Origin: Hyaloraphidium curvatum | Lineage: Eukaryota > Monoblepharomycota > Hyaloraphidiomycetes > Hyaloraphidiales > Hyaloraphidiaceae | Assembly (NCBI GenBank): GCA_025558095.1 | Contig: JAIVFI010000046.1 | Location: 120,332-184,331 of the forward strand | DNA length: 64,000 nt | Reading direction: 5' to 3' | In this document: positions 1-64,000 of the stretch, one piece after another | Numbering within the stretch: position 1 is the first letter of the stretch | Layout: every line of letters starts with the position of its first letter | The notes under the pieces: generated by a model | What the model saw: only the letters and a program-made list of their open reading frames with translations | What the model was told of the DNA's origin: nothing | Databases searched by the model: none | Made by a program: the position numbers and the translations under genes

Positions 1-29
1 GGGAGACACCGTCTTACGCTCCCTCGCAG

Positions 30-1300
30 CACCGGCGGAGCTTCGGGACTTGGTTCAGCTACGGCTTTGGCATTTGCCCGCAACGGAGCCAGCGCAATCG
101 TGCTCACGGACCTGGTGAAGCAGAAGGATCTTGCGCACTCCGTCATCGAGACCCTGAAGAAGGAAGCTGGGAGCTCGCTGAAGACCCTGTTCCTGGAGCA
201 CGACGTGCGGAAGGAGCCCGAATGGATCCGAGTAATGGAGGAGTGCGTTTCCGTCTTCCGACCACATCGAGTGGTGCCTCACCGCATGTTCGCAGGACCC
301 ACAAGGCCATCGGGCCTCTCGACGTTATGCTCACCTCTGCCGGTAAGTCAAACAGGCAGATCTTTCTCTGACATGGCTCATAGCGGTGCTTGACGGCGGT
401 GCTTTGGTTGCGATGCTTTGATTGCGGTGCTGTCATTGCGCAGGCATCTCGGGGAACGGGGACCCGTGGAAGATCGAGGACCTTGACATGAACCGCTATC
501 AGCGCATGATCGACATAAACCTGTCTGGCTCTTCTGCGTTCTCCTCTTGTTCCGTCATCTGACTTATTGCTCTTCAGGACGGGCACGGTGCTCGGCCTCA
601 AGTACGGCATTCGCAGCATGAAGGAGAACAAGGCCAAGGAATCCAAATCCATCATTACGATATCTAGCATTGGTGCGTTTGCTGCGGAAGCTGTGCCCCT
701 TGCTCCTCATTGACTACATTGGTTTGGGGCAGAGGGCATCATTTCCGAGCCTCAGGCTCTGAGCTGTGAGAACGCACTGTGCCCCGTCCATGGCATGTGA
801 CTGATGATGAACGTGGTTGTCAGACGGAGCGTCCAAGGGCGGCGTTAGGATTGCGACGAAGGCTGCTGCTCTTTGTGAGCTGATCTTGAATCTTACCCCG
901 TCACCTTCTCATCTCGTCCCGGACAGACTGTGCCCAGCAGAAGTACAACATTCGAGTTAATTCGGCACACCCCGGCTACATCGCGACCCCGATGTTGGGC
1001 GAGATCTTCGACAGCGTCGACGCGGAAGCCCGCAAGGCTATGGAAGCCAGCGTGGTCGCGCGGCATCCGATCGGCAGGATGGGCGAGCCGAGGGAGATCG
1101 CGGACGGCATCCTGTTCCTTGCGTCTGAGGAGAGCTCCTTCGTGGGTGTCTGCCACTTGAGCTGCCAGACCTTTGGTGACGATCGCTCTTGTCTAGATGA
1201 CGGGATCTGAACTCGTGATTGATGGAGGTGAGGATCCGTGTTGAAGCCGATCGAATCCGATCCGGCTGACGCCGCTTCCGCAGGCTACACGGCGCAATAG
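30..1300 (+). CDS. Short-chain dehydrogenase/reductase (SDR), copy 1, 5' partial
   Basis: Classical NAD(P)-dependent SDR; the substrate is unknown. The first exon lies left of the window, and the visible part starts at an acceptor (cag|c) followed by the nucleotide-binding motif TGGASGLG. Exons I can join without frame breaks: 30-242, 295-342, 444-522, 578-672, 733-765, 824-874, 927-1141, 1197-1227 and 1284-1300. They encode the Rossmann start, SIEG before the catalytic segment, the catalytic YGASK (Tyr split across an intron), the HPGYIATPM segment after it, and the end SELVIDGGYTAQ. The closest relative in the window is the SDR at 13.4-14.7 kb, with the same exon phases but a different intron set. 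The gene is convergent with the acyl-CoA synthetase, with only about 35 bp between the stops. Family assignment is firm; the reaction is not known. Confidence 0.88.
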
Positions 1301-1335
1301 GCTGTCTGGTCTGGTCTAGTCTCTTGTTCGTGGAA

Positions 1336-3700
1336 TCACAGTTTGCTAGCCCCGCGCGCCTTGTCCTTGGCCCGCTGCGCCTCCGTGGCCTCCACTTCGG
1401 CGTACATCTTCGCAAAGTCGGCCGCGAATCGCTGCTTCAGCATCGGCCTCCGATTCTTGATGGTCGGCGTGAGCAGGTTGTTCTCGACGGTGAAAGGATC
1501 CGTGTGCAGCGTGATCGCCTTGCAGCCGCGGTCAGCTCCAACACCACCTCAAACGGACCTCAGAAACCCACCGCAACCTGCTCAAAGAACTGCAGGCCCG
1601 CCTCCGTTCCGATCTTGAGCATGTCGTCGAACACCTCCTTCACCACCCGCGGGTCCTTTGCAAGCTGCTCCTGCGACGTCGACGCCGGGATGCCGATCGA
1701 CTTGGCGAAGGCCGCGATCTGCTCCGGGTCGGGGACGACGACGGCAACCAGCGACGGCTGGTCCCGGTGGCCGTCGACGTAGATCTGCATGACGTATCTG
1801 GCGCGCGCGTGAGTGAGGAACTGGCAAAGAGCCCGCCAGGGAGCGACTTCACCTGCTGCGGATGTAGGTGACCTCGACCTTCTCCGGCACCACGAACTCC
1901 CCCCTCGACAGCTTGAACACGTTCTTGGCCCGGTCGATGACCTTGAGCGTCCCGTCGGGCATGATCTCGCATATGTCCCCCGTCAGCAGCCACCCGTCCG
2001 CGTCCAGCGCCTCGCGCGTCTTTTCCGGCTGCAGGTAGTAGCCCCTGAACACGACGTGCCCGCGGCAGGCGACCTCGCCCTTGGAGCCGATCCAGCGGCC
2101 GTCCCCGCGCACGACGCTGTAGCCCATTTCGGGGCGCGAGAGGAGGCGGAACTCGGACTGCCGGGTGGCGGTGCCGACGTGGCTGCCGTACGGGGTCCAG
2201 ACGTCGCCGAACTTGGTGGCCGTGAACGCCGACGTCTGTGGAACACGGAATCAATGACGCAGAAGAAGGAAGGCCAACAAAACCTACGGTTTCGGTCTGC
2301 CCGAAGCGTTCGAAGAGGTGGATGCCAAACACCACGCGGTGGAACTCGAGGTTGGCCGCCGGTGCCGGAGCCGCACCCGACGCCGAGAACCGGAATCGCC
2401 CGCCCATGTAGGCGCGCATGCCGGCCATGATGCCGAGCGAATCGTCCAGAGCGGGGTCGCGGGGGGGCTTTCCCGTCGTCAGCAGCACGCGGCGCTTGGC
2501 CGCGTACGAGGCCTCGAAGGCGGCCCGACGCTCCGGGGTCGTGAGGAACATCGCCTTGAGCGTCTGCACCAAACGATTGCCGATCCGCGGTACCAAGTAG
2601 CAGATAGTTGGCTTCAGAGCGCGCACGTCGTCGAAGAGGTGAGCAGGATCCCCGGACCAGAGGCCGATGGGAACGCCTCGGCACGTCAGGGCCCAGTAGA
2701 TGCAGCGCTCCGCCTGGTGCGCCAATGGCGAGTAGCTCATGAAGAGGTCCGAGGTGCTCATCTGCTCCGGTCCGGTTGGGCACATTTCGATCCAGACCGC
2801 GCTCTCTGCCAGCATGTTCTTGTGGCTGATCATGGCCCCCTTCGGCAACCCGGTGCTGCCCGAGGTAAAGCAAATGGTCACGATCTCGTCCGGGTGCGTG
2901 GCGGGGGTGACGGGCAGAGGCGTAACCTGCCCGAGAGCGACAAACTCGTCCCAATTCCAGACCTTCTGGACGGCATGATTGCGGCTCATGAAAGCGTCCC
3001 TCTCGCCACCCGTGAGGCGGCCGCTGCCGTCCCTGGCGGGCACCACGACGAGGAATCGGAGGTGCGGCGACTTGAGCGCCTCCACTTTAGCCAGCTGATC
3101 CTTAAGGCAGAAGCAAAGCCGAATCTTGCACAGCGAGAACATGTGCGCGACCCCCTCCGCGTCCGCGTTGGGGAACACCGGAACGCTGACTATGTTGTAG
3201 AACATGGCGGCCAGATCCGCCACGCGCCACTCCACGCAGTTCGGAGCATAAATGGCGATCTTGTCGCCCGTGGCGACTTCGACGGTTTCGTTCCTGCCAT
3301 CCCAGGGCACGCCGGGCACCTGGCCCTCGAGGCCGCACGCGAGCTTCATCGCCGATCCGCAGGCGATGGCCAGGTCGCGGACCTGGCCGAACGACAGCCA
3401 TGTGGAGTACGGGCCCGTCCTGTGCGGAGTCCGCACGCCGAGGCAGGGCTTGTCCGGTCCGTTCTCGCCGTTTGGTCCCGGGAGGCCCTCCCCGCGCTGC
3501 CACAGCTCGTACGACGTGGTAACGCCCGGAGCGGGCTGCCAGCCCAGCGGCGTGGAAAAGTCGCTGTACCACGACGCGGAGCGGAAGGTGCCCGAGGCCT
3601 CGTCCGACGCGGCCAAGTTGTCCACGATCGACTGGAAGCTCGACATGCGGTGCGCGGGGATCAGCGCATCGTGCGGAGGGGTCGAAGAGGCCGCCGCCAT
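1336..3700 (-). CDS. Long-chain fatty acyl-CoA synthetase, peroxisomal (C-terminal SKL)
   Basis: ATP-dependent fatty acyl-CoA ligase of the ANL superfamily: fatty acid + ATP + CoA gives acyl-CoA + AMP + PPi. Start chosen at the Met before AAASSTPPHDALIPAHR; a second Met 18 codons later is also possible. The AMP-binding loop FTSGSTGLPKGAM is near residues 278-290, followed by the FGQTE motif and the GWLLTGDICE and DRAKNVFKLSRGEFV motifs of the C-terminal part. Introns: after FGQTET (donor gtaggt), inside the YIRSRYVMQ stretch (donor gtgaag), and after EQVA (donor gtgggt). All three rejoin in frame. The end is VENNLLTPTIKNRRPMLKQRF, then ARGASKL before TGA. SKL is a canonical PTS1 tripeptide, so the enzyme probably activates fatty acids for peroxisomal beta-oxidation. 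Convergent with the SDR at its 3' side. Confidence 0.93.
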
Positions 3701-3858
3701 CGCGATGAGAACGACGGATCCGGCTGGAGGATGTCCCCGCGTAGTTCGCTTCAACACGGCGAAGAGATTTGTCTTCGGTGCCTCGTCGGGCCGCTTTCGC
3801 CGATCGGCGGGACGCGCCGTGCGGAAGTGATCGAACACCGAACTTGTCCCCCGCGGGC

Positions 3859-5972
3859 ATGGCGCTGACTGACCTCCTCCTCGGCGCCGCCGCGCTCGTG
3901 GCAGGCTTTTACGTTCTCAAATACCTGTTCTAGTGGGTGGAACCGCGGTTCGGCCGCCGCGAGGCCCGCAGAGTAACCCACGTTCAATCCGCGTCTTGGC
4001 CACCGCGACTCCACAGCCGCCTCTTCCTGGACTTTGGCGATGATATCAAGGCGTGTTCATGGTTCGTCTGGCGATGTTCCGGCGGTCACTGACGTCCCTC
4101 ATCCAGACCATCCCCATCATTCCGCTTATAAACTATCCGGAACCCAAGAAGATTCCGATATTCCATCGCGCCGGACTGGAGCGGATGAAGGAATGGGGTG
4201 CGGTCTTCCGGACGGTCAACGTCCTCAAGCCGTGGGACAGGAGTTTCTCGATCGCGGACCCCGTGGGTGCGGTTGCCCGGGACGCCTTGCCGGTCGACCG
4301 ACCAGGGCCTTCTCGCCCAGATGCTGCTCAAGGAAATCTTCGTGGGCAAGGACTGGGAGATGTGGCAACGCGGGAGCTACATCGGGAAGCCCCACTTCCC
4401 CTACACCGAGGGAACTATCAGCGATAAGAGTGGGTCATCGGCCAGAAACAGCGCTGTCCGGACGGGCTGATCACCTCGTGCCTCCCAGACAGCAAGCGGT
4501 GGCGGGACACCCGGGCCATGTTCGATAGGACATTCACGACGGTCTCGGTCCGCAAGTACACGCCGATCCTGCTCAACCTGCGCAACACGTTCCTCGAGGT
4601 CTTGGCCAAGCAGAACGCCGACCACCCCGAGGGATTCGACTTCTTCCCCAGGGCCCACAACTTGACGTTCGACGTGATCACTGTTGGTGCTTTGCTCGCC
4701 AGTTTCGGTCCGCGCTGACATCCCCTGGCAGCGACTCACTTTCGGCGCCGAGGTCAAGGCCCAGACGACCGACGTTGGCCGCGAATATTCGACCCGCTTC
4801 GACCGCTGGCTGTCGAACGCGTCCATCATGTCGCTGCTCATCCTCATGCTCGGCGAGTGGTCGCACTTCCTCATCCCCAAGGCCGTGAAGGAATGGAAGG
4901 AGGACGGGGACATGATGTTCGGTCTGCTCCGCGGCGAGGCCGAGCGGGCGAAGCGGGGCGAGGCGCCGCCCTCCATCCTTGCGGACGCGTACGCGATCTT
5001 CAACTCGGAGAAGATGCCCGAGACGATCGACGAGAAACACCTCCAGGCCGCTTTGGTGAGGCGGGAAGGCGCCCACGATTATTGGGTTCTTGTCCTTACA
5101 GTTCTTTCGTCGCCGCGCAGATGAGCATCCTTTTCGCTGGTTCGTGCTGGGCACGGCTGCCCTTCAAGCTTTACTCACCCGCCATCGCCTTCAGGACACG
5201 ACACGACGGCTGCCCTCCTCTCCTTCGCCGTGTACGAGCTCTCGCGGCGCCCGGATCTGCAGCGCGCCATCCGCGCCGAGGTCCTCGAGGCCGCCGGCGA
5301 GGGCGAGCTGTCGAACCTCGAGGTGCTGGAGAAGTGCAAGGTCCTCAACGCGTGCATCAAGGAGACCCTGCGCCGCTACCCGGCAGCGCCCCACGGCGGC
5401 GGGAGGGTGATGGACGAGGACTTTGAGTTCCGCTACACCGACGTTTATGGGCAGAACCGCAGGATCAGATTCATGAAGGGCGACAGGGTGAACCCGTTGG
5501 TGACTGCCGGCGTTGGAGACCAAACTATCAGCTGAACATTCCATGCCAGCTACATCTATGGGGCGCAGAACTACGCCGATTTCTGGGGCAAGAACCCCGA
5601 CGAGTGGTATCCCGAGCGTTTCTACACGGAAGCAAACGGCGATTCGAAGAACCTGTGGGCCTACGGTGGGCTTTCCGGTCGCCCCCGCTGCCAAGCGAGC
5701 TGCTCTGACATCGGAATCCGACCAAACAGCTCCATTCGGCAACGGGGCCCGCCGTTGCCTCGGCGAGCGGCTTGCCCTTGGGGAGGCGAGGCTCGTGCTC
5801 GCGTCCATGATCCGGAAGTGGGATATCGAGCACGTGCCGGGAACGCCGTTCAGCGAGAGTGAGTTGGTGTTCTCCGGCAGGCTGCCCACCGTCTGACGGG
5901 AATACAGTCTACGCTGGCACGATCAAGCCGAACAAGGTGATGATCCGGTTGAAGGAGGTAAAGGAGATGTAG
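3859..5972 (+). pseudogene. Cytochrome P450 with several frame interruptions
   Basis: Membrane-anchored haem-thiolate monooxygenase. The N-terminal anchor MALTDLLLGAAALVAGFYVL begins at 3859. Later landmarks are a helix-C motif (KRWRDTR), the I-helix stretch with HDTTAALLSFAVYEL, the K-helix CIKETLRRYP, the PERF motif and the haem loop FGNGARRCLG near 5732-5761. Some joints are clean introns (ITR at 4682-4729; WAY-APFG near 5660-5725). Others need one-base shifts or non-canonical splice sites: after the anchor (TTC TAG TGG), near 4300, near 4430, just before HDTT, before YIYGAQN near 5545, and near 5890, where the stop TGA is followed by a P450-like tail (AGTIKPNKVMIRLKEV). All functional motifs survive, so it is either a recent pseudogene or a gene with indel errors. 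Substrate unknown. Confidence 0.6.
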
Positions 5973-6104
5973 TGTGCAGAACCGCCAATGATGATTCATG
6001 TCCTCCGATAGCTTCACAGTCGTGAGAGCGCCGTCACGTCCTCTGCAGTCGTGGGGCGCCTCCGCGGTGTCACCACTATTACGCTCTCTATTCAACGGCC
6101 ACGT

Positions 6105-6589
6105 TTCGGCACGACGACCTCCTGCCCGCGCTCCTGCCGGAGCTCTTGGCGAACGTAGCTGCGTTCCTCCCGGACGCTGACGCGGCGCACCTGGTGCGAA
6201 CGTCGCGAGCCACGGCTTCTGCGCTGTGCGGCACGCTGCACGCCCGCCTCGCCAAACGGCACGCGAAGAACGCCCGCACGCTCAAAGTCCTGGAAGAGGC
6301 AGTCACGGAGAAGCAGATGCAGGGTTTCGATCTGGTCTGGTATGCGCGGAGCTCGTCGAGTCTCCACACGGTGGTCGCGGAGCGGGAGAAAGTGCGCGCG
6401 CGGTGGCCGAACCAGGTTCGGGAGCTCCACGGGGAATCGTCAGACTGGCATCACGGATTCAACTCGGGGCAGCTGGCCATGGCAAGACTCGTGAGCGGGA
6501 TTCTCTGGGCCGCACGAGAAGAGGACGAACACACAAGTCAGTTCCTCGTCGAGACGGCAATCCAAGAGTACCCCGAGCTCAGCAGCTGA
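6105..6589 (+). CDS. Small F-box-like hypothetical protein, start unresolved
   Basis: An open frame of about 160 codons ends at TGA 6587-6589. It opens with a leucine-rich stretch (LLPALLPELLANVAAFLPDADAAHL) that resembles the first helices of an F-box, and continues as a charged helical protein ending QEYPELSS. No in-frame ATG precedes the F-box-like part before a stop. The start would have to be in an upstream exon, for example from ATG 5998 spliced near 6050, but I could not prove a splice. If it is an F-box protein it would serve as an SCF ubiquitin-ligase adaptor. The resemblance is weak and the substrate-binding part is short. Confidence 0.4.
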
Positions 6590-6700
6590 GAACTGCCGTA
6601 GACGCTTTTCTGTCTTTTCGTGTTCGTGTACAAAGGGACAGCACGTCGTCCCGCCCTCCAAAGGCGGAAGTGCAGCTCCGGCCGGCATACAACTTAACCG

Positions 6701-9441
6701 TCACTCGTCCTCATCTTCCTCCTCTTTCATGACCTTCTCACGAATGTCGTCATCGTCCACGACCTGCCCGTTCGCCATTGTCTCCTTGAGCATGGCACGA
6801 ACAGTGCCGGGCTTGATCTCGGCCATTGGATCCTCCTCAATGACGTCCATGGTCTCCAGGAGCAGGTTGTGAATGATCTCCTCGAGGGTTGCTCGTCGGC
6901 TGGGAAACGTCGCCATGACCGGCGGGAAACCCTTCATGGCGCGCACGAGGTTGCGGAAAGGCATGACGGTGGCCTTGGTGACGCCCCTGGTTACGGCCGC
7001 TCCGAGAGACACAACTGCATCGCCGGCCTTCGAGAGCATTTTCACAGGCAGCTTCGTGCTGCTTGCTCCCCAGCCAGCGAGGGCGTGAAGCCATCCTTCG
7101 ACCATTTCCGCCGCGTTCGCCGTTTTGCCGCCAGCCCCTTGCAGCAAAGCGGCCCACGCAGCGCCCTCGGCCTTGGAAAGCCTCTTGATGGTCGCCGCAA
7201 TGCCCTCGTCCGTGAGCGGCATCAGGTCGAAGTTGCAGTTGCGCGTTACTTTGAACGTGATCCGTTGCTCCTTGGCATCCTTGAACAGCTTATCCCAGAC
7301 GTGCGTGTCCAGTCCTTCCCCAACCTCTTCTTCGATAGCCTCCTGCGCATCCTCATCAAGATCTTCGAGTGCCTTCTTCCCCGTATCGACCGTGGTTTTG
7401 GCGGCCGTCTCCGCGGCCAAAATGGCCTTTTTGAGCAGCGAAGCCTCGGCGGGCTTGGCAGCGTCGCCCCCAGCGTGGAGGTAATTGGTCTTGACGCTGG
7501 CCCAAGCCCCGGCGAGTGCAGAGCCGATCTTGTCGGTAATCCCGGTGATGTCGGCAAAGACGAAGACGGCCTGCGCGTAAAGGGTCAGCGAAATGCAGTG
7601 CGGCGTTGTTGACGGAACTGGTAACCAACAGAGAACATGCTCTTGTAGACTTCAACCCGATCGATCCCCACGTCGAAGTAGGCGCACACCTTGAGCTCGC
7701 TCAGCAGGAACGACTTGGTGGACGGCTGGATGTCCTTGGCAGAAGCGATCTCCTTGCGGAGCTTATCGACGTGGAAAGGCAGGGCCGGATACGAAAGCGT
7801 CGCGAGCTTCATGAACTCGCTCATGGTCCCGGTGATGTGGAAGTCGCTGTCGCTGACGTCAATCCCCTCCTCCACCAACTTCTGCATGGAGGGTCCGTTT
7901 GGGTCGCTCAGAGCCCTCGTCGGGACCTCCCGAACTGGCCGGATCCCGAGTCCAAAGTCGCCGTAGTCGTACTTGACGGACTGGAACTCAACGTTGCGGC
8001 TCACAATCGGCGGACAATAGGTGAATCCGATCTGGCACCGTTCGCCGTCCTTGGGGCCAAAGCACTGCACGATGTCCTCCACCATGCCTGAAAGGAAGGG
8101 CCGGCGACGAGAAATGAGCAGCTGAAGCTTGGGCGAAGACAGGCCGGCGTTTCCCGGCCGAGCAGGAGGGATCGGGCACGACACCTGGATGTCTGCGAAC
8201 CAGCAACGTTAAGCAGACGACATGCGAAGCCGGTTCCGGAAGGGTACCGCTCAGGATCGGATCGCCGTTCTTGTTCCAAGAAGTCAGGAGACGATTGGCC
8301 TGATCGGCCTTGTTCGGGATGTGGTGGGAGCACCACGTGGGCTCCTTGGCATCAGGATGCTGTGGATGCGGCCGTGTTTGCCCTTGCCTTCGACGGGCGT
8401 CGGATGGCGAGACGTACCACCGCCATGAACACGAGCTCCTCTTCGATATCGTCAATGGATTGCTCGATGGCGGCGAGGGTGCTGGTCGCCAGCTTGCCCT
8501 TGCTCTCGACGAGGAAGTCCACGCCGCCGGCGCTGATGAACTGCTTGGCTGGAAGAGGGTGACCGTCGGCCCCTGTTCTTGCCGAGGGCTCATGCCTTTA
8601 AAGGAGGATAAGGTGAGCTTCTGGTCAAACGCGGAACAGCAACTCCGTACCAGAACGAAAGCGTGATCTTCAGGATGTTCTCCGGGCTCGATTCGCGGGG
8701 GAAACAGTTCTTGCTTGTGCCCATGAATGAGGCCGGCGGGGGCCTCTCGAAGGAATCGATCCTGAACACCGTGCGGGCAAGGATCATCCGCGCGAGGATA
8801 GTGGCGTCCGGGCCACCGATGGCCCTCGCTAGGCCCGCAAACGCGGGCTGGCCGGGGAACGAGCCCGGGACTTTCTTCCAGTGGAACTTGGCCTTGAGCT
8901 CCGGGTCCTTCTCGACCTTGGCCAGCGCGGCGAGCGCCTTCTTATGCATCGCGCGGACCTTGCCGACGGCGGCATCCTCGGCCCGCCGCTCCTTCAGGAA
9001 CAGGTCGAATATACCCATGGGAGGGCCCGTCTCGACCAGTCTGTCCTGCTTGGTGGGCTCGACGAATCCGCCCGCGTTGGACATGTACGCCTCTGTGCCG
9101 AGCGAATCAGAGCGGTCCGCGGCAGCTCTTCACGGGTACCCACCGATCGGATCCGAAATTGCATTGCCGGGTGCCTTCTTCTTGGTGTTTCCAATCGTCC
9201 CCTTGCCCTTTGCGCCACCCTTTGCCTTCTGCGCGCGGGGAAACACGTGTAGCTCGCCTTCCGGCGCATCCGAATCGACCACCGGTGTCACGTCGGCAGC
9301 AGCAAGAGGCGGATCCGGTACAACGGGGGCGGCGATGGCCGCCATCGCGGAGCAGAGGAGGAGGAGGAGGAGCGCCGCGCCGCTGGCCGACAGCGCTGCA
9401 TTCCGAGCCCTTGCGGACGCTGCGCCCCGGCGGCTCCGCAT
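6701..9441 (-). CDS. Unrecognised multi-exon protein with N-terminal signal peptide
   Basis: No family recognised. The chosen Met (9439-9441) starts a signal-peptide-like N-terminus: Arg-rich, then SGAALLLLLLCSAMAAIAAP. A Lys/Gly-rich linker (KAKGGAKGKGTIGNTKKK) follows. Intron 1 (donor gtgggt, about 9083-9137) rejoins SDPI to EAYMSNAGGFVEP in frame, and the intron in SMFS|AVFVFADITG (about 7565-7620) is also clean. The exons between 8000 and 8660 are less certain; ISAGGVDFLVESKGKLATS and KEPTWCSHHIPNKADQANRL look like real coding pieces. The C-terminal third is alpha-helical and ends in the acidic tail MKEEEDEDE. Total length is probably 700-750 residues. It may be secreted or enter the secretory pathway. 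It might be two genes if the middle joints are wrong. Confidence 0.55.
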
Positions 9442-9917
9442 TATCGTCGACGCGGACGATTCCGCGGCCTGACGGGCTGTCCGCTGTCCGGGATCCGGCG
9501 CGAAGCCGAGGTGACTCGGGTGACGTTGCTGGACCCAGAATCGAGGCACCGCGCGCAATCCCCGGGCGACAAGTGACGCTACATTCACCCTTCTCTTCCA
9601 AGCCCTCGTACCCAACATTGTGAAAGCTACTGCGTGAGCCTTCGATTTGGAATCTTTGCAAGCCTGGATGAAGATGGGGCGAGGTCGTTACTTCGTTCGT
9701 GACGGCCGAAGCCAGTGCACTCGCCAGATGAGGCGCCTTGGTCCATAAAGGCAAGCTGTAAAGTGCATCGTAGCTCTAGAAGGATTTCAGTGCCGTAAAG
9801 AACTGGAAGCGACTTGCCAGGACGCATGCGTACGCGTTTGTTACGGAGTTATCCTCAGACCCGACCAGAGCCCCAGCGATCGAGTTGATTCCAACTTCCG
9901 AACGCAAAACTGCAACC
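9442..9917. other. Intergenic region between divergent genes
   Basis: About 475 bp separate the start of the signal-peptide gene on the minus strand from the first seven-TM gene on the plus strand. No ORF with conserved features is visible; it presumably holds both promoters. I see no clear TATA box. Confidence 0.5.
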
Positions 9918-11447
9918 ATGTCCACCGCTCAGACCATCGAAATCCCGCCCGTGAGCGAGAAAGATGCCGACTTCCAGCCCGAGGAGTGGCTGGCTCTATT
10001 CCCCGCCCCATCTCCCCCTGTGCCGACCTTTGGCGACGAGCCGCAGAGCGCGTGCCCCGACGACGCGGCGCGCGCGGCGGACCCGCTGACGCCCGACGGT
10101 ATCCTGCGCGACTTTACCGGAATGGCGAGTGCCGCGGCGTGGCCCGCGTTGCGCGTGTGCGCCGCGCTGCCTCCTTGGATCCTTCCCACCGGTTTGGCCG
10201 TCTGCGGTGCTGCGAGCGTGGCACTCCTCGGGGTCTCTATCACGTTTGCTGGGGACCAGTTTGAGGCCGAGGATTATGCCCTGGGGATCGTTGGGGTGGC
10301 CTTTTTCTTCGGATGGGGCGCGGTCACCTTTGCTCTGGCCTCGGGGGGGCCTAGGAAGCAACATCCTCCGCAACGGTGTGCTCGATTTCTCGCCTCCGGC
10401 CGCCCTTTGCCGGTGGCTGCCGCTCGTTCGTCCGCGCAAAGCCCCGGATACCCTTTCCGCCTCGCCTGTCGTGCGGCACGTTCCGGGCGACATCTCGTGC
10501 CGGTGTGGGTCCTGCTGTCGCTGGGCCGGGCGCGGGTCGTGGCTCCTTTCCTTCCTTGATTTTGCCGTCAACACGGCCATCGCCTGGACTGCCTTCTTCT
10601 TCATCGGCTACACGCCCGTCGTGAGCTACCGCTCGTCCCTCTGGTCGACGTGGTACGGCATCCTCCTCGGGACCATCTGGGCCGCCTTGTTCCCCTTCTA
10701 CGCCATCCTCGCCTACGTCCGTGTCCTGCACATCGACAACGTGGCGCGCGCGGCGCTCGAGCGGCGGCTGCACTGCCGCGCGGTGGACATCGCCATGGGC
10801 GACCTGCTGGGCCGGTTCCGCCGCGCCGCAGCGGCAGGCGATCCCCCGCCGCGGACGGACTCGTGGCTGTACGTCAGGCTGCACTACCGGTTCGCCGCTC
10901 TGTGCCGGTTCAGGCGGCAGCAGGACTCCGTCGTCATCTCGCGTCTGTACGGCCTGATCTTCGTGCCGGGTCACGTCCTCTTCATTGCACTCTTCGTCGT
11001 GGGTGTTGCTGCTCGTTCGAGCGACGGATCTGGAGCTGACACATGCGTCCCGCGCAGGCCGTCGGACGCTGCATCGCGGCCTGGCAGCTGGCCCTCGTCG
11101 CCCACGCCGCCCTGTACTTCACCGTCAACGCCGTCGATCTCGCCTCGCGGAACCAGCTGATCGATGCCGTCGCTGCGGTGTACCGCGACGCCCAACGCGA
11201 ACTCCGCGCGCTCGCCCTGCGTGCGGGCCCGGGACCCCTGGCCGCCGAGCTGGAGCTGCACGACCGCGCGGTGGCGTCTTTCCTGGATGTGGCACACTAC
11301 CGCGCCCGCCTGTTCGGGTTCGTGGTCTCTTTCGGGACCGTGAGGACCATGCTCGTCACTGGGCTGACGGTCGCGGTGGCGCTGTGGAGCGTGCTGCGCG
11401 CGTTCGGCGTGACGGCGACGCTCGAGAGCTTCTGCCCTGCGGCATGA
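9918..11447 (+). CDS. Seven-TM membrane protein, paralogue A, with a G7-tract frameshift
   Basis: Unrecognised membrane protein. ATG 9918 opens a hydrophilic N-terminus containing KDADFQPEEWLALFPAPSPP, nearly identical to the paralogue at 26.8-28.3 kb. Hydrophobic segments match those of the paralogue, which has seven predicted TM helices. The reading frame breaks at a run of seven G (10343-10349): dropping one G restores the paralogue frame (GSNILRNGVLDF...). The final intron (10999-11057, donor gtgggt) joins LFIALFV to AVGRCIAAWQLA, and the last exon ends ATLESFCPAA. A conserved CRWxxxxR stretch and a Cys-rich loop (CRCGSCCRW) lie between TM2 and TM3. Function unknown; a receptor or transporter is possible but unsupported. 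The frameshift may be a homopolymer sequencing error or real inactivation. Confidence 0.7.
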
Positions 11448-11739
11448 TGTTGAGGGCAGAGTTGGGACAGTGTTCAAACCTCAATGGATATCAGGAGCCT
11501 TGACTTGAATCTTCGTGGTGGGACGAAGCGACTAGGAGACCGTGAAGTGGGACCTCAAGGCGGGCATGGGCCGTAGTCTCGGCGAAGAAGAGAGCATTCT
11601 AGTCGGAAAGAATATTGCAAATGTCCCCTTGCTTGGCAAACCTGGGAACCTGGGCCCCTCACATATGCTTCGGCGGGTCTATCGACCTCGCCACCGGCCG
11701 GCCCGTAAACAAAGATCCCTCGCTCTGACTCCTCCCGAA

Positions 11740-13218
11740 ATGGCGGCCATCTCACCGCTGCTGCTGCTCCGGGCGGCTCATCGCGCTCCGAACTGCACCG
11801 CCCGCGGCGTTGTGGAGGCGTCTTACGCCCGGCGGGGTCTGAGCGCGGCCAGCGAGACCACAGATTGCGATGTGGTCGTCCTTGGCGCTGGCGTCGCCGG
11901 CCTCTCCGCGGCACAGAGGCTCCGGACGACGATCTGCGCCGAGAAGGGCGCGCCCCGCGTCGCCGTGCTCGAGGCGCGGACCCGCGTGCTGGGCAGGCTG
12001 CTGTCGGCCGACGCCCCGTCGCACGCCGGCGGCGGGAAGGCGGCGCCGCCCCGGATCGACCTCGGTGCCCAGTGGCTGCGGGTGGACAAGGCCCGTCGGT
12101 CTGCGGTGGAGGACTGGCTCGGGTTTGCCGGCGTGGCCTTTAAGGAGTGGAAGAGCAGCGAGCGGGCAGTGGCGGGGTTCCAACCCAACGCCGAGACCGC
12201 CCACGACGGCTCCAATGAGCCCGTGCAGAAGCTGCGGACGGCATTGGCAGATCACTCGGTGACCAACATCCTGTTTCCCGGGGGCATGGCCGAGGCGTTC
12301 GCGCCCCTGGCCGAAGGTGTCGACGTGCGGTTCGGGGAGCACGTTTCGCGGATCGAACTGGCCGACGGGCGCCGGAGAAAGGGGGCGCGGAGGCTGCGCG
12401 TGGTATCGGACACGGGGAGCGTCTTTGCGGCCGACTGGGCGGTATGCTCCCTGCCCCTGCCCGTGCTCCGCGACGTCGCGTTCCACCCCAGTCTGCCCGC
12501 CGCTGTGCAGGAGGCTCTCTCCCCCTCCCTCCGTCCTTCCCGCTACCTTGACAAGCTCGTCGTCACCCTCCCCGGCTCCTCAAAACTCCTCGACCGCCTC
12601 TTCCAGGGTGCCGAAAGTGTGCGCGTCGCCACCCCCTCCTCTGGTGCCTTCACCCTCGTCGACCTCCGCGTGTGGGACCCCGCCGCCGAGGGCGTCGTCG
12701 CCTTTGTCACTGGTGAGACCGCGCTCCGCCTGGCAGACACAGACGCCGGCGACGTCTCCGAGTTTGCCCTCGCCGTCCTCTCGTCAGCCTTTGCCGCCTC
12801 CGGGTTGGGCGCACTGCCGCACATCGTCAGGATGGGCTCGTTGCGGACGCGGTGGTCCCGCGACCCTTTCGCCCGGGGATCGTTCACCGCCTTTGCCGGC
12901 CCCCCCGCATCCTACACCCCCATTCCGGACCTGCGCTCCCCTGACGGGGAGGCGTACCTGTTCTTTGCGGGTGAGCATACACCCCCGGCTTCCTTGGACG
13001 GACCTGCCGCGGATGCGGTGGGTGCCGGGGGCGACGGGAGCAAGCTCGTGGGGACGCTGCAAGGCGCGTGGGCGAGCGGGACGAGGGCAGCGGACGAGAT
13101 CGCGAGGGAGTGGGTATTCCGGCCGGGGAAGGCGGACGACGACGACGATTCCGGCGAGCCCAAGGCCAGGCTCGTGCGGCCGCAGGACGATGACGATGAT
13201 GATGATGACGGTGCCTGA
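11740..13218 (+). CDS. Flavin-containing amine oxidase, single exon
   Basis: FAD-dependent amine/polyamine oxidase-like protein of about 490 residues with no introns. After a basic, Ser/Ala-rich N-terminus (possible mitochondrial presequence, residues 1-40) comes the dinucleotide-binding motif VVVLGAGVAGLSAAQRL (Gly 49, 51, 54). It then has a GRLLSAD segment in place of the usual GGR, and IDLGAQWL. Near the C-terminus, EAYLFFAGEHT and LQGAWASGTRAADEI form the second FAD-contacting block typical of monoamine and polyamine oxidases. The tail is a long acidic Asp run encoded by a GAC/GAT repeat. The upstream in-frame extension to 11542 lacks family features, so I start at ATG 11740. Substrate (a polyamine, a monoamine or a protein lysine) cannot be told. 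Confidence 0.88.
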   Translation: MAAISPLLLLRAAHRAPNCTARGVVEASYARRGLSAASETTDCDVVVLGAGVAGLSAAQRLRTTICAEKGAPRVAVLEARTRVLGRLLSADAPSHAGGGKAAPPRIDLGAQWLRVDKARRSAVEDWLGFAGVAFKEWKSSERAVAGFQPNAETAHDGSNEPVQKLRTALADHSVTNILFPGGMAEAFAPLAEGVDVRFGEHVSRIELADGRRRKGARRLRVVSDTGSVFAADWAVCSLPLPVLRDVAFHPSLPAAVQEALSPSLRPSRYLDKLVVTLPGSSKLLDRLFQGAESVRVATPSSGAFTLVDLRVWDPAAEGVVAFVTGETALRLADTDAGDVSEFALAVLSSAFAASGLGALPHIVRMGSLRTRWSRDPFARGSFTAFAGPPASYTPIPDLRSPDGEAYLFFAGEHTPPASLDGPAADAVGAGGDGSKLVGTLQGAWASGTRAADEIAREWVFRPGKADDDDDSGEPKARLVRPQDDDDDDDDGA

Positions 13219-13427
13219 GGCGGTCACTGTGGCGATCAATCGAAGTCGTGCATTTGCGGCCGAAATTGGATGGATCGGCTGGATGCTATAGCACTATGCG
13301 AGGTGGCTGAAAATGGCGCACGGTGCGGCGCCGGCGCGCTCGGCGAACGTTTGCCGCCCACTGCCCCCCAAGCCGATTCCGCGCCAGGCCCCGAATCCCC
13401 GTTCGGAACGCGTGAACCATTCACAAT

Positions 13428-14671
13428 ATGGCCTCGCAAGTTACGCGGCGTCTTGTGAACGCTTCGACGGGGAAAGGGCGCGTCTGCTTCATGTGGGGTT
13501 CGCCGCCGTTGCCGCGGGAGACAGGCCCTCACCTCCCCATTCAGCAACGGCGGCGCGTCCGGGATCGGCGCGTCGACTGCTCTGCAGTTTGCTCGCAACG
13601 GAGCCAGTGCGATCGTGCTCACGGACCTGGCGAAGCAGAAGGACTTGGGTCATTCCGTGATTGAGGAGCTGAAGAAGGAGGTCGGGAGCTCCTTGAAGAC
13701 CCTCTTCCTGCCTCAGGACGTGACGAAAGAGGCCGAATGGATCAAAGTGATGGAGGAGTGCGTCTTTTCCCTTCGGATACAGCACTGGGCATGCTGACTC
13801 TCTGTAGGACCCACAAGGCGGTCGGACCTCTGGACGTCCTCGTCAACTCGGCCGGTATTGGCCGGCACGACTTTGTTTTGGAGGATCTGGAGCTCAGCCG
13901 CTGGCAAGAGATGCTGGACATCAACCTGTTCCGTATCCCTCTCACTCATTCACAACCCTAAGACTGATGGCCCGACCACAGGACCGGAACCTTCCTCGGC
14001 GTCAAGTACGGCATCCGCTCGATGAAGGAGAACAAGGCCAAGGAATCAAAGTCCATCATCAACCTGTCGTCGATCGAGGGCATCGTCGCAGAACCTTTCA
14101 CGCACAGCTGTGAGAGCGCGCCTCCTTCCAGGCTCCTTCTGGCTCTGACGAACGCGCCTCGTCATTTCAGACAGCGCGTCCAAGGGCGGAGTTCGGCTGC
14201 TGACCAAGAGCGCCGCCCTCTGTAGGTCCCCCCAATGCTCCCATCCGGGCGGGTGGAGCTTCGCTGACCATCAGTGCCACAGACTGTGCCCAAGCCAAAT
14301 ACGGCATACGTGTGAACTCGATTCACGCACGTTGAGCTTTCCCCCCCGCGAACGTCGCTCGGGGATCGTCCGCTGACTCCTGCTCGCCGCAGCCCGGCTA
14401 CATCGCGACCGCCATGGTTTCAGGCGCCCTCAAGGCCGCCTTCCCCAATCCCGCCGAAGCCAAGGCCGTCGAAGACGCCCTGATCGCGCGGCACCCGATC
14501 GGCCGGCTCGGCGTGGCAAGGGAGATCGCCGACGGCGCGGTGTTCCTGGCTTCGGAGGAGAGCTCCTTCGTAAGTGCTACATCCGGCCGGATTGGACGCC
14601 ATCTGACTTGATGCGATCCGCAGATGACCGGCAGCGAGCTCGTCATCGACGGCGGCTACACCGCACAATAG
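13428..14671 (+). CDS. Short-chain dehydrogenase/reductase (SDR), copy 2
   Basis: Paralogue of the SDR at the left edge, complete here. Eight exons join in frame: 13428-13492, 13545-13757, 13808-13927, 13982-14109, 14171-14221, 14283-14326, 14393-14569 and 14624-14671. They give MASQVTRRLVNASTGKGR, the cofactor motif (here INGGASGIG, Asn where Thr is usual), LDVLVNSAGI, the catalytic YSASKGG (Tyr split by an intron), IHPGYIAT and the end SELVIDGGYTAQ. The intron at 14327-14392 would start with GC (cac|gcacgt) and is absent from copy 1; copy 1 has an intron near its last codons that this copy lacks. A cytosolic NAD(P)-dependent oxidoreductase of unknown substrate. Confidence 0.9.
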
Positions 14672-14813
14672 TGGACGGCAAAACAGGCAGTAAAATCGTT
14701 GTCTTGTTCAGCAGAACAAAGCAATGTCACAGGATCAATCGAAAAGCTATCGGTACAGAGCCTCAGTGAATGGATATCGTCAAACAAGTCCCAGATCCCT
14801 TGCGCGAGCCCTT

Positions 14814-17127
14814 TCAGATCTTGACAGACCACTCGCAACGTCCCTCTGCGGTAGCGGGGTCAAGCCAGGGAAGCTGGACAATCGGAACGACCCACCTTCA
14901 AGCCCGGCCGCGATGTCGTCCAGCACCACCCTCCTCCTGGTTTCGCAGTACTTCTTCAGGTCCTGCACCTCCATGCGCTTCTTCTCCGCCTCGCCCTGGG
15001 AGATCTGAAGCCACTCGGTGCGCTCCAGGAGCCCGGAAAGCCTGGCGAGCGGGAACCGAAATCAGAAACGCCAAGCAACCACCGCACAGCGTCCCACCTC
15101 TCGACCGCCTGCTCCAAATCCGCCTGAATCCCCTCGAACAGCTCCAGCGTCGTCAGCTGGCCCTTGCTCTCCCTCGCCAGGTAGTACGCGTGCACGTAGG
15201 TGTTCTGCAGCGTCCTACGGCACGCGAGCGCCGTCACCGCGGCCGTGGACAGGAACTGCGCCGAGATCCACGAGAAGTGCGCGCCCGTGGGCGTGGTCGC
15301 CTCGGGGTCGGCCGGGGGAGGCGGAGGGGCCGCGTCGTCCTCGGCGTCCTCGTCCCGCACCACCACGCCCTGCATCTCGAGCATCTTGACCTCCACGCGC
15401 TTCATGAACTCGTCGCCGAGCTTGGCCGACTGGCGGTGGTTCTCGAAGCGGTCGAAGTAGTGCATGTATCTGAGAACGGGTTACGAGGGGTCAGATCCCT
15501 CCTTGGTAGAAAATAGGCGGCAGCTCACCGCTTGAGCTCCTTCCTGGCGTCCGAGATGGCGGATGCGCTCTTGGCGTCGACGTACGCGTTGCATCTGTGC
15601 TGGTAGCCTGGTAAAGAACGGTACAGGTCAGCGACAAAGCAAATGGGCAGATCCGGTGAAGCTCACCTCCGATCTTGTTCCAATCCCCGTGGCAGGACCA
15701 GCACCAATGGAACCCGCACTTGCTGCACGTCATGTGGTTGCACCCGCCGTTTTTCTGCCCCACACGAGCACCGCATCAGCGCGCCGGCCCGCCGAACACG
15801 GCCGTCGCACCCACCTCGATCGGGCTCGAGCACTTGATGCACTCCTTGGTGTTGACGATGAGCCAGTTCCCAGTCGCCGTCTCCTCGGCCTTCTTCTTGG
15901 TCCACAGCTTCCACAGCGCGCAGATGGCCGGCGAGTGCCCGCCCTCCTCGCCGCAGCCGAAGCAGAGCTCGGTGCCGCAGGCGCAGGCGGCGGTCGGGGG
16001 GACCACGAGGCGGATGAGGTGCGCGGGGGGGAGGGTGGCGACGGAGAGGATGTTGCCGCATTGGGGCGAGGGGCAGTATCGGAGGTGCGGGTTGGAGAAG
16101 ATGAAGGAGTCGAAGACGAGCGATTGGTACCTGCATCGGCAGAAGGGGGACAGAAAGGGTCAGAAGAGTGGCCTTTGATCTCGACCGGCCACAATGGGAC
16201 CCACCGCTCCCACACGTCGTCGTCCACCAGCGCCCTGACCACGTCCGCGTCCACGGCAACCTTGCACCCGACCTCCATGCACCTCAGCTTGCCGAGCTGC
16301 CCGTCCTCGGTCACGATCGACTTCACGAAGCTGCGGTAGCAGTCGACGCAGAACCGGTGCCCGCAGGCCAGGCGCACCGAGGGCTCGTTAGGACCCGAGG
16401 CGGCGTAGCAGACGTGGCACTCGAACAACGCGGGCGAGGGCGTGATGCAGGCGGGGGTGGCGGCCGAAGTGGGAGGAGTCGCAGGGGCGCCGTGCACGTG
16501 CACCGGCTCGGCGGGGGAGTTGGTTTCGGGGGTCGTTTCTTCCGTGGCTTCCGTGCCGATGTCCTCCAGATCACGTTCGTCCTCCGGTTCCGGCGCGGCG
16601 GCCTTGCCCCGGCGCGAAGACTTCCGCGTGGCCTTCTTCTTGGGCGCGGCCTTTTTCGCGGGGCGCTTCCGCTTCGTTGCAGGCGTGCTGGAGGATTCGT
16701 CGACGTCGGTGGCCACGGCGACGGGTGCGGCGTTCGCACCACCACCCACGTCCCCCCCGGCGACCGGCTCCTCTTCGACCGGCGGACCTTCCGGTAGCAG
16801 CCCCGCGGCGCGCAGCAGCTTCTCGTCGTCTGCGAGGAAGTCGTCGACCAGCTTCTCCTTGTCCCACGAGTGCGCGGCCAGCAGCGCCTGTGCGTGCGCG
16901 GTTGGGAGGCCGAGCAGCCCGGCGGTCTCGGCGACGGCGTCCGCCTGCGCTCTCAGCAGCTCCGCGCGCGACCGCACGACGCATTCGAGCAGCTCGCCGG
17001 CCGCGGGCGCGCTGTCCGCCGGCTGCGCGTGCACCGCGCCGAACACGCCAAAGTCGCCGTCCGACGCGCCGCCGTCCGAGAACGCGTCCGACCCGTCGGC
17101 CCACCCGCCATCGCCGTCGGAGGACAT
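14814..17127 (-). CDS. RBR (RING-IBR-RING) E3 ubiquitin ligase, Ariadne type
   Basis: Transfers ubiquitin from an E2 to its own RING2 cysteine and then to substrate. Domains in order: acidic N-terminus; UBA-like helices around residues 70-100 (LLGLPTAHAQALLAAHSW, DKEKLVDDFL); a Lys-rich, probably nuclear-targeting stretch (150-175); RING1 from Cys237 (CHVCYA...CGHRFCVDC); the IBR (RYCPSPQCGN, ACGTELCFGCGEEGGHSP); RING2 with the catalytic-type cysteine in KNGGCNHMTCSKCGFHWCWSC; and a helical Ariadne domain (YMHYFDRFENHRQSAKL, YYLARESKGQL). Introns have GTGGGT-like donors; the one after VWE splits an Arg codon and the one after SSPIE is phase 0. After a last intron near 14875, the protein ends EGRCEWSVKI. 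All zinc ligands seem present. A long acidic/Lys linker is inserted between the UBA-like part and RING1. Confidence 0.92.
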
Positions 17128-17449
17128 CGCGGAGGCAGCGGGCGCCGGCTGGCGCGGCACGGGAGGGGGATATGGGGGAGTTCGACCAGGCTCTGAGAGG
17201 GACGCACGAACCGGCCGATGCGGTAAGGCGCATACCCAGATCACCTCGTGCTTGCACATCAGGCTGTCGAGGGCATCATCCGCGATACCGAAACAGTCGG
17301 AGGAGGTGGGAAGGGCCTGATTTTTGTTGTTAATGGCACCTTGTCGCTCGCTCGCTCAAGCAACCCGTGCTGGCTGTTGCAACCCCTGCCTCGCATTCCA
17401 ATGCAGCTACAAAGCGAAGCAATCCAAAAACTAATGTTTCACCGGCTCA
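17128..17449. other. Intergenic, upstream of the RBR gene and downstream of P450 2
   Basis: About 320 bp. Nothing recognisable apart from possible promoter sequence for the RBR gene (minus strand); one short plus-strand ORF here has no family features. Confidence 0.4.
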
Positions 17450-19106
17450 TCACCGGCTTTTCATCTTGTACTCGATGATCGCAGGCTCCGCCGGCCTCAT
17501 CACGCCCATGATCTGCTGCTCGTTCCCAGAGACGGGCTTCACCAGCTCGAACTTTTCGAACCTCTCGACCATGTTGACGATCTGCATCTTGATCACCTGT
17601 GTGGCCACCTTCTCCCCAATGCAGGCGTGGCGCCCCGCGCCAAAGACGAACAGTTTGCCCTGCCGCGCGAGCGACCTGTCGATCCCCCCTCCCGAAGCCA
17701 GATGCCTCTCCGGCCTGTACGCCCCGTCCGAGAAGAGGTGCTCGAGGCCGTGTAAATGGGAGGTCTTGAGAAGTAGGATCGAGCCCTTGGGCAGGTGCCG
17801 CCCGCCGAGCACCGCGTCGGACATGGCGCGGCGCACGCGGAGGCGTTGACCTTGACGCGCAGGTTCTCGCGGAGGCAGGCCTCGATGAAGACGAGCGAGT
17901 CGAGCAAGGAAGCGTTCATGGTCCCTTTGGCAGCGAGATCCGGATGCGCGAGGCGGGCTTCGGCGATCTCGGCCTTGGCTCGCGCCATGTGCTCCGGGTG
18001 GGACACGAGGTTGATCATCGTCCTTCACGCTGCCATCAGCACACAGCAAAGAGACTGCACTGTTTGTGGTTACTTACCAGCAAGCCGTCGCAAACGTATT
18101 GGAGTTGGCTGCAATGATGAGAGAGACAACCATGAAGGTCTGGTCGAGGCGGTCATCCGAAGCCACTCTCCAACAGCCGCAGGTGTGTCTCACCAGGTAC
18201 TCCGTATCCAGCACCGCTTTGTCGTCGTCCGCAACCAGCTCGTCCATGAGGTAGCGGAAAAAATCCCTCTCCCCGTCCTTCCCTGTTTGCGCTCGCGCCA
18301 TCCGCTTCTTCGCGACCTCGCTGACCATCGCAACCAGCCGCTCGTGTGCGGCCATGACGTTGCGCCCCTCCGCCGTCCAATGGAACAACCAGCGAGGGAG
18401 GAGGGGGATCCAGGGGCCACGCATGAGGCCTTCCTGCGGATCGACGATGCGGACGTCCTCGCTGAAGCGACGGAGGGCATCCGCGTCCAGGTCATCTTGT
18501 CCCATGATTGCCTGTATGGTATTTGTTTTCGTCAGCTCGTTGGCGACTGGTGCCCCCTCCGGCCAAACCACCTTTGCCAGAAGCTCCGTGGTTAGATGGT
18601 ACAAAGTCTCAAAGACGTCGAATTCCCCGCTCTCCGGCCACGAATCCATGTGCTTGTTGAGCTCCTCGAAGACCACGGCGATGAACCTGCCGTGCTTGTC
18701 CGGCGACACGGCGCGCGCCATCTGCACACATCCTCCTCGACTGCTCGTCCCCCGCCATCTCGCGATGGTTGAAGTTTCCGATGAGCAGCCGGATGCCCTC
18801 GAACATGCTGAGCTGCTTGCAGTTGATCAGCTCGGGTGTCGCCGCGTCGCCGACGGCGAAGTGCAGCCGCGGCAGGAGCGGGATCCGCGGCAGCGCGACG
18901 ATGCCCGCGGCGGCGATTTCCGGGTCCGCGCGCAGCTCGTCGAGCACGGCGTCGAAGTCGCCAGCGTGCTTTCGGAGGAGCCCGACGAGGCGGAACCGCC
19001 CGACGCGGGGGGCCGGCTTGGTCCCGGGCGGCGGCGGGGCCTCGCGTCCGAACACGAGCAGGGCGGCGATGCCGAGGACCAGGAGCGCCGTCGCATACTG
19101 GATCAT
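17450..19106 (-). pseudogene. Cytochrome P450, CYP7/CYP8-like, with two frame shifts
   Basis: Starts at ATG 19106 with the membrane anchor MIQYATALLVLGIAALLVFG. Later: an I-helix of the (A/G)xxNT type, IIAANSNTFATACW, characteristic of CYP7/CYP8-like P450s that lack the usual acid-Thr pair; the K-helix CLRENLR; and the haem loop FGAGRHACIG. The end is EYKMKSR. Introns around the I-helix are clean (donor gtgaga after EYL; donor gtaagt inside the Trp codon, giving CWTMINLVSHPEHM). Two other joints need indels: near 18740 (SRRM to VQMARAVSPDKHGRF) and near 17845 (NAS to RRAMSDAVLGG). In both places the reading frame changes inside a conserved block without a usable splice site. Probably a recently broken gene or one with consensus errors; motifs are otherwise intact. 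Substrate unknown (sterol-like substrates are typical of this class in animals). Confidence 0.65.
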
Positions 19107-19716
19107 CTTCGAGTTGAGTGACTTCACGGGCGAAAGTCGACGTCCAGATAGCAACTCGTGGCGCGGGTCCAGGAGGCCGAGATCAGGGTCCGAGAATGTT
19201 CCTGGAACGAGTCACATCTTCCTTTCCGTCGGTCATTGCGAGCCTCGAAATCGTGCTTGCCATATCTTCATTTCTCGTATCTCCCTCTCGCAAACCGTTT
19301 CCATGGCAAGAAAGGCACAAGGTTTCGCATTGGTTTGACTTGGGGCGACAGTTCCTTCGCCTCCGGACACCGACCGCATCGACGCAGAGTTCGCAAAAAT
19401 GCCCGTCGGTGAGACTGACTTGAAGTGACCTAATGTAGCATTAGTGAGGAACGTTGCTTTGCAGCGCGATTTGGGGGCGAGTGCTCGGGCGGCCGCGCCA
19501 GGCGGGAACCGCGGTCGCCCTTTTGCGGCCGCTTCAACCCACTTGAATCCCGGTTCCTGCGCCCGAACACCTGGCAAACGGAGACGCGTGCTATCGCGCC
19601 GCATCGGACCCGCATCGGCAGCCGCGTGTCTCTGAGGGGCCGGAGGATCGCGAGGCGCGGACCGACCGCCGTGGAGCTGCGGGCGCCGCGAGCGACGCCC
19701 CCCTATACCCTGGCCC
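19107..19716. other. Intergenic region between divergent P450 and ankyrin genes
   Basis: About 610 bp between two divergent starts. Short ORFs on both strands show no recognisable features. An A/T-richer stretch at 19230-19330 and 19420-19450 may belong to promoters. Nothing else seen. Confidence 0.4.
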
Positions 19717-21501
19717 ATGGACATTGCCGATTTGCTGCAGAGCCCTTCCCGCCTCGATGACGCGGACCAGGCGCTGCTGAAGCGCATGCTCGCGGACCCG
19801 GACATCGACCCCGACGAGGAGGACGAGCAGGGCGACACCCCGCTCGGACTCGCCTGCTACTTGGACCAGGTCGAGGCCGTCCGCCTTCTGCTGCAGAGCG
19901 GACGCGTCGACGTGAACCATGCCGGCGCCGGCGGGCACACGCCTCTGATGCAGGCGTGCTGGGCCGGGTGCTGGAGCGCCGTCGACGAGCTCCTCGACCG
20001 GGGGGCGGACGCCTGCGCGAGGAACGCCTACGGCCGCACGGCATTCTTCTACGCCGTCGCGGGAAACCAAATGGAGGTGCTCGACCGGCTGTTTGAGCAC
20101 GCCCGGAGCGGGACTCGGATCGAGTATACCCTGCCGGCACCGTCGGCGGAGTTGGACGGCAACGTGTCGTTCGTCGTCTTCCCATCGGAAGAGACGAAGC
20201 GATTGGTAAGCGAGCGTCTGCGCGAGCTCGGCGTCGATGTCGATAGCCTCGACTGGCTGAAGGAAACTCCGCCGCTCGACGGAGATGCGGAGGAGCTGCG
20301 GGCGGCGTGCCGGCAAGGAGATCTACAGCGCCTCGAAGAGCTTCTGGATGGCGAGATGCGGACCGACATCTCGGCGGGCGATGCCAACGGCGTGACGCCC
20401 TTGATGGAGGCCTGCGCTTACGGCCACGCCGAGGTCGCTATCGAGCTGCTCAATGCTGGCGCCGAACCGAATGCGGTGGACGCCTGGGGACGCACCGCGC
20501 TCTACTACGCGTGCGCCGAAGGACACGCTCGCGTCGTCACCAAGCTGGGCGGCGCCCGCTACTGCGGCGAGCTCTACCTGGTGGACTTTGAGCTGGCCGA
20601 TTGCGAGGGACGGAGCCCCAGGGAAGCCAACGTCGAGTGGCTCTACTGCGCCACGGAGGCCGTCGTTAGGGCCTACGACGGCGTCATCAACCGTCGAGCC
20701 GCGGAGATCAGGGCGGGCTCCTCTGTGCTCAAGATTGCCACGGGGAAGCTGGACCGAACCCAGCGGATCTGGATGCCCGCCAGAAAGAGGAAGCGGGACG
20801 ACGAAGACGGCTGGGAGTCTTTTCCCGAGGACGGCTCGGGGCACGACAGCGACGGGTGCAACGACGGGGATGCCGACTCGAGTCCTGAGCTGAAGCGCAA
20901 GAGGAAGAAGAACCAGGGCACGGCCAAGCGGCGAGGGAAGCGCGCGGCCTCGGAGAACAAGCTAACGCAAACCACGGACTCGGATCCGCAGGCGCTTGTC
21001 GTCGACAGCGGCCTCGCGATCACACCTCTGCCGTCGCTAAAAGCGGCGAAGTCGGCGCGATCGGGAGAGCATGCGGACGGCCGCGATTGGATGCTGCCGG
21101 AGATGGACCGGCTGCGGGCGAGCGAGCTGCACCTGATGTCCGCGGTGCATACCCTGGAGGTCGAGTTGCGGGAGGCGAGGAGGAACCTGGCTGCCGAGCA
21201 GGCTGCCGCCGCGAAGCTGCGCAAGGACTTGGAAAGATCGGCGTCGGATCTTTCGGTTTCGAAGACGGAATCCGCAACCGAGCGGGAGACGGCAGCCAAG
21301 CTCCGGGAGGCGGTTTTGAAGGGGGAAAAGGAGCTGTCGGCGGAGCAGGCCTCCTCGGCCAAGCTGCGCAACCAGCTGCGGACATCCGAGGCTGAGAAAG
21401 CCGAGCTGCGGGCTTGGTTTGCGGAGGGACGGGAGCGGACGGCAGCTCTGGCGGCACTCTTCGATCGGCCGCCGCCTGCGCGGACAGCCGAGGCGGACTA
21501 G
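19717..21501 (+). CDS. Ankyrin-repeat protein with basic region and C-terminal coiled coil
   Basis: Single-exon protein of 594 residues. Ankyrin repeats form two groups: about residues 35-125 (GDTPLGLACYLDQVEAVRLLL; GGHTPLMQACWAGC) and about 200-275 (LRAACRQGDLQRLEELL; GVTPLMEACAYGHAEVAIELL; WGRTALYYACAEGHARVV). The middle is charged, with bipartite nuclear-localisation-like clusters (PARKRKRDDED; ELKRKRKKNQ). The last 170 residues are a heptad-rich coiled coil (MDRLRASELHLMSAVHTLEV and on) with Ala/Glu/Lys repeats. Likely a nuclear scaffold or adaptor, probably oligomeric. No catalytic domain is visible and no orthologue is recognised. Confidence 0.88.
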   Translation: MDIADLLQSPSRLDDADQALLKRMLADPDIDPDEEDEQGDTPLGLACYLDQVEAVRLLLQSGRVDVNHAGAGGHTPLMQACWAGCWSAVDELLDRGADACARNAYGRTAFFYAVAGNQMEVLDRLFEHARSGTRIEYTLPAPSAELDGNVSFVVFPSEETKRLVSERLRELGVDVDSLDWLKETPPLDGDAEELRAACRQGDLQRLEELLDGEMRTDISAGDANGVTPLMEACAYGHAEVAIELLNAGAEPNAVDAWGRTALYYACAEGHARVVTKLGGARYCGELYLVDFELADCEGRSPREANVEWLYCATEAVVRAYDGVINRRAAEIRAGSSVLKIATGKLDRTQRIWMPARKRKRDDEDGWESFPEDGSGHDSDGCNDGDADSSPELKRKRKKNQGTAKRRGKRAASENKLTQTTDSDPQALVVDSGLAITPLPSLKAAKSARSGEHADGRDWMLPEMDRLRASELHLMSAVHTLEVELREARRNLAAEQAAAAKLRKDLERSASDLSVSKTESATERETAAKLREAVLKGEKELSAEQASSAKLRNQLRTSEAEKAELRAWFAEGRERTAALAALFDRPPPARTAEAD

Positions 21502-21681
21502 TCTTGACCTGATTTTGTTGCTCATCTTTGATCGCTCTGCTTGCCCTCGGAAATGCGATCCGGAGGAATCTAGATTTGGCGATCCCCTGCTGCGGACGGC
21601 TTTTCGGGCGGGGTCGCTTCGCCCTCGATGGAAGGCTCGCAGCCCTTGGCTAAGCCACTCGGAAGAAGCTCCCCCACGACC

Positions 21682-21689
21682 TATTTAAA
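21682..21689 (+). promoter_or_regulatory. TATA-like box of the WSC-like gene
   Basis: TATTTAAA lies about 40 bp upstream of ATG 21730 in otherwise GC-rich sequence. Position and composition fit a core promoter with a short 5' UTR. Confidence 0.5.
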
Positions 21690-21729
21690 GAGCGGCCGCC
21701 GGGCCGGCCACCTCGCCAGAACCGCAACC

Positions 21730-23679
21730 ATGTTCAAGTCGACTTTCCTCCTCGTCTGTCTGCTCGCCGCGCGCTCTTCCGCCGCGCCCACGCTCCGGCC
21801 GCGGGCCGCGGCCTGTGTCGATGTCGGCGCCACGCCCGAATTCAACAACTCCCTCTCGGGCATGATCGGCCACCGCCTCGAGACGACGGTGTTCGGCGTC
21901 ACCAACGCGCAGTGCAACGCCATCTGCGAGGACTACCCCGCGCTCTGGGGCATCCAGTACTCTGCCGAGATCCAGTATGGGGGACAAAATGAATGTGTCT
22001 GTTTCGGCAACATGACGACGCCTTTGTCGTCGATGCCGACCTCGACGGCATGTGGGCCGTGCTCCAACCCGCCCGGCGCGAACGAGACGTGCGGACAGGC
22101 CAACGCCATGAACGGCTACATCCTCGGCGCGCCGCTCGAGCCGGTTGCCAACCCGCAGCCCCAAACGTGGGTCATTCCCTTGCTTCCCCGCCTTCTTCTC
22201 TCTAACGCTTTCTTGCTCCGCAGCACCTGCATGGGATTCGGCTCCACCGGTCCCACGGGCGTCGACAACACCTGGGGCGGCCGCCTCCAGATCAACACTG
22301 GCAACCCCTCCATCAACGACGCCCGCTCCTGCAATGCCTTCTGCTCCCAGACCTCGGGCAACACGCACTCGTCGATGGTGCAGATCGGCGGGCAGCTCGG
22401 CTGCGTTTGCGCCAAGCTGAACTCGACCGACCTGGCCTCGATGACCGCGTCCTCGGCATGCGCCGCCTGCGAGGTCATTCCGCCCAGGATCCCTGCCCCC
22501 GTGCTCGGTTTGTCTCCCGATTGTATCTTTGGCGGACTGTTCCTGATGCCCCCTTTCGCAGGCACCTGCGGCATGGAGAACGCCATGAACGGCGCAATCT
22601 CGGCGCTCGCGCTCGTCCCCGTGAACGGCAGCGCCCCGATCACCCCTGTTTCGGGCTGCTTCGATGTCGGCGCCACCCCCGAATTCAACAACTCCCTCTC
22701 GGGCATGATCGGCCACCGCCTCGAGACGACCGTCTTTGGCGTCGGCAGCGCGCAGTGCAACGCCATCTGCGAGGACTACCCCGCGCTCTGGGGCATCCAG
22801 TACTCGGCCGAGATCCAGTACGGCGGGCAGAACGAGTGCGTCTGCTTCGGCAACATGACGACGCCCCTGTCGAGCATTCCGGCCTCGACGGCGTGCGGGC
22901 CTTGCTCCAACCCTCCCGGCGCCAACGAGACGTGCGGCCAGGCCAACGCCATGAACGGATACATCATCGGCGCGCCGCTCGAGCCCGTCGCCAACACGCA
23001 GCCCGCAACGTGGGACATTCTTTGCTTCCTCGCCTTCTTTTCTCTTACGCCTGCTTATCCTGCAGCACCTGCATGGGCTTCGGCTCCACCGGCCCCACGG
23101 GCGTGGACAACACCTGGGGCGGCCGCCTCCAGATCAACACGGGCAACCCCTCGATCAACGACGCCCGCTCCTGCAACGCCTTCTGCTCCCAGACCTCGGG
23201 CAACACGCACTCGTCGATGGTGCAGATCGGCGGGCAGCTCGGCTGCGTCTGCGCCAAGCTCAACTCGACGGACCTTTCTTCGATGACCGCGTCCTCGGCC
23301 TGCGCCGCATGCGAGGTCATTCCCCCCAGGATCCCTGCCCCCGTTCTCGGTAAGCCTACCGACCTTGCCTCTGGTCGATCGTCTCTGATCTCCCCCCTCA
23401 ACAGGCACCTGCGGCATGGAGAACGCGCAGAACGGCGCCATCTCGGCCCTCGCCCTCGTCCCCGTGAGCGGCACCTCCCCCAGCCCCATCGTCCCCACCC
23501 CGACGGCCACCTCGACCGGCTCGGTCGGGCAGACCTCGGCCGCCACCACGGCGTCGGCGTCCGCGACGGCGACCACGTCGGCGCCCGCGCAGTCGACAAC
23601 GTCGAGGCCCAACGGCGCGGGGAGGACGGCGGCGGGGATGGGGGCCGCTGTTGCCCTTGTCTTTGCGGCGCTGCTCTGA
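21730..23679 (+). CDS. WSC-like cell-surface protein, two tandem repeat halves, GPI-type tail
   Basis: Secreted or wall-anchored protein. Signal peptide MFKSTFLLVCLLAARSSAAP. Then two near-identical halves of roughly 280 residues. Each holds a Cys-rich WSC-like module (CxDVGATPEFNNSLSGMIGH ... NECVCFGNMTTPLSS ... CGPCSNPPGANETCGQ) and a second related module (STCMGFGSTGPTGVDNTWGG ... GCVCAKLNSTDL ... CAACEVIPPRIPAPVLG, then TCGMENA). Each half has the same two introns: donor gtggg(t/a) near 22168 and 22998, and one before TCGMEN near 22508 and 23350. The C-terminus is a Thr/Ser/Ala stalk and a hydrophobic end (AAGMGAAVALVFAALL), a GPI-signal pattern. WSC modules bind glycans; a wall-sensor or adhesin role is likely. 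N-glycosylation sequons (NNS, NMT, NET, NST) are frequent. Confidence 0.85.
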
Positions 23680-23868
23680 GCGAAAGACGAAGGAGTGATG
23701 GTCAGGAACAAGGCAGTTACCCTCCATTAATACCTGTAACGTGACTATTTCGACTGAACATGACTGTGTGAGACGGACCTCGGAAGCCATTGAGTCAAGA
23801 AGAATGGAATCCATTTTTCGTTCACGTTACAGACAGAGTCTTCCCAGCGCTTGGACCAGCTTTGGCGC

Positions 23869-24670
23869 TCAGGCCTTGCCGACGGCCTGGGCAACGAGCG
23901 CACGGACCTGCAAGGCCAGTCAGTCGCGGTGCCGAGGCGCTGATCGCTTCCCCGCCTCACCTGCGCGACGATCTCCTTGCCGGTGGGGGTGAGCTCGAGG
24001 TCCTTGAGGTGGGCGACCACCTCCTGGATCATTTTCTGGCCCTCGGGCGTGGCGGCCTTGGCCTTGATGTCCGCGACCACGGCCTGGATCTGCTTCTTCC
24101 CCTCCGGGTCGTTCCACTTGTCCTTGAGCGCCAGCAGCCTGTCCGCGATCTCCTTGGCCGCGGCCTTGTCCGCCTCGACGTTGGCCTTGATGATGGCGAT
24201 CACCTCCTGGCCCTCGGGGGTCGCGGCAACCTCCTTGAGCTTGGCGGCGGCGGCCTCGAGCTTGGCCTTGCCCTCGGGGGTCGCGGCCTGCCAAGGGGCG
24301 TGATCAGTGAGACGGACGAGCGGGAGCGCAGCAGGGGGAGCGCACCAGCTCCTTGATCTTGGACTTGAGCGCCTCGGCCTTCTTGGGGTCCTGCTTGAGG
24401 GCGTAGATGGCGTCCGTGATCATGTTGGCGATGTCGGTGGTGTCGGCCTGCGGGGAGTGGGCGGTGAGATCATGCCAGGTGCCTCCCGCGGGAACGAGAA
24501 CGAGGCGCCAGATCGCCTTGGCCTGCTCCGGAAGGCCTGGTGGTGGCAGGGGAGCCCGGCAGGCACGGCGGGGTGCCGCCGCCGCGGCGGAGCGAAGACG
24601 CCGACGGGGCACAATCGCGGGCTGCGGCGCGCGGCAAACGACCGCTCCGATGTCCGCGGCACGCACCATG
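23869..24670 (-). CDS. Small helical protein with TPEG(Q/K) repeats
   Basis: No family recognised. The certain part is two clean introns joining DTTDIANMITDAIYALKQDP ... SKIKEL to AATPEGKAKLEAAAAKLKEV and, after KEIVAQ, to the end VRALVAQAVGKA (stop at 23869). Donors are gtgcgc and gtgagg; branch sites are ctgat and ctgac. The protein has about four amphipathic helical units, each opening with (A)TPEG(Q/K), DPEGKK or TPTGKE, with regularly spaced Lys/Ala/Val. The 5' end is uncertain: an acceptor before ADTTDI near 24450 implies an upstream exon, and the ATG at 24670 is only one candidate. Soluble and helical; possibly a stress or LEA-like protein, but that is a guess. Confidence 0.6.
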
Positions 24671-25138
24671 GCTGCGGAGCGGGAATGAATTCGCGGCGGG
24701 GCAGATGAGGAGTGGCCGAAGGTTCAGGATATGGGGTCCCGTCCTAGGAAGGGACCCTTTACCCGAGCGGCGTCGGCCCCAGGGTCCTTCTGGGGTGGCC
24801 GACGAAACGTGCACCCAGCGTGACCTTCGGTGGTCGCGAACAAATGATAGGACGGCCATTCCCCTGATGGATTAGTGGGGGCCCCGAACCAATCGTCCAT
24901 CCAACGAAGCGCAGATCACCACCGGCAGTCGACGGACGCTCCCGCGATGGGCGGGCCAAGCCGAATCCCGCCTGAAACTCAGCAATCGTGGTGTATTCAT
25001 TTCATTCTGTCTCCGAACTGGTACCCTACATGATCATTGTCGCTGGTTGCCGTTCGCCGAAAGGATGGGGACGATGATCCGCAGTTGACCCGCACCCCAT
25101 CCGCGAACCTCCGCTCCCACTGTCGCCCACCCCGCACA
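24671..25138. other. Intergenic region with a short inverted repeat
   Basis: About 470 bp between divergent genes. It contains the inverted repeat gggtccc (24734-24740) / gggaccc (24751-24757) around gtcctaggaa, and a second GC hairpin (cccca ... tgggg) near 24777-24795. They could be regulatory or structural; no gene is visible. Confidence 0.35.
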
Positions 25139-26656
25139 ATGCCCTCCGAAGCGTCCGACGCGGCGCAGCCCGATGCCACCGCGCCACCCTCGGCCCAGCC
25201 GTCGCGGCTGCTGCTCCTCGTCGGCGGCTACACGTGGGCCACGCACCTGTCCGCGGTTCACCACACCGCGGCGATCGACGGCTCGCTGTTCCTGCCCGCC
25301 GCCGACGCCCTGCACGCGTTTGTAATGGACACGAGCACGGGGAGGGTGGAACGCGTGGAGCTGCGGGCGGGGACAAAGCCGGACCCCGACGACGCGTTCC
25401 GCGGGATGCTCGCGAGCCCGTCCTTCCTCGCTCTCTTTTCCTGCAGCGGCCGAGTTTACGCCGCGTGCGTGGAGGAACTGGACCACCTGACGCCCAAGGA
25501 GCTGTTTGCCGGGCAGGATGGTGCGGGGGAGCCGTTCCCCGGGTGGGACGCGCTCCGGAACAAGGCGCAGACGGGCGGCGGGATCAGCCTCCTGCGGCTG
25601 GACCCCGAGGACGGCGGCACGGCCGCGGAGCTGACGCACCTATGGCGGCTTCCGTCGCACGGCCGCAGCCCGTGCCACGTGCTCGCACACGGCCCGCCGG
25701 AATCGGTCGACGGGCGGACAACCCTCTTCGTGTCCAACTACGTCGACGGCACCCTCGCGTGGTTCCCGCTCTCCACCGATGGCCCGGACCCGGAGCCCGT
25801 GACGGCCAACCTGCACCAGCACTCGGGCCAGACGGGCCCCGATTCCGCGCGGCAGGAAGGCCCGCACGCGCACATGTGCGCGTGGCTTCCCCCCCACGCC
25901 CGCGCGGAATCCACGCTCGCCGACGCCCTGCTGTGCGCCGATCTGGGCTTGGACCAGCTCGTGCGGTACTCCGTGTTCCCGGGTCTCACGTACCCCCAGC
26001 CTCGGGCGCCGATCGCGGTGCCGGGGGGCCCGAGGCACGTCGCGTTCCATCCTTCGCTGGCGGCCATCTACGTCCTGTGCGAGCTTGAATCCAGCGTCGC
26101 GGTGCTGGTTCCCGACACTGCCGCCGGCACCTTCAAGGAAATCCAGCGCGTGTCGACCCTCCCCTCTCCCTCTGGCCTCCCCCGCACCTCGGCCCCGACC
26201 GCCCCAATCGACTCGATCTCCGACCCCACCCGCCGCGGCATGCACAACACCCCCGCCCCCATCCTCGTCGCCCCGCTCGGCCCGGACTCGCAGAGCTACG
26301 CGCTGTACGTCGGCAACCGCGGGCACGACTCGGTCTTCGTCTGCCCGATCGACCCGCAGACGGGGACGCTCCCGGCGCCCTCCCTCGGCGGCGGCGGGTC
26401 GGTGCCCCCGGGGGCGGATGGGTGCGCGTGGATCCCGTCGGGGGGACGGGATCCCCGCGGGATGGGGCTGGCGGCGGGGCGGTTCCTCGTGGTGCTGAAC
26501 CAGACCACCCCGCCTGCGGACGGCGGCACGGGGCACGGGCCGGGGAACATGGTGGTGAGGGACCTGTGGAGGGACATGGGGAGGGGGGAGCCGGTGCAGG
26601 TCGTGGAGGGGCTGGGGGTGCCGACGGCGGTGGATTTCGCGGGGTGGGAGGGTTGA
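25139..26656 (+). CDS. Lactonase-family seven-bladed beta-propeller protein
   Basis: Single-exon protein of about 505 residues, similar to the lactonase / 3-carboxymuconate cyclase family (6-phosphogluconolactonase-like propellers). Key blocks: LLLLVGGYTWATHL near the N-terminus; GGGISLLRLDPEDGG; CHVLAHGPPESVDGRTTLFV; the hallmark ARQEGPHAHMCAWLP followed by ALLCADLGLDQLVRY; GGPRHVAFHPSLAAIYVLCE; and near the end YALYVGNRGHDSVFVCPID. The start is the ATG at 25139 (MPSEASDA). The earlier in-frame codons are non-ATG. No signal peptide, so probably cytosolic. Acts on sugar lactones or cyclic muconates by family analogy; the substrate here is not known. Confidence 0.85.
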   Translation: MPSEASDAAQPDATAPPSAQPSRLLLLVGGYTWATHLSAVHHTAAIDGSLFLPAADALHAFVMDTSTGRVERVELRAGTKPDPDDAFRGMLASPSFLALFSCSGRVYAACVEELDHLTPKELFAGQDGAGEPFPGWDALRNKAQTGGGISLLRLDPEDGGTAAELTHLWRLPSHGRSPCHVLAHGPPESVDGRTTLFVSNYVDGTLAWFPLSTDGPDPEPVTANLHQHSGQTGPDSARQEGPHAHMCAWLPPHARAESTLADALLCADLGLDQLVRYSVFPGLTYPQPRAPIAVPGGPRHVAFHPSLAAIYVLCELESSVAVLVPDTAAGTFKEIQRVSTLPSPSGLPRTSAPTAPIDSISDPTRRGMHNTPAPILVAPLGPDSQSYALYVGNRGHDSVFVCPIDPQTGTLPAPSLGGGGSVPPGADGCAWIPSGGRDPRGMGLAAGRFLVVLNQTTPPADGGTGHGPGNMVVRDLWRDMGRGEPVQVVEGLGVPTAVDFAGWEG

Positions 26657-26779
26657 TCGGGCTGGGGGCGGCAAAAACGGGGGTGTATGCGACGCGCCTG
26701 GCGGGGCATCCAACAGGCAGCCGGCCAGGAATGTAATGAGAACGGTACATACGTGCGCTTCACCGTCACATCTTGTCCA

Positions 26780-28301
26780 TCAGGGGGCCGGACAGAAGCT
26801 CTCGAGCGTCGCGCTGACGCCGAACGCGCGCAGCACGCTCCACAGCGCCACGGCGACCGTCAGCCCCGTGACGAGCATCGTCCTCACCGTCCCGAACGAC
26901 ACCACGAACCCGAACAGGCGGGCGCGGTAGTGCGCAACGTCCAGGAAAGACGCCACCGCGCGGTCGTGCAGCTCCAGCTCCGTTGCCAGCGGTCCCGGGC
27001 CGACGCGGAGGGCCAGCGCGCGGAGCTCCCGCTGCGCGTCGCGGTACACCGCCGCGACGGCGTCGATCAGCTGGTTCCGCGAGGCCAGGTTGACGGCGTT
27101 GACGGTGAAGTACACCGCGGCGTGGGCGAAGAGGGCCAGCTGCCACGCGGTGATGCAGCGGCCGACGGCCTGGAAGGGGCGCATCGGTCAGCTAGGGGTC
27201 GACCGCTCGTCCAGCAGCTGCAACGCTCACCGCGCCCAACGCCGCAAACAGGACGACGCCCGGGAAAAGGACGAGGCCGTAGAGGCGCGAGACGACGACC
27301 CAGTCCTGCTGCCGCCGGAACCGGCACAGGGCGGCGAACCGGTAGTGCAGCCTGACGTACAGCCACGAGTCCATCCGTGGCGGGGGATCACCCGCCGCTG
27401 CGGCGCGGCGGAACCGGCCCAGCAGGTCGCCCATGGCGGTGTCGACGGCGCGGCAGTGCAGCCGCCGCTCGAGGGCCGAGTGTGCCACGGTGTCGATGTG
27501 CAGGAAGCGGCCGAGGCCGACGAGGACTTGCAAGGGGAACCACGACGCCCACAAGATGGTAAGGAGAATGCCGTACCACGTCGACCAGAGGGACGCGCGG
27601 TAGCTGACGACAGGCGTGTAGACCATGAAGACGAGCATGGCCAGCGAGATGCCCGTGTTGGCAGCGTAATCGAGGAAAGAAAGCAGCGCCGACAGGCTCT
27701 CGATCCAACGGCAGCACGACGCGCACGGACAGGAGGCGTCCCCTTGCACGTGGCGCACGAGTGCCGGGGGCGCGGATGATTCCCGGGCGCCGGGCCCGCG
27801 AAAGAGCCGCATCCACCGGCAAAGCGCGGCCGGGGCCGAGAAGTCGGCGACGCCGCTGCGCAAGACGTTGGACCCGAAGGTGACCGCGCCCAACGCGAAG
27901 GTGAAGGCGGCGCCGAAGATGAAGTAGGCGACCCCGGCGGCGCCGAGCGCGATGTCCTCCGCGGCAAAACGGCCCTCGACGAACGTGGCGGAGACGCCGA
28001 GGAGCGCCACGCTCGCGGCACCGCCGACGGCCAGACCGGCGGGAAACACCCACGCCGGCAGCGCCGTGTGCACGCGCAGTGCGGGCCACGCGACCGCCCT
28101 CGCCGCACCGCTCAAAATGCTCAACATGCCGCCGGGCGTCAGCGGGTCCGCCGCACGCGCTGCGTCGTCGGGGCACGCGGCCTGCGCCTCGTCGCCAAAG
28201 GTCGGCACGGGGGGAGACGGGGCGGGGAACAGCGCGAGCCACTCCTCGGGCTGGAAGTCGGCATCCTTCTCGTTCGCGGGCGGGAGTTCGATGGCTTCCA
28301 T
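26780..28301 (-). CDS. Seven-TM membrane protein, paralogue B (intact)
   Basis: Inverted paralogue of the gene at 9.9-11.4 kb, and uninterrupted here. Met 28301 starts MEAIELPPANEKDADFQPEE. Seven hydrophobic segments are visible: around TALPAWVFPAGLAVGGAA; IALGAAGVAYFIFGAAFTF; AANTGISLAMLVFMVYTPVV; WYGILLTILWASWFPLQVLV; RLYGLVLFPGVVLFAALG; AWQLALFAHAAVYFTVNAV; and MLVTGLTVAVALWSVLRAFG. A Cys-rich loop (CPCASCCRW) sits between TM2 and TM3. An intron with donor gtgagc (about 27165-27230) joins LFAALGA to AVGRCITAWQLA. The long cytosol-facing block LERRLHCRAVDTAMGDLLGR is almost unchanged between the two copies, suggesting function. No known receptor or transporter motif recognised. Confidence 0.82.
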
Positions 28302-28970
28302 CGTTGCGTTTGCGGCGTACGAATAGTCCGGAATGTTCGCGAGGATGCCAAGGTTACGCTGGGGGACAGCTCGCACTCTTCTGGCGGCCCATCCCTCAGC
28401 CCATCGTGCCCGATCCTGCGCCGGTTGGTTTCGGGGACTACTCTGGATGGGAGTTTTGCTGCATCTGCCGATGGCGTTGGTTTCCACGGGCCTCGAGGGG
28501 ATTAGGGTGGCGGGCTCGGGGGGGACGTGGGACGGGCGTTTGACGCACCGCGGCTTCCAGCAGACCAGGTGAAGGATGCATTGCAGTACATTCCGGAGGC
28601 ATTTGATCGATCAATCGGATTTTCGGCAATCCTCCACGTCTCCCAGTATTGCTTGATGGAGCACAGCCCGGAGCGCCGACACTCGGGCCGCAAGGGGCAA
28701 ACAGCGGACATGCTGCCCCCATGCTGCGACCGAATCGCCCACTTTTGAGCGGCAGGTGCGGCGCGAACCCGGCGACCCCGTGTAAAACGTTTAGGCGGAA
28801 GGGCATTTGCCATTTGCCACCAGAGTGCGGGCAAGGCGGGTGAACAACCGAGCTTGGCGGCTGACGGGGGCCGGTGGTTCCCGCAGGGACTCTCGCGCGG
28901 CCGCACCGGGTCGGACCGGCGGCGCCATCCTCTCCGGCGGGCGCTGAGAGCGGAGTGATTCGGGTGGGCG
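28302..28970. other. Intergenic region between divergent genes
   Basis: About 670 bp separating the seven-TM gene B from the transcription regulator. I looked for a Zn2Cys6 cluster exon here that could belong to the regulator and did not find one (no CxxCRxxKxxC pattern on the plus strand). Otherwise nothing recognisable. Confidence 0.45.
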
Positions 28971-30836
28971 ATGCTGCTCGTGGAGGGCGCGGGGCCGGCG
29001 GCGCCCCCGCCGCTGTCCCCGCTGTCCCCGTCGACGCCCTCGTCGGACGACGGCGACGACGATGACGCGGCGGTGCGCGAGTGGGCGGTGCTGTCTCAGC
29101 GCGCCGCCGAGTGGAACGCGGACCGCGAGGCGCGGGGCCGCTTCGGATCCCTCGAGCTGGGCACCGGGCCGACCATGGTCGACTTCCTCTTTTCCTCCCT
29201 CCCGCGCGCCGAGTCCGAGTCGATCGTGGCGGCGATCAGGCCGAAGATCAGCGCCGGCCCGTTCTCGGCGCTGCCCGGCCCCGCCGGCATGCTGCAGACC
29301 GCCGTGGAGGCGTTCTTCCGCCGCGGCTACGAGTTCCCCTGCATCCACCAGCCGACCTTCGAGGCGGCGCTCAAGGGCGACGCCGGCAAGCGCACAAGCG
29401 TGTACCGCACGCCGCCGCTGGCCCTGCTCTACGCGCTGGGCGCCGCATCGGGCCGCGCGCTGCCCAATTACTCGCTGCCCCTGCGGATCGCCTTCACCCG
29501 CGCGTGCCTCGAGCGCTCGCGCGACCTGCTGCTGGCAAAGGGCGCCGACGACCTCGAGTCGGCGCAGGCGCTGCAGTACGTGCTGGTGGCGCTGTTCCTG
29601 GCCGGCACCCCCGGCCGCATGTTCCCCCTGCTGAGAAGGTGCGCGGCGACGGCGCAGGCGCTCGTCGACGCGCTGCCCCCGGGGCTGCCGCCCACGCCGG
29701 ACGACTGGGTATTCAAGGAGATGGTGCTCCGCCTGCGGCTCAACATCTGCGGCATGGAGGTGGCCTCGGCCGCGCACGGCGGATCGCCCATCCTGGGGAA
29801 CTATTTCCACCCGCACGAGGCCGAGCTGCCGTGCCCCGAGGCGTACTTCATCCACGAGCACCCGAAGGAGGCCCACGAGATGCTGATCAAGCGCGGGTAC
29901 GTCCCGCTGCGGGCGCGGTACGGCGGCAGAACGTGGCAGGATGCCGCGCAGACGTGCGCAACTTTGATCCGGGCCCCCTTCGAGGGCGGCTCCTCGCTGG
30001 CCGTGTGGGGCGCCTTCAACTATATCCGATACCTGAAGCTCCGCCCACCCGAGGCGACCGCCGCCCCGGCCTCGGCGAGCGCCGCGGTCGCCGCGGGCCT
30101 CTGCGCCGTGTACGAGGCCGGCCTGCGCTCCCTCCCGCCGCACCCCTTCGCCGTCTTTTCCCGCGGCGACGCCTCCCCCCTCCTCCTCTCCTGGCCGGAC
30201 CACTTCCCCCACCCCTCCCTGGCCCGCGGCATGGTGCAGCTCGCGGCCTGCCTGGAGGAGGAGCTCGCCACGGCCCTGTCCGCCGCGGGCTTCCGCAACG
30301 CCGCCGCCGTGCGCGCCCTCCGCTCCGCATCGCTGCTCGCCGCGCTCCGCGACCCGGGGGCCGCCAAAGGCCCCGCGGTATCGCACCTCGTCGCCGGCCC
30401 GGCGTTCCGCGCGGGGATGCTCCTCGTGCGGCACGCGGCGTGCCCCGAGCCCGGGGACCCGGTGGTCAAGGCCGTCGGCAAGCGCGGGCTCGAGCGGGCC
30501 GTGGGCGCCGTGGCGGGGGTGCTGGCCGACGTCGCGGCGTGGTACGGGCTGCAGGCCGGCGGGCTCGCGCGGGAGTTTGCCCGCGCGGCGGCGGCGCAGG
30601 GGGTCGAGGTGCGCAGGCAGGGGGAGGTGGAGGAGGATGCGGAGGGATTGGCGATTCCGGACGAGCATGGGGGCGGGGGGAGGGCGGTGTATTTCCCGGA
30701 CCTGCTGTTTGCGGCGGAGAGGAGCGACAGGATGCCGAGGGGGAGGGGGTGGAACGAGCCGCGGCAGCCCGAGGGGGGGTTGGGGCCGGACGGAACGGTG
30801 CCGGCCGCGGCGGAGGGGAGGAGCAGTTCGTGGTGA
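28971..30836 (+). CDS. Fungal-type transcription regulator (middle homology region), no zinc cluster seen
   Basis: Single-exon protein of 621 residues. After an acidic Pro/Ser/Asp-rich start it has the fungal-specific transcription factor domain (MHR): VDFLFSSLPRAESESIV, then FFRRGYEFPCIHQPTFEAAL, PPLALLYALGAASGRAL, ALQYVLVALFLAGTPGRMF and further helices including WVFKEMVLRLRLNICGMEVA. The C-terminus has a regularly charged helical region and the tail YFPDLLFAAERSDRMP. Proteins of this class usually carry an N-terminal Zn2Cys6 DNA-binding domain; none is visible, so this is either an MHR-only regulator or its first exon is elsewhere. Likely nuclear and regulating neighbouring or distant metabolic genes; the target is unknown. 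Confidence 0.75.
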   Translation: MLLVEGAGPAAPPPLSPLSPSTPSSDDGDDDDAAVREWAVLSQRAAEWNADREARGRFGSLELGTGPTMVDFLFSSLPRAESESIVAAIRPKISAGPFSALPGPAGMLQTAVEAFFRRGYEFPCIHQPTFEAALKGDAGKRTSVYRTPPLALLYALGAASGRALPNYSLPLRIAFTRACLERSRDLLLAKGADDLESAQALQYVLVALFLAGTPGRMFPLLRRCAATAQALVDALPPGLPPTPDDWVFKEMVLRLRLNICGMEVASAAHGGSPILGNYFHPHEAELPCPEAYFIHEHPKEAHEMLIKRGYVPLRARYGGRTWQDAAQTCATLIRAPFEGGSSLAVWGAFNYIRYLKLRPPEATAAPASASAAVAAGLCAVYEAGLRSLPPHPFAVFSRGDASPLLLSWPDHFPHPSLARGMVQLAACLEEELATALSAAGFRNAAAVRALRSASLLAALRDPGAAKGPAVSHLVAGPAFRAGMLLVRHAACPEPGDPVVKAVGKRGLERAVGAVAGVLADVAAWYGLQAGGLAREFARAAAAQGVEVRRQGEVEEDAEGLAIPDEHGGGGRAVYFPDLLFAAERSDRMPRGRGWNEPRQPEGGLGPDGTVPAAAEGRSSSW

Positions 30837-31113
30837 GGTCCGGGAGGAGGCGGCCGGCTGCTGGGTTGGCTTCTCGCCCGGTGAGGCGGTGTACAGTCAG
30901 TGGCATCAGGGCAATGCCACGCGTAAACCGCACTTTGCGCCCCCCAGACTCGATCAGAATGAGCGGAACCTCACTTGCTGACGTGCGCTCGAACCCCAGG
31001 CGGCGTCCAGACTGGGGCTCAGTTGCCTGCCGAGCGGCGGACCAAGCCCTTGGCGGCCACTCATTGGACTAGACCACCTTGCCTTCGAGACCACCAGACC
31101 AGAACACGCCGCG

Positions 31114-32448
31114 ATGGCCCTCCAATCCGTCCTCTCCTCGCCCTGGCGGATCGCGCTCGCCGGGAGCGCGGCGCTCTACCTCGGCTACCGCGCCATCTCG
31201 GCGCTCCGCCCGTCGCCGCTCCCGCCCGCCGGCGCCGTCGTTCTCGTCACGGGCTGCGACTCCGGGATCGGCAACGCCACGGCGAAACTGCTCGCGTCCC
31301 GGGAGGATGGCGGCGTGAAGCGGTACAAGGTGCTCGCGGGGTGCTTCACCGAGGCCGGGGTGGAGGAGCTCGGCGCGCTGGGCCCGAACGTGGTGCCGTT
31401 CAGGCTGGACGTGGCGAGCGACGAGAGCGTGGCGGAGATGCGGAAGATTGCGGAGCGCGAGTGCGGCGAACAGGGGCTCTTTGGTGGGCCGGGCGGGCTC
31501 GCCCTCGCGACCGGGTGCTGATTGCTCGCCCACGCGTCGCCCGTTTCCCAGCGGTCTTCAACATCGCGGGCATCTTCTCCGGCACGTACAACGACCTCAC
31601 GCCCGTTAGCGAGTGGAAACGCGTGTTTGACGTGAACGTGTTCGGCAGTGGGTTTTCTGTGAGGGGTTGCAGCTCGTCCCCATCTGATCGGTCCCGCATC
31701 GCTCGCTGCAGTGATCCGCGTCACCCAGGCCGTCTACCACCTCGTACACCTCGCCGCGCGCCACGCCCGCCTCTCCGCCGCCCGTGGCGCCCCGGTCCTC
31801 CGCCCCCGCATCGTCTGCGTAACCTCCGTCGCCTCGGAGATATCCACCGCCGGCACCCTGCTCCCCGCCTCGGGCGCCTACTCGGCCTCCAAGCACGCCG
31901 CGAGGTCGTTCGCGAGCTCGCTGCGGTGCGAGGCGGTGCAGTTCGGGATCGACGTGGTGGACGTGCGGCCCTTCTTCACGGGGACGAACCTGTTCCCCGA
32001 CGAGCAGGGCGCCGAGAAGGCGCTGCGCGGGCCGATCACCAAGGGCTTCGGCGAACCGGAACCCGACGGATGGAAGACCGATCCCACCGGCGCGCGGCAC
32101 CCGGCGCACCGATACAGGGGCGGCCTCGACGGGCTCGCGGAGAACGGCACGCGGCTGTACCGCGGGGTCCTCGGCAGCGCCTTCAAGCCCGCCGCCGAGG
32201 TCGCCGCGCGGATGGTCGCCGAGGCCGAGAGTGCGCGTCCCGCGCGATCGATCGTGACCCTGAGCACGCTGCGCGAACGGGTGATCTACTACGTGAACAA
32301 GTACGCGCCCGAGACGGCCATGGCGCTGTTCGAGGCGGGGGCGGGGGCGCACATGGCGCCGCTGCTGCCCGAGAAAAAGGAGCTCGAGGGGGGTCTGGGG
32401 GTGAGGGTGGGGCAGGCCGCGGGGGAGAGGGAGATGGTGGCCGCGTGA
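31114..32448 (+). CDS. Retinol-dehydrogenase-like SDR, membrane anchored
   Basis: SDR of the RDH / 17-beta-HSD type. N-terminal anchor MALQSVLSSPWRIALAGSAALYLGY; cofactor motif VLVTGCDSGIGNATA (TGCDSGxG is the signature of retinol and hydroxysteroid dehydrogenases); IVCVTSVASE before the active site; catalytic YSASKHA. Two introns are clean: donor gtgggc after EQGLF, rejoining AVFNIAGIFSG; and donor gtgggt splitting the Met codon in NVFGMIRVTQAV. The C-terminus (YYVNKYAPETAMALFEAGAG) fits the substrate-binding helices and membrane association of the group. Probably ER or lipid-droplet bound and NAD(P)-dependent. Lies just downstream of the regulator and upstream of a quinone oxidoreductase, all on the same strand. 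Confidence 0.88.
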
Positions 32449-32750
32449 TATGTATGGACGCGACGCAGGGCTCGATTGTATTGGATGCTGTGTATCTGCA
32501 GACTTGGTTGACCTTGACGCCTCGATCGACACCTTTCGGGCGGACAGCTGTGCAGAAAGCAAAGCATCGCTACAAGCACCATCACTAGCTGTCCATTCGA
32601 GAAGACGACGTGCGAGTTCCGGCCGATCGGCGTCGTGGCTGTGCAAGGGTCATCGCGAGTGATTTGATAATCTTCCGCATGGGACATTTTATCATCTGCA
32701 GCTGCCGGCCGAGCGTTGGTGACCGCAAGGAACTCTTCGACTGCTCTACG
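32449..32750. other. Intergenic region
   Basis: About 300 bp between two same-strand genes. No feature seen other than short ORFs without family resemblance. Confidence 0.4.
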
Positions 32751-33776
32751 ATGGCCATGGCGCAGCGCGCCGTCACGCTGACCGCGTTCGGCGGCCCCGA
32801 GAAGCTCGCCGTGCGCGACGGCCCCGTGCCCGAGCCAGGCCCCGGCCAGGCGCGCGTACGCGTGCTCGCCAGCACCGTCAACTTCACCGACACGCTCATA
32901 CGCCGCGGCAAGTACCCCGACCTGAGGGAGAAACCCCCGCTCGTCACGGGGTACGACCTCGTGGGGGAAGTGGACGCCGTCGGGCCCGGCGTGACCTCCG
33001 TCAAGGCCGGCCAGCGCGTCGCCGATTTGACCATGATTGGGAGCCACGCCCGCTACACCCTCCGTCCCGCGGACGGCCTCGTTCCCGTGCCGGACGACCT
33101 CGATCCCACGCAGATCGTCCCCTTGGTGTTGTCGGGCATGACGGCCTACCAGCTTCTCTTCCGCGACGGCGGGGTGAACCCAAGCCAAACCGTCCTCGTG
33201 CACGGCGGCAACGGCGCCGTCGGCCGCGCGGCGATCCAGCTGGCCCGCGACCGCGGCATCAGGGTGATCACCACCGCCCGCCCCGAGTTCCACGACGCCC
33301 TGCGCGCCCTGGGCGCGGAGCCGCTGGATTACGCCGACGCCGAGTGGCCGGAGAAGGCGAGGAAGCTAACGGGGGGCGAGGGATGCGACGTCGTCCTGGA
33401 CCACGCCGGCGCGGACGGCTGGGCTCCTTCGCGCCGCGCCGCGCGCGACCGCGGGAAGCTGGTGCTCTTCGGCCTTTCGGAGATGGTGCGAAAGGGGGAT
33501 TCGATGCTGTCGATCCTTTACTCGCTGGTCAGGGCGATGGTGCTCTGGAACGTGCTGCCCTGGGGGCCTTATGTGAGCTTCTACAGCATCATGGCCCGCC
33601 GTGCCAAGCTGCCCGGGGACTTCCGCGAGGATCTGGGGCAGCTGATCGATGCAGTACGCCGTGGCGTGCTGACGGTGCAAGTGGAGCGAAAGATTGGGTT
33701 TGACGAGGTGACCGAGGCGCACCGCGAAATCGACGCCGGAGGAACCAAGGGTTGGCGGGTGCTCGTGCCGAGCTGA
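32751..33776 (+). CDS. Quinone-oxidoreductase-like medium-chain dehydrogenase
   Basis: Single-exon protein of 341 residues, zinc-free MDR/quinone oxidoreductase type. Landmarks: ASTVNFTDTLIRRGKYP; GYDLVGEVDAVGPGVTSVKAG; the PLVLSGMTAYQLLF block; NADP-binding VLVHGGNGAVGRAAIQLAR (GxGxxG); GCDVVLDHAGADGWAPSRRA; and the end GGTKGWRVLVPS. No catalytic zinc ligands are seen, as expected for the QOR group. Likely cytosolic; reduces quinones or alkenals with NADPH by family analogy. Start is the first in-frame ATG, MAMAQRAV. Confidence 0.9.
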   Translation: MAMAQRAVTLTAFGGPEKLAVRDGPVPEPGPGQARVRVLASTVNFTDTLIRRGKYPDLREKPPLVTGYDLVGEVDAVGPGVTSVKAGQRVADLTMIGSHARYTLRPADGLVPVPDDLDPTQIVPLVLSGMTAYQLLFRDGGVNPSQTVLVHGGNGAVGRAAIQLARDRGIRVITTARPEFHDALRALGAEPLDYADAEWPEKARKLTGGEGCDVVLDHAGADGWAPSRRAARDRGKLVLFGLSEMVRKGDSMLSILYSLVRAMVLWNVLPWGPYVSFYSIMARRAKLPGDFREDLGQLIDAVRRGVLTVQVERKIGFDEVTEAHREIDAGGTKGWRVLVPS

Positions 33777-33911
33777 ATCTGCATCCGAGCCGATCGGCCA
33801 GCATCCACGAGCTTTCCCTTTCGTGTCTACATTTGTAACCGGAACTATCGTAATGCATTGCGTTTCAATGAGACATGCACCAGATCACGGAAACCGAATG
33901 CTCCCCGAGGT

Positions 33912-36540
33912 TCACTGGTCCCCGTTCCTGCCGTTTCTCCCTGTGCCGCCTCCGTTGCGCCCGCCGCCCGTCCCGCCGGACCCCTTCGCGTTCGCCCTGT
34001 TCCTGTTCTTCTCCGCCTCCACCGGCGGCGTGTCCACCGGCTCGTTGTCGCCCTCCTGGGCATCGACGGTCCACCTGTTGTTCCCGCCGTTGTTTCTGTT
34101 GTTGGAGCCTCCCCCATTGTTCCGGTTGGTGGTAGGTCCGTTGTTCCGGTTGTTGTTGGAATTGTTCGGTCCGGTGCTGCCCGAGTTCCTGCCTCCGCTC
34201 GGCTTCGGCAGAGGGATGACATCGTCCGGCGAACCGAACCCGTCGTCCTGCTCCCCGCCCTCTCCGCCCTCGTCCCCCTCCCCCTCGTATCCCTCGTCGC
34301 CGCCCTCGCCACCCTCGCCGACGGCGTTGAGCGCCTCCATCACCTTGCTGTCCCTGATCCTGATCGCCTCCTGGGGCATCCGCTGGCTCCACGTGCGCGT
34401 CCGGGGCACCATCGTCCCCTTCTCCGCCTCCCTCTCGATCTCCACCAGCGGCCCGTCCGCGTCCCCGTCGAGGCTGATCTGGTCCACGGCCCACAGCGTC
34501 GTGTCCTTCAGGAGGTCGTCCAGCTGGTTGAGCAGGTCCAGCAGCGGCGGCGCGGGGAAGCCGTTGCGGCGCTGGACCGGCTGCGCGGTGGTGGTCAGCG
34601 AGGAGGGGAGCTCCGTGTTGTCGTACTTGGCCGAGGCGATGCCGGCCTTGATGACGGTATCGAAGGTGATGCCGGCGGAGGAGAAGAAGCGGTGCGCGAG
34701 GAGGGTCTGCACGCCCGTGACGCGGTCGCGCTGGCTCTTGGCGAGCATCTTGCTAAGCAGGTCGACGAAGTCGTTCTCGACCTGGTCGCTGGTGCCCATG
34801 ATCTGCAGGACGGAACGCAGGTAGCTGAAGTCGAGCTCCTTGTCAAAGTCCGGGATGTAGGAGCGGCCGGCTCGATCGCTCAGCGGGTAGGGACCCTTCA
34901 ACTTGGAGGCGCAGGCGTAGCCCGATGCCATTCTGTCGGGTGGAGAAAGGGGTTGGCGGCGCATGTGTCAGGCCGGGATCAGGAGCAACACAACAAAAGT
35001 AACGCGCACTCGTAGAAGGTCATAGCGAGCGCGTATACGTCCACGCCTTTCCCGTAGACGAAGCTCTCTCCAAGCCTGTTCAGGAATTGATCCTGCAGCT
35101 TTTTGAGCACCGGCGCCGCCTCGAGCTTGGTCTCCTCCAGGAGCTTGTCGATCTCGGGGTTGGTGAGCCGCTCCGGGTCGCCGAGCCTCTCCTTCTGCTT
35201 GCCCGTCGCAGCCGCCGACGCCGCTCGCTTCTTGGCCTTTAGTGCCTCGACCTTCTTCTCGTAGATGGCCGTAACAATATCGCTTTGGATTGTCGAGATC
35301 TGGCCCTGTGGGTTGCACGCGACGCGTGAGCTCCCAAATCGTGCACCAGCGGTGAAAGCGGGAAAGGCGTACCGCTTCATGCAGCTCCGGCGCCCTGTAC
35401 TGCAGGTTCTGCAGCATCATGTGGATGCCCGCGCCCTCGAGGAGCATCTCGTCGCGCTTGAACCCGGTGGGCTTGCGGAGGAAGATGGAGCTGGTGCTCT
35501 TCATCATGTCGGTGAAGATGACCTTGGGGTCGTTGCGGATCGCCAGGCCGAAGTCCGTGAGGCCTGGGAAGGAGGGCGGGGGAACGGGAAAGGGGGGGTG
35601 GGTTGGGGGTGGTCAGCTGCTTCTGCGAGTGCGCTCAGGGCGGGTTCGCAAGGAGACCCCCACGGACGTGCCCGTCGTTGCCGATGAGGAATTGCTCCAT
35701 CTGCCGGAAAAGTCAGGCACACGGCATCTCATGGTCCCTCCTCCTTCTCACCTTGATGTCGCGGTGGAGGAAACCCTTGTTGTGCAGTATGCCGACGGCC
35801 ATCAGCATCTCGGCCATGAGCTTCCGCACGTTCACGTCGTCGAGCGAGAAGGGCGCAAACTCCTCCTCGTCTTTGACGCTAATCTTCATCATGTTCTCGA
35901 TGGACCCAGCCTGGGCGTTGGACAGGAAGATCTTGATGTCGAGCGGGGCTACCTTGGAGCCGAGGTAGCGGACCATGAAGGGCAACCCGTTGACCTCCTT
36001 CATGACTGGACGAGGAGCAATGGGTTAGCAGGCACAGGTACGGGGTGCGGCGGATCCCACCCTCGATCTCGTACTTGAGCGCCTCGAAAGAGGCGTCGTC
36101 TTCCTTCTTCATGTCCTCGTCGTGGTGGAACTGTGGGCGGGGGCAAGTTCGGTTCCAGGCTGGGGGCAGTCGGACTACGAGGAGAGGCGGCAGACCTTTG
36201 CGTCCTTGAGCACCACCACGGGCTGCTTCCTCACGCCCATGCCGGCCACGCGGCCTTTGAACGGCCCGCGCTGGATGAAGGCCTGCCCGCTGGTGGCCAG
36301 CAGCTTGAAGTCCCACTTGGTCAGGTCCAGGTTCTCCTCCTTGAGCACGCGCACGGCGTTGGGCTCGATGAACTGGGCCGTGTACTTCTGCACCGTCGCG
36401 GCGAAGCGGTCCACGTTGGGCTTGGGCCGGCGGCCGGGCCGGCGCTCCATGGCGAGCGCGGAGGGGAGGAGGAGCAGCGCGAGCAGCGCGGCGAGGAGCA
36501 GCGCATCGCGGCGGACGCGCCCGCTCGAGGCGCGGATCAT
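33912..36540 (-). CDS. Protein kinase with a predicted signal peptide and Asn/Gly-rich tail
   Basis: Starts at ATG 36540. Residues 1-31 (RRDALLLAALLALLLLPSALA) look like a signal peptide. Kinase motifs: beta3 VVVLKDAK (Lys112), YEIEVMKEV (helix C), ILHNKGFLHRDIK (HRD at 219-221), LTDFGLA (DFG), and YRAPELHE (APE). The catalytic loop after the intron reads HRDIK-MEQ, with Gln where most kinases have Asn. About 90 residues (Lys/Glu-rich, KKRAASAAATGKQKERLG) are inserted between APE and VDVYALAMTFYEC. The tail carries Asn/Gly runs and an acidic Gly/Glu block. Introns at K115, after YEIE, after HRDIK, inside HVR-L, after HEA and after ECA all rejoin in frame. If the signal peptide is real, the kinase faces the secretory lumen or outside, which is unusual; a signal anchor with the kinase outside the lumen is an alternative. 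Confidence 0.82.
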
Positions 36541-36987
36541 CGGGAGCGGCGCGGCGCGGGCACTCGGGCGGGCCCCGGGGCCGGAGGGAGGGGACAGATG
36601 GCGGAAAACGCGTCCGTCGGCAGTTTCGCGGGTCCGGCGGCGTGGCGGCGCCCCGGGGCTGGGCGGGCCCTGACCGGCCAACCGGGGCGCTCCCGAAATC
36701 GACATCCGCGAATCCGCCTTCGAGGACTTGAACAGACCCACAGGAAGCTTATTTATCACATCCGGACGTCGAAGCACGGATGGTTGCGGGACTGGTCGGC
36801 CGTTGCCCCGTCTCCCGACCTCGATCTCTCGACACGGCCACCTCAGATCGTTCGGCCACGCGACCTCGACCGCGGCCGCGGCAGCTGTCCAGTTCACAAC
36901 ATGGCGTCCGCAGTGGAAAGTTCGAGTCATGGCACGATGGCCGATCGGCGCCTCACGAGTCTTCTTCCATCACATCAGACTCTTGCC
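36541..36987. other. Intergenic region
   Basis: About 450 bp between the kinase start and the end of the ferric reductase gene, both on the minus strand. It is GC-rich with short ORFs and no recognised feature; it should hold the kinase promoter. Confidence 0.4.
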
Positions 36988-39050
36988 TCAGTACTCGAAC
37001 GACTCCCAGTGCACGTCGAATATCCCGTCCGCGTTGCTGAGCTCCCTCCCCGCGCAGAGGTTCCTGGTCTCGCGGATCATCATCGCCGGCCCGCACACGG
37101 CCACCGCCACGTCCCCCTGCGGGTGAGCCTCCCTCACCCCCTTCATCACCGCGGCCTGCGGTTCCATCGCGAACCGGATCGCCTCGCGCTCGTCCTCCGA
37201 GTATCCCAGCGCAGCGAGGTCCGCTTCGGGCTCGTGGGTGACGAACACCCGGATGTGGAGCCCGTTGCCCAGCTCCGCCGCCCTCCTCGCCAGCCCCATC
37301 ATCCTCCCCAGCTCCCCGCGCAGCCACCCGTACTCGGCCAGCGACTTGGTCCACCACACGAAATACACATCCCGCGCCGCCATCGCCAGCGTCGGCACCG
37401 CGCGGCCGTCGGCCCTGGGCACGCGCAGCGGCATGCACATCCTGTGGCCCATGTCCAGGCCGATGGCGACCATGGGGGTGATCCCGATGCCGCCGCCGAG
37501 GAGCACGCAGGCGGCGTGGTCGCAGAAGTCGACGAGGGAGGCGCCGTAGAACCCGTCGACGGACCAGAGCTGCAGGTCCCGCGGGATCGGGGGGGATGCG
37601 CCGCCGTCGGCTCCCTTGCCGGCGGGGACGGCGAGCTCGAGGTCGGTTTGCGCGGCGCCGGCCTTGGCGGTTCCGCTTGCGGCGGCGTCGAAGAGCGACC
37701 CCGTGAAGCCGCCAAACACCTTGATGGCAAAAGAGACGACCGTGCCGTCCGGGACGGATCCGTCGGGGAGGAGGCACGGTGCCGTGAAGTTGTCCTCGAG
37801 CAGGTGCGCCATCCCGGAGCTTCCGACGAGGTCGGGGGCCGCCATGGCGGTGATTGGGTGGTAGTTTAGGTACGTGGATATACGCGGCACGCTGAGGAAG
37901 GCATCTGGAGCAACGGCGGGAACGTGAACGTCAGCGCCCGATCCCACGGCCCCGCGGAACGATGTACGTACAGTGCCCAGCCTCAAAGTGTCTCGGCTTC
38001 CCGTGTCCGACCTTGAGCGTCACCTTGACCGCCGCGCTCTTGCCCTCGGCCCGGAGGGGCACCAGGTCCAGCACCTCGACGCGCTGCCTGCTCCGCCAGA
38101 ACCGCACCGCCCTGTCGACCAGCCACAGCCCCGCGCCGAGGCCTATGAACCACGCCATGGCGGGCACGTGCAGGCAGCCGAAGATCACGAAGAGAATGAA
38201 GAGGAAGTGCGTGAATTTGAACAGTTGGTAGATCCTGCGGCGCACCGCGGGGAAGCTGAACCCCACGAGCACGAGCAAGGCAGACCAGCCGACGGCGCCG
38301 TAGACGTTGGTCTTGACGGCCATCTGCTGCACCAGGACGCCGAACTGGGAGAAGTAGACGAAGTGCAGGATGGCGTGGAGGGTGATCTGGAGTCCGATCA
38401 GGTAGCCGAACCAGCGGTGGTAGAGCAGGTTGCGCTCGAAGGGCAGGCCGATGAGCGGGGTGAGGATCGAGGTGCGCGTGGCGGCTGCCAATGGGCGGTA
38501 AGGCTACACGGTAAGGCGGATCCGGACGCCGAGGCCCACTGATCATGATGAAGAAGGCGTTCCCCAGGCCGACCCAGCCGATGCGGTTGGCCACCGCCGC
38601 AAGGTCCCACGCCGAATCGCCGTCCTCGGGCCATTCCACGGGCAGGACCATGAGCAGCGCGTTGAGGACCAGCAGCGCCACGAGCTGGACCAGCTCGATG
38701 GTGCCGAACGAGGTGCCGAAATCCGAGGGCGGAGGCATGGGGGCGTGGTCCATGCGCAGGCGGTGGTACTTCAGGAACAGCTCCGGGTGCTGGGCCGTGC
38801 AGCAAAAAGGGAGCACGGGTCAAGCACCGGATTTGCTGTTCGGGAACGCGCATAGCACCTTGGGGGCCGTGCTCGCCGCCGCGTCGGCGGTGGCGGCGGC
38901 CAGGTGGTTCTTCTTGCGCTCGAGGCGCCACACGTCGCGCAGCCGCTCGATCAGCGACTGCACGGCCAGCACGCCGGTCAGCACGAGCACGTAGACCGCG
39001 CCGTTGGCCAGGGCCGGGCTGTCGGCGAGGCTGCTGAAGTTGGAGGCCAT
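36988..39050 (-). CDS. Ferric/metalloreductase of the NOX/FRE family
   Basis: Membrane flavocytochrome passing electrons from NADPH through FAD and two haems to an extracellular acceptor (metal ions or oxygen). Start Met 39050. Several TM helices: AVYVLVLTGVLAVQSLIERL; LVQLVALLVLNALLMVLP; ALLVLVGFSFPA; and others. Haem-ligand histidines are in YHRWFGYLIGLQITLHAILH and LFKFTHFLFILFVIFGCLH. FAD-binding is at the VPRISTYLNYHPITAM block, NADPH-binding at VLLGGGIGITPMVAIG and near the end at VAVCGPAMMIRETRN. Last residues DVHWESFEY. Four exons: introns after STAPK, within FIMIT-ATRTS, and the one splitting the Thr codon of GHCTVPRIS all rejoin in frame. No extended N-terminal EF hands, so a Fre-type ferric reductase is more likely than a calcium-regulated NOX. 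Confidence 0.9.
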
Positions 39051-39255
39051 GCCGCGGCGGGGATGCACGGGGCGCGCCGGGCGGGCGGGGAACGCGTCCA
39101 CACGGTGGCACGCGGGTCTCCGGTGGCGCGCGACCGGCGACGGATGGAGAAAGGCGGTGGGGGATCGGCAATGCGGAGCTTCGCTTCGGCGCCTCGCTTC
39201 GGCGACGGCCGCCGCCCGCAGGACCCCACGTGCCTTCCCCGCGGACCGCTCCGAA
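39051..39255. promoter_or_regulatory. Shared divergent promoter region (about 205 bp)
   Basis: The metalloreductase (minus) and the Reeler-domain gene (plus) start only about 205 bp apart. The interval is GC-rich and should carry both promoters. No clear TATA box seen. The arrangement suggests possible co-regulation. Confidence 0.55.
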
Positions 39256-40155
39256 ATGCCGCGGCTCTGTGCGGTTCCCGCCCTGCTTGCGCTGCTCTCC
39301 GCCGTCGTCGCGCCGGCATCCTGCTTCCGCACGAACGCCGGCGGCATCTGCGATGCCTCCCCCGCCTCCCTCGAGCGCATGGTGTCGACGCGCCACGGCC
39401 CCGGCTCCGGGCTGCAGGGCGCCTTCGTCCTCTCCGCCTACTCACCCACGGGGGCCGAGGTCACGGTCGCGCTCGGTGGGGTTCCCTACCGCGGCCTGGT
39501 GCTCGCGGCGAGGGATGCGGGCGGGGCACGCGTGGGGGCTTTCGCGGGGTATCCGGGCTACCTGGAGCCGCAGGAGCGGTGCGAGGGGGCGCCGGGGTCG
39601 GTATTGCAGCACAACGTGGGACCGTCCGGGAACCAGGAGCGTCCTCGTGTGGCCGCCTGATCCCCTTTCGGCCCGCAGAACCCCGACCTGAAGAGCCCCT
39701 CGCTGACCGTCACCTGGCGCGGATCGGGAATCCAGCCAAACACGACAATCACCTTCGAGGTGGGCGGCTGCCGCGCCGTCTGGACAGAACTCTGACCGAC
39801 CACCCTCCTTTCCCCTCCCAACCTCGATCAACCGCAGGCCATCGTCGTCGTCACCACCCGGGACTGGTACGTCCCCCTCCCCGTCTCCATCCCCTACGGC
39901 ACCGCCACGACGCCCCCCACCCAACTCCCCCCGCGCCCGACCGTCACCCCCCCGCCGGAACCGGACCCCCCCGCGCGCTCGTTCGTGAACTTTGCCAAAT
40001 CCCCCTGGTTCTTCCTGATGATCTGGGGCGTGTTCGGGGTGCTGCTCCTGCTGGCGGCGGCGACGAGGGCGCAGGAGGCCAGGCTGGAGAGGGACAGCCT
40101 GAGGCAGGCGGTGGAGGTGCTGTGGGTCAAGCAGCAGGCGGGGAAGGTGCAGTGA
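39256..40155 (+). CDS. Reeler-domain type I membrane protein
   Basis: Signal peptide MPRLCAVPALLALLSAVVAPASC; then a Reeler-like domain with its Cys spacing and the blocks CDASPASLERMVSTRHGP, FVLSAYSPTGAEVTVALGG, VPYRGLVLAARDAGGA, QERCEGAPGSVLQHN, SLTVTWRGSGIQPNTTITFE. Then a Pro-rich stalk and one TM segment (WFFLMIWGVFGVLLLLAAA), with a short cytosolic tail (RLERDSLRQAVEVLWVKQQ). Introns with donors gtggga after VLQHN and gtctgg after GCRA rejoin in frame. Divergent from a ferric reductase; Reeler/DOMON proteins accompany redox proteins in other eukaryotes, so a shared role at the cell surface is plausible but not shown. Confidence 0.75.
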
Positions 40156-40693
40156 GGCCGGTGTCGGGTGCCTCCATCGAAGATTTATCGGTCGCGACCT
40201 GCGTTCGTTCCGGCGGTCCCTTTTTCCTTCGAGATGCTCGTGGGCGGGCTTGCGGGGGCTTCGCCGCCGCCAGCCGAGGCGTTTGTGCCGCTTTTCCTCC
40301 TCCGCACGACGAGCTGCGGGTTCCGGGGCGGCGGATCTTCTGTTCCGGCTGTTACGCCGTTCTAATTTCCGGACGCTTCGCCACGGTCCGCTTTCGCAAA
40401 CTGGCATTGCAGACGTTGCGGCAAGTTGATTTGGCCGCGAGATACACCACACCGAGCCAGGGCTTGGGCCGGCCGCAGGGCCACGAGCGTTGGCTCCATA
40501 TATTTTCCACCCTCACGGATGCTTTAGTGCCCGCTCTATGCATCTGCGAGCTGGCCGGCGGGCCGGGCGGGAGGGACCTTATGGCTGGTGGGGCGGGCTC
40601 CGCCCCGCGGCCGTGCGTTTGAGTGCGCTGGACCCGGTCATCACCCGCGAGCTACCCGCAGCACATCGAACCTGCCCGCGACCGCCGATCGCG
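40156..40693. other. Intergenic region
   Basis: About 540 bp with no supported gene. It separates the Reeler protein from the Ser/Thr-rich secreted protein, both on the plus strand. Confidence 0.4.
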
Positions 40694-42176
40694 ATGCGGG
40701 CTTCTGCGGTGTTTTTCGCCGCGGCGGCGCTCCTCCTGGCGTTGCGGGCGCCGGCCGCCGCGACGGTGCCGGCCTTCCGCGCCGCGCCGCTGTGCTGCCG
40801 CGGCTGCGTCTACGCGGCGCCGTGCTGCTGCGGGCACCGCCGCACCGTGCTGCGAACGCGCACAAAGACCGTCGTGCGGACGCGCACGGTGACGGCGACG
40901 CGGCGGGCCGCGCGGGCCGCCGCCGATGCGCCGTCGGCAGCCGATCCGCCGGCCGACGATCGCGCCATCGGCGACGGGAAGGGCTCCGATGGGCGGGGAA
41001 CCTTTGACGTCGAGTTCCCCGCCGCCGGCAGCCTGTTTGCCCGCAACCTGTGCCCCGCGTGCCCCGCCGGCGTCGTCCCGCGGCAGAACGCCCCCGGCAA
41101 CGCCGCCTTCTGCTGCCCCGGGCCCGTCCTCCGCCTCCGCACCGTCACCCGCACCCGCACCGCCACGCGGACCGTGCTCAGACAGGTCCCCGGCCGGCCC
41201 GCGACCACCGCCGCCCCGGTGTGTCGATCTACGTGTGCTCCCGCCGTCATTCGGCCGTGCTGATCCTCACCCCCTCCCGACGTCTCAATGTCACCGTCAG
41301 CGGCCGCCTCTTCCGGGACCTCGACGGCTCCGGCACCTTCTCCCAACCCCCCGACCTCCCCTCCCCCTCCGTCCCCCTCTCCGTCGTCACCCTCGCCCGC
41401 GCCGCCGGCGCCGCGGGGGACTACTCCACCGGCCCCGACGGCCGCTTCGTCATCAGCTTCCGGCTGCCGGGGGAGGGCACGAGGATGGCGATCGCGGGGC
41501 CGAACGGGACGCTGGGGACGTTCGTGATCCAGGGGCGCAGGCCCGTGCCGTCGACGTTCGAGCTGGCGCAGCGGGCGGGGGAGACGACGGCGGCGGCGGG
41601 CGGCACGACGACTGTCGCCCTGGGCGGTGTGACGTCGGTTGCGGCATCCAGCCAGAGCTTGACCGCAACGACCAGCGAGACGCAGAGTTTGACTGCGACG
41701 ACCATCGAAAGCCAGAGCTTGACCGCAGCGACCAGCGAGTCGCAGAGCTTGACTGCAACGACTTCGGAGTCGCAGAGCCTGACGGCGACGACCAGCGAAT
41801 CTGCTTCCGCAACGGCAACGACCTCCGAGTCCCTCATCTCGTCGACCTCTGTCACCGTTTCGCTCACGACGGAAACGCAGGTTCGTACAGTCCTTCCTTG
41901 CCGTTTGGAGAAAGGGTGCTGAGCAGAAAGGATGCCCGCAGACCACCGAGACCGCCACTTCGAGCACGACCTCCGAGTCCTCCACGCCATCGACGGTACG
42001 TTGCACGTTGCCCGGCTGCGAGCCCGTGGCAGCGCTGATGCTTTCGGGGCCCCAGACGTCCGAGTCGGCAACGCCGAGCTCGACGTCGGAGACGCTCACC
42101 ACGGAAACGCCGAGCTCCACCTCGGAAGACTCTCTCCACCACGTCGAAGACGCTCTCCAGCACGGACGCCGGTTAA
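40694..42176 (+). CDS. Secreted Cys/Thr-Arg protein with Ser/Thr repeat stalk
   Basis: Signal peptide MRASAVFFAAAALLLALRAP; then Cys clusters (LCCRGCVYAAPCCCGHRR) and Thr-Arg-rich stretches (RTRTKTVVRTRTVTAT; RTVTRTRTATRTVL). After a probable intron (donor gtgtgc near 41232) comes a beta-sandwich-like segment resembling an SdrD/Cna-B module (VSGRLFRDLDGSGTF ... YSTGPDGRFVISFRLPG). Then a Ser/Thr repeat stalk (SQSLTATTSE units). Introns near 41881 and 41995 join further Thr/Ser blocks. Near 42127 the frame slips (one extra A in tcggaagact); in the shifted frame the protein ends STTSKTLSSTDAG before TAA 42176, while unshifted it runs on into unrelated sequence. Likely a wall- or surface-exposed protein, function unknown. 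Confidence 0.65.
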
Positions 42177-42179
42177 TGA

Positions 42180-45100
42180 GGAGGGGAAGGTGGTCGTCCT
42201 GCCCGCGGAAGTGGGCGAGGGTGCCGGCCGCGGCCGACACCCAGCTACGCTCCCTCAAGGCGGCGTCCTGCATCGCGGGGAGGGGGTAGACGCCGCGCAG
42301 GCGCGCGATCGCGTTGTCGATAGTCGCGCGCCAAGTCAATGCGGATGCGGGGGCGGGCGTGGGCGCGCCAGCGGGAGGTGGCACGGGTGCCGGCAGCGAC
42401 GGGGAGGGCGACGCCGTCGACGGGATCGTGGCCGCGGAGGCAGGTGCAGGTGCAGCGGGGGCATGCGCAAGGGCGGGGCCAGCAGCGGGTGTAGCAGTGG
42501 GCCCCGCTATAGGGTCACGCGGCTTGGGCCTGGGAGGTTCCAGCAAGCGCTGACGGATGGCCGACTCGTCCAGGTAGAGACGCACGAGGTCGGCAAGCCG
42601 GAGCCGGGCTGCCTCGACGAGCTGCGGCTCCAATGCTGCGTGGGCCCAGAGGCCCTTCCACATGTCGGGGTCGTCGAGCTTGTCGGCACCATCGCGGGCG
42701 ACCAGAGCGGCGAACGCGAGGTGGAACACGGATCCCTTATCCTCGCAGAAGCGCCCGATCCGCCTCGAGCGCCCGAACGCGGTCGCGAAGCGCTCCTTCT
42801 CGTCGCACGCCCTTTTCCGCCCGGCGCTTGCACCGTCAGCAAAGGTGCCCGTGCCTGCAATAGGGTGGCGCCATCAGCTCGACCGGAACCGCGACCACGG
42901 CGTTGTCAGTCTCCCACAGGCATTCATCTCCGGACTCCACAGCCCCACCGCCTTCAGGTAGCGGTAGATGACGTCCGCCACCCCCATGCGGTTCGTGATC
43001 TTCTCCTTGCCCTTGAGGGCATTCTGCAGCTCTGCCATCCCCTTGCGGGTGAGGGCCCCGTCTTGTTTGGCCTGGTAGGCCTGCTCCCAGGTGTGGAAGC
43101 CCCGCGTGAATCCGAGGAAGATGTCGCTCTCGATCATGCCCGTCAATCCCGACGCCACGACCAGGCGCGGGATTAGCGCGAGTAGATGGTTCCGCGCCGC
43201 AATGCTCTCGGCGCGAACCGCAGCGAGCAGCGCCTCGGCCTCCCCCTTGGCCATCTTGAAAAGCGGGGAGCCGGAGGACCGCAAGGTCGGGCCGCCGGGC
43301 GCGGAGCCTTCCGAGGAGGCATCGTCGTCCAAATCCATGGCGTCCTCGTCGACATCCATGGGGTCGAACTCGCACTCCTCGTCGCTGCGTTCGCTCTCCG
43401 AGTCCGCGCGGTCGGCGGCGTTGCTTTCAGGGCCCAAGCCCGGCGGCCACTCGATGTCCTCCTCGTACTCGCCGTCGTCCTCGTCCGCGGGGCGCGCGCG
43501 GCTCCCCTCCAGCTCGGCAGCGGGGATCAGGGGCGCGTCGGGGGCGCCAGGCCACGCCTTGATCCGCAGCTCCACCGCGTCGAAGACGTCCGTCTCCGTG
43601 CTGCGGAGCGACCAAGCTGCCGCCCATTCATCCTTCAGGCGGCTCTCCACGGCATTTAAAAGAGCCGAAAGGAACGCGCGCCCGGCTGCGGCCCAGGCGG
43701 GGTCGCGGAGCAGCGCATCCGTCGGGGGAGGGACGCGCGTGGCGGCGGGGCCGGGAGCCTTGGGCCGCCGGGGCCTGCCGTGGCTGGGTTTCGGCGGAGC
43801 GGGGTTGGTGCCGTCGCTCTGTGCCGCCTTGCGCTGCTTCTTCGCCCTTTCGGACTTTCGGTGAGGGTGGTCGGCGGGGGAGGGGTGGGGGAGCTTGTCG
43901 GCTGCGGTCTGGCTGACGGTGAGTCCCCAACCCGACCCTCAAAACGACTCAAGCCCACCTGCAGCTTCCGCTTGGTCGGCACCGTGCCGCCGCCACCGCC
44001 ACCATCCCCCTCGCCGTTGGCTCCCTCGCCACCCTCCCCGCCGGCGTCCTCGCCCTCCGCGCCGTCCGCGGCCGGCCCGGAAGCGGCACGGCGAGCGGCG
44101 TCCTGCTCTGCGCGGCGGGCCTCCACCTCGTCCTCGAACGCCTTCTCCGCGGCCCTGACGGCGGCTGTAAGAGAGTGGATGGAGGCGTCCGACTCGGAGA
44201 CGAAGTCCGCGTTGTGCAGGAGGGCGAACTTGACGATGTCGGCGTCGCCGACCTTCTTGAGCTCGAAACGCTTCAGCGCCTGCGTCCCCGTGAAAGTCAC
44301 GCGGAACAGGTCGAGCAGCCGCTGGAGCCGCCTGTCGGCGCGCTCGACCTTGATCTCGCCGTTCTCCGTGTAGACCATCCCCGTGTCGGACGTGGTCTTG
44401 GGCGGGGGCTGGCCGATGCCCTCGGCCTCGACCGCCTCGGTGGACGCGGCCTCGTACTCGTCGCGGCCGGCTGCCAGGTCGACGTCAGCGCGCGGAGGAC
44501 GACGATTTCGCGGGATAGCTCACCGTTCTTGAACGCCGCCTCGTGCTTCTTCTTGGCCTTCTCGGCCACCTCCACAGTTGTCACCCGATCAACGTTCGCG
44601 TACGTCACGCGATGCACGCGCACGAAGGCGTCCTTGGGTCGGCGTACGCTGCCCGTCGCGTAGACCACCTCTGGCGGCTGCCTGATGAGGGGGATGTCTG
44701 GCCGGAGCGCGGGGAGGGTGGGCTGCGCCGCCGCCAGGCTGTCGGGGGCTGCAGATGCCAGAGCAGGATCGGGCGTCTCCGCGTGCTCAACTGCATGCCC
44801 GGGCGCGGGTCCGAGGGCTGAGGCGGCGTCCTGCTCCTCGGCGGGAGTGGGCGTGGGATCGGGTGAGGGCAGAGGCAGCGGGGTCTCGCCGGTCGTCGCC
44901 GTCGCGTGCGTTGCCGGGATCCCGGCCCCGGCGGCGGAACCGGCATCGTCCTCCGCAGCCGGATCGATGTCCTCGGGGTCTTCCGGGTCCTCGGTAAGCG
45001 GGGGGTTCGCAGGGATGGGCTGGTCCCAGGGCATGAGCTTGCCCATCTTGGCGAGCGTCCAAAGCAGCTTGGGGATGCATCCGTCGGTCATACGATTGAC

Positions 45101-46171
45101 CCTTCTTCCGAGCGAGCGAGAACTCACCGGGGGGTTGCTCGGGCCATCTGAACTCGCACCAAACTGGGCGGATGCCGCCGCCAACAGCGCCGCCAACGCT
45201 GCACCATGCATCCAGCCGACACCCGCAGTAGCCTGCTGCGAGTCCGTGGCGGCCGTGGGCAGGGGGAAGAGGGCGAGGAGAGCCAGCAACATTGCGAGGA
45301 GAGGCATGGGGGCTACGGCGCTGCGGCGGGGGAGTCGTGGCGTCGGCCCCCGAGGCCGGTCCACGGGCGGCGTGTGAGCCAGGGCTTTCACGACGCACAG
45401 GCGCAACCTTTGGGCCGCTGATGCCCGAGCCCGCGACAGCCATTCCACCACAGCCGCGGCAATACGCCACAGCACGGGCGCCCGGATCTTGGTTGTCGCG
45501 AGACGCGGCGCTCCGCCGGCTTTCACCCGTACCGTCGGCGTCAACGGGCTGCAACGCGGACGGCAGCGCGGGCGGGGGGTCATGCGCCGACGAGGCGAGC
45601 GGCGGCGGCGGCCCAGCAACGGTCCACTGGCACGGCGCCGCGCGAGGCGGACGAGCCCGGCGGCAGACAGAGGTGACAGGATACATGAGACTGCAAGGAA
45701 TGCAAGCGCCGCGGAGGCGAGCAACGGGGTGCAGACGATCGTGGGGAAAAGCGCGGCGGCGGCGAGGGGGATCACAACTCGCAGGGCGGCGATGAAGGCG
45801 AGCGCCGCGACCGTACGGGGCCAAAAGAAGAGTATGTCGATATGTGCGCCGAGGAGGGTGGTGTCCGTCGGCCGGAAAAGAGGCGAAGTGTCTGCGGAGG
45901 TAACGAACGGGGTCGCGGAGAAACACGGGTCCGGGACCCGCGCGATGCCAATCCCGGTCGCTTCGAAGCACGCCAGCGCGACGGAAGCACCGTAACCGGC
46001 GCAGTCGGGATGCGCGATACCAGGCCGCGCCCGGGCGGTCTGCCATGGTTGGATTGCCTGGATCAGCCGATGGTCGAAGACTACGGCCACGAGGAGGACG
46101 AAGAACGGCGAGACGGCCGCGACGAAGAGGCGGGCCAATCGCCGACGATCTCCAGGGGTCGCCGAGCCCAT
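42180..46171 (-). CDS. Large unrecognised multi-exon gene with N-terminal membrane segments
   Basis: No family recognised. The frame from ATG 46171 has hydrophobic segments in its first 350 residues (SPFFVLLVAVVF; AALAFIAALRVVIPLAAAAL; LASAALAFLAVSCILSPL; PLLAMLLALLALFPLP; AALAALLAAASAQF). Joints that rejoin in frame: SNPP | LLWTLAKMGKLMPW (donor gtgagt); FKNG | AGRDEYEAASTEAVEAEG (donor gtgagc); after SRFEG; and PEMNAC | TGTFADGASAGRK (donor gtggga). The middle has Pro/Asp/Glu linkers, then FVRVHRVTYANVDRVTTVEV and RRLQRLLDLFRVTFTGTQAL. The C-terminal part is helical (GRAFLSALLNAVESRLKDEW; DVIYRYLKAVGLW). The 3' end near 42.2-42.3 kb is unresolved because it meets the repeat stalk of the convergent secreted-protein gene. 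Roughly 1100 residues. Splicing consistency argues for a real expressed gene. Confidence 0.6.
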
Positions 46172-46241
46172 GGCGGTTCGGTTGGGGCGGTGGTTGGTGG
46201 TGCCTGAAGATCAGGGTCTAGAGGTGGGGCCCCCGGGGGCG

Positions 46242-46289
46242 CGGTCCTTTTGAGCCGTCCACGGGGGTCGGTCCTTTTGAGCCGTCCAC
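46242..46289. repeat. Tandem 21-bp repeat upstream of the large membrane gene
   Basis: Two perfect 21-bp copies (46242-46262 and 46269-46289), each containing ggtccttttgagccgtcc, 27 bp apart start to start, about 70-120 bp upstream of ATG 46171. Position suggests a duplicated regulatory element or a mobile-element edge. Confidence 0.7.
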
Positions 46290-47999
46290 CTTTTCGCCAC
46301 CACAACCTCCACCTCTCAACCCACTGTCCGGCGCTCGATCGGGGACCATGCTCGCCGTGCTGCCACCATGGTTTTGCAGTCTACCGCTTCCCGACCCATT
46401 CCGCCTATCTACCGCCGGGCGCTCGGCGTCCCGCGCGCTGTCTCACATACCACGCCGCAGAGCCGCAGATCCTGGCGGCGGCCCGTATCCCGATGCAGGT
46501 TTCTGCCTGAGGGCCGCCGCCCCGGCCGGGTGCAGTCTCGGGCCACCGCAGCGTTCCGCGCCCGAGCCGACCGTGGTGATCTCCGAGGTCACCCCCCTCG
46601 CGGCCCAAATCACAGCTCGCAGCAGCGCATCCGCGTTCATATCCAATATCCCGACGCCGCTTCGTGTCCGAATTACTAGGACGGGTCCGATGGGCCGCTA
46701 CATACGGTGCTTTTCTGGGCGGTTTGGGCCCCCGCGACTCAGCATGTCGCGGCACGTCGCACGGCCCCATCCACGCCACGCACCCGAGCTCCCGGCTTAA
46801 TATCCCGAAGATCCACCACCGTCCAGCTCGCAGAGCACGCGGTTGGCCCGCAGCGGCCTCTTACCGGGGCCCCACCAACCCCGCCCCGGAGCGGCGATTT
46901 TTGTTTTTGATTACCTGGAGATTGAAAAATCTATTAAGGAAAATAATGTTTACTGACCCGAATCCGGAGCCCGTTTCCACGCCATTTTGCGCGATTCTGG
47001 CCCATTCCCGGCTCTCCTGGCGCGTCTCGAGACCTCCCGATTGCCTCCCTGGTGCTCGATGTGGAGTTCTGCGGCGCCGGGGTCCAGGACATGGTGCTCT
47101 TCCCGGACCTTGCGCGGAGTCGCCTCGCGGGCTGCAGTCCTCCTGGAAACACGGTTATCCGATGATTTTATCTTTTCTATGGAGCAGTTGGCCAGTGGAA
47201 CCTGAAGCAACGCGTTTCCGGACTCTTGGGGCACGGAAAACCATGCACATCTCCTCGCTGTGACGCGACGCGGGTGCCTTCGAGCACCGCGCGCCGAGAG
47301 CACTTTTGGGAACCTTTAGAAACCTCAGGCACGGGCGGAATGGGCCGCGTCGCTCGTGTGCTGCAGGATTTGGCCGGCTCGAAGTTTGTCGCGCTCGCCC
47401 TTCGAATGTGCTCATTTCTTGGCTCTTCGCTCCGTCGGATGTTCGTTGGAGGGAGCTCTTTCAGCGTGTCACGTGGATCTTATGGCGGGCTCGCTGCTCA
47501 CGGACTGTCGACGCTCGAGACGCGCTGCGCGCCGTTGGCGCGATCTACCTGTTGGAATCAAGCGCAACGGGTTCTTTGGTGAAGAGAGCAAATGTCGTTT
47601 TTGATTGCTCTTGTTTGGGGCTTCACGCGAGGGACGCTTGGTCCCCTGGTCACCTCAGATGTGGCCAACTTTTCGCCCACACTTCAGAACCCCTCCCGAG
47701 AAGCGGCTGGTTGCCGAAGATGGAGAACACAACATGCAGGATTGCCGATGCCATGTCGACGAGCAGCTCCGTGGCCGATGGTGACCTGTCTGCCTCCTCG
47801 TGTACGTTTCCGGCAAGACCATCTAGATTTCGCGGGCTTGGCATCAAAGACGGAATCAAATGAATGGAAATGACTGCTTGAAACACAGATAAGGATGCAG
47901 TAATGTCGAGGAAAGGATTACAAGAGGATATGGTCTATCTTGGCATCTGCCCCGTCCTCCGCGCCTCCCCACCCCTGGCACAGATCGTGAACGCCCCGT
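46290..47999. other. Gene-poor stretch at the left of the mobile island
   Basis: About 1.7 kb with only short ORFs and no domain I recognise. Parts (46900-46960, 47150-47180) are visibly A/T-rich compared with neighbouring genes. It could be decayed sequence or non-coding regulatory DNA. Confidence 0.45.
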
Positions 48000-49053
48000 T
48001 CACGTTTCCAGTCTTGCCATTTGCTCCGCAACCGCCGCTTCGAAGCTACCGCCGTCCCTGGAGGAGAAGAACTTGATCGACTTGATCGTCGCCTTGACCA
48101 AGTTCCCGTTGGTTCTCAGCTTTCCTGGGTTCCGATGATTGACGTTCACGGAGTGCTTGGAAAGCAGATCCGCGTACTCCCGCGGCTCCCGTTTCTGGCC
48201 TTTCCGAAGAGCTGACAGGTGGAAGGCGGCAAGCAAGAGGAACTGCTCTCTCTCAGCCGGATGGTCCACGATATTCAACGGTGAAGCTTTCCCGTTCGAA
48301 CGGGCGCGTCCGACGAGGTCACTGGAGCTGAACGAAAGGCGTCGCGTGCCGTCAGGCATGGTCGCCTCGAACTGCGTCCCGAACGGGGAGTGGAGCGAGA
48401 CACCGATGCCGCGGCGCACTCGCTGAGCAACGGATGTCTTGGTCCGTTCGCGAACCTAAAATGAACAATGATTAGAGGTGCTACGCCTTCAAAAGACGGG
48501 GAAAGCTCGCCTGTTCGCGCTCAAACTGTGCCATGAGCGAGTTCATTGCGAGTGACAGCCACGAAGTAGCCGACGGCGCCGAGCCGCTCCAGAAGAAGGT
48601 CAGCTCGGGCTGGTTGACGCAAACGAAGGATTTTCGGGCCTGGGTGAGCTCCTGAATGTAGCTGTGGGTCGCAACCATGTCGCGAGACAACCGGTCCAGC
48701 CGGACGACGACCAGGCCGGCGTAGTCGTTCGAGGCGAGCAAGGAGACGAATGCAGCATGCAATTCCTTCCGTTCGAACGCCCCAGGCCCCTTGGGCAGTG
48801 CCCCGCTGGCCAGTTCTTCGTGCACCGCGACGACAATGTCCCCGCGCGCGGTTGCCCAGTCCCGGATGATCCCGATCTGATCCACGAGCGACAGATTGTC
48901 GCTCCCGTCGTCCAGCGACTTTCTGACGTAGGCAATCCAGCGCAGGCCTCGCCCAGATCCGAGCTGGGCCGCCGAGGCATAGGTTCCGAACTTTCCAACG
49001 AGCGAAACGAGGTGGGACACGTCCAGCGCGCTGGAAGCATGCTGGGGCTCCAT
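48000..49053 (-). CDS. Serine recombinase (resolvase/invertase family) with one intron
   Basis: Site-specific recombinase fold. From ATG 49053: catalytic block IAYVRKS (Tyr42, Arg44, nucleophile Ser46) with Gln59 in SLVDQ; Arg95 in FERKELHAA; VVRLDRLSRD (Asp120, Arg121, Arg124). All residues of the serine-recombinase active site are present. A 55-nt intron (48456-48510; donor gc, acceptor tttag, branch ctaat) lies exactly in the E-helix: MNSLMAQFEREQ joins VRERTKTSVAQRVRRG, matching the family pattern. The C-terminal part (PAEREQFLLLAAFHLSALRK, then EYADLLSKHSVNVN and a Lys-rich end) resembles the recombinase helix-turn-helix DNA-binding segment. About 330 residues. No MerR-type N-terminal domain as in IS607-like TnpA. 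Such genes are rare in fungi; an intron shows adaptation to a eukaryotic host. Confidence 0.82.
48456..48510 (-). other. GC-AG intron in the serine recombinase
   Basis: Intron of 55 nt, from the gcgagc donor to tttag, with a ctaat branch-like motif. Removing it restores the recombinase E-helix. Without removal the frame ends at a stop codon 6 codons after the donor. Confidence 0.7.
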
Positions 49054-50872
49054 CTCCGCCCAGAAGGACAATCAGCGGCCCGCAATGAAGCAGGAGAGGG
49101 CCAAATGCAAGCTCGATCGGGATGAGGAGGCGGTGGCGGGTCGGTTTCGGTCCCTGAAGCGCGACAGACGTTCCGCCGAGAGACAGGGGTACCAGAGCGT
49201 CACACACACGAACTGAGCCCGCAACCGGCTTGAACATGAGCGCGAGCGACCATAGACGGGCCGGAAAGTGAGGAGGAAGGGGTTCAAAGACGTCAGACAA
49301 GGGTGTCGAAAAGGAGCTTCGCGGCACCTACATCGCGAGGCCCCCAAGCACTGTACAGCCGTTGGCTGCCCCAACGGAGGCACCGAGGATCTTTTTCCGG
49401 TCCAGATAGGAGCGAGAATGGGGGAGAACACGGCCGTTGGTCAGGATTCGTGCCACGAAACGGCGGAGCACGAACCGAGGGGGAAGGAATGTTCCGATGC
49501 GCCGCCGTCCAGAGGCAGTAGGAAGCAGACGACAAGGCCGCTGGACGTCCGGCTTGGTGCTCTCTCGTGGCAACCGGTCGGGTCTCCAGCCATCGCTATC
49601 GGAAACCGAGCGGAGTTCGGGGGAGTCTATCCAAGGGCTCCCTTGGATAGACTCTCTGAGACCCGCCGCCGAACCGCGATCTTGGAACTTCACTACACGC
49701 TATGCTAGTGCTCGGTTCTCCTCCCCGAGACCAACTAGGATAGAAGAGATGTTGTACTTCCCTCCCTGGGGAACTCAAGGCCAGTCATTGCTATTCAGGT
49801 CGCAGGACCGCCGAATGTGAGCGAGCGTCCCGAATTCACGTCCCGTCGAGCCTGGTGGGGAAGGGACGATATGGAGGAAACGCCTAAATCCCGACAAGAG
49901 CTAATCACATTTACATGCGTGGTTTGGGAGCGCAAGAAGAGCTCCGCAGGTCTTATTCACTCTGGGCCGGGCTTGACAGCTGCACACTTGAATGGACGTC
50001 CGGCATCTCGTCAATGCCGAGCAGCAAGATGCTCGAGCGTTCTAATGTACCATACATGGTTCAATAAAGTCATTCCGATGGATGATGCTTTCTTCCATCC
50101 TCTACTGGTCAGCGAGCGCTCCCAGAGCTCCATGCACGGCATGCTCAAGTTTGGGACCTCGCGGAGCCCCGCATGAGGACGTGAAGTTGTCCACAGCTAT
50201 GAGGCGTTAGAAATGCATATAAATACGCGATTTGTCGAAAAGCCGCGTCGATTGAATCGCCTGTGCGTGAACGCGGGCGGTCGGCGCGGACCCATTTTGG
50301 CCGATTTTGAGCCGTTCCGGAGCCATCCCGCTCACAAAAACGCAATGCAGCACTGCGAGGCGTGCCGATTCCTCAAGTAGTAGTATGAAAGCGTCGAATT
50401 CGGCCTGCATCTCAATTTAGGTCCGCAGCACCTCGGGGACCCAGACCCCCCCCCTCGTCAGTGGAAATTGACGCCGATGGCGCGCAACCACGCACCAAAC
50501 CCGGTCTGCTCCGCGCAATACGCTGACTCGATGTAAATAAGTGCGCAGAAGCTAGAACGGCTACCGGCCATCGATTTTCGCTTGGTGTAGGTGGTCCAGC
50601 AGGTCAAGACTAGCAGGTCCGACGCCCTCCCCCGATGTAGTGCCACTTTGCGCCGGTGTGTCGAGCTCCTCAATCCTGTCATCAAGCACATGCCTTTCTG
50701 TGCATCGCATTACCTCTCTACCATGGCCGCTGGAGCCGATTCAATCACTTCTATGGCCGCATCCGAGCACATACGATCGCCTTCCGGGTCCGTGTTCACC
50801 AGGACGGTCAATGGGGACTTCAGATGAGTTGCCCTGCTTGAATTCCACAATGATATACATGAAACCGATCTA
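49054..50872. other. Non-coding part of the mobile island
   Basis: About 1.8 kb between the two mobile-element genes. No convincing gene. It contains the 30-bp palindrome (49624-49653) and a C-run (about 50444-50453). Confidence 0.5.
49624..49653. repeat. Perfect 30-bp palindrome with a 2-bp centre
   Basis: Two 14-nt arms, agtctatccaaggg and cccttggatagact, with centre ct. It lies about 570 bp upstream of the recombinase ATG. The size and the 2-bp centre are those of a resolvase/serine-integrase core site; a role as crossover or attachment site is inference. It could also form a transcribed hairpin. Confidence 0.85.
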
Positions 50873-53800
50873 CTACTTCGGGAATTCCGTCACAAGAACC
50901 ACCTTCAACGCCTCGTAGGCCGTCAGACGGGGGCCACGCAGCGTGGCATCCTTGGCATCAAGGAGGTCGAGAAACTCTCCCTCCAGGTAGGCCCAGTCGG
51001 GACCTCCATCTTCCGCGCGGCGCGTGCCGTAAGCGGGGATGGTAATCTTGCGCTGCGTGTCGTCGCTACGGCGAAATCCATCATCGCAAAGGCCCAGCCG
51101 ATGGACATGAGCAGCCCGGGATGTCTCCTCCTTGAGCTGCCCGCAGCGCCGACATAGCTGAGCTTCATCCTTTGGGGCATGCCCTCGCACCTTGGGCTTC
51201 GCGGGTTCCATGGCCGAAACAGCAACTTCCGGCAGGGTCAACGAAGGAGCGACCTGTCGGTCCAACTGACGTTAAACCACCAGCGCGACGGCAGAGAGAA
51301 GCCGGTATGCCGCTCACCGACACAGTCGAAGCACCTTGGACGAGCTTCTGGGCCACATGAGCGAAGGCAGCGAGGAGGGCCTCGGCCCAAGCCTCTTTCG
51401 AGATCTCGGGCGGCAAGTGCAGGGGCCTCGGCACGTGCTCGAGCAAAGCGGGCCCAGCTGCCAATGTGGAAGCATCGGGTAGAGCCAGAGACGATGTTGT
51501 CCCAGGCGCCGGCGGCATGGCCCGCTTCTTAGCCGCCGGAACCGACGTCGAGGCCGGCCGCGGTGCCGCCGGCGAATCTGCCCGTCCCTGAACCGAATCC
51601 TCACGTTTCCGCTTGCCGCTCAAGGCCATTGCACCGCTTGACGGCTGAAAGGCGACGGGCAAGGGCGCCGGCGTCCTGCAAAAGACGAGGGATGAGCCCA
51701 GAAGCCGAGATCCGAAAATGGCGTCCACCCACTCCAATACAGGCTCCACAGGCCGGTTTAGAGCCTGCACGGGCGCGGAAGAGAGAGAAGGAACGACGGG
51801 AACCTCCAGCGTGTCTTCCTCCATAGGAAACGAAAGAGGCTGGCTTGCAGCGGCAGTAGAGGCAGCCTTCGGCGACATTTGGCTCGAAGGCCCGGTTGGA
51901 GACGAAATGACCGGCGAGAACAAGCCTGAGGTGGCTACAACGGCGGACCCGAGCTAATGAACGCAGACATGTTGAGTAGACCATGAATCCACTCCATCGC
52001 AATCATTTACCTGGGCCACAGTGCGCTGAAACTCGGCCTTGATGCCGTAGTTCGGCGCGGCTCTACCACGAGCTTTCGGAGACGGCGACGGCTTGTGCGA
52101 AGGACGACTTTTCGGAGTGAATCCGCGAGGCGAGGCGGGCCGCGCCTTCGGGACAGCCGGATCCTTTTCCCTTTCGGCGACGTGGGCCTGCTGGTCCCGG
52201 ATCGCCTTCCCGGCTTGCCGTGCTTCCGCCGAGGTGACGGCACGAATCTCAAAACACTCGTGATCCTCCAGAAGCGGGTTGCATTGTGCAGGGTGACCAT
52301 TCTGGCGAGCCAAGCGGTTCCGAGCTTCCAGCACCTGGCAAAGAGCCGGATTCCTGCCCAACTGCTGGGCGCAAAAGTCGCCGAATTTGATGCGCAACAC
52401 GGTCAGCATGTAATCGAGATCGAAATGGTCAATCTCCTGCAGGATGGTGTCCTCGAGTTTCGCGTGGCGGCCGAGCCAGTCCTGCAGAAGCCGAAAATAG
52501 CCCTCGAGACGATTGCTTCCCCTAGCAACCATCACTGAGCCGTCTGCCGCGATGTAGAACAAAATCTCTGGATCGTCCAAACACCCCTTTTCCAGGTGCA
52601 CTCGAGCGTTTGCCCAGTTCTTCTCAAACACCTCGACCTTCTTTGGAGGAAGACCGCCGTGGTACCGAAGAGCTTCGTTCTTAGCGGCGTCGAAGGCCTT
52701 GATGGCTTCCTCGCGTGGCAGCATCGGCTGCGGCGTCTTCTCCCGCTGGGGAGCTCAACTCCCGGGAACTGAATGGAACTCCAAACGATGCCGATGATCT
52801 TGTCCTTGACAAAATCCGTGACCCCGACGTCCTCGCAAATCCGTTGCACCCAGTGGAAATGGTCGAGACGTACGACCTCGAGATCGCCAAACACAGCCTT
52901 CACGAGTGGGGCTAAAGAGCCCGGCGAGCCACAGCACCGGTCCACTTGGAGCACGATGACCGAGTCCCCGGCTCCTCAAAGGCGCCGACAGATTTCCCCG
53001 AATCAAGCTTCTTTCCGTCGATTCCACGGCCCGCAGCTTTCTGAGCCCGCAAAGAGTTACGAAGAACCTCTAGGCCGTGCTTGGCTGCGTCGTCACCCTT
53101 GTTCCGGGCCATGTACTGCGAACGTCGTCAGAAGCTCCGCTGCATGGGCAGCGCGGAGCGGCTCACCGCGCCAAGAGGAGTACCAGTCACGGTGATGTAC
53201 TTGATCAGCTGAGGTTTGCTGCTCATGGACTCGGCCGCCACGCGGCCGCCGTTCACCTTTGCAGCCGCATCCTTCTCGGCATCCGCGGCAGCACCGCCGT
53301 CAGCATGCTTGCTGGAGTTGAGGGCCTTGTGGCCCCCATTCTCCTCGTCGTGCACGTAAGCTTGGTGCAGTGCGGTCTTTTCCAGTCCGTCCTGCGCAAT
53401 GTTCCGGCCTGCGCGGCGGAGATGAGCCAATTAGCGAAACCAAATCCGTTCCGCCAGAACCCACAGTCAGCCTGGTACTGATATGAGTGGAAAAGATGGT
53501 CGCCGTATCGGTTCCAAACTGCGTCGTGTAGACGAGTCACAAAAGCAGCGTCGATCACATCCCCGGCCATTCTGACGCCAAGTCAACACACAGGCGAAGG
53601 CTCAGCCCGAATCGCGGCCCAACTCACGAGAATTCGTCCTCCATTGACTCCTGGATCGACTGCGGCTTCTTCCTCGCTCTGCCGGAAGAGGCCGGCGAAC
53701 GTCGGTACGGTCGTGCCGTCGGAGGGCCCCGCCTGAGAAGGTGCCGAGTCGTTTTCAGCCGAGTCTGATCTCACGACAAAGGAATCTATGCTCGTTTGCT

Positions 53801-54888
53801 TGGATCCCGAAGAGTCTATGGGAACGGAGTCACAGCGTGTCCTCACGATGCCACACAAAAGGTTACCTGAAGAGAAGAATGCGCTGGTCGTCTCCGCATC
53901 CGGCATGGGGCCATGCTTCCCGTGGTGTTGAAGGTGCAGCGCGACGACGTGATGTTCGGCCTCCAGGTCGGCTGGAACCGAGATGTCACGAAAGGGCAAG
54001 AACCAGTTCAGAAAGAGCCGTACCGTTCAGGATCTTGGCCGCCATGCCCGGCCCGCACTCGTTCACCAGGTTGTAGACCTTCGAGAGGAACGACATGTGC
54101 ACGTACGAGTGGCCGACCCGTTCGTAAGGGAACACTGCCGACGAATGATTAGCAAGGTCGACAAGATCGATCAGGGAGCGGTTCCTACCGACGTAGCGCA
54201 GGTCCGCGGGAATTCTGTCGAGCAGGTTGTGGGCACCAATCTGGAAGGTGCACTTCCCCGCCTTGGCTTCCCCAAAGTTCTCGCAAACGTATCGCCGGGG
54301 GCAAAGAAGTTCCAACTCTCCATGGGGCCCACGCATGAGGAAGAGATCTTGAACCCAAGCACTGGGCTTCAGCTTCAATCCGCACGTCGGACAAATGAGC
54401 CGCGCCAAGTCCGGGTAGCCCTCCCAGGGAGAAAGGATGAAGGTCGGCCGAAGCGTCACGAGAGAATCCATTTCCGGGGTTCCCGGCCCGTTGAGGACCT
54501 TGAAAATCGGATCCCCTCCATCCCGGAGGACGAAGCGCTCCGGATGACGTCGTAGATCGAAGGGAAAAGGCTGGAGACCATGGGTGAACGGGGTAACCTT
54601 CTTCCCCGGCAACCTCCTCTTTTGGGCGGCCGAGAACTCGAGCTGGAAGGCCGTTCCGTGCTGAGGACGCCCTTCTGGAGGTGCCTCGCCCGCCGAAGCT
54701 TGTGGCTGCTGTCCGGCGGGCTCCCCTCCGCTTTCCGGCTGCCCGGCCGGCGGCGCTGCGGTCTTTGGCGGGCGACCGCGCTTCTTCGTCTGCTTTGGTG
54801 CGTCCGAAGCCTTCATCGCGGGGACCTTAGCCTTCTTCACGCCGCCAGAGACCTTCTTCGCGCCGCCCGTGTTCCGGTTCCGACCCAT
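50873..54888 (-). pseudogene. DUF6729/DDE-type transposase remnant, frames broken
   Basis: Transposase-like coding in several frames. From ATG 54888: Lys/Pro-rich start (RGRPPK AT-hook-like), then a zinc-binding DUF6729-like domain (LARLICPTCGLKLKPSAWV, LLCPRRYVCENFGEAKAGKC). After a frame change near 53990 come fragments (FRDISVPADLEAEHHVVALH; GDHLFHSYQYQADCGFW), then VLQVDRCCGSPGSLAPL and VVRLDHFHWVQRICED (two probable Asp-containing catalytic blocks), and at 52.7-51.95 kb VMVARGSNRLEGYFRLLQDW, the Glu-containing RGTNxxE-like block. The C-terminal pieces (51.9-50.9 kb) hold a Cys pair cluster (CRRCGQLKEET). The first catalytic Asp and full continuity are not found. Match to the DUF6729-plus-DDE family is from motif memory only. 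Confidence 0.55.
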
Positions 54889-55608
54889 GCCTCCGCTGGC
54901 CCGAGAAGTCGCGTCGAGACGCGACGGTTCGGATCAGTTGGCCTCGTCTTCGGCGCCAGAGTCCTTCCTAGAGCTCAGACTGCCCTGCTTGCAGTCATTC
55001 CCGTCCAGAATGTCCCCAGGGGATGCTTCAACAGAGGCCTCGTCTCCTCCCGGGGAGAGGAAGCTATAAACCGTCGCGACACGCGGGAAGGCGAGGCTCC
55101 TCGCGACAGTAGCGTTGATTCGAGGGCAGAGAAGGCTACGCCGACGCGCGTCTGGGACGGGGCCGGCGCGCAGGTGGCCTCTCAGGGGGTTTGGCCCGGT
55201 GGGGGAGGGTTGGGGAGGGTTGAAAGAGGGTTGAAGAGGGTTGAAGGAGGGTTGAACCGGGTTGAAGGGTTTGGTCTAGTAAACAGATCTATATCACGCC
55301 GCCCACGCCTATCAAAGCCTGTCATCTCCTCGGGCATCCCCCGCCCAAACTACCGGCGCCTGCGGCACGGGTTAGTTTCCTCCCGCCTTTTTGCGACAGG
55401 CGCCACCACTTCCCGCGGCGGCCGTTGTTGCCGGAAGGGCACACGGCCGGGAGGTCGTGACGCCTATCGCGACGCCACTCTGTCCTCCCCACGCTTCAAC
55501 CTCTCACACATATCTGTGCTGCTGCCCAATCAGGTCCCGTGCTGCCGTCGGCCATCCCTACCATCACCGGCTGCTTCGTAACCCGATCCGGGTGAGGACG
55601 CCGCCGCG
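54889..55608. other. Right edge of the mobile island and promoter of the V-ATPase gene
   Basis: About 720 bp with no supported gene. Contains the GGGTTGAA-like tandem repeats (55206-55272), then the V-ATPase subunit a promoter. Confidence 0.5.
55206..55272. repeat. Imperfect GGGTTGAA tandem repeats
   Basis: Six or so copies of gggttga(a/g) with period about 9-12 bp, preceded by gggttgggga. Low-copy minisatellite; telomere-like in look (G-rich strand) but not the fungal TTAGGG unit. Confidence 0.75.
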
Positions 55609-58600
55609 ATGGCGTCCATATTTCGGAGCGAGGACATGAGGTCGGTGCCTGCCGCTAGAGCGTGCCGCTCCCGACCGCCATCTGTGGTCATACGACTGAC
55701 ATTCTTGCGCACTTCTTCAGCCTCGTGCAGGTCTACATCCCGTCCGAAATCGCCCAGGCCACGGTGGCGGGTGGGTCTTCGATACCAGGGCCCGTCCCTC
55801 GCAAACGATTCGATGAATCTGACGCTTCCCCCGCCATGCAGAGCTCGGCGAGACGGGCCTGATGCAGTTCAAGGACGTGGGTGGTCGACGGGGATTCCCG
55901 GGTCGATGTGGCGCTGACCGTTTCGCCTGCAGCTCAATGGCGACGAGAACGCGTTCAACAGGGCTTTCGTCGGCGAGATCCGCCGTCTCGAGGAAATGGA
56001 GAGGAAGCTCCGTGAGTTGCGCGGCGCTTGCAAGGCTTTGGGAGTGTGCCTGACCCTTTTCCTCGTACCAGGGTTCCTCGAGTCGCAGGTGGACAAGGAA
56101 AAGCTGGACAAGAAGCCGAACGACGATTCGGTTCCGTACGGCCGTGTCCGCTCGCAGCAGATGGTCGACGAGCTCGAGGCCACCGTCAACGACTACGACG
56201 CCCGCATCAACCAGATGAACACGTACCAGGAGGGGCTGAACAAGCGCATGCTCGAGCTCACGGAGCTGCGCCACGTCCTCAAGGAGGCCAGCGGATTTTT
56301 TGCCGACGTGAGTTTACATCGCCAGAAGGATGTTGCGGAGGCCGCTTGCTCATCGCTTTTTCCCAGGCCGAGGCGAACCCGGACCTGATCGAGGCGCAAA
56401 CCCAGGCCAACGCCGCGCTCGCTGCCGGCGGCGCCGGGATCGTTCCGCTCCGCTCCGAAACTTCGGTCAACCCGCTGCTGTCCGCCGAGGAGGCCGGCGC
56501 CGCCGCCGAGTCGAGCAAGCTCGAGTTCGTCGCCGGCGTCATCCCCTCGGCAAAGATGGGCGTGTTCGAGCGCATCCTGTGGCGTGTGCTCCGCGGCAAC
56601 CTGTACATGAACTCGGCGCCGATCGAGGAGCAGATCCGCGACCCCGTCACGGACGAGCTGGTGCAGAAGAACGTCTTCGTCATCTTCGCGCACGGCAAGG
56701 AGGTGCTCACCAAGATCCGCAAGATCTCGGAGTCGCTCGGCGCCACGCTGTACCCGGTTGACGAGAACGCCGCCAAGCGCCGCGAGGACGCCCTCGAGTG
56801 CCAGGCCAGGATCGACGATCTCAACAGCGTGCGTATTCGATCCGCTGCCCCTGTTTTGTACTGGCACGTGCTCACGCGCTGCTGCTCCAGGTCCTGTACA
56901 ACACCAACCAGACCAGGCGCGCGGAGCTCCTCAAGCTCGCCGACAACATCCAGACCTGGAACACGATGGTCAAGAAGGAGAAGGCGATCTACGCGGCCAT
57001 GAACACCTTCAACTACGACGGAAACCGCAAGACCCTCATCGCCGAGGGCTGGGTGCCCGACTACGGCATCCCGGTGCTGCAGCAGTCGCTCCGCGACGTC
57101 GCCGAGCGCACCACGGCGACCGTCCCGCCCTTCCTCTCGGTCATCGAGACCTCGGAGCGCCCGCCGACGCACTTCCGGCTCAACAAGTTCACCAAGGGCT
57201 TCCACCAGATCATCGCCGCCTACGGCATCGCGCGCTACAAGGAAGTCAACCCCGGCCTCTTCACCATCATCACCTTCCCCTTCCTCTTCGCGATCATGTT
57301 CGGCGATATCGGCCACGGCATCTTCATGGCCCTCATCGCCGTGCTCATCTGCTGGTACGAGAAGCCGCTCAAGAAGTACGCCGCGGACGAGATGTTCGGC
57401 ATGATCTACGCGGGTCGGTACATCATCCTCCTCATGGCCTTCTTCTCCATCTACGTCGGCATGGTCTACAACGATATCCTCTCCCTCGGCCTCGAGTTCT
57501 ACGGCTCGGGCTGGGAGTTTTGGCCGCCGTACCCGCCGGAGCACAACGCCACCGAGACCCGCCGCCTGTTTGCCCGCGCCGAAACCAACTACCCGCAGCG
57601 CGGCTTCCAGGTACGAACGTTTACGCTGCCCTGCCTTCGCGGTTTCTAACGCCGTCGCTCTTGACAGACCAAGGTGTACCCGTTCGGTGTCGACCCCGCC
57701 TGGGTGTGGGCCTCGAACAAGCTGCTCTTCCTCAACTCGTACAAGATGAAGCAGGCCATCCTGCTCGGCGTCATCCACATGTCGTTCGGCACGTGCCTGC
57801 AGGTCGCGAACCACATCAAGTTCAAGAACTGGGTCTCGATCGTCTTCGAGTTCATCCCGCAGATCCTCTTCTTCTGGCTCATCTTCGGCTACCTCGGCTT
57901 CATGATCGTCTACAAGTGGTGCACGGACTGGTACTCGCAGGGCCTGCCCCCGCCCAACCTGCTCAACACCCTGATCTACATGTTCCTGTCGCCCGGCCGC
58001 GTGGACGAGCCTCTGTACGCCCAGGGGGTGCGTTGCAGATCTCGTCGTTGTATCCAACTGTCGCGCTGACTGCCATTTCGCAGACCAAGCTCCAGTCGAC
58101 CCTGCAGGTCGCCTTCCTCATCATCGCCCTTGTCTCGGTGCCCATCATGCTTCTGCCCAAGCCCTTCATCCTCAAGGCCCAGCACGACAGGAAGGTCAAG
58201 GCCGCCAAGGCCGCGGGCGGTGCCGCCCACGCGCCCGTGTCGATCGAGGACGGCAACGGCGCCGTCGCCGAGGCCGCGCAGGACGTCGACGCCGTCACGC
58301 AGGCGCACCCGACGGTCGACGCTGCCGCGCCCCCGCTCAACGAGGTCGTGGTCAACGGCGAGTCGTCGACCAAGGACGCCCTGGCCAAGGCGGAGCCGCC
58401 GCGCCTGTCCAAGGACCTCACGGGCGTCAAGGCTGCGCCGACGGACACGGAGCTCATGGAGAACTCGGAGACGGCGCTGGTCCAGGCGCACCACGAGGAC
58501 CACGTGGACCACTTCGACTTTGGCGAGGTCATGATCTACCAGGTCATCCACACGATCGAGTACTGCCTGGGATGCGTGTCCAACACCGCATCGTACCTGC

Positions 58601-59048
58601 GTCTCTGGGCTCTGTCGCTCGCCCACGCCCGTACGTTGCTTTCGTCGCATGCGGTGCAGCCGTTCGCTCACTCGCCTGTCCTCCGCAGAGCTTTCCGAAG
58701 TGCTGTACAACATGACGCTGCAGACCATGTTCAAGCTGGACCCTGGCTTCCTGCAGGTCATCGCCATCTTTGGCGGGTTCGTCGCCTGGTTCACGCTCAC
58801 CATCGGCATCCTGCTCATCATGGAGGGCCTGTCGGCCTTCCTGCACGCGCTGCGTCTGCACTGGGTCGAGTTCAACAACAAATGTGGGTATACCGCGGCT
58901 ATGCAAACGGCGATGGATGCTGACCTTGGGGCACGCAGTCTACGAGGGCAGCGGCCGCGAATTCATCCCCTTCGCCTTCTCTCGCATCAACAAGATGGAC
59001 GACATCGTCGTGCCCGACACCCCGGGCTTCGCCATCGGCGGGCACTAG
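55609..59048 (+). CDS. VPH1: Vacuolar H+-ATPase subunit a (Vph1/Stv1-type)
   Basis: The a subunit of the membrane Vo sector, which couples rotation to proton transport into vacuoles or Golgi. Start [10 protein letters not shown]; after introns near 55643, 55770 and 55880 the text runs [39 protein letters not shown], matching the family N-terminus. The cytosolic half contains the helical REL/RKI segments and [15 protein letters not shown]. The membrane half has [20 protein letters not shown] and more TM helices, with the essential Arg in [16 protein letters not shown] and the end [16 protein letters not shown]. At least nine introns, with clean GT-AG joins (e.g. at DDLNS|VLYN, FAD|AEANPD, NNK-FYEG). 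It has one long Lys/Ala/Asp linker (58.2-58.5 kb) in the luminal or cytosolic loop. Which of VPH1/STV1 it equals is not decidable. Confidence 0.96.
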
Positions 59049-59411
59049 ATGCGCCGGATGCGCAGTTCGATTGGATTTTCGACAATAGAGTTCCCATGTG
59101 CGGACATGACTCATCTCCGATCCGAAGTAGCTGAATGGCCGCGGTTCCGGACAGCAACTGCGTGTGTTTCATTCTGTGACGGGGATTGATTTTGCTCGCA
59201 GAAGAGGCGATGTATTTGTCAGCGCTGGAGGAAGAAAGGCTGGGGCCCAGGCCTGGCCGGCGGCGGCGGGGCCGGTGGCGGGCGCGCGGGAGCGGAGACC
59301 ACCGAGTGTCTCGCGAAACTCCTTGCCCCGCCGTGCAGACACCCCCGGCCGCGACATCGGCCGGCTCATCCGCCCGCCGAGTGGCCGAGCACTGTTTGGC
59401 GGCGTCGCGCG
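59049..59411. other. Intergenic region
   Basis: About 360 bp between V-ATPase subunit a and the bZIP gene, both on the plus strand. Some A/T richness at 59080-59110 and 59160-59220. It probably holds the bZIP promoter. Confidence 0.4.
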
Positions 59412-60884
59412 ATGTCGGACAGCGAGGCGAAGGGCCGCAAGCGCGCCCCCGGCCGCAAGGCCTCCGCGGCCGACCCCGCCGAGCGCAAGCAGCGGCGCAA
59501 GGAGCAGAACCGCCGCGCGCAGGTCGCATTCCGCCAGCGCCAGGAGGACCACCTGCGCGGGCTGGAGAACGCCGCCGCCGCCAACAAGCAGGTCGGCGTC
59601 GAGAACTCGCGGCGCCTCCGCGAGCACGCGACCTACCTCCGAGGCGTCGTGGCCACGCTGCTCGACGACAACCGCGTGCTGCTCGAGGCGCTGCGCCGCC
59701 ACCCCGGGGTGCGCGTGGACGACTTGAACCGAATCATCAATGGCGAGCACCTGCTGGCCGCAGGCTTGGCGCCTGAGCCCGAGCTGCTGGACTATCCGCC
59801 GCCGGTCGAGCCCGTGCATGCAAGCAAGTCGGTCGCACGGTCGTCGCCGTACCCCGAGTCGCCGCCGGCCAGTGACGGCACCTCGCCGCCGATGGGCAAC
59901 GGGTCCGTGGTCAAGACCGAGAACATCTTCGGCAATGGCTACGGCGGCTATCCGAGCGCGCAGCCCCCGGCCATGCAGCAGTTGCCGTTTGCTGCCGCCC
60001 CCCAGACCTCGTACATGCAGCCGCTGGCCGACGCGGCGTCGATGGCCAGCCTGCACAGCGGCCAGTCGGTGCAGGGCTACAGCGTGCCCGCCCAGCCCTT
60101 TGCCGGCAGCCCCGGCCCCTACTTCACCCAGCAACTGCAACCCCAGGGCCAGAATGTCATGTTTGGTGGTGCGGTCGGCGGCCTCCAGGATTCCGGCAGC
60201 CTGATGAACTTCGGCCTCAAGGGCATGAACGGCCTGAGCAATTTGGGCGTCCAGCAAGACGTACTCGGCGCTCCCGCCCTCGATGCTGCCTACGTCGATG
60301 ACCCCATCTTCCTGAACTTCCCAGAGAATGACCCGTTGTTTGGCTCGCTGATGAATGTGCCGGTGCCGGACGACGAGGCCCCGCAGGGTGTCGCGCCCTC
60401 GATCGAGCGCCCCCCCGCCGCTGTCTTCAAGGAGTTTGCCGACCGCCTGCTCGCCAGCTACGGCATCTTCCTCGACGCCGGCACGGACGCCGACGGCAAC
60501 CCGACGCTGGACCTGAACGAGCTGCGCATCAACCAGTCCGAGCTCCCCATGATGCCTGTCGTCAACGTACCCTCCCCGGTCCAATCGAACCCCTCGCCCC
60601 CGCAGACCGGCGCCCCCGAAGTCTGCGTCGTGGACCCCCTGGCGCAGGTCGTCGACGACGACAAGCTCTCGCGGTGCATCCAGGCGCTGCCGAACCTCAC
60701 CATGCGGGAAAAGATCAAGGCCCTCCGCCGCAGCGGCTTCGTCAACGTCGACAAGCTGTGCGAGGACGTGCGCGGGCTGGCGAGGTGCCACGGGAACCCG
60801 AAGGACATCAGGGACTGGAGCCTGCCCAGCGGGTTCTTCGACAGGTGGCCGGTGCTGCGGGGGATCCCTATTCGGGTGCGGTGA
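59412..60884 (+). CDS. Yap/AP-1-like bZIP transcription factor
   Basis: Single-exon protein of 490 residues. Basic region and zipper lie near residues 20-75: RKQRRKEQNRRAQVAFRQRQ followed by DHLRGLE and spaced hydrophobics through HATYLRGVVATLLDDNRVLL. The basic motif NxxAQxxFRxR is the Yap/AP-1 fungal type (here NRRAQVAFRQRQ). The centre is Pro/Gln/Ser/Gly-rich (activation-like: GNGYGGYPSAQPPAMQQLP). The C-terminal 100 residues form a conserved-looking helical block (LSRCIQALPNLTMREKIKAL ... CEDVRGLARCHGNPKDI ... GFFDRWPVLRGIPI) with Cys residues that might act as redox sensors by analogy with Yap1; that is inference. Nuclear; targets unknown. Confidence 0.88.
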   Translation: MSDSEAKGRKRAPGRKASAADPAERKQRRKEQNRRAQVAFRQRQEDHLRGLENAAAANKQVGVENSRRLREHATYLRGVVATLLDDNRVLLEALRRHPGVRVDDLNRIINGEHLLAAGLAPEPELLDYPPPVEPVHASKSVARSSPYPESPPASDGTSPPMGNGSVVKTENIFGNGYGGYPSAQPPAMQQLPFAAAPQTSYMQPLADAASMASLHSGQSVQGYSVPAQPFAGSPGPYFTQQLQPQGQNVMFGGAVGGLQDSGSLMNFGLKGMNGLSNLGVQQDVLGAPALDAAYVDDPIFLNFPENDPLFGSLMNVPVPDDEAPQGVAPSIERPPAAVFKEFADRLLASYGIFLDAGTDADGNPTLDLNELRINQSELPMMPVVNVPSPVQSNPSPPQTGAPEVCVVDPLAQVVDDDKLSRCIQALPNLTMREKIKALRRSGFVNVDKLCEDVRGLARCHGNPKDIRDWSLPSGFFDRWPVLRGIPIRVR

Positions 60885-60975
60885 GGACTCTTTGTGCGGA
60901 AGAAAATGTTGTTTGTCGTCGGTTGGCTTTGTCTTGTTCATGTGGGTATCGGACAAAAGTGAAATCTGTACAATG

Positions 60976-63900
60976 CTACCGGTTGGTCACCCGGGTGAAG
61001 ATGGACGACATCCTGCTTCCCGCGTCCTTCGTGGGAGAGTCGCCCGCGACCTCCCGCCTGAGCCGCTCCAGGAGCTGGTCCAGGTTGCGCCGCTTCTGCT
61101 CCTGCTGCGCGTCCTTGCGCTTGAACATGCCCGAGTCGGGCGGTTGCAATCTGCGCGCGCTGTCAGCCGCGAATCCACGCTTCGGCAGAGCATGATACCC
61201 ACTTTTCGAAGAGCGAAATGGCGTCCGTGACCCGCACCCGCGGATACGACTTGGACCGGCCCTGGGGCGTCGCAAAATCCTCGGGCTTCTCCGACTGTGC
61301 GAGGTTGATGAGCTGTCGCACCTCGGCGAAGCATTCCACCACGTTGGCGTCGCCGAGCGTCGCGAGGAAGCCTTCGACGTACGAGACGTCGGCGTTGAGG
61401 GTTTCGACAAAGGCGGGGGTGATTTGGAAGATGTTGGGGTCGAGGAGGATTTTCTGGGCGAGCATGCGATGCGTCAGGTTAGGAGCGAGCACCGCAGTCA
61501 AGTCCACGCACCTTAAAGTTGTTGTTGAGGTGGTCGAAGATGTCAAAGTACACGAAGGACTTCATCCCCGCGGGCAGCGCCGACAGCGTCGACGAGATGG
61601 TGGTCGACAGCCAACCGACCATGTCCTGCAGCCACGCGCTCGGCCGCTGTGCCGCATAGGGCGCCACGAAATCGTAGTCCACGAGCTCCATGAAGTTGTC
61701 CAGCTTGTCGTTGATGATCTGGAATATCCGCTTCTCGGCCGTCTTGTGCGTGTCGCGGAAGGTCTGCACCGCGTGCAGCGTGACCTTGCCGCTGCGGTAG
61801 GCCGCGCGCTGCTCCTGCACCAGGCGCTCGAACTCGCCGCACGCGAGCTCGTAGTACGTCAGGTTGGTCACGATCTGGACGACCTGGGTCAGGTTGTTGC
61901 CCTTGAGCCGCTGGAGCAGGGCGCCGTTGACGTTGCGCGACAGCAGCGCCTCGAGCGCCTTCTTGAAGATGTCGTCCATCTCGCCGTACTGCTGCGAGAA
62001 CCCCTCGGTGAACTTGTAGAAGCCCGTAATGAAACGCTTGATGGTCGTGCAGGTCTGCGGGAAACCGCGCGAGAAGGGGAGCGTCCGAGGGAAGCCCTTG
62101 GCGGCCGTTTCCATGTCCTCCTCGATGTTGAAGGCCTTTTGGACCCCGTGGAACTCGTCCTGGCTTCGGACGGTCATGGGCGTGTAATCGTCGTCGTCCA
62201 AGATCTGTAAAGGCGGCATGTGAGCAACAACCTGGAATGGAAAGGCGCGGCGGCCCACCTTTTGGACCTTTTCTCCGGCGGTCAGTCGGAGCAGGTCCGA
62301 GTAGCGGTTGAAGAGGGAAAGAAGGAGCTCGTACAGGCGAGTGACGGGGTAGTCGTACGTCTCCATGGTGTGGATGAAGACAACAACGAGCACCTTGATC
62401 TCGAGGAAGATCTCGGGATCGTAGCAATTCAGCAGGCTGTCCCCAACGATCTTGAGGATCTTCTCGACGGCAATGTCCCACAGCGTTTCCGCGGCCGCGC
62501 GGGTCCGCAGGTTCTCGGTGGTATCGCACACCACGGATTCGATGACGAAGAAACCGACAATATCCTGGAGGTAGGTGGCAAAGGTGCCGATCTGCGCCCG
62601 GCTCGCGAGGTGGAAGGCCCCGGTGAGGACGAGGTTCAGCTGCGCCTTGCGGTTCTCGTCGTACTGCTTCTTGAACTCGTCGTCCCGCCCGAGTGTGGTA
62701 TAGATATGATGGGCCTGGTATAGGGGAATAAAGTCGACCTTGAGCTGGTCGTTGTCCACGACGTTGACTGCATGATGCGGTTCCTCAGTAAGCTATGCGC
62801 AACGCAGCGAAACGCTCGCTCACAGTCGTTCTCCTCATTCAGGGCCAGCTCCACGCTGAGGCTCATTTGCGCGAGCTGGGCCTCTCCTCCGGGTTCCGCC
62901 GCCCGTGCCCGACATGTTGACCGCGCCCTTGGGAGCCAACCCGGCCGAGGCTGATCACTGAGCCGGCACGCCGCCGCAGGTTCTCGAACTTGGACTTCTG
63001 GCGCGCCAGGGTCGCGTCCATCGCGAGTTTGCCGACCTTCCGGTGCATTTCGCGGATTTGGAACAGCCAGGTCTTCATCTGGCCGTCCACGTCGGCCATG
63101 ACCTTGCTCCGCAGTGCCGGAAAGCTCTCCTTCATGTGCTTGGCCCATTCGTAGTGGATAACATCGGGGAGGTAGTTCGTTTCCAGGTCCTCAAGCAGCT
63201 GGTAAATGGGCAATCAAGCACCGTACCCAAGAAGGCAAGCCGCCGGATGTACCTTAAGCGCGCTGTAGTACTTTTTGGCCTCCACCTGTGTGTACATCCG
63301 GTTTGATAACCGGAGCACCTCCAGGCACGTGTTGACGCCGTCCATGGTGGTTTCCAAGTTCTCCAGCACTTTTCGCTGCTTGAGGAGCTCCCGTTTCTTT
63401 CCGTGCCCGTCAGTCTAACAGTTTCAAAAATCCTTCCAGCGCGATGGTCACCTTGTTCAAGAGTCGCTGTCCTGAAGCTTGTCTCTCCTCGTTCAGCCGA
63501 ACAACGCGGTTCTTCAAGTCCGCGGCCGTCTGCCGGACCCTCAGCATCTGGTCCACCGCCTGCACGAACTCCTAGACGATATCCCGTGGTATGAGCAGTC
63601 CACACACGCGACGAATTGCGTCGGAACGCGCCTGGTAGTTATAGCTGCAGAGGCGTTCGATCTCCTCTTGCTTCGCCCTGGCAAACTTGCCCAGCTCCTC
63701 CGCGAACGACCGCTGACGCCCCGTCCGAAAGATATTCTTCAGAGTAGGAATCATGGCCTCAAACTCCGCGTCCGTCGACCCCCGAAAGTCTCCAGTGCGG
63801 TCCTGGTCAACTGTCGTTGACAGCAGCTGCGACACGAGGCCCTTCATTTCCGCGGATAGCGCCTCGGCCGCGCCCTGGGAGCCGGCCGAGATCTCGCCCT

Positions 63901-64000
63901 TGACGCGTTCCAAAAGGCCCAATGTCAATCGATCATCGCCGTTTCCGCTCGCTCGAGACGACCGTCAGGGACTGGCCGCGGCGGGCGATCGCGCGCGATC
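60976..64000 (-). CDS. SEC15: Exocyst subunit Sec15 (EXOC6-like), 5' partial
   Basis: Exocyst component that links Rab-GTP vesicles to the tethering complex at the plasma membrane. Recognised blocks: FEAMIPTLKNIFRTGRQRSF; EEIERLCSYNY; LLEDLETNYLPDVIHYEW near the N-terminal part; VDNDQLKVDFIPLYQAHHIY; GFFVIESVVCDTTENLRTRA; VVVFIHTMETYDYPVTRLYE; DDYTPMTVRSQDEFHGV; LVDYDFVAPYAAQRPS; and the end FTRVTNR. Introns joined cleanly: at ENDF-NVVDNDQ, at FEK-LQPPDSGMF and others. The protein has no in-frame ATG near the window edge and seems to start beyond base 64000; the exon at the edge reads GDDRLTLGLLERVKG after an acceptor. Housekeeping gene, fully intact in the window. Confidence 0.95.

Follow-up and report, generated by a model that had tools for sequence, protein, structure and literature searches.

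The window, the whole 64-kb stretch of DNA analysed here, comes from Hyaloraphidium curvatum, a chytrid-related aquatic fungus (chytridiomyceta, Monoblepharomycota), and contains on its minus strand a gene for a serine recombinase (SR). Exon 1 (48511–49053) encodes residues 1–181, with most of the catalytic domain; exon 2 (48000–48455, stop codon included) encodes the remainder of the E-helix together with a C-terminal domain, not assigned to any family, which was found here solely in the three members of the SR clade described below. The predicted intron between them (48456–48510, minus strand) is 55 nt long with GC–AG borders, and taking it out produced a single 332-aa frame in which the E-helix is restored, as an earlier note on this DNA had claimed. 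The NCBI protein P0001 (332 aa, 'Resolvase [Hyaloraphidium curvatum]'), whose source is the copy on the 849,464-nt contig C9, is spliced identically, and a second SR family in the same genome has an intron at the identical alignment position and phase; both results uphold the intron proposed in that note.

Profile searches, suggested earlier as a check, revealed a match of Pfam Resolvase (PF00239) to residues 40–197 of the SR (E 2.5e-17, 63.8 bits vs. a cut-off of 23.3) and no match of Recombinase (PF07508) in the 332 residues at E values up to 1. All eight catalytic residues that had been named (Y42, R44, S46, Q59, R95, D120, R121 and R124) are present, supporting the proposal of an intact serine recombinase. 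These residues are invariant in 3/3 members of the SR clade, and all of them except Q59 are at least 90% conserved across 28 aligned rows, which are mostly bacterial-type recombinases. The catalytic domain is preceded by just 39 residues, in which no Pfam family was matched, in agreement with the claim that a MerR-type N-terminus is absent. SR profiles matched invertases, the TP901-1 integrase and gamma-delta resolvase in PDB, the best PDB profile matches being DNA invertases, and the catalytic domain matched the PHROG 'DNA invertase' profile with an E value of 8.6e-17. The NCBIfam matches to IS607 (E 0.0042) and XisF (E 1.7e-6) were both far below cut-off, and ISC1926 TnpA (PDB) gave an E value of 0.44 by sequence and 2.9e-6 by a 3-row profile.

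The 8.4-kb element and its copies

The SR gene lies within a transposon of 8,408 bp (46893–55300; 5' GGCGATTTTTGTTTTTG ... ATATCACGCC 3') whose borders are common to four assembled copies. The ends of the element read GGCGA[T/C]TTTTGTTTTTG... and ...ATATCACGCC, and the inverted match at the very tips is limited to GGCG/CGCC (4 bp). A weak subterminal 8-bp motif, TGTTTACT, is present at 46947–46954 on the plus strand and pairs with an inverted counterpart at 55278–55285 on the minus strand. End-to-end copies were found on four contigs, C46 (the window copy), C34, C4 and C9, with different flanks. An exact 7-bp target-site duplication was observed on both sides of the C4 copy (CCGGACC) and of the C9 copy (GCCCACG), and none was found at the flanks of the C34 and window copies, so that exact duplications accompany 2/3 independent end-to-end insertions. 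The C34 and C9 copies differ at 203 of 8,406 sites; of the 8,130 sites compared between the C34 and C4 copies, which lie at different loci, 3 carry a substitution. Judged from the assembled copies, this near-identity shows that the element has moved recently, at least once. The mobile element suspected in the earlier note is thus confirmed: its ends are defined, and it is present end to end on four contigs, with target duplications at two of these copies. The note's term 'fungal island' is not apt, the unit being a transposon.

All four copies are colinear on alignment, with no inverted isomer; the C4 copy lacks 277 bp (window 49767–50043) and has 29 extra bp at the palindrome described below. 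The SR frame is open in 4/4 of these copies. In a comparison of C34 with C9, the SR coding sequence differs at 7/999 sites (5 synonymous, 2 not) and the neighbouring intergenic stretch at 68/1,819, the SR being the least diverged part of the element. Since the SR is less diverged than its surroundings and the changes are mostly synonymous, it looks to be under selection. Eight other open reading frames (ORFs) of the element were scanned and none matched a Pfam family at E<=0.1, so that two genes are recognised in the element. In addition, no TnpB/Fanzor-like Pfam match was obtained in the element ORFs scanned, which is consistent with the stated lack of a TnpB/Fanzor partner.

Two further copies are truncated: C39 has 351 bp of the left end and C37 has 2.5 kb of the right end, and both abut TTAGG-type repeats at contig ends. 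The repeats are fused directly to the element (C37:531456–531647 and C39:485390–485554), indicating a nuclear, eukaryotic location of the element, and this arrangement suggests that telomeres were added to two chromosome ends broken within the element. A common target duplication joining the two fragments was considered and rejected (CAGCTCG vs. CCATAGG, no match). Contigs C2 and C4 terminate in repeats of this type as well. The apparent telomere repeat is (TTAGG)n; six units of it match exactly at 687 overlapping positions, each on the plus strand, and among the matches listed (C1–C5), C2 and C4, whose lengths are known, carry the repeat at their right ends. TTAGG is the arthropod-type telomere unit, and TTAGGG is usual in fungi.

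The window copy combines sequences of two loci. On the left it is flanked by sequence with 99.95% identity to the C34 flank, and on the right by sequence with 99.9% identity to the C9 flank; at sites where these two copies differ, it agrees with C34 up to 53799 and with C9 from 53913, which places the switch at 53800–53912, and 10 alignment columns fit neither. We regard this copy as a hybrid produced by an assembly join near the C46 end or by homologous exchange, probably the former. An exchange mediated by the palindrome was rejected as its origin, because the crossover lies 4 kb from that dyad, and the hybrid is therefore not evidence for recombinase action. This junction may be a misassembly, which would suit an explanation of the finding by assembly artefact or bacterial contamination. 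However, we consider that explanation extremely improbable, and it is refuted for the element as a whole by the three other end-to-end copies, the telomere-type repeats on the two fragments, the introns in both the SR gene and the large gene, and an exocyst Sec15 gene in the flank, 6 kb away. The bacterial contamination against which the earlier note had cautioned is thus ruled out.

The large gene and a second recombinase family

The second gene of the element is a multi-exon, transposase-like gene at 50873–54888 on the minus strand, corresponding to the NCBI 'hypothetical protein' P0003 (1,171 aa, from C9). Its frame is broken in the window copy at about 52.7–53.0 kb, where C34, C4 and C9 have one open frame of 391 codons. 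Searches of Pfam, NCBIfam, PHROGs and PDB sequences with P0003 gave no match except a sub-threshold zinc-ribbon (E 0.18 and 0.23); no Pfam or NCBIfam transposase family, including those of Tn3 type, matched it. A search for KDZ (PF18758) gave no match at E<=10, with control genomes equally silent, and hmmscan gave no such match either; the idea of a KDZ identity was dropped. A protein search, in which only candidates sharing most words were scored, returned P0003 itself alone among 8,000 scored candidates. By eye, we recognised a zinc-like CxxC motif at 166, VDRCC (D543), LDHFHW (a DxxH motif, DHFH at 569–572), SNRLEG (E689) and, close to the C terminus, another CxxC cluster at 1079. A first catalytic D is not obvious in the NCBI model. 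Excising a 48-nt in-frame GT–AG stretch (53256–53209) that is kept in this model creates KDAAAKLIKYITVTG, with a candidate D450 that is convincing only when this candidate intron is removed.

According to the accessible part of PMC3706591, hAT, P, MuDR, Kolobok and Dada transposases have a DxxH or CxxH motif following the second D. Duplications of 7 bp are reported for some rust-fungus hAT elements (PMC12730594, in the part available), so that the duplication length does not fix the superfamily. From its motifs, we call P0003 a DDE-type, transposase-like protein outside any named superfamily.

A search of the H. curvatum genome with PF00239 gave 9 matches among 9 scored candidates, of which 4 are copies of the window gene and 5 belong to the second family. 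The SR of this family on C22 is open, with 334 aa and a 74-nt intron, and is 35% identical to the window SR. When the two proteins were aligned, the intron junctions (FEREQ|VRERT vs. HTERSS|IAART) fell at the same position and in the same phase, which suggests that the intron is most likely older than the split of the two SR families. On C22 and C2, the SR gene is located downstream of an ORF with a GCR1_C domain (PF12550; E 8.2e-10 and 8.2e-8, respectively). GCR1_C is a C-terminal domain typical of fungal Cryptons; no Pfam match to a tyrosine-recombinase core was obtained in this ORF. At C9:336733–341191, SR halves alone form a head-to-head palindromic pair with their right ends outward. A DNA search with the SR half of the second family found 8 places, several of them partial.

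In a 61-row tree, the two families and the metagenome protein P0002, whose predicted frame is continuous, formed a single SR clade with support of 100/99, to be read with long-branch warnings. The SR protein retrieved two matches at E<=1e-3 among 8,000 scored candidates (P0001 and P0002), and a 3-row SR profile retrieved 60 at E<=0.01 among 7,999. Besides P0001 and P0002, all of these profile matches carry PF00239 (58/58) and most also carry PF07508 (53/58). These searches scored only the candidates that shared most words, and wider relatives may exist. Pattern searches of viral contigs gave 68 stretches for the SR profile, 2 for P0003 and 29 for P0002, and those of genome contigs gave 63, none of which was confirmed in either set; phage records gave no match. 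Four plasmid records matched over 49–52% of the query, in the catalytic domain.

These data bear on the question of whether the SR is a passenger without function that a transposon picked up by chance. In the second family, the three other copies whose SR start was read (two in the C9 pair and one on C2) are broken and four more places are partial, as would be expected of a passenger. However, the SR clade occurs in two families and in a metagenome protein, the intron is conserved in both families, and in the first family the SR is open in every copy, with the low, mostly synonymous divergence between C34 and C9 noted above, which speaks against a dead passenger. We therefore consider this explanation quite unlikely.

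The palindrome and the role of the recombinase

A palindrome of two 15-bp arms with a central CT (GAGTCTATCCAAGGG-CT-CCCTTGGATAGACTC) is located at 49623–49654 in the region that separates the two genes, 570 bp upstream of the SR start codon, and is a candidate res-like site. Its arms are perfect in the window, C34 and C4 copies and match at 14/15 positions in C9. In the 64-kb window, it is the sole perfect 15-bp dyad with a centre of 0–4 nt; 30 dinucleotide shuffles of the window yielded no perfect dyad and 3 with at least 14/15 matches. A search of the 32-Mb genome for the exact 14-bp half-site gave 10 matches, every one within the four element copies, and a reversed control pattern gave none. 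The C4 copy contains two further half-sites in direct orientation, an arrangement known from Sin site II, a resolvase accessory site, in the accessible part of PMC9943657. The same source describes resolvase cuts as leaving 2-nt overhangs; the even length and 2-bp centre of the palindrome thus fit the geometry of a serine recombinase crossover site. The palindrome also folds strongly as a single strand (z -4.8), and it could be a hairpin rather than a recombination site. In C9, a perfect 15+CT+15 dyad of GATCTC repeats is present at 536914–536945, 1.04 kb left of the element, and is probably a product of chance in low-complexity sequence.

The res of Tn3 consists of three dimer-binding sites. 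We considered a three-subsite res of this kind and rejected it after a degenerate half-site scan of the element, which revealed, besides the dyad, two 11/15 matches lying 4–5 kb off. No inverted pair of dyads was found within any one element copy. The second SR family has a dyad of its own, whose right arm has 6 exact matches in the genome, all in that family; 6/7 places covering this dyad are exact, the exception being C2:548609–549539. Its centre is of odd length and fits a 2-bp crossover poorly. At C2:641862–641904 and on C21 near 699297, the sequence past the dyad is shared, and it differs from that of C22, C14 and C9 about 10 nt on.

By analogy with Tn3 transposons, we propose that the SR has an accessory role as a resolvase at the palindrome and that the DDE-type protein inserts the element, a reading to which we give about an even chance. 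The large protein (50873–54888) would make the insertion, duplicating 7 bp of the target. The SR would serve as an accessory site-specific recombinase, with the element's own palindrome as its likeliest substrate. Transposition or repair could place two palindromes on one molecule, in a cointegrate, a tandem dimer or a circular dimer; an SR tetramer would then synapse them, and cutting at the central CT with 2-nt overhangs, rotation and rejoining would yield single copies. In Tn3, a resolvase acting at a res-type site turns a cointegrate into two circles, according to the accessible part of PMC9943657. Three points of this scheme are inferences: the large protein as transposase, the palindrome as the site bound by the SR, and resolution, as opposed to inversion or some other reaction, as the outcome in the organism. 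Because there is one palindrome per copy, the SR would need two copies, either linked on one molecule or on separate molecules, and this two-copy requirement, which is the situation of a resolvase, favours the resolution of dimers or cointegrates. Several observations count against the resolvase reading: the dyad is single, its arms match at 14/15 positions in C9, shuffled sequence also gave dyads of 14/15 or better, another perfect dyad is present on C9, the palindrome could be a hairpin, the dyad of the second family has an odd centre, the one exchange seen between copies (the hybrid) does not cross over at the dyad, the C34 copy has no target duplication, and the large protein has no database match above threshold and a first catalytic D that depends on the candidate intron.

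Alternatively, the SR itself might be the mobility enzyme, an integrase or transposase as in IS607 or serine integrases, with the large gene as a passenger. The weak matches to IS607-type catalytic domains (IS607 and XisF in NCBIfam, both far below cut-off, and ISC1926 TnpA) point in this direction, as does the finding that the closest proteins outside the SR clade are large serine recombinases. However, the exact 7-bp duplications at C4 and C9 suggest insertion by the DDE-type protein and not by the SR, and IS607-type transposases make no duplications according to the accessible part of PMC3627910. In addition, the palindrome lies inside the element and does not resemble its ends, the residues preceding the catalytic domain are few, and the D, DxxH and E motifs of the large protein recall a DDE transposase. 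We judge a mobility role to be very unlikely. The SR lineage is also common to elements with apparently different insertion machinery, which makes an accessory role more likely. Of the 'mobility or resolution enzyme' of the earlier note, resolution is thus favoured and mobility less so, given the target duplications and a separate transposase-like protein.

The accessory task might also be another one, such as an invertase switch, a helper in copy-number control or excision, or a host-site factor, with the palindrome serving as a hairpin or regulator. The single dyad per copy, its strong single-strand fold, the PHROG and PDB profile matches to DNA invertases and the head-to-head SR pair of the second family (C9:336.7–341.2 kb) would suit such a task. 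An inverted pair of dyads is lacking in every copy, however, the four copies are colinear, and the exact half-site is absent from the rest of the genome. This explanation appears rather unlikely to us, and resolution at the palindrome is the reading that we retain.

In a broader form, which we regard as possible but doubtful, the element would represent the Tn3 design in a eukaryote: a DDE transposon that replicates and has its own intron-bearing resolvase and a res site for undoing cointegrates. The same resolvase lineage would also act for Crypton-like (tyrosine-recombinase) elements of that nucleus. Cut-and-paste models have no cointegrate or dimer stage. If the broader reading is true, the pathway of some eukaryotic DNA transposons would include cointegrates or dimers; and if the SR resolves them, a step that has so far been assigned to bacteria also belongs to eukaryotic DNA transposition, and the SR would be a compact recombinase of 332 residues, with a defined candidate site of 32 bp, that evolved to work in the nucleus of a eukaryote.

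Comparison with known systems

To our knowledge, serine recombinases in eukaryotic mobile elements are mainly IS607-like and do the inserting. In the present element, an SR is paired with a separate transposase-like protein and an element-specific palindrome. The element is a eukaryotic DNA transposon with a Tn3-like gene set, to which a Tn3-like function is ascribed by inference. Like members of the Tn3 family (gamma-delta and Tn3), it combines a DDE-type transposase-like protein with a serine recombinase that has a resolvase active site, and it has a dyad between the genes, upstream of the recombinase, and a short target duplication. Tn3 makes a 5-bp duplication and has terminal inverted repeats of about 38 bp and three res subsites, whereas the present element has a 7-bp duplication, a 4-bp terminal match and a single dyad, is eukaryotic with introns, and encodes a large protein without a match to the Tn3 transposase model.

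Large serine recombinases and serine integrases (PF00239 + PF07508) provide the nearest catalytic domains outside the SR clade, with a best E value of 1.8e-9 and 24–35% identity among the best ten. These proteins are longer than about 450 aa, whereas the SR has 332 aa and no PF07508. The IS607-type and the eukaryotic or viral Fanzor2 elements share with the present element the occurrence of a serine recombinase in a eukaryotic mobile element. They differ in that the SR has no room for a MerR-type domain in its 39 N-terminal residues, and in the 7-bp duplications and the transposase-like second gene found here. The eukaryotic serine-recombinase elements described in the accessible part of PMC3627910 are IS607-like, paired with Fanzor2, and have neither terminal inverted repeats nor duplications.

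The Dada superfamily resembles the element in a DDE transposase with DxxH after the second D, a feature that is tentative in the large protein, in zinc-finger-like cysteines towards both ends of the protein, in many introns, in a length range (4.7–11 kb) that includes that of the element, and in short inverted repeats that are subterminal rather than terminal; the cysteine spacing of the large protein is different. The accessible part of the Dada paper (PMC3706591) mentions neither serine recombinase nor resolvase. An assignment to Dada through a small-RNA-gene target was rejected, as no tRNA and no Rfam match at the gathering score was found in six 10-kb stretches around the C34, C4 and C9 copies.

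Among the literature matches listed, which came largely from non-subscription sources, we recognised no eukaryotic DDE transposon with a resolvase and no Crypton with a serine recombinase, and those on H. curvatum and its genome concerned mostly mitochondrial genomes. The word 'undescribed' in the earlier note thus holds for the collections and literature searched alone. The elements of the second SR family resemble Cryptons in that a GCR1_C ORF adjoins the SR gene, and differ from them in that a tyrosine-recombinase core is without Pfam support. A further parallel is offered by Fanzor1, a bacterial-derived gene that has spread over unrelated eukaryotic transposons, as described in the accessible parts of PMC10711439 and PMC3627910. 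In the present case, the gene common to different elements is that of a serine recombinase.
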